Positions 1-38,572 of a stretch of DNA of 38,572 bases are shown here, one piece after another. The DNA comes from Chitinophagales bacterium (GTDB lineage: Bacteria; Bacteroidota; Bacteroidia; Chitinophagales; UBA2359). The stretch covers positions 1 through 38,572 of the forward strand of contig JAHDDV010000011.1 in the NCBI GenBank assembly GCA_020629205.1, in the 5' to 3' direction. Within the stretch, counting starts at the first letter, position 1, and every line of letters starts with the position of its first letter. The position numbers were made by a program, and so were the translations under genes. The notes under the pieces are model-generated. The model had not been told where the DNA came from. It saw only the letters and a list, made by a program, of their open reading frames with translations, and made no database searches.

Positions 1-2
1 AT

Positions 3-1784
3 GAGGATGGGTCGATTTGTGAGGTCACAGAAGAAATCCTGATACATCCGGCGATCATTAGCAATGGATTCGTAAGCTCCAACGATTGTTCAGGTGAAGG
101 GGGACAGATCATGCTCACAGCAGCCACCAGTACTGGAAATGAGGCTCTGGAATTCGAATGGTCAGAGGGGCTGGTACCAGTTGTAGAAACCTGGAATAGC
201 TCTACTGTCTCCGGTTTATCGGCTGGCAGCTATACGGTAACGGTGACTTCTATCAACGGTTGCACAAGCGAAGAAACATTTGAAATTGACCCACCTAATC
301 TTGCCATATACATCGATGGGCTATTCAGCTATAGCGGCTGTGAAACTTCAGAGCCTGTCTATGTTTGGACCGATCCGTTGCCCTGGGAGGTAGATGTTGA
401 GCTTACAGGTCCTGGAATCAGTCCTGCTGATTTTTTCGGCTTCGACATTTTTGAGTTTGACCCTTCAGAAGCAGGGCCGGGCAACCATGTAATCAATGCC
501 AGCTATGTTAGCGAAGACGGAACCGTATGCAACAGTAGTGCCATTGTCACCGTGATCTCAAGCATTAGTCTGGGCATGGAAATACCACATCATATTTGCA
601 CCAATGAAGACCCTATTCCGCTTGTTGGCTTTGTGGGTAATTATGAGGGGCCTGTTTATCCTGATGAAGTCAGCAGTAATCCCCCTGGCATCATTGAGTA
701 TGATGAGCAAGAAGGCATCTTCTATATTAATCCCGCATTAGCGGAGACTGCTCAGGCCTATCACATTGAATACGGCTACACAGATGAAAATGGCTGTCCC
801 TTTGTTGATGTGGCAAGTGTAGCCTTTATAGACTGCTGGGAATGTGAAAACAATCCATTCCTGGCCTATGAATACAATCTCAACGGCTCTGAGCTTTGTA
901 TAAATCCAATTTCTCTGGGTCAGGTAGAAGGCGTCACTAGTGATGTAGTGGAAGTGTTGATTGATGAGGAATGGGTCATCATGGAAGATGGGGATTTGCA
1001 TTGTCTATGCGTAGATCAATTGGACTTAAACTACTTCCGTTGCAATTTTTCCGATGAGCTGAACGAAATTACCAGTACCTGCTTTGGTGCATGGGGCACC
1101 TGCGACACCAATGTTGCCTATCAATCCGGAATTACGACCCTATACGTGGAGACCGGCTCTAGCTCATTCACGAATGTGAACACCAATTGTACAGATATTT
1201 CAGATACTGCGCCTCAATTTGTGAATAGTATTAGAACCTTTGATACCGAGTTATGTGGTCAAGTCGTCAGCAATGATATTAGCGTGACTGTCGATCCGGA
1301 TGGCACAGGCTGCGATCGCTTTATAGTTGAGTTGTTGACGAACAACAATGCCTCTTGTCCAACTGAGCCTATTTCTTTTAGACGAACTGTAAGCTATGAA
1401 GGCTGTGAAACGGATGTATTTCAGGAAAGCATCATTTTCAGCAACTGTATCGATGGCTCCTGCGATGTTGAGATCATAGTCGGTAAAGAGGGTCCAGGCC
1501 GTAGCATCTCTGATGGAGCAACCAATTCTGAGCCCGAGTGGACGGTGTATCCCAACCCGGCAAGTGATCTTGTGAGCATTGACTTTAAGGTAATTGGCGA
1601 TGCCTCAGGTAATTTGAGCTTATACGACATAAGTGGTAGACTGGTTTACCAAGAAGCACTAATTCTGGATGAAAATTCAGGAAGAGAACATCAGATATCC
1701 GTGGCTGATTTTGCCAGAGGTGTGTATCTCCTGAATTTTGAATCGGCTTCCATGAGTTTAAGAAGCAAGCTTGTGATTGAGTAG
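3..1784 (+). CDS. Secreted T9SS-sorted protein with SprB-type repeat (5' partial)
   Basis: The reading frame is open from the first bases of the window, so the true start lies upstream and this is the C-terminal part of a larger protein. Seen: a segment just after the internal Met at 111 matches the SprB repeat style (AGSYTVTVTSINGCTSEETF), followed by Cys-rich Ig-like stretches (many Cys, Gly and Asn, few Lys). The last ~80 residues form a type A T9SS sorting domain, with YPNPASD, then LYDISGRLVYQ, then GVYLLNF and a basic end. Known: such C-terminal domains direct export across the outer membrane by the type IX system, with attachment to the surface or release. Inference: a large cell-surface or gliding/adhesion-type protein. 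It has no visible link to the glycan genes except that T9SS cargo is often tethered to surface glycolipid. The substrate or binding partner cannot be told. Confidence 0.85.
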   Translation, partial: EDGSICEVTEEILIHPAIISNGFVSSNDCSGEGGQIMLTAATSTGNEALEFEWSEGLVPVVETWNSSTVSGLSAGSYTVTVTSINGCTSEETFEIDPPNLAIYIDGLFSYSGCETSEPVYVWTDPLPWEVDVELTGPGISPADFFGFDIFEFDPSEAGPGNHVINASYVSEDGTVCNSSAIVTVISSISLGMEIPHHICTNEDPIPLVGFVGNYEGPVYPDEVSSNPPGIIEYDEQEGIFYINPALAETAQAYHIEYGYTDENGCPFVDVASVAFIDCWECENNPFLAYEYNLNGSELCINPISLGQVEGVTSDVVEVLIDEEWVIMEDGDLHCLCVDQLDLNYFRCNFSDELNEITSTCFGAWGTCDTNVAYQSGITTLYVETGSSSFTNVNTNCTDISDTAPQFVNSIRTFDTELCGQVVSNDISVTVDPDGTGCDRFIVELLTNNNASCPTEPISFRRTVSYEGCETDVFQESIIFSNCIDGSCDVEIIVGKEGPGRSISDGATNSEPEWTVYPNPASDLVSIDFKVIGDASGNLSLYDISGRLVYQEALILDENSGREHQISVADFARGVYLLNFESASMSLRSKLVIE

Positions 1785-1805
1785 TATCAACTGACCGATA
1801 AGCAT

Positions 1806-1845
1806 GGAGCAAGGATGGGTTCGTATGAGCCCCCTTGCTCCTTTT
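1806..1845 (+). terminator. Rho-independent terminator after the T9SS protein
   Basis: A 9-bp perfect stem (GGAGCAAGG at 1806-1814 with CCTTGCTCC at 1833-1841) is extended inward by GGG/CCC and followed directly by TTTT. It lies 22 bases after the stop codon, as expected for an intrinsic terminator. Confidence 0.8.
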
Positions 1846-1849
1846 GTCA

Positions 1850-2100
1850 TTTGTTGTTGCCCGTTACCCAATGAGCGTTCTCATTGATCTGTTGGAGCGC
1901 TCGAATGTCGGTGAAAACTAGCCCCGGGCGCAGCGGAACGAAGTGCCTGCATAGCGTCGTGAATGCCGGAGCCGGGGTGGCTCGAAGCGCAGGCGTAGAG
2001 ACGCACCGGCCCGAGCATGAACAGCTAGGCAGGTGCTGAGTATTAGCGGAGCACGGGTACCATGCTGCCACGTGCACCTCTGCTCTGCTCCAAAAAAAGA
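1850..2100. other. GC-rich, palindrome-dense intergenic element
   Basis: About 250 bases between two convergent genes are visibly richer in G and C than the neighbours. They contain many inverted pairs: AATGAG/CTCATT around a 4-base loop (1870-1885), GAGCGCTC (1895-1902), CCCCGG/CCGGGG (1922-1927 with 1972-1977), AGGTGC/GCACCT (2031-2036 with 2074-2079) and GGAGCA/TGCTCC (2048-2053 with 2086-2091). A 90-codon frame on the minus strand crosses it, but its composition looks like a by-product of the GC-rich repeats. Inference: a dispersed, structured non-coding repeat or an RNA. I cannot tell which without comparing it with the rest of the genome. Confidence 0.45.
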
Positions 2101-2156
2101 AAATTTGCACAGCAGACAAGATAGGTATTTCGAAAAATTTTGATGGTCATTGATTA

Positions 2157-2738
2157 TTACAAATCGGTGAACTCAGCTGGCCCGGTATTGTGATAGTTTT
2201 CTGTCAACTCAGCAAGCAGAATTGCCAAATTTGCAATATTTCTGATTCTATTGACAGTGTAGTCGTCGCGAAGAATGCAGGGCTCGGTGTAGAATACATT
2301 TTCCTTGTCTAAGACGATGTTTGACTTGATGTCTTCTTCGAAAATCATGAGTTCTTTCATGAGTCCCTGCTCAAGGAGTGTGCGACCGAAGTGATCCTCA
2401 TTGGCATCGAGATGAAACTTCTCGAAGAAGACTTCGAGCTCATTGCTGTCGATTGGATCTTCTTCGATGAACATTCCTTTGATGGTTTTCCAGGCGCGTT
2501 TGAGAGAGCTGGACCGACCTACCGTAAGGCTGTAGTTGAGTGGATTGTCACAGCGCACATGAACCGTTGTATAAGTGACCACGGAGCAGGTACCATCATC
2601 TTGCTCTCGCACTACATCGAAGGAGAAGATACGTAGGTAGCGACCTCGAAAGGTGCCAGAGATGCTAGGGGCAAAGTCCCAGTACTTTGGAAGGTAGTAA
2701 GTTTCCAGATCAAAATAGCCTGCCAGAGACTGGTACAT
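2157..2738 (-). CDS. Hypothetical protein (unknown function)
   Basis: I do not recognise this protein. It is about 193 residues with no signal peptide or membrane segment. It has a mixed aromatic and acidic N-terminal half (YQSLAGYFDLETYYLPKYW) that looks like beta strands and a helical C-terminal half ending in a run of Asn-, Ile- and Leu-rich helices. The longest frame begins at a GTG at 2771. The ATG at 2738 is preferred because AAGGAAG lies about ten bases upstream and an in-frame stop lies directly before the GTG. It stands alone, convergent to the T9SS gene and followed by the GC-rich element. It is probably cytoplasmic. No role can be proposed. Confidence 0.65.
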   Translation of the reverse strand: MYQSLAGYFDLETYYLPKYWDFAPSISGTFRGRYLRIFSFDVVREQDDGTCSVVTYTTVHVRCDNPLNYSLTVGRSSSLKRAWKTIKGMFIEEDPIDSNELEVFFEKFHLDANEDHFGRTLLEQGLMKELMIFEEDIKSNIVLDKENVFYTEPCILRDDYTVNRIRNIANLAILLAELTENYHNTGPAEFTDL

Positions 2739-2827
2739 CTTGAAGACTCTTCCTTGATTAAATCCAAACACAGTTTAGCTTTTGGTGCAAGATAGATACT
2801 GCTGCGAATATATTATAATTTAATTAA

Positions 2828-2983
2828 GGGATAGAGAATCAATAGCTGTCCATTTTGACTTGCTGGAAATGATTTATCCATCGTTATTTTTCTCCACCAG
2901 CCAACAAGGATGCTGTCAAAAAATGCCTTGTCTAAATCACTTCCAGCGGCGTCAAAATCAGACAGTTATTGATTCCCTGTCCC
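2828..2983. mobile_element. MITE-like element with ~50-bp imperfect terminal inverted repeats
   Basis: The left end from 2828 (GGGATAGAGAATCAATAGCT...) and the reverse complement of the right end from 2983 (GGGACAGGGAATCAATAACT...) align over about 50 bases with a few mismatches and two single-base gaps, through the shared blocks ATTTTGAC and GCTGGAA[A/G]TGATTTA. The 156-bp unit has no coding capacity. Its centre holds a smaller inverted pair, ACAAGG/CCTTGT. No clear target-site duplication is seen in the flanks. Inference: a non-autonomous transposable element or the collapsed remnant of an insertion sequence. It starts just past the phosphatase stop codon, so the large hairpin may also act as its transcript end. 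Confidence 0.6.
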
Positions 2984-2993
2984 GAAGCTCAAA

Positions 2994-4766
2994 TCAGTGC
3001 TGGATTAGCTCCAACTTTATGGTATGCTCGCTGCGCTGATCCGCGAGCTGCAATAAGAGAAAGTGCTCTGTAGTTTGTGGCAACTGCAATGGCATCGTCT
3101 CCCTTTCTTTCTGCAGCTTACCCTCAGCAAGGATTCGTCCATCAAGAGAAAGCACTTGATAACTGACAAAGGAGTCTTTTACCCAGTCCATAGGGATCAT
3201 TACCTTGTCGCTTACCGGATTGGGGTAGACTGCAATGCTTGTCTGCTCTCTGCTGGCGATACTAAGGGGCGCCTCTAATCGCTCCCAGTGATTGACTCCA
3301 TCTTTGAGTACCATCACCTGATCGAGATTGATCTCATCTGAAATCTCCAGAATCGGCGTATACCAGAACTCGACAGTGATGCTATCGGGCTTGACTTGCA
3401 GTAGGGCATATCCATGATCGTGGAAGTTGTTGTAGAGATGATGAGGGTTGATGTTTTGGGAGACCTGCGTGGCAAATTCGGCCAGATCCGGCGCATAGCC
3501 TTCCTCGTCAAAATTGCCACGTGTAAGGCTGGTGATCACTACCTCCACACCATGGGCTGCTTCTCCTGTAGCTCTATTGTAGCCAGATTCCGGAATTGGG
3601 GGAATGATGAGGTCGTTGGCGAAAGTGAGATGGGCATCTCCACTAAGTACCATAATATTATCGATGTCATTTTCGCGCCAAAACTCGAAGAGTCGCTTTC
3701 GATCTTCAAAATAGCCATCCCAGGTGGTATCATCGAATACATCTCCGTCTGTCGGATATTCGATGATCGTGGGCATGCCGATGGCACTCCAATGTCCCAT
3801 CAGGTTTTGATTGGCAATCAGCTGCCATTTGGCATCGGATTGGTTCATAGTGGTGGTTAGCCATTCATATTGCTGATTTCCAAGAATGCTTTCCTCCTCC
3901 CCTACTATGATATCATCGCCTTTGTAGGTGTGTAAGTCGACTACGTAGAGGTCAACGAGATCACCGATCTCTATAGAGCGGTAGATCTTGAATGGGTCAT
4001 TGGGATCTTGCTGCGAACCGGGTACATACTCATGAAAAGCCTGTACCGAACCGGCCCAGTCATCGGGATTGTTTCTATTGCCCATGTCGTGATTGTCCCA
4101 GAGCACGATCCATGGATGCATTTGTCGGGCAGCTCTGAGGTCTGGATCGAGCAGATAATATTCGTGTCGGTCTCGCCATTCTTCCAGGGTCTCCGGATCT
4201 ATTGGATAGGGATCGGGAACACGGACTTGCTCATCGGTGTCGGGGTCGTTGTAGATGTAGTCACCCAAATGGATCATGATGTCAAGGTCTTCCATCCCGG
4301 CAATATGGCGATAGGCATTGAAGTATCCGGAATAGATACTGGCGCAGGAGGCTATAATAAACTGGAGATCCTCCGGGTCTTCCGGTAAGGTTTTGGTTCT
4401 TCCTAATGCGGAGCTATTTCCAGCTTCATCTGTAAACTGGTACCAATAATAGGTGTCCGGCTGCAAGCCATCAACTGAGACATGCACAGTATGGTCGCTG
4501 TTTGTCACCGCCATCATTTCACCGCTTGCAACTTGATCCATCAGTTCTTCATCCGACGAAACTATGTAGCTCAGGGTTTCCTGTTCTAGCTCTGTATGGA
4601 TCTTTGTCCATAGGATGAGTTCAGATTGGGAGGGGCTTGCGGAAGCTACGCCGAAAAAGAAGGGGGCATTGAGGGTATCGCCGAAGATGTGGTCGGGATA
4701 CTGAATCTGGCTATGTAGTGTCTGGTTGCACAGAAGCAAGAAGACTATAGAGAAGCAAAGTCGCAT
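2994..4766 (-). CDS. PhoD-like metallophosphatase (alkaline phosphatase D family) with T9SS sorting domain
   Basis: Predicted secreted phosphomonoesterase or phosphodiesterase of the PhoD family. Seen: an N-terminal signal peptide (~20 residues, ending near LHSQ), the PhoD entry motif FFFGVASASPSQSELILWTK (37-56), a beta-sandwich region to ~128, then metal-site motifs SCAS (140-143), HLGDYIY (166-172), WDNHD (223-227) and, further on, LSGDAHLTFAN. The C-terminal ~75 residues form a type A T9SS sorting domain (VYPNPVSDKV ... SLDGRILAEG). Known: PhoD enzymes use Fe/Ca-type metal centres and release phosphate from esters and teichoic-acid-like polymers. At 590 residues it is normal for a PhoD plus sorting domain. 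It is divergent from the O-antigen-ligase-like gene with only 45 bases between, so the two may share a control region. The substrate is unknown. Confidence 0.88.
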   Translation of the reverse strand: MRLCFSIVFLLLCNQTLHSQIQYPDHIFGDTLNAPFFFGVASASPSQSELILWTKIHTELEQETLSYIVSSDEELMDQVASGEMMAVTNSDHTVHVSVDGLQPDTYYWYQFTDEAGNSSALGRTKTLPEDPEDLQFIIASCASIYSGYFNAYRHIAGMEDLDIMIHLGDYIYNDPDTDEQVRVPDPYPIDPETLEEWRDRHEYYLLDPDLRAARQMHPWIVLWDNHDMGNRNNPDDWAGSVQAFHEYVPGSQQDPNDPFKIYRSIEIGDLVDLYVVDLHTYKGDDIIVGEEESILGNQQYEWLTTTMNQSDAKWQLIANQNLMGHWSAIGMPTIIEYPTDGDVFDDTTWDGYFEDRKRLFEFWRENDIDNIMVLSGDAHLTFANDLIIPPIPESGYNRATGEAAHGVEVVITSLTRGNFDEEGYAPDLAEFATQVSQNINPHHLYNNFHDHGYALLQVKPDSITVEFWYTPILEISDEINLDQVMVLKDGVNHWERLEAPLSIASREQTSIAVYPNPVSDKVMIPMDWVKDSFVSYQVLSLDGRILAEGKLQKERETMPLQLPQTTEHFLLLQLADQRSEHTIKLELIQH

Positions 4767-4811
4767 AGAGGGGATTTTGAGTTCCTTGTAAAGCTACGAA
4801 TCAGAGAACAA

Positions 4812-6755
4812 ATGTTGATGTTGATTGACCTGGAACTGCCCAACAAATCGGACAAATCCTCGAAAAGGAGTCAATATTTACTAAATTCGGGAGTGGAGAA
4901 GAAATCTTTCCGTGCGAATAAGAAAGTAGTTGTAGTGTTCTGGATGATCTTGATTGTGGTCATTCCTTACTTCTTGACCAACAAGTTTGTGAACGGCTAT
5001 ACCCTTCGTCAGGCCCAGATGATTTCCTTGCTAGGTCTCGGCACCCTTTGGTGGGGTTTGCAGGGTGTACATCGTCTTCGATTGCATATTTTGGACTATT
5101 TTGTTTTGGCTTTTACTTTGAGTCACTTTTTGTCTCTTCCCTTAGCCTATGATTTTGCCAACTCGTTCTTCAGTTCACAGCAGAATCTAAGTCTGGCTGT
5201 ACTCTACTTTATCGGTAGGGTATTATGGTTAAGAGATCCAGAATTCAGCAAGAAGGCATTTGGGATTGCTTTCATAGCGCTATCGGTGCTATTCCTTGTC
5301 GAAACATTTGCAGGCTTGTTTCGCCTGAGTGAGTATCTAAGTAAAAATAATTATCCCGCAATCAATTCGAGCACCATATATAAACTGAAAACTCCTGCCT
5401 TGCACAAGAATCGCCTGGCACTGTTGCTTTTGTTGTGTTTTGCTTCGAACTTATACTATGTGCTAAGCAAAGATGTGAGTAGTCGGCTTAGAATAGTTGG
5501 GTTGTTGTTGTGCTGGCTCAGTGGTAGCCTCGTGCTGTATATGCATTCCAGATCTGCATGGCTTTCATTTGCCTTTTTGCTCCTTTCCATTATTGTCTTT
5601 GCGGTCATCGCCGCCCCTAATCGTCGAAGGCAATCACTTTTGTTGTTGACCATATTGCTCCTTGCTGTTGGTTCCACATACATGATGGCAGTTAAAAACA
5701 TCGGAGATTCAAAAGGCCTGGAATCTAGAGTTAATCCGGCCAAAGTAGTCAAAAGCAGAAGTGCTACGGAGCGCTTCTACCTGTGGGATATGGGGTGGCA
5801 AATTTTCAAGAAGAATCCCCTTGTGGGAGTTGGCGCAGGGAATTGGCATTCAGCCTCTCTTGAGCAGGGACTAGCAGGATTACAAACATCCAATAAAAAA
5901 GTCTACTGGCATCCCCACAATGACTTCATACGAATTGCGGATGAATTGGGTATAGTTGGCTTGTTAGGTTTTGTCGGTCTATTTGTCAGTTGTTTGATCA
6001 TGCTTCTTATACTGTTGCGAAATGGCAAGAAAGAGTCTTGGATTATGATTATTGCATGCAGTGCCGTACTTGCCTATGGTATTGCTTCGGTCTTCATTGG
6101 TCCCAGAACACAACTGCCATTGCAGGTTCTATTCTTCGCCTTCTTGATTGCTGCTGGATCGGAATATCAGCTTTTTAGTGCTACTCGAGTTGATGCGGAG
6201 GAACAAGCTCCATCGAAAAATAGTTTTGCGCTGTTGTTTGTTTTAGGCTTGGTTCTTATCAGCACGGTTGCGAATGCCAACTATCAGTATGAGATCAGAA
6301 GTAGGATTGCAAAAATAAAGCGCTTGAACAAGCAAAAGCGAGCAGGAAATGCTATTGCTCTACAAAGGGAGGATCACTACTTGTTGCAGAGTTTCAACGT
6401 ACAAAAAGCTACATTGCACTACACTTATGGTAATACCGAAGAAAGGCTTGGAAATCTTGTTGCGGCCAAACAGCAATTCGAATCAGCTCTGTTGGCGGAG
6501 GCCCATCATTACCATTCTATTTGGAAGTTAGGACGAATCTCATTGATTCAAAATGATACTGCTACTGCTGGAGAGCTGTTTAAGCGAGCTTCGGCGATAT
6601 ACCCGCATGACAAGAATATACAAAGTGATCTTGTGCGCTGGCATCTGGCAGCCGGTGATACGACTTCTGCCAAAGCTGTACTGGAAGAGATGCCAATGAG
6701 ATTTGCCGAGACAAAGACCTTGTACAAGTTGATTTCGGATGAGGAAGCGAACTGA
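4812..6755 (+). CDS. O-antigen ligase/polymerase-like membrane protein with C-terminal TPR region
   Basis: Polytopic inner-membrane protein of 647 residues. Seen: a ~40-residue basic cytosolic N-terminus, about a dozen hydrophobic segments from residue ~41 to ~490, and the Wzy_C/WaaL signature HPHNDFIRIADELGIVG near residue 366 in a periplasmic loop before the last helices. The C-terminal tail (~500-647) is soluble and helical with TPR-like units (YTYGNTEERLGNLVAAKQQF; then ISLIQNDTATAGELFKRASA). Known: this superfamily joins lipid-linked glycans to lipid A core or to proteins, or polymerises repeat units. Proteins with a TPR tail are common in Bacteroidota. It is the only ligase or polymerase candidate in the window. 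Which acceptor it uses cannot be told. Confidence 0.8.
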   Translation: MLMLIDLELPNKSDKSSKRSQYLLNSGVEKKSFRANKKVVVVFWMILIVVIPYFLTNKFVNGYTLRQAQMISLLGLGTLWWGLQGVHRLRLHILDYFVLAFTLSHFLSLPLAYDFANSFFSSQQNLSLAVLYFIGRVLWLRDPEFSKKAFGIAFIALSVLFLVETFAGLFRLSEYLSKNNYPAINSSTIYKLKTPALHKNRLALLLLLCFASNLYYVLSKDVSSRLRIVGLLLCWLSGSLVLYMHSRSAWLSFAFLLLSIIVFAVIAAPNRRRQSLLLLTILLLAVGSTYMMAVKNIGDSKGLESRVNPAKVVKSRSATERFYLWDMGWQIFKKNPLVGVGAGNWHSASLEQGLAGLQTSNKKVYWHPHNDFIRIADELGIVGLLGFVGLFVSCLIMLLILLRNGKKESWIMIIACSAVLAYGIASVFIGPRTQLPLQVLFFAFLIAAGSEYQLFSATRVDAEEQAPSKNSFALLFVLGLVLISTVANANYQYEIRSRIAKIKRLNKQKRAGNAIALQREDHYLLQSFNVQKATLHYTYGNTEERLGNLVAAKQQFESALLAEAHHYHSIWKLGRISLIQNDTATAGELFKRASAIYPHDKNIQSDLVRWHLAAGDTTSAKAVLEEMPMRFAETKTLYKLISDEEAN

Positions 6756-6809
6756 AATCGGCAATTCTGCGCGTTGATATTCAGAACTCACATGAATGTC
6801 GGCTATTAG

Positions 6810-6845
6810 CCATTTGCTACCAAATGGGACAAATTTCTTTTTCGA
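6810..6845 (+). terminator. Possible terminator after the O-antigen-ligase-like gene
   Basis: A perfect 7-bp stem, CCATTTG (6810-6816) with CAAATGG (6821-6827) around CTAC, is followed within seven bases by a T-rich stretch. The stem is AT-rich and the T run is interrupted, so termination strength is uncertain. Confidence 0.4.
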
Positions 6846-7136
6846 AACCATGACTTAACAGCTTTATCCCTTGGGTGCAAAAAGGAAGCGAAGTTTTTCA
6901 TAGTGATATGACAGCGAAGGCAATACGTGCCACTTTTGAGCAAACAAATGTGCATGAAAAGTGTTACCTTCGCGGAAATACTCTGACGTCTAAAAACATA
7001 TTTCGACAAGCCGATTACAAGCAATTGACCTGTGAATAAATCATCAATCCATGGGTTACTTCTACGGTTGTCAAGGTCCACTAAATCGTGTTTAAGCCTG
7101 CTTGTACAGGATTAATACTCGTGCAATATAATAGTC
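6846..7136. other. Long non-coding gap with nested hairpin at 6914-6973
   Basis: With the terminator before it, this makes a 381-base stretch without a convincing gene. Its main content is a nested inverted repeat: GCGAAGG (6914-6920) with CCTTCGC (6967-6973), and inside it CACTTTT (6931-6937) with AAAAGTG (6957-6963). A small GGCA/TGCC hairpin sits in the left arm. No clear TAnnTTTG box is seen before the next gene. It could be a structured 5' leader, a small RNA or an old element. Confidence 0.4.
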
Positions 7137-8087
7137 TTGACAAAAACCAAACGAGTGAAGAACGATACCTACCTTTCCATTTTGATTCCGGTATATAAGA
7201 GCGCGACATTTGTTGAAAAGACGATTGCGGAAACCATGAAGGTTTTGGATGCTCAAAACTACAATTATGAGATTGTGCTAGTCAACGACGGGAGTCCAGA
7301 CAATTCCTGGGAAGTTATTCGTGATCTAGCGGAAAGACACAAGGAAGTCATTGCTGTCAACCTGCTAAAGAATTATGGTCAACACTCCGCGGTTCTTTGT
7401 GCCATTCAGAAGGCAAGTGGACAATACATGATAACCATGGATGATGATTTGCAAAATCCACCTTCGGAAATCCCGAAAATGGTAAAAAAGATTGAAGAGG
7501 GTTATGATTTGGTTTTTGCACGATTCGAGAAAAAGAAGCATGCGAGTTATAGAAAACTAGGCACTCGATTGGTGAATTATCTCAATGCCAAGATTTTTGA
7601 AAAGCCTGATGATGTGATTCTGACCAACTTCAGAATCTTTGATGATCGAGTAGCTCAGCGAGTATTAGAATACAATACCAATTACCCTTACATCCCTGGG
7701 CTTCTGCTTTTGAATGCAAATCGAATTACGAATGTTCTTACAAAGCATCATGCAAGAGAACAAGGGAATTCAAATTACTCTTTCATAAAGATAATCAAGC
7801 TTCTTTCACGTTTGTTGATCAATTATTCCTCCTATCCACTTCGGCTTCTCACTTCCATTGGTTTGGTTATCTCACTGATTTCTTTCGCCACTGGGGTGGT
7901 CATCTTTCTAAATGCTTTCTATCGAGATTATGCTATACCTGGGTGGGCTTCCATTATGATCATGCTTTCATTCCTCAATGGCATTTCCATTTTGATGACT
8001 GGAGTGATGGGAATCTACATATCGAGAACACTCAATCAACTTTCCTCCATTCGACCCTATATCATTTCCGACTATGTTACCGAATAA
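7137..8087 (+). CDS. GT2 polyprenyl-phosphate glycosyltransferase (GtrB/ArnC/DPM1-like)
   Basis: Predicted to move a sugar from a nucleotide donor to undecaprenyl phosphate on the cytosolic face. Seen: a GT-A domain starting LSILIPVYKS (13-22), the nucleotide motif VNDGSPDNSW (49-58), the metal motif MDDDLQNPP (101-109), and two C-terminal membrane helices (~230-295) typical of the GtrB/ArnC group. The start is a TTG at 7137. A GTG at 7155 would give almost the same protein, and the first in-frame ATG would cut into the Rossmann core. It heads an operon, and its last 14 bases overlap the next gene. Its natural partners are the GtrA (10564) and GT39-like (10952) proteins at the end of the same operon. 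The sugar moved cannot be told. Confidence 0.88.
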   Translation: MTKTKRVKNDTYLSILIPVYKSATFVEKTIAETMKVLDAQNYNYEIVLVNDGSPDNSWEVIRDLAERHKEVIAVNLLKNYGQHSAVLCAIQKASGQYMITMDDDLQNPPSEIPKMVKKIEEGYDLVFARFEKKKHASYRKLGTRLVNYLNAKIFEKPDDVILTNFRIFDDRVAQRVLEYNTNYPYIPGLLLLNANRITNVLTKHHAREQGNSNYSFIKIIKLLSRLLINYSSYPLRLLTSIGLVISLISFATGVVIFLNAFYRDYAIPGWASIMIMLSFLNGISILMTGVMGIYISRTLNQLSSIRPYIISDYVTE

Positions 8088-8853
8088 GCACTTCATTATC
8101 ATCGGTGCTCAACGCTCTGGAAGCACATTATTGCAAAACATGTTAGAGGAGCATCCAGCCGTTTATATGGCTAGTCCATCAAGGCCGGAACCAAAATATT
8201 TCATGCAAAATGAAGTCTCTTATAAAGAATATCTTGATCAGTTTTTTGCAGCCAGGTCCGGGGAGACTATACTCGGAGAAAAGAGCACTTCGTATTACGA
8301 GACACCTCTAGCGGCCCGACAGATCAAAGCAACGATTTCAGATTGCAGGATATTGGCAATCCTTAGGAACCCTGTCTATAGAGCTATTTCAAATTATCAT
8401 TTTTCCCGATCTTTCGGTCTGGAGAAACGTAGTCTCAAAGGTGTATTTGTTGATCAACTGCCTTCTCCTTCTCAGATGACAACATCCGTAAACCCTTTTC
8501 ATTATCTTGAACGGGGACTGTACTGCCGTCATCTTGAGGTATACCGAAAACTTTTTGGTGAACAACTTAAAGTTATAGTACTTGAAGAGCTACTTCGGGA
8601 TGAAAGAATCGTCCACGGAGTGTCTAATTTTCTTGAAATTTCAGCGGAACCGTTGCTTGATTTCCATCGTGAGATGGGCAAGACAAATAATCTAGAATAT
8701 CCAAAAACCGAGGCTAGCATCATAGCGTACCTGTTCGATTATTTCGAGGCTCCGAACAGGGATCTAGCAAGAGAATATCAATTGGACCTAAGTTATTGGC
8801 AAGGTCCAACAGAAACCCAAATCAACTGTATTAAGGAGAATTTTCGTGAGTAG
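8074..8853 (+). CDS. Sulfotransferase (PAPS-dependent, Sulfotransfer_1-like)
   Basis: Predicted cytosolic transfer of sulfate from PAPS to a sugar or lipid hydroxyl. Seen: the 5'-phosphosulfate loop IIGAQRSGSTLL (9-20), the 3'-phosphate-binding motif ILRNPVYRAISNY with Arg98 and Ser106 at the usual spacing of eight, and a mostly helical C-terminal half. At 259 residues it is a compact single-domain enzyme near the usual size. The start ATG overlaps the GT2 gene by 14 bases, which suggests translational coupling and a joint role in decorating the sugar that GT2 handles. It is one of three sulfotransferases in the window. They share little beyond the two PAPS motifs, which suggests different acceptors. 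Confidence 0.88.
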   Translation: MLPNKHFIIIGAQRSGSTLLQNMLEEHPAVYMASPSRPEPKYFMQNEVSYKEYLDQFFAARSGETILGEKSTSYYETPLAARQIKATISDCRILAILRNPVYRAISNYHFSRSFGLEKRSLKGVFVDQLPSPSQMTTSVNPFHYLERGLYCRHLEVYRKLFGEQLKVIVLEELLRDERIVHGVSNFLEISAEPLLDFHREMGKTNNLEYPKTEASIIAYLFDYFEAPNRDLAREYQLDLSYWQGPTETQINCIKENFRE

Positions 8854-8880
8854 AATTTGCGAGGCTAAAAAGACTATTAG

Positions 8881-9435
8881 ATGAAAGTTAGCAAAGATGC
8901 CCTACGACATTTGTTTGTTCATTACTCCTATGGTATAAATCTACTTCATGGCTTCATGGATCTTTCACCACCAGTCATCAAGTGGTTGCTCCTAAAACTG
9001 TTGCTCAAGCGAATGGGCAGCAAGGTGTTTATTGAAGGACGGGTCTATTTTCGCTACCCCAATCGCGTTTCCATAGGATCACGAGTGTCAATAAATAGAG
9101 GTTGTGAGTTTTATCCATCCTTGTATCACAAAGATGCAGAAATTGTTATTGGTAACAATATTCGCTTTGGGCCCAATGTCCGGTGCCTTGCTGCCGGGCA
9201 TGATCATCAGTACTTGCACCTTCCGGATACTGCCGGAAGAATAGAAATTCAAGACAACACTTGGATTGGTGGCAATGTAGTTATACTTCCGGGTGTTACC
9301 ATTGCGGAAGGCACCGTCGTAGGTGCAGGCGCTGTGGTTACCAAGGATACCACTCCTTATAGTATCTATGCAGGAATACCTGCAAAATTCATAAAAAGTA
9401 GAAACGTACACGATGACCAAGATAAGATTCAATAA
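8881..9435 (+). CDS. Left-handed beta-helix acyltransferase (sugar O/N-acetyltransferase)
   Basis: Hexapeptide-repeat acyltransferase of 184 residues. Seen: imperfect hexapeptide coils from about residue 45 to 170 (VSIGSRVSI, IVIGNNIRFG, IEIQDNTWIGGNVVILPGV, VVGAGAVVTKD), a loop AAGHDHQYLH that probably supplies the catalytic His, and the closing PAKFI typical of WbbJ/MaaT/serine-acetyltransferase relatives. The N-terminal ~45 residues are amphipathic and helical. Known: such trimers move an acetyl group from acetyl-CoA to sugar hydroxyls or amino groups. Its 3' end overlaps the RffA-type aminotransferase by 23 bases, so a plausible substrate is the 4-amino sugar made by that enzyme. O-acetylation of another residue is equally possible. 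Confidence 0.85.
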   Translation: MKVSKDALRHLFVHYSYGINLLHGFMDLSPPVIKWLLLKLLLKRMGSKVFIEGRVYFRYPNRVSIGSRVSINRGCEFYPSLYHKDAEIVIGNNIRFGPNVRCLAAGHDHQYLHLPDTAGRIEIQDNTWIGGNVVILPGVTIAEGTVVGAGAVVTKDTTPYSIYAGIPAKFIKSRNVHDDQDKIQ

Positions 9436-10546
9436 GCCGTATTTGTCGGGAAAGGAGCTATATTACATATCCACAACAATACATACTGGTAGGACAGCTG
9501 GAAACAATGAATTCACGAAGTCATGCCATCGTTTCTTTTCAGAGCGCTTTGGCTTTAACAAACCGCTGCTAACCACTTCTTGTACTGATGCATTGGAAAT
9601 GTCTTCAATTCTGATGAACATTGAACCTGGGGATGAGGTGATCATACCATCGTATACTTTTGTTTCCACCGCCAATGCATTTGTCCTCCGAGGCGCAAGC
9701 ATCGTATTTGCTGATAGTTACAAGGACAATCCAAACATAGATGCCGATTCAATTGAGTCGTTGATTACCGAAAAGACAAAAGCAATCGTTGTGGTCCATT
9801 ATGCGGGCATTGCTTGCGATATGGATAAGATCATGGAAATAGCTGCTCGACACAAACTTTTTGTGGTCGAGGATGCTGCACAGGCTATCGATTCCTACTA
9901 CAAGGGCGAGCCACTGGGAAGTCTCGGAGATTTTGCGGCATTTTCCTTTCACGAGACGAAGAACATTATTTGCGGGGAAGGTGGATTACTGGTCACTAAT
10001 CAAATCGATAATGCCAATCGTGCTGAAATCATATGGGAAAAGGGGACAAATAGAGTCGCATTCTTTAGAGGTGAAGTGGATAAATATGGCTGGGTTGATG
10101 TGGGTTCTTCGTTCTTAATGTCGGAGATACTTGCTGCCTTTCTGTATGCTCAATTGGAGCATATGGAAGAAATTCAAGGCAAACGAAAGCTAATTTGGAA
10201 AAACTACTATGAGGGTCTAGTCAATTTGGAAGACACTGGTAGAGTCAAACTACCAGAAGTACCTGATTACGCCACTCAAAATGGGCATCTATTCTATATG
10301 GTTTGTGAATCATTGTCGGAGAGATCGCGCTTGATTGCGCATCTTAAGGCTGCTGGAATTTCATCGGTTTTTCACTATCAGTCCTTGCACTCCAGCAAAT
10401 TCTTCAGTGAACAGTACAGAGGACAAGCACTTCCTAATACTGATAGATTCTCAGATTGCTTGCTGCGCTTACCTTTGTTTTTTGAGCTGTCAGATTCTGA
10501 CCAAGCACTAGTCATTTCGAAGGTGCAGGAATTCTACAAGAAGTAA
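9413..10546 (+). CDS. rffA: dTDP-4-amino-4,6-dideoxygalactose transaminase (RffA/WecE type)
   Basis: PLP-dependent sugar aminotransferase of the DegT family. Seen: 377 residues (family ~375), start MTKIRFNKPYLSGKELYYI as in WecE/RffA, VEDAAQ (152-157) with the pyridine-binding Asp154, and SFHETKN with the Schiff-base Lys183. Known: WecE/RffA converts dTDP-4-keto-6-deoxyglucose plus glutamate to dTDP-4-amino-4,6-dideoxy-D-galactose (dTDP-Fuc4N). It overlaps the acyltransferase by 23 bases, which suggests Fuc4N followed by N-acylation, as in enterobacterial common antigen. The dTDP supply fits rmlA at 22656. The dehydratase RmlB is not in the window and must be encoded elsewhere. It could also act on a related dTDP or UDP ketosugar. 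Confidence 0.87.
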   Translation: MTKIRFNKPYLSGKELYYISTTIHTGRTAGNNEFTKSCHRFFSERFGFNKPLLTTSCTDALEMSSILMNIEPGDEVIIPSYTFVSTANAFVLRGASIVFADSYKDNPNIDADSIESLITEKTKAIVVVHYAGIACDMDKIMEIAARHKLFVVEDAAQAIDSYYKGEPLGSLGDFAAFSFHETKNIICGEGGLLVTNQIDNANRAEIIWEKGTNRVAFFRGEVDKYGWVDVGSSFLMSEILAAFLYAQLEHMEEIQGKRKLIWKNYYEGLVNLEDTGRVKLPEVPDYATQNGHLFYMVCESLSERSRLIAHLKAAGISSVFHYQSLHSSKFFSEQYRGQALPNTDRFSDCLLRLPLFFELSDSDQALVISKVQEFYKK

Positions 10547-10563
10547 AACCAGAAAGGGCTTCC

Positions 10564-10950
10564 ATGGAACAATTTATCCGCTACTTTGGCGTCGGGCTTA
10601 TTATGCTGGGCTTTTCGATCTGCTCCTTCTACCTTACGCTTGAGGTCCTGCAGCTTCCTCTCTATCCTACCTATGTGGCATTGCACATAATTGCAACTGG
10701 TCTTTCCTATCTGCTGAATACGAAATTTACTTTTAGGCAGAAAAGAAAATTAGATGAAGGCATAAAATACTATCTGGTCTATATGATGGGCTTGGTGATT
10801 GGATTAATCCTTCTCTGGATTTTTGATCACCTTTTCGATGTTACTAACTTTGTTTTGACATTGATGGTGATTGTCCCACGTACATTGATTACCTACACTA
10901 TGACTAACCTATTCGTCTACAAGAATCTCAGAAAATCAACAACAGATTAA
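10564..10950 (+). CDS. GtrA family membrane protein (putative lipid-linked sugar flippase)
   Basis: Small inner-membrane protein of 128 residues with four hydrophobic segments (about 8-30, 35-50, 70-92, 97-117). It shows the GtrA pattern RYFGVG near the start, the NTKFTF loop after helix 2, and a closing basic stretch after FVYKN. Known: GtrA proteins are proposed to flip undecaprenyl-phosphate-glucose or similar carriers across the inner membrane. It is followed after one base by the GT39-like gene, so the two are almost certainly co-translated. Together with the GT2 at 7137 this forms one complete Gtr-like cassette. Confidence 0.85.
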   Translation: MEQFIRYFGVGLIMLGFSICSFYLTLEVLQLPLYPTYVALHIIATGLSYLLNTKFTFRQKRKLDEGIKYYLVYMMGLVIGLILLWIFDHLFDVTNFVLTLMVIVPRTLITYTMTNLFVYKNLRKSTTD

Positions 10951-10951
10951 G

Positions 10952-12715
10952 ATGTCAAAGCAAAAGATTTCATTTTTCATTCTTATTGTGTTTTTGGGTG
11001 CGCTGATCCGGTTCGTCGGCCTATCATTTGACTTTCCAAAACTTACAAAACCTGATGAAGATCATGTGGTCGAAGCTGTTGATGACCGAATGGAAGGAAA
11101 AAGTGTGGGTAAGTATGGCCGACCAGATCGCACGATCCAACACTTGAATGTATTCGCAAGGCGGACACTGGCTGTATTCGGAATGGATGAGTTGAATCTC
11201 CAACAAAGGTACTATATAGGAAGATTCATTTCCTTCATGTTTGGCGTTCTTTCAATTGTCATAGCCTTCTATATTGGTGAGCAGTTTAAAAACAAGTGTG
11301 GACTTTTGTTTGCTTTTGCCTGTGCCTTTAGCCCTCTGTTGGTGCAAAACTCACGCTTTGTTACGCCAGAGCTAGCTAATTACTTCTTTACTTTGTGTGT
11401 AGTGCTGGCCTCCATACTTTACGTGAAGAAGCGGCAGAATCTTTTCCTTGCGCTGGCTGTTTTGTCATGTGCTCTCAACACGGCTGCTAAGTATCCTGCA
11501 GTCCTTTGCAGTTTGGTGATTGGTTTAGCCATATTCTTTAAAACCTATCAGCCCGAAGATATCAAACAGTCAATGCTAGACTTCTTCAAGTATTCTGTTT
11601 TGAGTTTTATAGGCTTCGTAGTCTGCTTTTTGATTGTCTTTCCAGAATTGGTGCTTGATTTTGATGGGGTAGTGAAAAAGCTAACAAATAATGCTCACCA
11701 CGTTCATACCGGAGTTCCAGAGCTGGGTTTTCTTGTCTTGATGAAAGAATACTTCTACTATTTTCTACTTGATGGTGGAGTACTATATTTGCTTGTCGCA
11801 ATTCTAGGCGCCTACTATGCCTGGAAACTCAAGGAGCACAAGTTCATATTCTTTCTTGCCATTGGGTTATTGATTCAGGTATTTCTTAGCGCAGTGATAG
11901 ACTTCCATATGATGCGCTACTCTGTTATCATGGTTGTTACTCCACTATTTTTCTGGGCCTATGGCAGCAGTGCCATCATTTCGAAACTACGAGAGACCAT
12001 TGGGGAGTCAAGTACTGGTCGCAAATCGATTGGCCCGGTTGCCTTATGCCTTTGTGTACTCATAAGCAGCTTGTTCTTCGTTACTAAAAGTACCGCAGAC
12101 ACAATGGCAGTGTGTGGAAAGCACACCTCCTTTCTGTTGGAAGAGTACGGCAAGGAAAATGGGGTCACCAGAAAGAATTCCTTGTTTGGAAATTACACAT
12201 TCGGAATTCGCGGCTACTTTCGAAAGGCGAAATTGGGCAATTTGAAGACCAAGAACAAGCCATACATTGTTGTTGCCTCGAAACTCTACAATCGCTATTA
12301 TGACGAAAGACATGGAGATAAATATTCAAGGTATCGACGGTTCTACGATACGATTCTAGGCATGGAATTGATACATGAAATCAAGCCAACCGATCAATCG
12401 CTGGATATTCAAGAATTGATGTTTACCGAGGACGTTACCTTCAACTATATAGACCTGATTACTATTGGGCAACGGACAAAGTTCATTCTCACACACTTGG
12501 GCAGGGAAGTGGTCAATGGGCCCAGAATCAGTATTTTCAAAAACAAGTTCAACGACCCAAACAGAGATTCTGCGGCGATTGATAAAGCGCAAGGAGAAGA
12601 AGCAGGAGAAGCAATCAAGGGAGCAGTGACAAAAGAACGAACTGATACAGTGATGAATGCTACATCTGTAAAGACCAAGAAAAGGAAAAAGCGAAGAGGA
12701 AGTAAGGGACACTGA
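10952..12715 (+). CDS. GT39/ArnT-like GT-C glycosyltransferase with polybasic tail
   Basis: Polytopic GT-C enzyme of 587 residues that should use a lipid-phosphate-linked sugar on the periplasmic side. Seen: a first helix (8-25), then an acidic loop KPDEDHVVEAV (33-43) carrying the Asp/Glu pair expected of the catalytic loop 1, about ten membrane segments to ~380, and a periplasmic domain (~390-545) with the ArnT-like pattern PYIVVASKLYNRYYDE and GPRISIFKN. Anomaly: the last ~20 residues are strongly basic (KTKKRKKRRGSKGH), beyond the domain's natural end. It has no start-proximal signal peptide other than helix 1. It is the last gene of the operon, convergent to wbqC. Acceptor and sugar are unknown. 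Confidence 0.82.
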   Translation: MSKQKISFFILIVFLGALIRFVGLSFDFPKLTKPDEDHVVEAVDDRMEGKSVGKYGRPDRTIQHLNVFARRTLAVFGMDELNLQQRYYIGRFISFMFGVLSIVIAFYIGEQFKNKCGLLFAFACAFSPLLVQNSRFVTPELANYFFTLCVVLASILYVKKRQNLFLALAVLSCALNTAAKYPAVLCSLVIGLAIFFKTYQPEDIKQSMLDFFKYSVLSFIGFVVCFLIVFPELVLDFDGVVKKLTNNAHHVHTGVPELGFLVLMKEYFYYFLLDGGVLYLLVAILGAYYAWKLKEHKFIFFLAIGLLIQVFLSAVIDFHMMRYSVIMVVTPLFFWAYGSSAIISKLRETIGESSTGRKSIGPVALCLCVLISSLFFVTKSTADTMAVCGKHTSFLLEEYGKENGVTRKNSLFGNYTFGIRGYFRKAKLGNLKTKNKPYIVVASKLYNRYYDERHGDKYSRYRRFYDTILGMELIHEIKPTDQSLDIQELMFTEDVTFNYIDLITIGQRTKFILTHLGREVVNGPRISIFKNKFNDPNRDSAAIDKAQGEEAGEAIKGAVTKERTDTVMNATSVKTKKRKKRRGSKGH

Positions 12716-12756
12716 CAAAAGCTTGCTGTCCTCCATTCGATAATTGGGTTTTGTTG

Positions 12757-13458
12757 CTAATGCAAAGTGTAGCGATTCAAATGCTGTCTGGTCCTTTCTA
12801 TGCCATTAAACATCAGTACATCGATAATTGAGAGGTAAGGGATGAACTCGTTGTTTCTTTGGTCATAACTCATTGGGAGGCACTCGATGAATTTCAAGTC
12901 TATACCATGTTGAGCAAATGCAAGCTTATCGTAGAGTGTGTTACCGCCGATATTGTTGATGTATGTACTTGCCTCTAGCGCATCGCAGATAGCCAGCACC
13001 CGATCCTGAGATGACAAGTCATGGTCGCATTCAATAAATGATGAAACAGTCAATTCTGTATCAATTTGCAGCGCTTTACAAAGTACTTTTATCGAGGCAA
13101 AGATAAACTCAAATAAATTGGTATGCGACATCGAGAAACATGATTCTACAATCGGAAAGCTATCGGCGAAGTAAGGTGCTCTTCTGTAGGAATTGGTGAT
13201 TTGGGCAAGAATCTTTTTCATATGCTTTGGAGCGGAGCTAGCTAGTTTCCGTTCTCTAACATCAAGATAGTCGCTTCCCTTTTCAAGGGGCACACTAAAC
13301 ATTTTATCCTGACCATTTAGCAGTATTCGATTGCGATTTATCCATCCCTTTTTGGTGTATTGGATGTTGTCATAAATAACGAAATTGTCAACTGCATTAA
13401 TTAGCTGGAAATACCCAATGTAAGGGCATAGATAGGGTTGCATTATCCCGAGCTTCAT
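12757..13458 (-). CDS. WbqC-like protein
   Basis: Protein of 233 residues of the WbqC family (PF08889). Seen: the signature MKLGIMQPYLCPYIGYFQL at the N-terminus, then DNFVIYDNIQYTKKGWINRN and a basic loop around RERKL, with later YINNIGG and a PYLSIIDVLMFNG ending. Known: the family is found in O-antigen and capsule clusters, but its reaction is not settled. A role in acylating or transferring onto amino sugars has been suggested by context. It stands between the GT39-like operon (convergent) and cysN (165 bases upstream on the same strand). Its nearness to rffA and the hexapeptide acyltransferase makes an amino-sugar modification plausible. No membrane segments. Confidence 0.85.
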   Translation of the reverse strand: MKLGIMQPYLCPYIGYFQLINAVDNFVIYDNIQYTKKGWINRNRILLNGQDKMFSVPLEKGSDYLDVRERKLASSAPKHMKKILAQITNSYRRAPYFADSFPIVESCFSMSHTNLFEFIFASIKVLCKALQIDTELTVSSFIECDHDLSSQDRVLAICDALEASTYINNIGGNTLYDKLAFAQHGIDLKFIECLPMSYDQRNNEFIPYLSIIDVLMFNGIERTRQHLNRYTLH

Positions 13459-13556
13459 AAGCGTATGCTTAATTGTGTAGGCCTAACAAACTACGTTGCT
13501 AATGATACGACATAAATATGCCAAGTGCCTTGAAATCGAAAGGACAGCATTAAGTA

Positions 13557-13592
13557 TTGAAAGCTGATGTTTCTTTGGTTCATAGCTTTCAA
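13557..13592. other. Stable hairpin between cysN and wbqC
   Basis: TTGAAAGCT (13557-13565) pairs perfectly with AGCTTTCAA (13584-13592), and one bulged base then allows ATG/CAT to extend the stem. No T run follows on either strand, so it is not a typical terminator. It may protect the cysCDN mRNA 3' end or lower read-through to wbqC. Confidence 0.35.
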
Positions 13593-13623
13593 ATGACCAT
13601 AAGAAAGGTCCATTCTGAATTGA

Positions 13624-14880
13624 TCAAAGAATCATCCCGGCAGCCACTGTCTCGTTAGTTCCCTCATCTATCAAGATGAAGCTCCCCGTAAGACGGTTTC
13701 GACTATATCTATCAGCAAAGAGTGGCAAAGTAGATTTAAAACTTACTCTAGCGATGTCATTCATCCCTACGGTTTTGTCATCTTGGTCTCTATGCAGAGT
13801 GTTCACATCAACCTTATACTGGACAGTATCAATAATACATCTAGCGTCTCTGCTGGTGTGTTTTACTGCATACTTTCCACCCACTTTCAGTGGATTCTCA
13901 TTAAACCAACACAACATGGCATCGATTCTTTGTGATGCTTCTGGCGAATTATTCGGCCGAACAATCATATCACCTCGACTGATATCAATATCATCTTCAA
14001 GGCAAACGGTAACTGACATTGGGGGAAAGGCCACCTCAACTTCTCCCTGAAAGGTATCAATTGATTTCACTTTGCTTGTCCAGCCAGAAGGAAGCACTTT
14101 CACTTCATCTCCTTTTTTCAAGACACCTCCTGCCATTCGTCCACCGTATCCTCGATAATCAGGATGGGACTCTGTTTGAGGACGTATGACACATTGTACA
14201 GGGAATCTCACATCTATAAGGTTATTATCAGATCCAATATGTAAATTTTCCAATGTATAAAGCAGTGTAGGTCCATCGTACCACTCCATTGACTCTGATC
14301 GGTCTACAACATTGTCGCCCTTGAGGGCAGAAATAGGAATGAAGCGAATATCGTTAACATCCAATCGCGCTCCGAACTCCTGGTATTGCTCTACAATCTC
14401 AGTGTAGGCATCTTCGCTATAGTTTACCAAATCCATCTTGTTGACACAGACAACTATGTGTGGAATTCCCAAGAGCGCAGCAATAAAGGAATGTCGTTTG
14501 GTTTGTTCTACAACTCCATTTCTTGCATCCACCAACACAATGGCGAGATTTGCCGTACTGGCACCAGTCACCATATTTCTAGTGTACTGAATATGACCGG
14601 GTGTGTCAGCTATAATAAACTTCCGCTTCGGTGTTGAAAAATAGCGGTATGCAACATCAATTGTGATTCCCTGCTCTCTTTCGGCCTTCAGTCCATCTGT
14701 CAAAAGCGCTAAATCCACATCTTCATCACCTCTTTTTTGACTGGTTTCTTCAAGCGCCTGATATTGGTCTTCAAAGATTGACTTCGTGTCATAAAGTAGG
14801 CGGCCGATTAAGGTACTTTTTCCGTCATCTACACTCCCTGCCGTGGTAAACCTAAGCAGGGTCATATCCATATAACTCAT
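13624..14880 (-). CDS. cysN: Sulfate adenylyltransferase subunit 1 (CysN, GTPase)
   Basis: GTPase subunit of ATP sulfurylase. With CysD it drives formation of APS from ATP and sulfate. Seen: P-loop GSVDDGKST (15-23), G3 DTPGH (92-96), G4 NKMD (147-150), and beta-barrel domains of the EF-Tu kind to the end. The start at 14880 (MSYMDMTLLRFTTAG) gives 418 residues and a 43-base gap from cysD. A longer frame to 14979 would overlap cysD and add a non-conserved basic stretch. There is no fused APS kinase domain, in keeping with the separate cysC. It is the last gene of cysC-cysD-cysN. Given three sulfotransferases nearby, it probably serves PAPS supply for glycan sulfation. Confidence 0.95.
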   Translation of the reverse strand: MSYMDMTLLRFTTAGSVDDGKSTLIGRLLYDTKSIFEDQYQALEETSQKRGDEDVDLALLTDGLKAEREQGITIDVAYRYFSTPKRKFIIADTPGHIQYTRNMVTGASTANLAIVLVDARNGVVEQTKRHSFIAALLGIPHIVVCVNKMDLVNYSEDAYTEIVEQYQEFGARLDVNDIRFIPISALKGDNVVDRSESMEWYDGPTLLYTLENLHIGSDNNLIDVRFPVQCVIRPQTESHPDYRGYGGRMAGGVLKKGDEVKVLPSGWTSKVKSIDTFQGEVEVAFPPMSVTVCLEDDIDISRGDMIVRPNNSPEASQRIDAMLCWFNENPLKVGGKYAVKHTSRDARCIIDTVQYKVDVNTLHRDQDDKTVGMNDIARVSFKSTLPLFADRYSRNRLTGSFILIDEGTNETVAAGMIL

Positions 14881-14923
14881 GATATCTTTTGATTTTCTTT
14901 GGTAATTGAGATATAGAGATTTT

Positions 14924-15829
14924 CTAGAAGTAGCCTTCCTTCTTCCTATCCTCCATGGCTGTTTCAGATCTCTTGTCATCTGCTCGTCCTCCCCGCTCAG
15001 TCACTCTGGTGGCACTCACCTCCTCTATGATGTCATCAAAGTCGTAACATTCAGAGTAAACAGCTCCAGTACAGGTCATATCACCTAAGGTTCTATATCG
15101 GACCTTTCTGGTTTGATATGATTCACCGGGTTTTAGTGTCAAGAATGGAGATTTGGAAAGGATAACACCGTCTCGTTCAATTACTTCTCTTTCATGGGTG
15201 AAATATATTGAAGGAATTTCAATGTTTTCTTTCTTAAGATATTGCCACACATCCATCTCAGTCCAGTTTGAAATCGGGAATACTCTAAAGTGCTCCCCAA
15301 TCCGGTGTCGGCCATTAAAAAGATTCCAGAGCTCGGGTCTTTGGTTCTTTGGGTCCCACTGTCCAAAATCGTCTCTGTGAGAAAAGAAACGTTCCTTGGC
15401 TCTTGCTTTTTCCTCGTCTCTTCTGGCTCCACCTAAGCAAGCGGTAAATTTGCCTTCCTCGACCGCATCAAGTAGTGTAGTAATTTGGGCAAAATTTCTG
15501 CTTGCATTTACCCCCGTTTCTTCAGTCACTCGTCCACTATCTATGCTGTCCTGAACCGATTTGACAATCATGTTGACACCAAATTGCCTGGCGAGATTAT
15601 CACGGTAAATGATGGCTTCAGGAAAGTTATGCTCCGTATCAATGTGCATTAGAGGGAAAGGAATCTTACCTGGCCAAAAGGCTTTTCTTGCAAGGTGAAA
15701 CACCGTTATTGAGTCTTTCCCTCCGGAAAATAACAACACGGGTCTTTCGAACTGTGCGGCTACCTCACGAATGATGTAAATTGCTTCTGACTCTAACTCA
15801 TCAAGGTGAGTCATATTGTAGTTATCCAT
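14924..15829 (-). CDS. cysD: Sulfate adenylyltransferase subunit 2 (CysD)
   Basis: Catalytic subunit of ATP sulfurylase, making APS and pyrophosphate. Seen: PP-loop FSGGKDS (34-40), IDTEHNFPE, the segment around LGGARRDEEKARAKER, and the conserved tail with RYRTLGDMTCTGAV and RVTERGGRADD. The ATG at 15829 gives MDNYNMTHLDELESEAIYII and 301 residues, nearly the length of E. coli CysD (302), and AAAAAGG lies a few bases upstream. An alternative ATG at 15871 adds 14 residues and overlaps cysC by 14 bases. It lies between cysC and cysN in one transcription unit. Confidence 0.95.
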   Translation of the reverse strand: MDNYNMTHLDELESEAIYIIREVAAQFERPVLLFSGGKDSITVFHLARKAFWPGKIPFPLMHIDTEHNFPEAIIYRDNLARQFGVNMIVKSVQDSIDSGRVTEETGVNASRNFAQITTLLDAVEEGKFTACLGGARRDEEKARAKERFFSHRDDFGQWDPKNQRPELWNLFNGRHRIGEHFRVFPISNWTEMDVWQYLKKENIEIPSIYFTHEREVIERDGVILSKSPFLTLKPGESYQTRKVRYRTLGDMTCTGAVYSECYDFDDIIEEVSATRVTERGGRADDKRSETAMEDRKKEGYF

Positions 15830-15857
15830 TGAGACCTTTTTGGGGGCTAGACTATTT

Positions 15858-16469
15858 TCAAACAACTCCATATTTGATTTTAGGTAGGATGTAATCTAAA
15901 ATTTTCTGGGCACTTTCCTCTACGGACTTGCCTTTGGTTTCTACTGTGACGGCTGGGCGCACAGGCACTTCGTATGGGGCTCCGATACCTGTGAAGTTCT
16001 TTATTTCACCGGCTCTTGCTTTCTTATAGAGTCCCTTAACATCACGGGCTTCGCACACATCCAATGGTGTGTCTACATAGATTTCCACAAAATCTTCCTT
16101 CCCTATTATGTTCGCAGCAGATTGTCGGATGTGGATCGAAGGGCTTACAAAGGAATTGATCGTGATTACACCGGCATCCAAAAACAGTTTGGATACTTCG
16201 GCAATCCGTCGAATGTTCTCCAGTCGATCGTTTTCTGTAAAACCCAGATCTCTACAAATGCCTGTACGAACGTTGTCGCCATCAAGTAGCTTTGTAAAGA
16301 ACCCTTTTTTCTTCAAAGCAACTTCAAGTTGCTTGGCAATGGTCGTTTTACCAGAGCCGGACAAACCTGTCAACCAAAGGACGATTCCCTTTTGGTTCAG
16401 CTGCTGTTCCTTTTGATCTCGACTTAAGAGTTGATCAAAAACAGGGTGTATGTTGTTTTCACTGTTCAT
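15858..16469 (-). CDS. cysC: Adenylylsulfate kinase (CysC)
   Basis: APS kinase, converting APS and ATP to PAPS, the sulfate donor of sulfotransferases. Seen: Walker A GLSGSGKT (35-42), LDGDNVRTG, the DLGFTENDRLENIRRIAEV block, VSPSIHIR in place of the commoner SPFRxxR lid motif, and the conserved GIGAPYEVP near the end. The start at 16469 (MNSENNIHPVFDQLLSR, 203 residues) matches the Bacteroidota N-terminus. The earlier ATG at 16490 lies inside or upstream of the -7 box (16479-16486), so it is unlikely to be on the mRNA. It is the first gene of the cysC-cysD-cysN unit. Confidence 0.95.
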   Translation of the reverse strand: MNSENNIHPVFDQLLSRDQKEQQLNQKGIVLWLTGLSGSGKTTIAKQLEVALKKKGFFTKLLDGDNVRTGICRDLGFTENDRLENIRRIAEVSKLFLDAGVITINSFVSPSIHIRQSAANIIGKEDFVEIYVDTPLDVCEARDVKGLYKKARAGEIKNFTGIGAPYEVPVRPAVTVETKGKSVEESAQKILDYILPKIKYGVV

Positions 16470-16478
16470 TTTCGGCTG

Positions 16479-16486
16479 CAAAGATA
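16479..16486 (-). promoter_or_regulatory. -7 box of the cysCDN promoter
   Basis: The minus strand reads TATCTTTG followed by CA, an exact Bacteroidota -7 box (TAnnTTTG), nine bases before the cysC ATG. The transcript would have a leader of only a few bases. No good -33 TTG is visible at the right distance. Confidence 0.55.
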
Positions 16487-16614
16487 GCAATAAAAGTTCG
16501 TGGATATTATTGATTCAGACGATAGTCCCAAACGAAGACACTGTAAAAGACAGGAATAGCACCAACTAGTCACACCCGAAAGTCATTAAAGGGCATAAAT
16601 GGGAAACTACGTCG

Positions 16615-17256
16615 TCATTGATCCATCCGACACAAGAACATTGACCAAGGAAGTGGACGAGCGGTCTTAATGACCATAAAATTATGATCTACGATGTCCT
16701 TTCGAAATGCCGAGGTTGACCAGTGGTTCACGTGCCCGGGCGTATTGCCAAAATCCTTCCAATAATACCCTCGAGCCATGTTCAACACTCTCCAGAGTGG
16801 TTCATTAGGGACACTGAGAACGGCGTGTCCACCGGGTTTCAGCACTCTGGATAACTCAGCCATGCCAACTCTGGGTCCAGGGACATGTTCCAAGACCTCA
16901 CAGCAGATTACCATGTCGAAGCTGTTATCATCAAAGGTAAGCTTGGTGATATCCTGCACTTCGAAGCTTACTCTGTCGCTATATGCACTGAGATTTTCTT
17001 GTGCAACGTCTAGAATCCCTTTTGCAATATCTGCTGCAATAAAAGTAGCATCCGGGAAAACAGAAAGGCATAATTCGGTGATCTGCCCCTCGCCTACCCC
17101 TATTTCCAGTATCCGCTTTGGCTTCTCAATATCTTTGACGTTCTCAAAGTAAGACTTCACTGTGGAATTGAACCCATTGACCAGATAGTTGTAAATGGGG
17201 TTCTTTGTGTGATATTTCAGCTGCTTCTTTCCAGCTTCAAATCCTTCTTGATTCAT
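16615..17256 (-). CDS. Class I SAM-dependent methyltransferase
   Basis: Methyltransferase of 213 residues (Methyltransf_11/UbiE-like). Seen: motif I LEIGVGEGQ (50-58), acidic residue after strand 2 (AADIAKGIL), motif II region SFDMVICCEVLEHVPG, and post-motif LKPGGHAVLSVPNEP. The C-terminal part (GYYWKDFGNTPGHVNHWS) is typical of those acting on glycan or lipid substrates. No membrane segment. It follows GtrA by five bases in a four-gene unit with GT2 and the large membrane protein. Inference: methylates the lipid-linked sugar or the growing glycan. The acceptor cannot be told. Confidence 0.82.
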   Translation of the reverse strand: MNQEGFEAGKKQLKYHTKNPIYNYLVNGFNSTVKSYFENVKDIEKPKRILEIGVGEGQITELCLSVFPDATFIAADIAKGILDVAQENLSAYSDRVSFEVQDITKLTFDDNSFDMVICCEVLEHVPGPRVGMAELSRVLKPGGHAVLSVPNEPLWRVLNMARGYYWKDFGNTPGHVNHWSTSAFRKDIVDHNFMVIKTARPLPWSMFLCRMDQ

Positions 17257-17261
17257 AACAT

Positions 17262-17639
17262 TTACTTAAAGACAATTAATTTAGAGAATAGAAACCTCAA
17301 TGGAAAAAGCAAGAGAATTGTTGCAACAGTTGCTAAGAGATATTGCCAACCAAAAGTGCTATTCAAAAGGTAAAATATAATATTTCCCAATGTGAAGAAT
17401 ATTACTATCTGAAGCAAGTATTTGGATGCGATCTTTCTGGAATGCCCCGACTTAAACAATAAGTTTGCTTGTAAAGAGTAAGCTATCACATAGGCTACCA
17501 CATAACTCAGGAAAAAAGCTAGCTGGTCATGAAATCCTAGTTTTTCTTTGCAGAGGAACATTAAACCAAACAAGATCGGATAATTGACCGCAGCGATCAA
17601 TATGTAGCCCGCAACTTCACTTAATTCCTTTGTCTTCAC
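17262..17639 (-). CDS. GtrA family membrane protein (second copy)
   Basis: Small membrane protein of 125 residues with four hydrophobic segments and the GtrA pattern (a loop QANLLFKSG after the second helix, basic C-terminus ending FSKLIVFK). It is only weakly similar to the GtrA at 10564, so it belongs to a separate cassette rather than a recent duplication. Its first 23 bases overlap the 3' end of the GT2 gene, which indicates translational coupling. Known: proposed flippase of undecaprenyl-phosphate sugars. Confidence 0.8.
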   Translation of the reverse strand: MKTKELSEVAGYILIAAVNYPILFGLMFLCKEKLGFHDQLAFFLSYVVAYVIAYSLQANLLFKSGHSRKIASKYLLQIVIFFTLGNIIFYLLNSTFGWQYLLATVATILLLFPLRFLFSKLIVFK

Positions 17640-18573
17640 CTTGCTGGGCCTTCAATTTTTGCAATACGAACTCAGTGAGCGTACGGTTCTTTGACAACAG
17701 ATCGCCAATTATTGCAAGAGCAAAAAAATTGGTACTCATCAGCATCAGCATTGAACCGAGGATCAATGATTGGATCATGCCTTCTCCACCCTCCTTAAAA
17801 TAGTCCAACAAGAATCTAACAATAGGGACGATTCCAATCAGAAAGGTGACAGCTCCCAGAAAAAAGAAAATCTTTAGAGGTTCATACATTGAGTAAACCC
17901 TAACAATGTCCACACTGGACTTGCGAATATGTTGAAACATATTCTTAAATAGTCGAGAAGGTCTCGTAGGGGGATTGGTTTCAATATCAACGGATACCAT
18001 CTTGATTCGTTTCTTGGAGGCTTGAATCGTAGTGTCCAAGACGTAGGAGAAACTTGAGGTAACATTGATTTGTTCCATTGCGCTGCGACTGTAGGCCCTA
18101 AAGCCACTTACAGCATCTTTCAGTTCCTTTTCATCGGCTAGGCTCACAGTCACAAAGGTTCCCAATTTTTGCAGCATTTTCTTAAGCGCTGAAAAATGAG
18201 CAATCTTATCAGTTTGCCTGTTTCCAATCACTATATCTGCCTCTTTTTGTATGATCGGAATCACTAGCTTACCAATATCCTGTGATTTGTACTGATTGTC
18301 ACCATCTGTATTCACAAGAATATCAGCACCACAATTAAGTGCGTTTTCGAGTCCAGCCCTAAATGAACTAGCCAGTCCCTTGTTGCCAATATTTCGAACA
18401 ATGTGATCCACACCTAAAGAGCGCGCAACTGCAATAGTATTGTCAGTACTACCATCATCAATGATCTGCGTCTCGATTACTGTGATGCCAGCAATACTTT
18501 TTGGGATGGTTTCAAGAACTTCCGGCAAGGTTTCTTCCTCGTTATAACACGGAACTTGTATGATCAATTTCAT
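17617..18573 (-). CDS. GT2 polyprenyl-phosphate glycosyltransferase (DPM1/GtrB-like)
   Basis: GT2 enzyme of 318 residues. Seen: IIQVPCYNEEETLPEVL (4-20), nucleotide motif IIDDGSTDNT (37-46), metal motif NTDGDNQYK (88-96), and the conserved GNKGLASSFRAGL. Two membrane helices lie near the C-terminus (~235-290). It belongs to the branch that starts with VPCYNEE, nearer to archaeal/DPM1-type synthases than the other three GT2 proteins here. It lies 39 bases after the large membrane protein and overlaps GtrA, which makes a second Gtr-like cassette. The sugar is unknown. Confidence 0.87.
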   Translation of the reverse strand: MKLIIQVPCYNEEETLPEVLETIPKSIAGITVIETQIIDDGSTDNTIAVARSLGVDHIVRNIGNKGLASSFRAGLENALNCGADILVNTDGDNQYKSQDIGKLVIPIIQKEADIVIGNRQTDKIAHFSALKKMLQKLGTFVTVSLADEKELKDAVSGFRAYSRSAMEQINVTSSFSYVLDTTIQASKKRIKMVSVDIETNPPTRPSRLFKNMFQHIRKSSVDIVRVYSMYEPLKIFFFLGAVTFLIGIVPIVRFLLDYFKEGGEGMIQSLILGSMLMLMSTNFFALAIIGDLLSKNRTLTEFVLQKLKAQQGEDKGIK

Positions 18574-18612
18574 GTGACAATTTTGTTTGTGCTTGCCAAC
18601 AATCGCCGAATG

Positions 18613-20544
18613 CTACTCTGCAATCACTTGTAGTTCTTCAATTTCGATCGTAGCTCCTGCTCTGTTCAAAGGCTTGAATGCAATATCTTCGATCCCTTCT
18701 TTGTTTGCAACATTGAATATTGTTTGGTTTTTCCCTTCTTCCACTCGCTTTACAATTGACTGATCTTTTACAAAGTCCTTTTGCCCTTTCGTTTTGTAAA
18801 AAAGCTGTGTAATTCCACTTTTGTCGTTATCGGTGTAGGCCACGATTGAAATCTTCTTGCTTTTCGGAATACTGAAGTAAATCATTGGATTTGACCGTTT
18901 TGTCTTTATGATCTGGCCTTGCATTGAAGCCTGCTTTTTGTCTGTGCTGTAGTCGCCAGCTCCACAATGATTAATGTCAAATACCACTTTGCCTTGAGAG
19001 TCAACCAAGGGGGCGACATCGGTGTACGAAGCCACCTTGTTTCGCTTAGGGTTAGATTTGCGCTTCTTCGACTTTACAGGCTTTTCTTTGGTCACCGATT
19101 TCCCAATATCCTTTTTGTTGTCATTTGTGGAATCTCCAAACATACAAGAGGCCATCAAAAGACAGCAGACAAGACCTGCCACCATTTTGGGGCTATTATC
19201 TACTTTGAACATTTTGATTGAAAAATCCTTTATAAGAGCCACTATGATTAGGGAAACAAAAAGTGCAAAAAGCGGAATATAAGGGTAACAGAACGTCAGG
19301 TAATCGAAAGTCATATGCATTGGTATTGCTGCGTGAGATTTGAAAATAATCAACATAAAAAAAGACCCAAAAAGTGCCAGTCCAAGACAAGCCAAAATGA
19401 TTAGAGCATCATTTCGTATTCGCTTGCACTCCTTGAAAGTTTCTCCTCCAATGAAGATGACGGGAGTAAGCAATGATGTCACAAATAGGGTCCCTCTTAC
19501 TGAAAAGGGTCCAATTACAGGGCTTCCTGAGAAATATATCTTCAATACATCCCAGGTAGATCTATCGATCGCCTTCCTTAAGACTTCAGTAGCCACTTCA
19601 TTTGACTCCAAATTACCAGATGTACGTTTTGCCAGCTTATACTGGAAGAATTCCCGCACTTCCGATATGCCACCTTCCATTCCAAGTACCATCAAGAGGT
19701 GGATCAAAATGGTCAAGAACAAGCCACAGAAGACTCCTGCGGCCAAGCTAGCTGCTTGTGGAAGATATTTGTGTGGTCCAAGTCCCAATCTGCTCTTGTA
19801 GAAAAACATAGGAATAAACAAAGACATTGCCAACGGAGGTACAAACTCATAGGAAATGGCAGTTACCAGAAAGAAACCAACGAATGCAAATACAAATATA
19901 TGTTTCCTGCTATCGACATCAAATCGGCTATGTGCGCCCGAAAACAGATGCATGCCGACAAAGAATGGGAGCAAGTTTAGCCAGATCCCCCATCCAGGAT
20001 ATGGCCCCATCTGCATTAACCAATGGCAAAAGCAAATCAGAAACATTGAAAATCCTGCGACTCCCAAGCCAAAGACCTGTCGAATCCACTCAAAAAACAC
20101 CAGAAGCACCAAGATCATAAGACCGATGGCAATTAGGTTAAAAAGAGGAATCAAATTTCTCCCCTTTCCTGTAAGCTTGTAGATCACCATATCAAGAACC
20201 TCATAACAGGAATAGGTCCAGCGTACTGCAGACTTATAGGTTTCAAACTGCCCTATCCGATTAGGGTCGAAGTCGTTGTCTATATAGCGATCAATATTGT
20301 AATCACGGGCATCGTGCATTCCACGTCTTCCCCTAGCTCTGAAGATATTTGTAAAGGTATAAGTGCTAAAAACACCCTGCTTCCTAGCATTATGTATGCT
20401 GCCCGTCAACCAAGCATAGGCATGTTTTTCATACATAATACCCTTATCAGAAAACGTATTGAAAGCGTCATACTTCATTGTGAAGAATAACAACAATACA
20501 ACAGCTAGCACGGATAAGCTCAGGAAGTTCGGAAGAAATTTCAT
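18613..20544 (-). CDS. Large polytopic membrane protein, probable GT-C-type glycosyltransferase
   Basis: Protein of 643 residues not clearly assigned to a named family. Seen: a first helix (~5-22), a long extracytoplasmic loop (~25-105) rich in Asp and Arg (RGMHDARDYNIDRYIDN), about nine further helices to ~480, a polybasic linker (~483-503, KSKKRKSNPKRNK) and a C-terminal beta-type domain (~510-643) ending DIAFKPLNRAGATIEIEELQ. The pattern of first helix, acidic loop and many helices is that of GT-C enzymes, and its place before GT2 and GtrA in the same operon fits the third component of a Gtr cassette. Odd: the last helix carries LLMASC, which resembles a lipobox but is internal. Confidence 0.72.
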   Translation of the reverse strand: MKFLPNFLSLSVLAVVLLLFFTMKYDAFNTFSDKGIMYEKHAYAWLTGSIHNARKQGVFSTYTFTNIFRARGRRGMHDARDYNIDRYIDNDFDPNRIGQFETYKSAVRWTYSCYEVLDMVIYKLTGKGRNLIPLFNLIAIGLMILVLLVFFEWIRQVFGLGVAGFSMFLICFCHWLMQMGPYPGWGIWLNLLPFFVGMHLFSGAHSRFDVDSRKHIFVFAFVGFFLVTAISYEFVPPLAMSLFIPMFFYKSRLGLGPHKYLPQAASLAAGVFCGLFLTILIHLLMVLGMEGGISEVREFFQYKLAKRTSGNLESNEVATEVLRKAIDRSTWDVLKIYFSGSPVIGPFSVRGTLFVTSLLTPVIFIGGETFKECKRIRNDALIILACLGLALFGSFFMLIIFKSHAAIPMHMTFDYLTFCYPYIPLFALFVSLIIVALIKDFSIKMFKVDNSPKMVAGLVCCLLMASCMFGDSTNDNKKDIGKSVTKEKPVKSKKRKSNPKRNKVASYTDVAPLVDSQGKVVFDINHCGAGDYSTDKKQASMQGQIIKTKRSNPMIYFSIPKSKKISIVAYTDNDKSGITQLFYKTKGQKDFVKDQSIVKRVEEGKNQTIFNVANKEGIEDIAFKPLNRAGATIEIEELQVIAE

Positions 20545-20602
20545 ACAATTATGCTGTGGCTCTTCTAACTGGACGATACTAATGTAGATTACAATTGCTG
20601 TG

Positions 20603-20610
20603 CAAAACTA
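20603..20610 (-). promoter_or_regulatory. -7 box for the 20544-16615 operon
   Basis: The minus strand reads TAGTTTTG followed by CA, a full TAnnTTTG match 58 bases before the start codon. There is no clear TTG at the -33 position. Confidence 0.45.
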
Positions 20611-20706
20611 GGAAATAATAGCATAACCCTATCTTGTTGGTTTCCAAGAATGTAGTCAACAGCCTAAAGGCGCTCTTTGTTAAGCTATGGTGACAATTTT
20701 ATTGGG

Positions 20707-20714
20707 TACTTTTG
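20707..20714 (+). promoter_or_regulatory. -7 box for the cysQ operon
   Basis: TACTTTTG matches TAnnTTTG and lies 52 bases before the cysQ ATG. A candidate TTG upstream (20677-20679) is somewhat too far away, so support is moderate to weak. Confidence 0.35.
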
Positions 20715-20766
20715 TTACTTTGTAAGGGCTTGTCGTACTATAAGTGCCCTTGGCAAATTAACGACT

Positions 20767-21615
20767 ATGACAAAACAAAAAGCGAAGTTTCTGGCCTTGG
20801 CAGTAAAGGCAGCTCTTGACGGTGGCGAAAAAATCATGGAGGTCTATTCCAAAGAGGATTTCGCCGTTGAGATAAAAGAAGACAAAAGTCCACTTACCCA
20901 AGCGGACACTGACTGTAACAATGCCATCACAGAAACACTAGATGAAATCAAGCTGCCGATTCTGAGCGAAGAAGGAAAAGCAATGCATTTTCAAGAAAGA
21001 TCACAATGGGAGCTTTTTTGGATAGTTGATCCTTTGGACGGCACGAAAGAATTCGTTAAAAGGAACGGTGAATTCACGGTCAATATCGCTCTTGTTCATA
21101 AAGTCAGCCCAATCTTAGGTGTTATCTATGTTCCGGTCAAGGATGTTCTTTACTTCGCAAGTAGTGAACTAGGGGCCTATCGGCTTGATGAGGCCAAAAA
21201 TAAAGTAAGCTTCGCATTCTCTGAGCATGTTGAATCTTATGAATCCATAGTAGCAAGCATTGTTGCGGATTCGGCAGAGCTTCCTTTGGAGTCTGAGCGT
21301 AGTGTATTCACTATAGTCGGGAGCCGTTCACATATGAACGATGAAACTAAAGAGTTCATTGACAAGCACAGGGAGACACACGGCACGATCGATATGGTGG
21401 CTGTAGGCTCGTCTTTGAAAATTTGTCAGGTTGCTGAAGGCTCTGCCGACATCTACCCAAGGTTTGCCCCCACGATGGAATGGGACACCTGCGCTGGACA
21501 TGCTATTGCAAAGTTTAGTGGCGCACGAGTGGTGCGAGCAGACAATGGAAAGGAGTTGTTGTACAATAAAGAGAACCTCCTGAACCCTTGGTTCCTGGTC
21601 GATCGCCAGAATTGA
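20767..21615 (+). CDS. cysQ: 3'(2'),5'-bisphosphate nucleotidase (CysQ)
   Basis: Removes the 3'-phosphate from PAP, the by-product of every PAPS-dependent sulfotransfer, relieving product inhibition. Seen: 282 residues, the metal-binding SEEGK (67-71), DPLDGTKEF (88-96), and a C-terminal WDTCAGHAI of the inositol-phosphatase fold. Start MTKQKAKFLALAVKAAL at 20767. The frame extends to 20677, but that upstream part holds the -7 box and is not conserved in style. It heads a unit with UDP-GlcA epimerase and rmlA, and is divergent from the membrane-GT operon. Its presence beside sulfotransferases supports a sulfation role rather than cysteine synthesis. Confidence 0.93.
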   Translation: MTKQKAKFLALAVKAALDGGEKIMEVYSKEDFAVEIKEDKSPLTQADTDCNNAITETLDEIKLPILSEEGKAMHFQERSQWELFWIVDPLDGTKEFVKRNGEFTVNIALVHKVSPILGVIYVPVKDVLYFASSELGAYRLDEAKNKVSFAFSEHVESYESIVASIVADSAELPLESERSVFTIVGSRSHMNDETKEFIDKHRETHGTIDMVAVGSSLKICQVAEGSADIYPRFAPTMEWDTCAGHAIAKFSGARVVRADNGKELLYNKENLLNPWFLVDRQN

Positions 21616-21626
21616 ATCATTTGATT

Positions 21627-22652
21627 ATGAAGATATTGATCACTGGTACAGCAGGATTTATTGGCTATCATCTCGCTAACCGTCTCTTGGAACTGGGCCA
21701 TCAAATTACGGGAATTGACAACATCAATGACTATTACGAAACAGATCTAAAGTATGCACGACTCGCAAGTGCAGGAATTCCGCGAGAACAGATCGCATAT
21801 GGAAAGGCTTTGAGGAGTGTAAAGAATGAAAATTACTCCTTTATTCAGCTTGATCTAGTAGACAGGAGTGCTTTAGATCGATTGTTTGCTGACTGTGGTT
21901 TCGATGCAGTTGTTAACCTTGCAGCACAAGCTGGGGTCAGATATAGTGTAACAAACCCAGAATCATATATTGAGAGTAACGTTGTTGGTTTTTTCAACAT
22001 TTTGGAGTGCTGTCGAAATGCAGACATTCAACATCTCCTATATGCAAGTAGTTCTAGCGTCTATGGTGCAGACTCTCAGGTCCCTTTCACAATCGATCAA
22101 AAGACAGATACTCCTCTAAGCTTGTATGCGGCTACCAAGAAGTCCAATGAACTCATGGCTTATTCCTACAGTTCACTATATGGCTTTCAAACAACTGGGT
22201 TCCGATTCTTCACTGTGTATGGCCCTTGGGGTCGACCTGACATGGCCTACTTTCTCTTTGCCAATAGAATCAGCTCAAGGTTATCAATAGATGTATTCAA
22301 TTTTGGTGATATGGAACGAGACTTCACTTACATTGATGACATAATTGAGGGAGTAGTGAAGGTGATACAGGGTGGACTTCGCCCAGCCACTGAGAGAAGT
22401 AGAGTTTACAACATAGGGAACAATAGCCCAGTCAAGTTGATGGATTTCATCTCTTTGTTAGAAGAATTCCTTGAGGCAAAAGCACTGCTAAATTTCAAGC
22501 CGATACAGCCAGGTGAGGTGCATAAAACCTGGGCCAACACAAGCAACTTACAGCAAGATTATCAGTATAGACCGTCTACAGACCTGCGAAAAGGCATTGC
22601 AGCTTTTGTGAGCTGGTACAAATCCCAATACATTACACACATAGTAAGATAA
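21627..22652 (+). CDS. NAD-dependent epimerase, probably UDP-glucuronate 4-epimerase
   Basis: Extended SDR enzyme of 341 residues. Seen: MKILITGTAGFIGYH with GxxGxxG (7-13), IDNINDYYETDLKYARL as in UDP-glucuronate 4-epimerases (CapI/LpsL group), SSSSVYGA, catalytic Tyr167-xxx-Lys171 (YAATKKSNE), and RFFTVYGPWGRPDMA. Known: converts UDP-glucuronate to UDP-galacturonate, an acidic sugar of capsules and LPS. Start at 21627, 12 bases after cysQ. A longer frame from 21588 overlaps cysQ and adds a non-family N-terminus. No UDP-glucose dehydrogenase is visible in the window, so the UDP-GlcA must come from a gene elsewhere. Confidence 0.85.
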   Translation: MKILITGTAGFIGYHLANRLLELGHQITGIDNINDYYETDLKYARLASAGIPREQIAYGKALRSVKNENYSFIQLDLVDRSALDRLFADCGFDAVVNLAAQAGVRYSVTNPESYIESNVVGFFNILECCRNADIQHLLYASSSSVYGADSQVPFTIDQKTDTPLSLYAATKKSNELMAYSYSSLYGFQTTGFRFFTVYGPWGRPDMAYFLFANRISSRLSIDVFNFGDMERDFTYIDDIIEGVVKVIQGGLRPATERSRVYNIGNNSPVKLMDFISLLEEFLEAKALLNFKPIQPGEVHKTWANTSNLQQDYQYRPSTDLRKGIAAFVSWYKSQYITHIVR

Positions 22653-22655
22653 GAC

Positions 22656-23516
22656 ATGAAAGGAATAATTCTAGCAGGAGGATCAGGAACCAGACTATAT
22701 CCGATCACACATGCCATTAGCAAACAGCTGATGCCGATCTACGACAAGCCAATGATCTATTATCCATTATCGGTTTTGATGATGGCTGGCATACGCGAAA
22801 TCTTGATAATTTCTACTCCTGAGGACCTACCAAATTTCCAGAAGCTCTTGAAGACTGGAGAAAGTCTTGGATGCTCATTTTCCTACAAGGAGCAGGTGGT
22901 TCCGAATGGACTTGCCCAAGCATTTGTGCTTGGCAAGGAATTCATTGGAGACAGCAAGGTGGCTTTAATTCTGGGCGATAACATTTTTTATGGTACCGGT
23001 TTCCAGGATCAGTTGCAAAAATTAAGGGACCCTGAAGGAGGAGTGGTATTCGCGTATCAAGTGTCAGACCCAGAACGTTATGGAGTAGTAGAGTTTGACG
23101 AAAATAGAAAGGCAATCTCGATCGAGGAAAAGCCTGCCAATCCCAAATCGAATTATGCTGTTCCAGGACTCTACTTCTATGATAACTCTGTTATATCTGT
23201 TGCTGAAGAATTAACCCCAAGCGCAAGAGGAGAATACGAGATCACTGATGTAAACAAACATTATCTCGAGGCAGGTAAGTTGCGTGTAGGTGTTCTGGGA
23301 CGCGGTACTGCTTGGCTCGATACAGGAACCTTCGATTCTCTGATGCAAGCCAGCTCCTATATTCAGGTAATCGAACAGCGACAAGGTCTCAAAATCGGCT
23401 GCATCGAAGAAGTAGCCTACCACATGGGCTACATCAACGAGCAGCAGCTCGCAGAGCTAGCAGAGCCACTCAAAAAGAGCGGATATGGTCAATATCTTCT
23501 GGGACTATTATCTTGA
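22656..23516 (+). CDS. rmlA: Glucose-1-phosphate thymidylyltransferase (RmlA)
   Basis: Makes dTDP-glucose from glucose-1-phosphate and dTTP. Seen: [18 protein letters not shown] at the N-terminus, LIPIYDKPM-like motif ([14 protein letters not shown]), LGDNIFYG, and [20 protein letters not shown], over the full 286 residues of the family (~290). It starts four bases after the epimerase stop and ends the three-gene unit. It feeds dTDP-sugar pathways, including the RffA-type aminotransferase at 9413. RmlB, RmlC and RmlD are not in the window. Confidence 0.95.
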
Positions 23517-23554
23517 TAAGCAGTGTTTGGGCCACTTGGCTGTGCCCTTCAAAA

Positions 23555-23576
23555 TTAGGCTATCACTAAGTTTTTT
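23555..23576 (+). terminator. Weak terminator candidate after rmlA
   Basis: A short TTAG/CTAA stem (23555-23558 with 23566-23569) is followed one base later by six Ts (23571-23576). An imperfect GGGC/GCCC pair lies just upstream. The stem is weak, so the assignment is tentative. Confidence 0.25.
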
Positions 23577-23642
23577 GCTAAATTTGCGCTGATTTTGCGG
23601 ACAAAATGACTGTTTTCAATTTGCAGGCACAAATCTGGTGTC

Positions 23643-23676
23643 TTGAAAAAAGAAGCAGCAATCTACCATAAATTTG
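23643..23676 (+). promoter_or_regulatory. Promoter of the MORN_2 lipoprotein pair (possibly leaderless)
   Basis: TAAATTTG (23669-23676) is a full TAnnTTTG match, with TTG at 23643-23645 and 23 bases between. The ATG is only four bases after the box, so transcription would begin at or next to the start codon. A second exact TAAATTTG match at 23579-23586 could give a normal leader of about 90 bases, but it lacks a TTG upstream. Confidence 0.5.
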
Positions 23677-23680
23677 TGCA

Positions 23681-24523
23681 ATGAAAAACTCAGTTTCTGG
23701 CATCGCTGTAATGCTTCTGGTATGCCTGTCTCTGTATTCTTGCATGGCAAGAAAGGCTGAGCTGAAAAATCTGCAACAGATAGAAAATGTCTTCTACAAA
23801 GATGGTGAGTTGTTTAGCGGTATTGCCATTAGTAAGTTTAAGAACGGCCGGGTTCGTGTTCAAACTACTATCGAAGATGGTAAACAAAACGGCCTGCGAA
23901 GTGAGTGGTTTGAGAATGGACGACGTAGCAAGGAGATCAGTTTTCACGATGGCAGAAAAGAAGGTCAACTGATGCTGTGGCATCCCAATGGAGCAAAAAA
24001 ACGAAAGGCGCAATTCTCAAACGACACCCTGCATGGCGAAATCAAAGAGTGGTTTCAATCGGGCAAGCCGAAAAGTCACGAATTTCGCAAGATGTCATTA
24101 TTGTCAGGCAAAAAGCTCACCTGGTACAAGAGCGGGCAAATAAAATCTGAAGAGAATTATGAAGAAGGCAAGTTAAATGGCCTGCGAAAAACATATTTCG
24201 AAAGTGGCAATAAAAGAGTTGAGGCTACTTTTGCGGCTGGCTTGCTCGATGGAGTACGTAAAGAGTGGCACCAAACAGGAAATCAAAAGTCACTCGAGAA
24301 CTTTAAGCATGACCTTCGAACTGGAGCTAAACAAGAATGGTATGAGGATGGGACTCTGAAGTTCGAGGTGTTATTTAATGACAAAGGTAACAAGGAAGGA
24401 AAGCAAAAGGAATGGTACGAAGACGGCACCTTGAAGTCAGAAACTCAATATAGAAACGGAATAATCGAAGGAGACGCTACCTTTTACGACAAAAGCGGGA
24501 AGAGGGTCCAGCGGAACTACTAA
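23681..24523 (+). CDS. MORN_2-repeat (YwqK-like) lipoprotein
   Basis: Secreted lipoprotein of 280 residues. Seen: a signal peptide of type II with hydrophobic core and Cys21 (LYSC), then about nine repeats of ~24 residues with the MORN_2 core (EWFENGRRSKEISFHDG, EWYEDGTLKSETQYRNG and so on). Repeats seven and eight are nearly the same. Known: MORN_2/YwqK repeats form a beta-strand solenoid. The family is often annotated as an antitoxin, but nothing here supports a toxin pair. No enzyme motif is seen. It is followed after 11 bases by a second protein of the same type. A surface or periplasmic binding role is the most that can be said. Confidence 0.8.
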   Translation: MKNSVSGIAVMLLVCLSLYSCMARKAELKNLQQIENVFYKDGELFSGIAISKFKNGRVRVQTTIEDGKQNGLRSEWFENGRRSKEISFHDGRKEGQLMLWHPNGAKKRKAQFSNDTLHGEIKEWFQSGKPKSHEFRKMSLLSGKKLTWYKSGQIKSEENYEEGKLNGLRKTYFESGNKRVEATFAAGLLDGVRKEWHQTGNQKSLENFKHDLRTGAKQEWYEDGTLKFEVLFNDKGNKEGKQKEWYEDGTLKSETQYRNGIIEGDATFYDKSGKRVQRNY

Positions 24524-24534
24524 CCACAACAGGT

Positions 24535-25824
24535 ATGAGACATAGCTTAATCAATCTGCTTCTAGCAGCGATTTGTTTTTTTCTCTTTTCATGTTCTGAA
24601 AAGAAGTTAGATACTAAGTACTTGATCGAAGTTCAAGGAGCCTACATCTACGAAGGAGCACCATATACTGGTGTCGCTTATTCAAAATTTCCGAATGAGC
24701 AAGTAAAGATGAAGATAAACTATGTTGACGGGAAATATGAAGGCATAACCCAGAGATTCAGGAAAGGCGGTACTATCGAAAAGGAGATCAGCTACAGTGC
24801 CGGAGTAAAGCACGGTCCTTCAAAAGCGTTTTTCCCAACGGGCCAGATATCTGTGGAAGAGAACTTTGTCAATGGGGTACGTGATGGGGAGAAGATATCT
24901 TACTTTCCAGACGGAAGCATTAGAAGCAAGAAAGTGTTTGCTAACGATCTGATCACTGGAGAGACCATAAGAAACTATGAGAATGGAAAAATCAAGGAGT
25001 CTAGTAATTATCTATTGAACAACAAGCATGGGTACTCTCGGCTGTATTTTGAGAATGGCCAGATGAAGTCGGAAGCCTACTTCGAAGAGGGCACTCAGGT
25101 AAAGGCAAGGAAGGCTTGGTATGAAAACGGTCAACTTAAGTTGCATGAATTCTATAAAGATGGAAAAGTTGATTCTCTCAAAAGCACTTGGTATGAATCC
25201 GGGAACCGACAGAGTGAGATCTTGTTTGTTAACGGAGTGAAACGAAGTGCAAATTCTTGGTATGATACCGGTAAGCCAAAGTCAGAAAAGAGCTTTGATG
25301 AGTTTGGATCCCCAATTGGCGAAATCAAAGATTGGTATGAGACAGGAACCCTAAAGAGAAGCACCGTCTTTAAAGAAGGAGGCAAAGAACATTTGGAGTT
25401 TCTGGAAGATGGAACCAAGAGCGTTGAAGAGATACTTGATAAGAACAAAAACGGTCACAAGATCACTTGGCACGACACTGGAAAAATGGCTAGTCGTAGA
25501 ATACTTAAGAATGGAAGGGTAGTTGGAACCGCTGAGACTTGGTATAAAAACGGAAATCTCGAGTCTAAACAAACCTTTGTTGATGGAATGAGAGAGGGTA
25601 AGAAAATTGAGTGGCACATGAATGGAATAGTGAAGCAGGAAACAGTGTTTGAGAATGATGTGCGAGTTGGTAACCCGCTCAAGTGGAGTGCGGACGGAAA
25701 GCCATTAGTTGCAAAGCCCAATGCAGGGAAAGTGCAGAAGGGAAAAGGGAAGAAAGGACAAGGAAAAAAGGGTAAGAGGAAAAAGAAACAGAATCGTAAA
25801 GGTCAATCTGCCCAAGGAAAGTAG
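24535..25824 (+). CDS. MORN_2-repeat lipoprotein with Lys/Gly-rich tail (paralogue)
   Basis: Larger paralogue of the preceding gene, 429 residues. Seen: lipoprotein signal with Cys20 (LFSC), a similar N-terminal stretch after it (both have a Y-x-[DE]-G motif followed by TGVAYSKF or SGIAISKF), about a dozen MORN_2 repeats (KAWYENGQLKLHEFYKDG, EWHMNGIVKQETVF), and then a tail of ~35 residues made almost wholly of Lys, Gly, Gln and Arg. The tail is absent from its neighbour. The pair clearly arose by duplication and then changed in repeat number. The basic tail could bind anionic glycan. The function is unknown. Confidence 0.8.
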   Translation: MRHSLINLLLAAICFFLFSCSEKKLDTKYLIEVQGAYIYEGAPYTGVAYSKFPNEQVKMKINYVDGKYEGITQRFRKGGTIEKEISYSAGVKHGPSKAFFPTGQISVEENFVNGVRDGEKISYFPDGSIRSKKVFANDLITGETIRNYENGKIKESSNYLLNNKHGYSRLYFENGQMKSEAYFEEGTQVKARKAWYENGQLKLHEFYKDGKVDSLKSTWYESGNRQSEILFVNGVKRSANSWYDTGKPKSEKSFDEFGSPIGEIKDWYETGTLKRSTVFKEGGKEHLEFLEDGTKSVEEILDKNKNGHKITWHDTGKMASRRILKNGRVVGTAETWYKNGNLESKQTFVDGMREGKKIEWHMNGIVKQETVFENDVRVGNPLKWSADGKPLVAKPNAGKVQKGKGKKGQGKKGKRKKKQNRKGQSAQGK

Positions 25825-25846
25825 GAGCCTTTGCCTTCGAGTTTGA

Positions 25847-25876
25847 GCACACAGTGAAAATTTGACAATTGTGTGC
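25847..25876 (+). other. Hairpin upstream of the PLP-fold gene
   Basis: GCACACA (25847-25853) pairs with TGTGTGC (25870-25876), with further TTT/AAA pairing outside, just 20 bases before the next start codon. No T run follows. It could separate the lipoprotein transcript from the next operon or form a leader structure. Confidence 0.4.
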
Positions 25877-25896
25877 AAAGATGCAACTGAACTATC

Positions 25897-26883
25897 ATGG
25901 ATCAAAGGCACATTGGGGGCTTCTTCGGACTCGAAATAGATTTACCCCGTCTCGAGCAGAAACAGCACAGCAGCGCTTTATCACTCACCACGGGTCGGGC
26001 CTGCCTTGGATACATTTTGCAGGAATTGAAACCCACAAAGGTTTATTTACCTTATTATGTATGTGATACCCTTCTTTCAGCTATAGAGGATCAAGATGTT
26101 GGATTTGAATTCTACTCGCTGGACGACAATCTGGACCCAGCTAATAATATGGACCTCAAAGATGATGAACTTCTGATTTACATCAATTATTTTGGCCTCA
26201 AGAAACAGACTGTAGAACACCTCGGCAGCCAATTGGGATCTCAATTGGTGATAGACAACACACACAGCTTCTTTTCAGGCCAATATGAATCCCAATGGTC
26301 ATTTACCTCGGCAAGGAAATTCTTTGGCGTACCAGACGGTGCGTATCTTTATTGCCCAAAGATATTGTCTCATTCGTATAAAATTCCCGATGATAACAGC
26401 AAGCCAGCGCTTGATTTTCTTGTAAATCGTAAAATCGGAAAGACTGGCCTTGCCTACAAACAATTCAAGAAGCATGAAGAATCACTGGGAACTCAAGTGA
26501 AGGGAATGTCAGAAATAACCAGGTGGATACTATCGACAGTGGATTATGAAGATATCCAAGCAAAGCGAATCGCCAATTTTGAATATCTAAAGGGTGAGCT
26601 GCACACATTAAATAAGCTTGATATCGGTATGGATTGGTCTAGTGATTCTCCGTTTTGCTATCCCCTACTTCTCGAAAAGGAGGTAAAGAGGCAAGGATAT
26701 TACGACAAAGGGTACTTCATCCCGACGATTTGGGCAGATACAATCGTACGTATTGAGACTGGCTTTGCTTTTGAAAAGCAGTTCAGTCAACAACTCTTGC
26801 CACTACCAGTGGATCATCGCTATACCCCTGCTGACCTGGAGCCGATGGTAGAGTTTATTAAGTCGGAAAATCCTCCATCATAG
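25897..26883 (+). CDS. DegT-fold PLP-dependent protein of glycan loci
   Basis: Protein of 328 residues related to DegT/DnrJ/EryC1 aminotransferases. Seen: N-terminus IGGFFGLEI, LTTGRACLGYIL (30-41), VYLPYYVCDTLL (49-60), LVIDNTHSFF with Asp120 in the place of the pyridine-binding Asp, and SARKFFGVPDGAYLY with a candidate Schiff-base Lys141. It is somewhat shorter than usual sugar aminotransferases, and the usual FSF.TK.GG motif is altered. Known: proteins of this type recur in capsule clusters, and their reaction is mostly not shown. It is the first gene of a seven-gene unit with two sulfotransferases. It could be an aminotransferase, a dehydratase-type PLP enzyme or inactive. Confidence 0.7.
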   Translation: MDQRHIGGFFGLEIDLPRLEQKQHSSALSLTTGRACLGYILQELKPTKVYLPYYVCDTLLSAIEDQDVGFEFYSLDDNLDPANNMDLKDDELLIYINYFGLKKQTVEHLGSQLGSQLVIDNTHSFFSGQYESQWSFTSARKFFGVPDGAYLYCPKILSHSYKIPDDNSKPALDFLVNRKIGKTGLAYKQFKKHEESLGTQVKGMSEITRWILSTVDYEDIQAKRIANFEYLKGELHTLNKLDIGMDWSSDSPFCYPLLLEKEVKRQGYYDKGYFIPTIWADTIVRIETGFAFEKQFSQQLLPLPVDHRYTPADLEPMVEFIKSENPPS

Positions 26884-26924
26884 AGTATTTTCATAACATT
26901 TATTCTTTGTAAAGTTGAGTTATT

Positions 26925-27731
26925 ATGTACAATAAAGTAATAGTAATTGGCGGTATAGCGCGAAGTGGGACCAGCTGGTTAGGGCAAATTATCGATAGCT
27001 CTCCGGACGTGATATATCACTTTCAGCCGCTGTTTTCTTACGCCTTCAAAGGAAGAGTGAATGAAAACTCGTCAGAAGGAGAATTTAAAGCATTCTTTGA
27101 TGACATCTATGAAAGTAGGGATAGCTTTATGCAGCAACAAGATAAGCGTGATTCCGGAGATTACCCGATTTTTCACAAGAATACTCCTCCTAATACACTT
27201 GCCTTTAAGACCTGTCGATATCAGTATGCTATTGAGCCAATGCTTCGGAAAAACCCAAAAGTAAAAGTCTTAGGAATTGTGAGAAATCCCTGCGCTGCAT
27301 TGAATTCCTGGATGAGTCACCCAAGTGAATTTCCCAAAGGATCGGTCAGAAGTGAGGAATGGAGACACGGCAAATGCAAAAATAGCGGTCCCGAAGATTT
27401 CTATGGATATTACAAGTGGCGTGAGGTTGCAAACAACTATCTTGACCTTAGGGACAAATACCCTGAACGAGTTTTGGTAGTAAACTACCAAAACCTGGTT
27501 TCAGATACGATATCACTAGTTGAAGAAATATACGCATTTACAGGTTTGGAGCTTACTGAACAAACGAAGAACTTCTTGCAAAAAAGCACAAGTACTCATA
27601 ACAACAACTACTATGCTGTGTTCAAGGACAAATCTGTGGCGCATCGTTGGAAAGGAGAACTCGAACCGGAAATTGCGGCAGAAATTGAAGCGGATATTCG
27701 TGGAACACGATTGGAACAATTCCTAAATTAA
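26925..27731 (+). CDS. Sulfotransferase (second copy)
   Basis: PAPS-dependent sulfotransferase of 268 residues. Seen: 5'-phosphosulfate loop VIGGIARSGTSWLGQII (7-23), 3'-phosphate motif GIVRNPCAALNSWM with Arg120 and Ser128, and a late VVNYQNLV strand followed by the C-terminal KDKSVAHRWKGEL loop often seen near the PAPS pocket. The ARSGTSWL form of the loop differs from the other two copies here. It is 24 bases before the next GT2, in the same unit. Inference: sulfates a sugar residue or the lipid-linked precursor. The position sulfated is unknown. Confidence 0.87.
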   Translation: MYNKVIVIGGIARSGTSWLGQIIDSSPDVIYHFQPLFSYAFKGRVNENSSEGEFKAFFDDIYESRDSFMQQQDKRDSGDYPIFHKNTPPNTLAFKTCRYQYAIEPMLRKNPKVKVLGIVRNPCAALNSWMSHPSEFPKGSVRSEEWRHGKCKNSGPEDFYGYYKWREVANNYLDLRDKYPERVLVVNYQNLVSDTISLVEEIYAFTGLELTEQTKNFLQKSTSTHNNNYYAVFKDKSVAHRWKGELEPEIAAEIEADIRGTRLEQFLN

Positions 27732-27754
27732 TCGGGAGTTGGAGCTATAGGAAG

Positions 27755-28765
27755 ATGAGGGAAACCAATGAAGCATTTATGAAAGTATCGATTGTAATAC
27801 CAGTGTTTAGGAATCAGGGCTCACTTTGGCTTTCATACGAAAGTATTCGAGATCAGATAAAAAAAGAATACCCCGACTTCTCGTATGAGTTCATCTTTAC
27901 TGATGATGGATCCGATGACAATTCATTGTCTGAGCTTCTAGAGATCAGATCTGCAGACCCTCAAAACGTAACCGTAATTAGGTTTTCGAGAAACTTCGGA
28001 CAATTTGCCGCTATCTCGGCAGGATTGCAGCGAGCCAAAGGTGATATGGTTGTCAGTATTTCCGCTGATTGTCAAGATCCACCCGAGTTGATCCCCAAAA
28101 TGATTGCTGGCATTCTCGATGGATACGATATCGTATTAGGCACTAGAGAAAGTAGAAATGATTCTGTCATTAAAAACCTTACTGCTGCCATTCACTTTAA
28201 GTTGATGAGGATCGAAAACCCTACCTACCCAAAGGGGGGATTTGACTTCTGGATGTTGAGTCGTAAAGCCCTACAGTCTCAACTTCAGTTCACCGATCAC
28301 ATTCGATCTATGCAAGTTGACATTCTCTCTCTGGGCTACAAAGTGCTTCAAATACCCTATGAGCGACGTAGACGTACGATCGGGAAGTCTCAATACAATT
28401 TCAGCAAGAGACTCAAGGTGAGCCTCAATCAAATTCTTAGTACTTCATATTGGCCACTTCGACTAGCCTCAAGTATAGGATTAGTAACTACCTTATTTGG
28501 GTTTCTGTTTGCGATGAAGATCGTTTACAACTACTTTTTTACTACTACTCCGTTCGATGGCTGGGCCCCTATTATGGTTGTGCAACTTGTACTGGGTGGT
28601 ATGACAATCTTCATGTTGGGAATCAGTGGAGAATATTTATGGAGGATCTATCATGAGACTAAAGCACGACCGATGTACTTGATAAACGAAATCTTGTCTC
28701 CGGAGCAGCCCAAAGTAGGGCTTGAAATACAATCAAATGATGAGTTGGGCCATGGAGAAGCTTAG
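27755..28765 (+). CDS. GT2 polyprenyl-phosphate glycosyltransferase (third copy)
   Basis: GT2 enzyme of 336 residues. Seen: SIVIPVFRNQ (12-21), nucleotide motif FTDDGSDDNSL (48-58), SADCQDPPELIPKM in the DXD position (103-116), the catalytic-loop DFWMLSRKAL, RRRTIGKSQYNF, and two C-terminal helices (~240-305). The ATG at 27779 would remove eight residues and start at MKVSIVIPVF, which is equally plausible. The DXD site reads D-C-Q-D rather than D-x-D-L, as in several bacterial relatives. It is followed by the UPF0104-type protein with overlap, and together they make a third cassette. Confidence 0.87.
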   Translation: MRETNEAFMKVSIVIPVFRNQGSLWLSYESIRDQIKKEYPDFSYEFIFTDDGSDDNSLSELLEIRSADPQNVTVIRFSRNFGQFAAISAGLQRAKGDMVVSISADCQDPPELIPKMIAGILDGYDIVLGTRESRNDSVIKNLTAAIHFKLMRIENPTYPKGGFDFWMLSRKALQSQLQFTDHIRSMQVDILSLGYKVLQIPYERRRRTIGKSQYNFSKRLKVSLNQILSTSYWPLRLASSIGLVTTLFGFLFAMKIVYNYFFTTTPFDGWAPIMVVQLVLGGMTIFMLGISGEYLWRIYHETKARPMYLINEILSPEQPKVGLEIQSNDELGHGEA

Positions 28766-29708
28766 GCAAGTTCTGCAAAGTATCCGATTATTCCTAAACT
28801 CCCGGCTTGGTCTTTTATTCAAAATTCTGGTTAGTATCTCCTTGTTGGTGTATTTTTTTAGCACCATAGATTTCCCAAAGTTCCTGCAGATATTAAAGCA
28901 AATCAGCACACCATTCCTACTTTTCATCTTCATTTTAATTATAGTACGGAACTATATTTCAGCATTTCGTTTTCAGATTTTGTGCAAGATTAAGAAACAT
29001 GTTGGCCTCTTCACCTTAGGCAACCATTATTTCATTGCTAGCATGTTCAATATGTTTCTACCTACCTCTATAGGTGGCGACGGAGTTAGAGTGTTATTGC
29101 TTAAACGAGAAGGAGTAGACCAGGTAGATAGTCTTTCGTTAATCTTAATTGAACGTTTTGTAGGATTCTTCTCTTTTGTGCTGTTTGCTTTCACAGGCTT
29201 GTTTTTTATTTCTTTGCCCATCATCATCAGCGTGATAGTTATTGGAATTACGATATGCTACATCAGCTTATTCGTATTTGTGTTTTTCCCTTCCGATCGA
29301 TTTCGTGGCTGGTCCAAATTCTCGGGAAAAGCCACTGAAATCTTAGAGCAACTTAGAACAAATCGAGCACATTTACTACAGGTAATGTTGGCCTCCCTTA
29401 TTTTCCAGCTCGTGTCGATCTATATCAGATATATGGTCGCCCTTTCCTTTGGTATTGACATCGGATTTGCTCCTTTTCTAGTTTTCATTCCCTTGATCAA
29501 TCTGATATCTCTGTTACCGATTAGTTTAGGAGGGATGGGACTCCGTGAATTTGGCTTTGTACTGCTGTTTAGTCAAGTAGGATTGACGCAGGAACAGGCT
29601 CTTTTAGTATCTTTGGGGACATTTATGACGCTAGTGACCAGCGCAATCATAGGAGCGCTAATCTTTGGTTATCAACGCATAGTATCAGATGTTTCCAGTT
29701 TTCAATAG
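28752..29708 (+). CDS. UPF0104/LPG-synthase-TM-like membrane protein (possible flippase)
   Basis: Membrane protein of about 318 residues with eight or so helices. Seen: SIGGDGVRVLLLKREG (the GxxGD...R motif of this family), SLILIERFVGFF, and PISLGGMGLREFGFVLLF in the final third, all typical of the lysylphosphatidylglycerol synthase transmembrane domain (PF03706). There is no catalytic synthase domain. The ATG at 28752 is preferred (14-base overlap with GT2). An earlier ATG at 28722 lengthens the overlap to 44. Its place directly after GT2, where the other cassettes have GtrA, suggests that it could transport the lipid-linked sugar. This is inference. Confidence 0.78.
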   Translation: MEKLRQVLQSIRLFLNSRLGLLFKILVSISLLVYFFSTIDFPKFLQILKQISTPFLLFIFILIIVRNYISAFRFQILCKIKKHVGLFTLGNHYFIASMFNMFLPTSIGGDGVRVLLLKREGVDQVDSLSLILIERFVGFFSFVLFAFTGLFFISLPIIISVIVIGITICYISLFVFVFFPSDRFRGWSKFSGKATEILEQLRTNRAHLLQVMLASLIFQLVSIYIRYMVALSFGIDIGFAPFLVFIPLINLISLLPISLGGMGLREFGFVLLFSQVGLTQEQALLVSLGTFMTLVTSAIIGALIFGYQRIVSDVSSFQ

Positions 29709-29734
29709 CGAACTGCCAAAAAGAACTCACAGCC

Positions 29735-30727
29735 ATGAAAAGGAGAGAACCATTTTTTATTATTGGAAGGTCTCGATCAGGAACTACCCTGTTGAATCGG
29801 ATGCTCAATCACCATCCGCAGATTTTTGTTCCTCAGGAATCACCGTTCATAATGCATCTGTATGCCAAATACGCCAAAAAGAAAGTCTGGAAGCAAGACG
29901 ATATCCTCAGCTTCATAGACGACTTGTGGAAAGAGGCTCGTATAAAACAATTTTGGAAGTTGGACGAGGTTGCGTTTGATCTCGAAAAGCGCCTACTTGC
30001 ATTGGGACAAGAAACAAACTTCAAGCAGCTTTGTGAAACTACAATCTACCAACAAGCGATAAAATCCGGAAAAGCTACCGCCACTCTGATGGGAGATAAA
30101 AACCCATCTTATTCGCTATACGTCGATGAGCTAATAAGCGTGTTTCCTCAGTCACAATTTATACTAGTAGTCAGGGACCCGAGAGATAACATCATCTCTG
30201 TAAAGAACTCACGTTTTGACTATAATGATACGACCATCCTTGCTGAAAGATGGGCTGGAATAAATCAACACATTCTGAAGGCCGCGGAAAAATACCCCTC
30301 GAACACACATTTAGTCCGGTTTGAAGATTTGCTGGCTGAACCTGCAGTGGTTTTACAAAAGATTTGTGCCAAGTTGAATATCCCATATGAATCCCAAATG
30401 TTGGATTTTTGGAAAAGCAATGAACAGCTGGAAAGTTGGAAAGTGTTCAAGCCACGTCCCTTGGAGAAAGGCAAGATTGACAGCTGGAAGAGCAAAATGA
30501 ACGAGAAAGATGTAGTGATATCTGAAATGATTTGTAAAGATTTGATTGATAAACTGGGGTACACGGAGTGCGAGAGCAGCTCTGATTCGGTACAATACCT
30601 TACTAGTTTGCCTAAACAAATGGTGGGCAAGGCCAGCAATTTTCTGGAAGATAGGATCTTTCACCTACCATTAGGGCTCAGGGTTACCATTATAGATACT
30701 TATAGAAGATTGACAAACACCTTATAG
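29735..30727 (+). CDS. Sulfotransferase (third copy, Sulfotransfer_3-like)
   Basis: PAPS-dependent sulfotransferase of 330 residues, the longest of the three. Seen: 5'-phosphosulfate loop FFIIGRSRSGTTLLNRML (7-24), GDKNPSY (120-126), 3'-phosphate motif ILVVRDPRDNIISVKNSR with Arg147 and Ser155, and a helical C-terminus with a basic KPRPLEKGKIDSWK stretch. The insert between the two PAPS motifs is longer than in the other copies and may shape the acceptor site. It is 27 bases after the UPF0104-type gene. Similar proteins act on sugars, on tyrosine and on lipids. The context favours a glycan. Confidence 0.87.
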   Translation: MKRREPFFIIGRSRSGTTLLNRMLNHHPQIFVPQESPFIMHLYAKYAKKKVWKQDDILSFIDDLWKEARIKQFWKLDEVAFDLEKRLLALGQETNFKQLCETTIYQQAIKSGKATATLMGDKNPSYSLYVDELISVFPQSQFILVVRDPRDNIISVKNSRFDYNDTTILAERWAGINQHILKAAEKYPSNTHLVRFEDLLAEPAVVLQKICAKLNIPYESQMLDFWKSNEQLESWKVFKPRPLEKGKIDSWKSKMNEKDVVISEMICKDLIDKLGYTECESSSDSVQYLTSLPKQMVGKASNFLEDRIFHLPLGLRVTIIDTYRRLTNTL

Positions 30728-30731
30728 ATTG

Positions 30732-30758
30732 TTGCAGTGGTCTTGAGACCTTGTGCAA
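30732..30758 (+). other. Imperfect palindrome between sulfotransferase and DegT genes
   Basis: TTGCA (30732-30736) with TGCAA (30754-30758) and GGTC (30739-30742) with GACC (30747-30750) around TTGA make a hairpin a few bases after the sulfotransferase stop. No T run follows. It may be an mRNA stability or operator site. Confidence 0.3.
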
Positions 30759-30806
30759 ATCAGCTGTCCAAACTCCAGTAGTATTCATAAAATCAATTGA
30801 AGAATT

Positions 30807-31901
30807 GTGGAAACAATCAAGAAAATCCAGGTAACGAAGAGTTTTCTTCCTCCGAAAGAGGATTACCTTGCTTATATCGACAAGATATGGGAAAGCAAAT
30901 GGCTCACCAACAATGGCCCCTTTGCCAGAGAACTAGAGCAGAAACTTGCTAGCTTTCTAGACGTCAAGCATGTTCTTTTTGTAGCTAATGGTACATTAGC
31001 ACTTCAGGTGCCTCTTAAAGTCTGGAAATTTGATGGAGAGGTCATTACAACACCTTTCTCATACGTTGCAACAACGTCAAGCATTATGTGGGAGAACTGT
31101 ACCCCTGTGTTTGCCGATATTGACCCAAATACCTGCTGCATATCCCCAGAAGCAATTGAGGCTGCCATAACTGCACGTACGCAAGCAATAATGACCACCC
31201 ACGTATATGGTATACCCAGTGACGTAGAAGCCATTGAAGCAATCGCGCGTAAACACAAGCTGAAGGTGGTATATGATGGAGCACATGCATTTGGGGGAAA
31301 TTACAAAGGACGGTCTATCCTTTCCTACGGGGATGTATCCACAGTAAGCTTTCATGCTACGAAACTCTACCACTCAGTTGAAGGTGGGGCAATCATCACA
31401 AACGATGATGAGTTGGCCGCGCAGATGAAGCTGGCCAGAAGCTTTGGGCATATTGGTGACGAGCATTATAGTTTAGGAATAAACTGCAAAAATTCTGAAT
31501 TCCATGCTGCAATGGGCTTGGCTATCCTACCCTATTTTGGCGAAATAGTAGAAAAGAGAAAGGAAATCTTTAAAGTCTATGATGCTGCTCTACCGAAGCT
31601 AAAACTAAAAACAGTTACAAAGCCAGCTGGCCTCGACTACAATTACCCGTATTATCCTGTCTTCTTTGAATCCGAGGAAGAGGCCCTAAGAATCAAGGAG
31701 GGATTGGAGAAGTCTGGCATTTTCACTCGTCGATATTTCTTTCCCTCACTCAACCTTTTACCTTATCTCACGGGACAAGAATGTCCGGTAGCTGAGCGGC
31801 TAGCAGTCTCCGTGCTGTGCCTTCCTCTTTATCATGATTTGTCGATTCCTGAAGCCGAGTTTATCGTAGAACGGCTTTCACAGTTGATCGATCAGAAATA
31901 A
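30807..31901 (+). CDS. DegT/DnrJ/EryC1/StrS family sugar aminotransferase
   Basis: PLP sugar aminotransferase of 364 residues. Seen: WLTNNGPFARELEQKLASFL (32-51), VANGTLALQ, TTPFSYVATTS, YDGAHAFGG with Asp157, and SFHATKLYHSVEGGAI with Schiff-base Lys186. The SFHATKL.H...GG form resembles VioA/DesV-type enzymes that aminate dTDP-4-keto-6-deoxy-glucose, rather than RffA. The start is a GTG at 30807. No in-frame ATG lies near, and the N-terminus fits the family. It and RffA may therefore give two stereochemically different 4-amino sugars. UDP-sugar substrates remain possible. Confidence 0.85.
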   Translation: METIKKIQVTKSFLPPKEDYLAYIDKIWESKWLTNNGPFARELEQKLASFLDVKHVLFVANGTLALQVPLKVWKFDGEVITTPFSYVATTSSIMWENCTPVFADIDPNTCCISPEAIEAAITARTQAIMTTHVYGIPSDVEAIEAIARKHKLKVVYDGAHAFGGNYKGRSILSYGDVSTVSFHATKLYHSVEGGAIITNDDELAAQMKLARSFGHIGDEHYSLGINCKNSEFHAAMGLAILPYFGEIVEKRKEIFKVYDAALPKLKLKTVTKPAGLDYNYPYYPVFFESEEEALRIKEGLEKSGIFTRRYFFPSLNLLPYLTGQECPVAERLAVSVLCLPLYHDLSIPEAEFIVERLSQLIDQK

Positions 31902-31936
31902 TCTCCGTAAAGCAGCATTTGATAATCAAAATAAGT

Positions 31937-34729
31937 ATGTCAGAGTCCTCCAATAAGTATGATAGGTTAGCAATGTTGATCTTGTTCATGTGGCCTTTCG
32001 TTTTTTTATTCAGGTTCAATTTTGGTGGTCTTTTTCCTCCTGAGTATTTCACACTTGATGTTGTGCACTTTTATTACCCAAAGGTATACTTGCTCAAGCA
32101 TCTGTCTGAGTTTAAGTTTCCACTTTGGTCACCAGTAGAAGCAGGAGGGTTTCCTTTCTTTTCTAATCCATTCAATCAGGCCTGTTATCCCCTAAATATA
32201 CTATTGGCAATTTACTACAAACTTGCAGGAGGGTTTAGTTGGTTGGATTACCAGCGATTTTCCACTTTAGGCATCTCAATGTTTGCAGTTTTTGGCTACA
32301 AATGGCTTAGATCCTTGAGAGTTGATCTCAGGCCTGCCTTATTCACGATGCTTGTAATGGCGATAAGCTATAAAGTTGTGGGAACGATGAATAGAGCACC
32401 AGCAACACACGGTTTAGCTTGGATGACAATGATTTTGTGGGGGATGACCGAGGTTGTCTTGCACGGCAAGAGGAGAAAAGGTGGATTGCTTGTGGTAATC
32501 GCCACCTTCATGCTTTTCACGAATCTCTATCCTTACTACATCTACTATTGTATTTTCCTTGTTCCTCCCTATCTACTTTTCCTTGCATTTGGCGGAACTA
32601 GAAAGGCCTATACCGGTATCGAATCAATTGATCTATTTGCAAGCATCAAGACCCTTGCTTTGTCTTTTGCTACACCCCTTGTGTTGTGTTTGCCATTTCT
32701 AATAAATGTTAGACATACCCTAGCCACCATCAACACAAGAAGCGAAGCCTCTGCGCTGTACACTAAAAGTGGCAGCTTTGAATTCCCTGACACACTCGGT
32801 GCACTAGTTTGTCCTCCCTTTAGTGACATGAGAGGTTGGTATTACTTTGGGCTTTTCGCCTTGCTCATCATACTTCTGTATATTGTCAATCACTTCTATT
32901 GTGTCTCCAAAAGAAAACCATCTAAGTTGATCTTGATGACTCTGTTTGGGTACTTCCTATTTATCACCTTCCTCTCATACACGAACTCATTACTCTTCGA
33001 ATTGTTTCGAAATTACTTTCCCGGATTTGGAAACTTCAGGGCTTGGGGAAGACTGAATGTAATAATGGTTTTCATTTTCTCTCTCATACTGAGCCGAGCA
33101 TATAACTTTCTAGAAGAGATACTACTCGAACCGGAATCACGTATATCTGACTTCAAAAGAAAGATTTTCCCTTTCCTTGGCTTATTCTCTTTGTGCTATG
33201 TGGTTGTTCTTCTAACACAGGTATTCTTGTTTTCCACAATGAATTATGATCACCTATGGCGACTGAGAATCCTTGCTCTGTTCCCCGAATTTCAGCACTA
33301 CTTCTATGTATATATTGGTGCCATTGGCTTTGTCGTTATCTCTCTTGCAGTCTTTTTGGCTTCTCGCAAAACTTCATCCCCGTTTTCTCTAAAAACAAGG
33401 AGACAGATGTCCTTTGCACTCATCCCAATATTGGTATTTCCAATCGGGCTAGATGTAGGCTACACTTCGATCTACCTTCGCTCTCACCCCAATCGTGAGT
33501 TTGTCTCTGGTCCTGCTCACATGGAGCGTCAAGATTTCGATCTTCAAGCCAATCTTATGACAGCATTCGAGGCGCCAAAGCACTCCGAATACATCAAGCA
33601 AATTCAAATGCCAGTCTTCTTTGACAAAAAGACTCCAATGCTGTCAGTGAGAGCAGGTATTACCTTTTGGATGGGTTCGTATACTCGGTTTATTGAAGCA
33701 AACTCCGAGGTAATTCCAAGAAGAGAGTGGCGGAGACTGTACAAGTTCAAACCAGATCTCAAGGAATTTTTAGGAATGAATGATGGTACTAAACTCTATT
33801 TCTCCAAGCGTATCGATTATCCTATTAACTCGGTGGCTGACTTTCTTGATGACGCTTACCAACATGAGACCAGCTCAGATTTTCAATATTTCGTGTACAA
33901 CTACACAGGCGACGTTGTCGACATTGCAATCAATGCTGAAAAGGATGGTTTTTTCACACTCCTTGACAACTATAACAAGGACTGGTATGTCGAAGTTAAT
34001 GAGGAAAGAGCCAAGATTGACAAACTGTTTGACACCTTCAAATCCGTGAGGGTCAAGAAGGGATTGAACTACATGCATTTCAGGTATGACCCTCCCTTCT
34101 TCTCGATCTTGCGACGAGACGGGGAAAGGGTATTTCCTCCAAGAGACGCCCCTCTTCTGGTGCAAAAGAAGCACAAAAAACAAAAACAATCGAACGCCAA
34201 AAAGGCGAGAATAAAGAATCTTAAGCGTTTAATCAATGAGCGCGCAGCCACTCTCTCTGCAAGCAAGACAGTAGAGTGGCAACCAAGTGTGAACCTAAGC
34301 ATAACCGGCCAGAAAATCAAAAGTAATATACCGGTATTATGGGGAGGAGCCGGTACTGTATCTAGTAATCGATTGGGTGCAAATCTAGATGGGTACCTGG
34401 AATTCAAGATCAATGAGCTGCAGACAACCAGATTCATTGGGTTTTCAAAGCAGAACGTGGACAATCACTTCGAAACAATTGATTACGGAATTCACATCAC
34501 CAAGGAGAAGCAGATAAACCTTTATCATCAGGGTCGAAGAATACGCGAAGGGATAGATGTGAAGGTAGACGATGTTCTTGCTATCCAACGAATTCAAGGG
34601 CACATAGTATTCCGTAAAAACGGAGTAATCGTTGGGCTATTGGAGGACGAAACGAATTCAAGCTTGTTGATAGATCTTAGCTTTTTGTCAAAAGGAGGCA
34701 GCTTCGAGAGTGTCAGGTGTAGCTTTTAA
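31937..34729 (+). CDS. YfhO-like membrane protein with C-terminal SPRY/lectin-like module
   Basis: Very large membrane protein (931 residues). Seen: first helix (~11-30), then DVVHFYYPKVYLLK and PLWSPVEAGGFPF, the acidic loop and P.W.P...GG.P motif of YfhO/GT-C proteins, about a dozen helices to ~510, and a periplasmic beta domain (~520-725) ending GLNYMHFRYDPPFF as in YfhO. Odd: instead of the usual last helix, there is a polybasic stretch (~742-769) and then a beta-sandwich module (~790-931) with DYGIHITKEKQINLYHQG, VDDVLAIQRIQGHIVFRKNG, the pattern of SPRY/concanavalin-like domains in Bacteroidota surface proteins. Known: YfhO helps glycosylate lipoteichoic acid or similar. The ATG at 31937 is chosen over a TTG at 31919. 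Confidence 0.8.
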   Translation: MSESSNKYDRLAMLILFMWPFVFLFRFNFGGLFPPEYFTLDVVHFYYPKVYLLKHLSEFKFPLWSPVEAGGFPFFSNPFNQACYPLNILLAIYYKLAGGFSWLDYQRFSTLGISMFAVFGYKWLRSLRVDLRPALFTMLVMAISYKVVGTMNRAPATHGLAWMTMILWGMTEVVLHGKRRKGGLLVVIATFMLFTNLYPYYIYYCIFLVPPYLLFLAFGGTRKAYTGIESIDLFASIKTLALSFATPLVLCLPFLINVRHTLATINTRSEASALYTKSGSFEFPDTLGALVCPPFSDMRGWYYFGLFALLIILLYIVNHFYCVSKRKPSKLILMTLFGYFLFITFLSYTNSLLFELFRNYFPGFGNFRAWGRLNVIMVFIFSLILSRAYNFLEEILLEPESRISDFKRKIFPFLGLFSLCYVVVLLTQVFLFSTMNYDHLWRLRILALFPEFQHYFYVYIGAIGFVVISLAVFLASRKTSSPFSLKTRRQMSFALIPILVFPIGLDVGYTSIYLRSHPNREFVSGPAHMERQDFDLQANLMTAFEAPKHSEYIKQIQMPVFFDKKTPMLSVRAGITFWMGSYTRFIEANSEVIPRREWRRLYKFKPDLKEFLGMNDGTKLYFSKRIDYPINSVADFLDDAYQHETSSDFQYFVYNYTGDVVDIAINAEKDGFFTLLDNYNKDWYVEVNEERAKIDKLFDTFKSVRVKKGLNYMHFRYDPPFFSILRRDGERVFPPRDAPLLVQKKHKKQKQSNAKKARIKNLKRLINERAATLSASKTVEWQPSVNLSITGQKIKSNIPVLWGGAGTVSSNRLGANLDGYLEFKINELQTTRFIGFSKQNVDNHFETIDYGIHITKEKQINLYHQGRRIREGIDVKVDDVLAIQRIQGHIVFRKNGVIVGLLEDETNSSLLIDLSFLSKGGSFESVRCSF

Positions 34730-34745
34730 CGTACCAAGACTTTGA

Positions 34746-36347
34746 TTACCATTCCAAGATTACAAAAACGAATTTTCGGTCATTGCTGATTACGACAGAC
34801 CCAGGATTTGGCCAAGCCCTGATCTTGCTGAAAGCCTCGGCTGAAACCTGACTCTCAATTGATTCCCTAGACGCTCTACGCTTTGGTCTAAAGCTAAACT
34901 CAGCCGTCTCTCCATGAATACGGAAAGCCGCGATCATTCGCTTCATTGAACAATCCCAGATTCCACAGTTCAGCATGGATCGAAACCAATCCTGATCATC
35001 AGAGGTTGGGAGATCAAACATTAAGTTTTCCTTTGCAAAAGGTGGACTTCCCAATACGACGAGCTCATACTCGCCATTCGGATCGTACTCTGGCGATGCA
35101 TGCATGTAGGAAATCATTTGTCTTGTCATATTGAAATCCCGATTATTAGACATTGACTTAGTGAAAATTGCATGACTGTTGTTAAAGCCAAATCCAAGCA
35201 GCACAACTGCCAAGACTGAAACGTAAACTGTAGACAAAACCTGATTTTTTGCACGCAACCAGGCAATAGGAAAGGCAGATGCAAAAGCAAAAGCCAAAGC
35301 CAAGGGTACCATGGAATTATAACGGAAGGATGCCGTTCCCTTCAACACACCAATTGACCAAGGAAGTAACATAAAACATAAGAATAGACCAACAAAAACA
35401 ATTACTGCAAAAGGGCCTTTCTCTTCTTTGTTAATCCGACCATTTATCAATTGCGAAAGCAATAATCCACCAGTGAAAACCCAAGAGTACAGGTAGATCA
35501 ACTTGGTCCAAAGAGGAATCAACTGTTGTTCGGAGGTGAAGTATTTGAACACAAAAGCTGCTACCGAGGTAAGATTCTTTCCGATTCCATTCTTCTTGTC
35601 GACCGCTGTCATACTATATCGGCCACCTTCTGCCAAAGGAACTTCATATAATACAATGGACAATTTTACTGTAATTACATAAGCTATGGCAAAGAAAAGC
35701 CCAAGTACGGCTGACCAAGCTATCCAACTTAAGACCGTTTTTAGAGGCCGTTCCAACAACTGTAATGCCAGCCAAACAAAGAGAATCATGATTGGAAAGA
35801 AAACATAATTCTGGTATGAAGCTGCTGTTATAGTGAGAAGTACCCCTGACAGAAGCAAACAAATCACCCTGCGTGCAACGGTACTACCTTCTCTTTCTAA
35901 TACCTCAGTAATAAACAAGTAGATGGAAAAACTTCCAGCAAAAAGTGCAAAAGCCAATGGAAGATGCCCCATGTTAAACAAGTAGGCTTCAATCCAGATG
36001 GGATACAAAGCCAAGCAACACATGAAAACAATCTTCTGCAGTTTATCTTCAAAACGAAACAGGTGATTGCAGATGACACCGGAGAAGATGACCCCAGCTC
36101 CAAGAAGTGCAAAAGAAAAACTTGGCCCAATTCCTCGATTGTGGGCTAAATCTGAGATCAATCTATACATCCAGCGCCCTATGCGAACAGGAAAGTCTCT
36201 AGTCTTCTGGGCAGTGGTAATAGTACCCCAATCATCTCCAAGGTAGATGACATTGAACATCAAAAATCCAAAGGAGGACAAGATGGCCACCATTCCCCAG
36301 AAACAGGCCATCCTATTTTCGTTGAGCGCAGAGAGTAATCGTTCCAT
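34746..36347 (-). CDS. GtrII-like glucosyltransferase (Glucos_trans_II)
   Basis: Polytopic membrane enzyme of 533 residues. Seen: a first helix (~14-34), then YLGDDWGT (35-42) and RIGRWMYRLISDL (55-67), which is the acidic pair and GRW signature of the GtrII family, about ten further helices to ~400 and a soluble C-terminal domain (~405-533). Known: Shigella GtrII moves glucose from undecaprenyl-phosphate-glucose to O-antigen rhamnose in the periplasm. It is the third gene after GT2 (37258) and SDR (36364), so it is the acceptor-side part of the fourth cassette. It has a basic FSFRPKRRASR segment near the end. The acceptor is unknown. Confidence 0.85.
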   Translation of the reverse strand: MERLLSALNENRMACFWGMVAILSSFGFLMFNVIYLGDDWGTITTAQKTRDFPVRIGRWMYRLISDLAHNRGIGPSFSFALLGAGVIFSGVICNHLFRFEDKLQKIVFMCCLALYPIWIEAYLFNMGHLPLAFALFAGSFSIYLFITEVLEREGSTVARRVICLLLSGVLLTITAASYQNYVFFPIMILFVWLALQLLERPLKTVLSWIAWSAVLGLFFAIAYVITVKLSIVLYEVPLAEGGRYSMTAVDKKNGIGKNLTSVAAFVFKYFTSEQQLIPLWTKLIYLYSWVFTGGLLLSQLINGRINKEEKGPFAVIVFVGLFLCFMLLPWSIGVLKGTASFRYNSMVPLALAFAFASAFPIAWLRAKNQVLSTVYVSVLAVVLLGFGFNNSHAIFTKSMSNNRDFNMTRQMISYMHASPEYDPNGEYELVVLGSPPFAKENLMFDLPTSDDQDWFRSMLNCGIWDCSMKRMIAAFRIHGETAEFSFRPKRRASRESIESQVSAEAFSKIRAWPNPGSVVISNDRKFVFVILEW

Positions 36348-36363
36348 ACATTGAGCTTTCTGA

Positions 36364-37254
36364 CTAGATGAGACTCTTTATCCAGTCACTAAGTTTGTGC
36401 TTGTATTTGAATCCTGAAATCTCCTTTAGCTTGGTGTCATCGAAAACAGTATCTCCGGATTCGATCAATTTTGCATTTGCAGGCCATGGTTTAAATTTTA
36501 CCGAAACCCCGTACTTTTTTGCAATCAGGCCAGCTACCTCCACGAGTGTACAATTGTCCAAACTGCCAATATTGAAAATCTGGTTAGTCGTTGCGTTCAT
36601 CGGGGCAGATTCTACCACAAGGCTGCAAATGTCATTAACATGCGTAAATGTACGACTAATATTTCCATCCCCATAGAGATCAATGTCTTCTCCTCTCTGG
36701 GCCCTTCCTAGAAAAAACCCGATAGTTCCATAGGAATAGCTCTCAAAGAGGTTTCCATAGGGCACACAAATACGATATATAACATAAGGAATATCAAACC
36801 TATTCTGGTAAGCTTTGAGATAGCCCTCGCAGGCATGCTTATTTTGAGCGTAAATGGTCTTGGCCTCTTTCTGGGCATCCTCAGCAAGAAGACCCGGATT
36901 TCCCTTGTAAACTAACCGGGTTGAAGGAAAGACTACTTTGGATTTGCCGCCGTGTTTCCTTCTGGCATCAAGGATGTTCAATAATCCAAGTTCATTAACC
37001 TTCAGGAAATCTGCATAATTGTTGAAGCTCTGATCAGTACCCGTCATTCCGGCAAATACGTAGATAAAATCTACATCAAAATCTAATTCCTCCACACTTT
37101 GAGGCGATGTGACATCCACTGATTTGTAGTTCACGAGGTCATCTTTGGACTCATCAGCATGTCCACAAGGGAGCACTTGTGCACCCGAATTCTCGAGTGC
37201 CTTTACCAAATGGCGCCCAAGATATCCGTTGGCTCCGAAAAATAGAACTTTCAT
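36364..37254 (-). CDS. NAD-dependent epimerase/dehydratase (extended SDR)
   Basis: SDR enzyme of 296 residues. Seen: GANGYLG with GxxGxxG (7-13), VFPSTRLVYKG with the conserved Ser, Tyr135-AQN-Lys139 catalytic pair, RICVPYGN, and RTFTHVNDICSLVV. There is no clear specificity motif for UDP-glucose 4-epimerase, GDP-mannose dehydratase or dTDP-glucose dehydratase. The length and ending are near the CDP-/dTDP-sugar reductase group (RfbJ-like). It lies three bases after the GT2 stop and 16 bases before GtrII, so it probably makes or reduces the sugar used by that cassette. Confidence 0.78.
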   Translation of the reverse strand: MKVLFFGANGYLGRHLVKALENSGAQVLPCGHADESKDDLVNYKSVDVTSPQSVEELDFDVDFIYVFAGMTGTDQSFNNYADFLKVNELGLLNILDARRKHGGKSKVVFPSTRLVYKGNPGLLAEDAQKEAKTIYAQNKHACEGYLKAYQNRFDIPYVIYRICVPYGNLFESYSYGTIGFFLGRAQRGEDIDLYGDGNISRTFTHVNDICSLVVESAPMNATTNQIFNIGSLDNCTLVEVAGLIAKKYGVSVKFKPWPANAKLIESGDTVFDDTKLKEISGFKYKHKLSDWIKSLI

Positions 37255-37257
37255 AGT

Positions 37258-38205
37258 CTAATGGTTCAATCGCTTGTGAACAATGTATGTGGGTCTCTTT
37301 TTTACTGATTCAAAGGTTCGACCTACGTACAATCCGACCATCCCAAGAACCGATATGATGGCCCCAGAGAAAAAGGTGATCAGCACAGCAAGGCTCGTCC
37401 AACCTGCAACTGGCACCCGTCCTGAAAAGTAGAGAAAGAACATGACAACAGCAGCTACTACAGAGATTGCTGAGATCATCACTCCAAATTTGACGCTGAG
37501 TCTTAGTGGTTTATCAGAAAAGGTAAGAATGGTATTAACAGCAAGCATTAACCTTTTTCTAAATGAGTAAGAAGAGCCACCTATCTCTCTTTCTGCATGT
37601 TTTATCGATACCTTGGTACGATTGAAGCCTATCCATTGAATCATCATGGGGTAGTAGCGATTAGAGTCATTCATCTGCTTAAGGGCTTCTACTGCATCAC
37701 GATGAATAATTGCAAAATTGGCTACAGAACTGTCTTGGACAGTTTCAGAAAGGTAGCCAAGTACTTTGTTGAACCATCTTGATACAAACTTCTTGAAGAA
37801 GTCATCTTGTCGATTGTGTCGGCTGGCAACTACAATCTCAAAACCTTCGAGTGCTTTGCTGTATAATTTTGCAATTTCAGCGGGATCATCCTGCAAATCA
37901 CAATCCATCGTAACGACATATCGCCCAGCACTTGCATCAAGCCCAGCCTGAATGGCATGTTGCTGACCGAAGTTGCGACTAAGCTTGATTCCCTTAACAT
38001 GTGGGTAGCGTTCGCAGTTTTCTTTAATCTTAGCCCAAGAATTGTCAGGACCACAATCTTCGACCAAGATTATTTCGTAGCTATCAGTAAGTCTCGAAAC
38101 TTCATCCGAAATCCTTTGCACCAAGGCATCCACCAAAGGCTCTGCCCGGTAGACGGGACTTACAATCGATATTTCAATATTTTGTTTCACAGACTTTCCA
38201 GACAA
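37258..38205 (-). CDS. GT2 polyprenyl-phosphate glycosyltransferase (fourth copy)
   Basis: GT2 enzyme of 315 residues. Seen: SIVSPVYRAE (13-22), nucleotide motif VEDCGPDNSW (48-57), metal motif TMDCDLQDDP (99-108), NFGQQHAIQAGL, and the C-terminal pair of helices (~235-300) with basic ends. It is closest in style to the 7137 copy (both have PDNSW and the C-terminal YVGRT or YISRT after the last helix). It is the first gene of the three-gene minus-strand unit GT2-SDR-GtrII and would make the undecaprenyl-phosphate sugar used by GtrII. Confidence 0.88.
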   Translation of the reverse strand: MSGKSVKQNIEISIVSPVYRAEPLVDALVQRISDEVSRLTDSYEIILVEDCGPDNSWAKIKENCERYPHVKGIKLSRNFGQQHAIQAGLDASAGRYVVTMDCDLQDDPAEIAKLYSKALEGFEIVVASRHNRQDDFFKKFVSRWFNKVLGYLSETVQDSSVANFAIIHRDAVEALKQMNDSNRYYPMMIQWIGFNRTKVSIKHAEREIGGSSYSFRKRLMLAVNTILTFSDKPLRLSVKFGVMISAISVVAAVVMFFLYFSGRVPVAGWTSLAVLITFFSGAIISVLGMVGLYVGRTFESVKKRPTYIVHKRLNH

Positions 38206-38345
38206 TCAAATAGGAATTATTCTACAATAGATGCAAAATACAGACTTGCATCGACTCGATAAAGCGCTTTTGCTTTTTTACAACATCACAATTAGACTTA
38301 CTTTGCAATGTAATCTGCTTCAAGATTTGAAGTGAAATTTATGTA

Positions 38346-38572
38346 CTAGGCCTGATCCCTCAGTTCTTGCAAGAGACGACTTTGATGTAATATTTGATCA
38401 TACTTCCCTGAAAAGCTTCCCTCATTGATGCATCTAGTAAACTCCAACAGCAAGTTTATGAAGTGGTTCTCGGCAGGAATACTAAAATCTTCCAGATAGC
38501 CCTGCTTTTCCAATCTGATAATTGGCTCTTCTGCCGGCTTAGGTGTAAAAGCCTTCAAAGCAGTGATTTTCC
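38346..38572 (-). CDS. Probable Gfo/Idh/MocA oxidoreductase, C-terminal end (5' partial)
   Basis: Open from the window edge to a stop at 38346, with about 75 residues visible. The ending IPAENHFINLLLEFTRCINEG, then a Q-x-x-L-L-x-E-L-R tail, resembles the C-terminal helices of Gfo/Idh/MocA dehydrogenases (WbpB-like), where F....CI..G is a usual pattern. The N-terminal Rossmann domain lies outside the window, so the family call rests on this weak resemblance and on the fact that such enzymes are common in nucleotide-sugar loci. Confidence 0.45.
   Translation of the reverse strand, partial: KITALKAFTPKPAEEPIIRLEKQGYLEDFSIPAENHFINLLLEFTRCINEGSFSGKYDQILHQSRLLQELRDQA

Follow-up and report, generated by a model that had tools for sequence, protein, structure and literature searches.

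Fusion gene and genomic setting

The window, by which we mean the whole stretch of 38,572 nucleotides analysed here, comes from a contig (JAHDDV010000011.1) of a Chitinophagales bacterium and carries an intact open reading frame whose ATG at 31937 opens a product of 930 amino acids without internal stops; an alternative TTG start at 31919 would yield 936. The encoded protein combines a multi-pass membrane part with a conserved tail segment of YfhO type, a variable linker and a C-terminal domain (Table 1). In a hydropathy profile averaged over eleven full-length homologues, about 13 hydrophobic segments are followed by 411 residues predicted to lie outside, a placement that follows, on hydropathy only, from 13 segments and an N-terminus on the inner side. 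PF09586 (YfhO) was the sole Pfam family found for the protein, at 23.9 bits against a gathering score of 28.5, and the best match joined residues 656–724 to positions 761–830 of the 835 in the profile. With its score under the cut-off, the window protein is YfhO-like and not a member of PF09586, although the family profile matches ten of the eleven homologues at E ≤ 0.01 and two of them (G013:C122 and G003:C416) exceeded the cut-off in the genome search. A profile of the whole protein retrieved no solved GT-C relative from the PDB. Asp41 and much of the loop after it are invariant in the alignment of the eleven copies, and by analogy with GT-C enzymes, from which the role is carried over, this residue is a candidate catalytic aspartate. 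Mean pairwise identity among the copies was 51.5% in residues 1–250, 45.8% in the YfhO tail (641–722), 33.0% in the C-terminal domain and 19% in the linker.

Table 1. Features of the fusion gene and of neighbouring genes in the window
Feature	Position	Strand	Remarks
Sulfate activation: EF-Tu-type GTPase, PAPS-reductase-family protein, APS kinase	13624..16490	-	Pfam
Sulfotransferase (PF00685/PF13469)	26925..27731	+	Pfam; homologue in L047 and L051 operons
GtrB/CsbB-type GT2, two C-terminal hydrophobic segments	27755..28765	+	Pfam, PDB relatives
LPG_synthase_TM / TIGR00374 flippase-like membrane protein	28722..29708	+	Candidate lipid-sugar flippase
Sulfotransferase_3 family protein	29735..30727	+	Pfam
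DegT/DnrJ/EryC1 aminotransferase	30807..31901	+	Directly upstream of the fusion gene
YfhO-like GT-C-type membrane protein with C-terminal SPRY-like domain	31937..34729	+	930 aa
Membrane part, residues 1–510	31937..33466	+	13 hydrophobic maxima, 11-sequence averaged profile
Invariant Asp41, LDVVHFYYPK, first large loop after first hydrophobic segment	32057..32059	+	Alignment of 11
Conserved YfhO C-terminal extracytoplasmic segment, residues 641–722	33857..34102	+	PF09586-matching part
Variable linker, residues 723–778	34103..34270	+	Mean pairwise identity 19%
Polybasic stretch KKHKKQKQSNAKKARIKNLKR	34166..34228	+	Within linker; window protein only
SPRY-like (ConA-like) beta-sandwich domain, residues 779–930	34271..34726	+	Sequence homologues and model

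The genes upstream of the fusion gene have a recurrent arrangement, since the order GT2, flippase-like gene, sulfotransferase and fusion gene is common to the window and to loci L047, L048 and L051, in each of which the fusion gene is directly preceded by a Sulfotransferase_3 homologue; DegT and WbqC genes are found nearby in L047 and L048. Four other fusion loci (L049, L052, L054 and L058) are without an adjacent pair of GT2 and flippase-like genes. In PDB searches the GT2 was related to GtrB sll0501 (5eke/5ekp, E 8e-51) and to ArnC (E 3e-42), and by homology only the operon would include a polyprenyl-phosphate sugar synthase of the GtrB/CsbB type. The flippase-like protein reached 59.2 bits with TIGR00374 (cut-off 43.2), and two GtrA proteins are also encoded in the window, together with a Wzy-type protein, further GT2 and GT-C-like proteins and GtrII. 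The sulfate-activation genes are presumably CysN-like, CysD-like and CysC-like. Taken with the sulfotransferases and the set of glycan-related genes just listed, they make it likely that the surface glycan of the locus is sulfated.

The fusion was found in six of 20 genomes of one Chitinophagales family, which hold eleven full-length copies with the window protein included. The ten other copies are 34–41% identical to it over nearly the whole length, and the fusion loci with named public records belong to MAGs labelled Chitinophagales or Bacteroidetes, which come from at least two projects. It was absent from the examined genome of the same genus and was not seen elsewhere among 296 genomes drawn across the phylum. 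A profile of the C-terminal domain, run against 398 genomes of the order, scored highest with the eleven YfhO-like fusions, all of that one family; the weaker matches outside the family were inspected in part. The domain order described in the first-pass annotation is thus repeated in ten relatives. That an assembly error or missed frameshift has joined two adjacent genes, a worry raised there for the frameshift and one to which the fragmented assembly of 579 contigs might lend weight, has next to no probability, because none of the eleven full-length copies, obtained in at least two sequencing projects, contains an internal stop.

C-terminal domain, linker and missing helix

The C-terminal ~150 residues matched no credible family in Pfam or NCBIfam, the Pfam SPRY profile (PF00622) gave no match in the 11 members up to an E value of 10, and sequence searches of the PDB with the domain returned nothing credible. 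A single-sequence search with residues 775–930 reached a homologue from a different genus with E 6.5e-29. Structure prediction from the tail sequence on its own reached a pLDDT of 49, and AlphaFold2 with an 11-row alignment of the domain and its ten relatives gave 13 strands with a pLDDT of 88.6 and a pTM of 0.85. The best solved structures in Foldseek were SPRY domains (DDX1, E 3.3e-7, and Ash2L) and CBM66, and VIA-align 2 placed the TRIM67 PRYSPRY domain first (Z 15.4, 2.5 Å over 149 residues), followed by a plant endoglucanase (Z 14.3), CBM66 (14.1) and ERGIC-53 (13.5). Since differences in Z of less than 1 were counted as ties, the safe statement is that the model has a ConA-like sandwich of the SPRY type, with TRIM, RanBP and Ash2L SPRY domains among the closest structures. 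The best viral fold match was a structural protein of a Cellulophaga phage (TM 0.82). In the model the domain is therefore a SPRY/ConA-like beta-sandwich, and the earlier description of a YfhO-like membrane protein bearing a SPRY/lectin-like sandwich, made from the letters of the window, is borne out by a confident prediction and by a fold search led by SPRY domains, with CBM66, ERGIC-53 and glucanases nearly tied. Six residues of the domain are invariant (W781, G835, G866, D879, G896 and F930); these look mainly structural, and no conserved binding site was found in the domain.

Two details of that description need qualification. The polybasic linker is real, with 17 lysines or arginines in 61 residues and a net charge of +12, but it is private to the window protein, as the linkers of the ten relatives contain 3–11 such residues and carry net charges of −3 to +5. 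In the window, a PMT_2-like protein (10952–12715), a MORN_2 protein (24535–25824) and the protein of 18613–20544 described next likewise bear strongly polybasic stretches, resembling this linker, at the C-terminus or close to it, and all three are exported or membrane proteins. An enrichment of the window in such stretches was considered and discarded, as they were present in 4 of the 31 window proteins and in 7 of 107 on other contigs of the genome (Fisher p 0.27, not significant). On the reverse strand, the gene at 18613–20544 encodes a 643-aa multi-pass protein that has a polybasic linker as well as a soluble C-terminal region of ~130 residues; it had no Pfam match, adjoins a GT2 and a GtrA gene, and could possibly be another GT-C enzyme of a three-component system.

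The second detail is the statement that the sandwich stands in place of the last helix. Ordinary YfhO proteins, matched in 165 of 199 genomes of the order, have a transmembrane helix at or near the end in 19 of 20 cases inspected, located after the strand at which the fusion linker starts, and the fusion family has no final transmembrane helix after its extracytoplasmic loop. Measured against ordinary YfhO the wording is apt, but the nearest relatives without the SPRY-like domain are helix-less already. These are encoded at three Opitutales loci by open frames of 730–743 codons, show 29–31% identity and end right at the junction strand with neither helix nor extra domain, so that loss of the helix may have preceded, or been independent of, gain of the domain. 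Opitutales MAGs carry such genes as tandem pairs (loci L056 and L057).

The domain beyond the YfhO-like family

Homologues of the domain occur in 24 of 295 genomes of the class. The proteins inspected there are secreted-type or bear signal peptides and contain single or tandem copies, up to ten in one 3019-aa frame, in agreement with the earlier remark that the sequence pattern is one of secreted Bacteroidota proteins. In two genomes of the family, copies were also seen in genes (L155:6875–7726 and L156:7067–7747) among prophage- or particle-like genes, their surroundings being prophage-like by our own reading.

A second membrane enzyme carries the same domain or is encoded beside it in two more genomes of the family, G005 and G015. 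In genome G005, a 793-aa PMT_2-like GT-C protein (L132:7314–9692; 24.1 bits with PMT_2, just below the cut-off of 26.1) ends in it and adjoins a lipoprotein with a further copy (L132:9729–10358). The same genome has a split version, in which a relative of the GT-C membrane part (L132:15814–17241) is directly followed by a one-helix protein that ends in the domain (L132:17183–18226), and an equivalent pair is present in G015 (L133:14893–16344 and L133:16385–17389). The split genes match the front of the fused protein at 35–36% identity over ~410 residues and its back at 22% over 325–335 residues (E 3e-23 and 3e-16). As they correspond to both halves of a fused gene, they constitute evidence of the Rosetta-stone type that the domain works with GT-C enzymes. 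Outside the domain, no sequence similarity was detectable between the PMT_2-like and YfhO-like proteins. The domain is a real and reused part, carried by the relatives of the window protein and by an unrelated enzyme of the same type, and that it is linked to two unrelated families of GT-C enzymes, by fusion as well as by gene adjacency, goes beyond the first-pass annotation.

A tree of the domain separates all GT-C-linked copies from the secreted ones, with a support value of only 21, a topology compatible with one origin of the GT-C-linked copies, and a single clade of YfhO-fused copies was not rejected (p 0.51). Net charge ranges from −6 to +8 in the fused copies and lies between 0 and +8 in most of them, and the majority of the secreted copies, though not every one, are acidic; a basic character of the GT-C-linked domains suited to sulfated glycans is suggestive only. 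MORN_2-repeat proteins were observed next to or near SPRY-like GT-C genes in several genomes (23681–25824 in the window, L048:10706–11992, L052:426–1802 and L133:1853–3277).

Proposed role and relation to known systems

Our interpretation builds on what was computed here, namely the domain architecture, the predicted fold and its conservation, the operon, and the reappearance of the domain with a second GT-C family, and we infer the enzyme activity, the topology and the binding target of the domain. We give an even chance to a reading in which the fusion protein would be the extracytoplasmic last enzyme of a three-component glycosylation system, in a probably sulfated surface-polysaccharide locus, with an acceptor-holding SPRY-like module. 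In the cytoplasm, undecaprenyl phosphate would receive a sugar or amino sugar from the GtrB/CsbB-like GT2, and the lipid-linked sugar would be flipped by the LPG_synthase_TM/TIGR00374 protein or by one of the GtrA proteins encoded in the locus. The YfhO-like GT-C part with its Asp41 loop would transfer the sugar to a surface glycan in the periplasm, and the sandwich, on its flexible linker, would hold the acceptor glycan near the active site, in the manner of the carbohydrate-binding modules attached to EmbC, AftD and ORF12. The operon fits, at the level of gene content, the scheme established for three-component systems, in which a GT2 loads undecaprenyl phosphate, the product is moved by a flippase and the sugar is transferred outside by a GT-C enzyme (PMC5836110, PMC11127046, PMC8035078), YfhO with CsbB being a precedent (PMC5836110). 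Acceptor-binding modules are found at the C-terminus of the GT-C enzymes EmbC (PMC3044687) and ORF12/GT136 (PMC11127046), and a review proposes that S. aureus YfhO has an extracellular domain that binds carbohydrate (PMC8035078). An acceptor-holding, sugar-binding role of the domain is plausible by this analogy, and it is the reading we favour, since this is how the modules of EmbC and ORF12, likewise attached to GT-C enzymes on the outside, act. CBM66 and ERGIC-53 are neighbours of the model in fold, and a shared fold shows no function. Several points speak against the reading: the window protein lies under the PF09586 cut-off, four fusion loci are without the GT2/flippase-like pair, protein binding is the best-known function of SPRY domains, the six invariant residues look mainly structural, and the domain is less conserved than residues 1–250 or the YfhO tail.

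Protein docking is a serious rival, which we consider possible yet somewhat unlikely. The domain would tie GT-C enzymes to a shared partner of an envelope-glycan assembly machine, for example a sulfotransferase, a Wzy-type polymerase, a MORN-repeat protein or a lipoprotein, and would bind no sugar. SPRY folds in eukaryotes mostly bind proteins or peptides, and the SPRY domains of TRIM, RanBP and Ash2L stand closest to the model. Within one bacterial family, two unrelated kinds of GT-C enzyme and adjacent one-helix or lipoprotein partners carry the domain, which also agrees with docking, as does the weakly supported separation of GT-C-linked from secreted copies. Against it, CBM66, ERGIC-53 and glucanases are nearly tied with SPRY in fold, and the copies carried by secreted repeat proteins and by prophage-like genes would suit the binding of ligands at surfaces. 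With some doubt, we tentatively suggest that the domain serves the envelope-glycan assembly of this bacterial family as a general, exchangeable adaptor, acquired by YfhO-like and PMT_2-like GT-C enzymes as a fused part or neighbouring subunit, for one common target, either a sulfated acceptor polymer or a scaffold.

It is rather improbable that the domain is a structural appendage, a spacer or stabiliser standing where the anchoring last helix was and having no specific ligand. Its place among the more variable folded parts, the unconserved linker and the Opitutales homologues that manage with neither helix nor domain would agree with such a role, but no full-length copy of the family lacks the domain, which also accompanies a second GT-C family and exists as separate adjacent genes, and a mere spacer would not need this.

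Returning to the acceptor-holding module as the preferred reading, it touches a question for which, to our knowledge, only few cases are known (EmbC, AftD and ORF12), namely how extracytoplasmic glycosyltransferases find their polymer acceptor. The module, which accompanies two unrelated GT-C families and occurs fused as well as encoded by a separate adjacent gene, is small and soluble, and this makes it open to expression and to direct tests of acceptor binding.

Like YfhO of B. subtilis and S. aureus (PF09586; acting with CsbB and GtcA), the fusion protein would be a multi-pass enzyme with a large extracytoplasmic region near the C-terminus, a conserved tail segment and a CsbB/GtrB-type GT2 encoded nearby (PMC5836110, PMC8035078). 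Unlike them, it stays below the curated cut-off, ends with an extra SPRY-like domain and no final transmembrane helix, and belongs to a Gram-negative, sulfotransferase-rich locus. With EmbC, AftD and Citrobacter ORF12/GT136 it shares the plan of a membrane glycosyltransferase with an appended extracytoplasmic beta-sandwich (PMC3044687, PMC11127046), and since sugar-binding sandwiches on GT-C enzymes have been described before, it does not represent a new kind of protein. The window protein differs in belonging to another GT-C family and in its sandwich, which is predicted to be SPRY-like, with putative ligand binding, whereas that of EmbC is a jelly-roll and that of ORF12 is Ig-like; we found no SPRY-type domain on a bacterial glycosyltransferase in the open-access literature. 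The secreted repeat proteins and prophage-like proteins of Bacteroidota are sequence homologues of the domain, but they carry it in tandem or behind signal peptides and have no multi-pass enzyme. SPRY/B30.2 domains (PF00622), CBM66 and ERGIC-53 have the ConA-like sandwich predicted for the window domain, which differs from the SPRY/B30.2 family in being bacterial, predicted extracytoplasmic and unmatched by the Pfam SPRY profile, and which adds an extracytoplasmic, biosynthetic setting to a fold that is familiar chiefly from protein-binding modules of eukaryotes.
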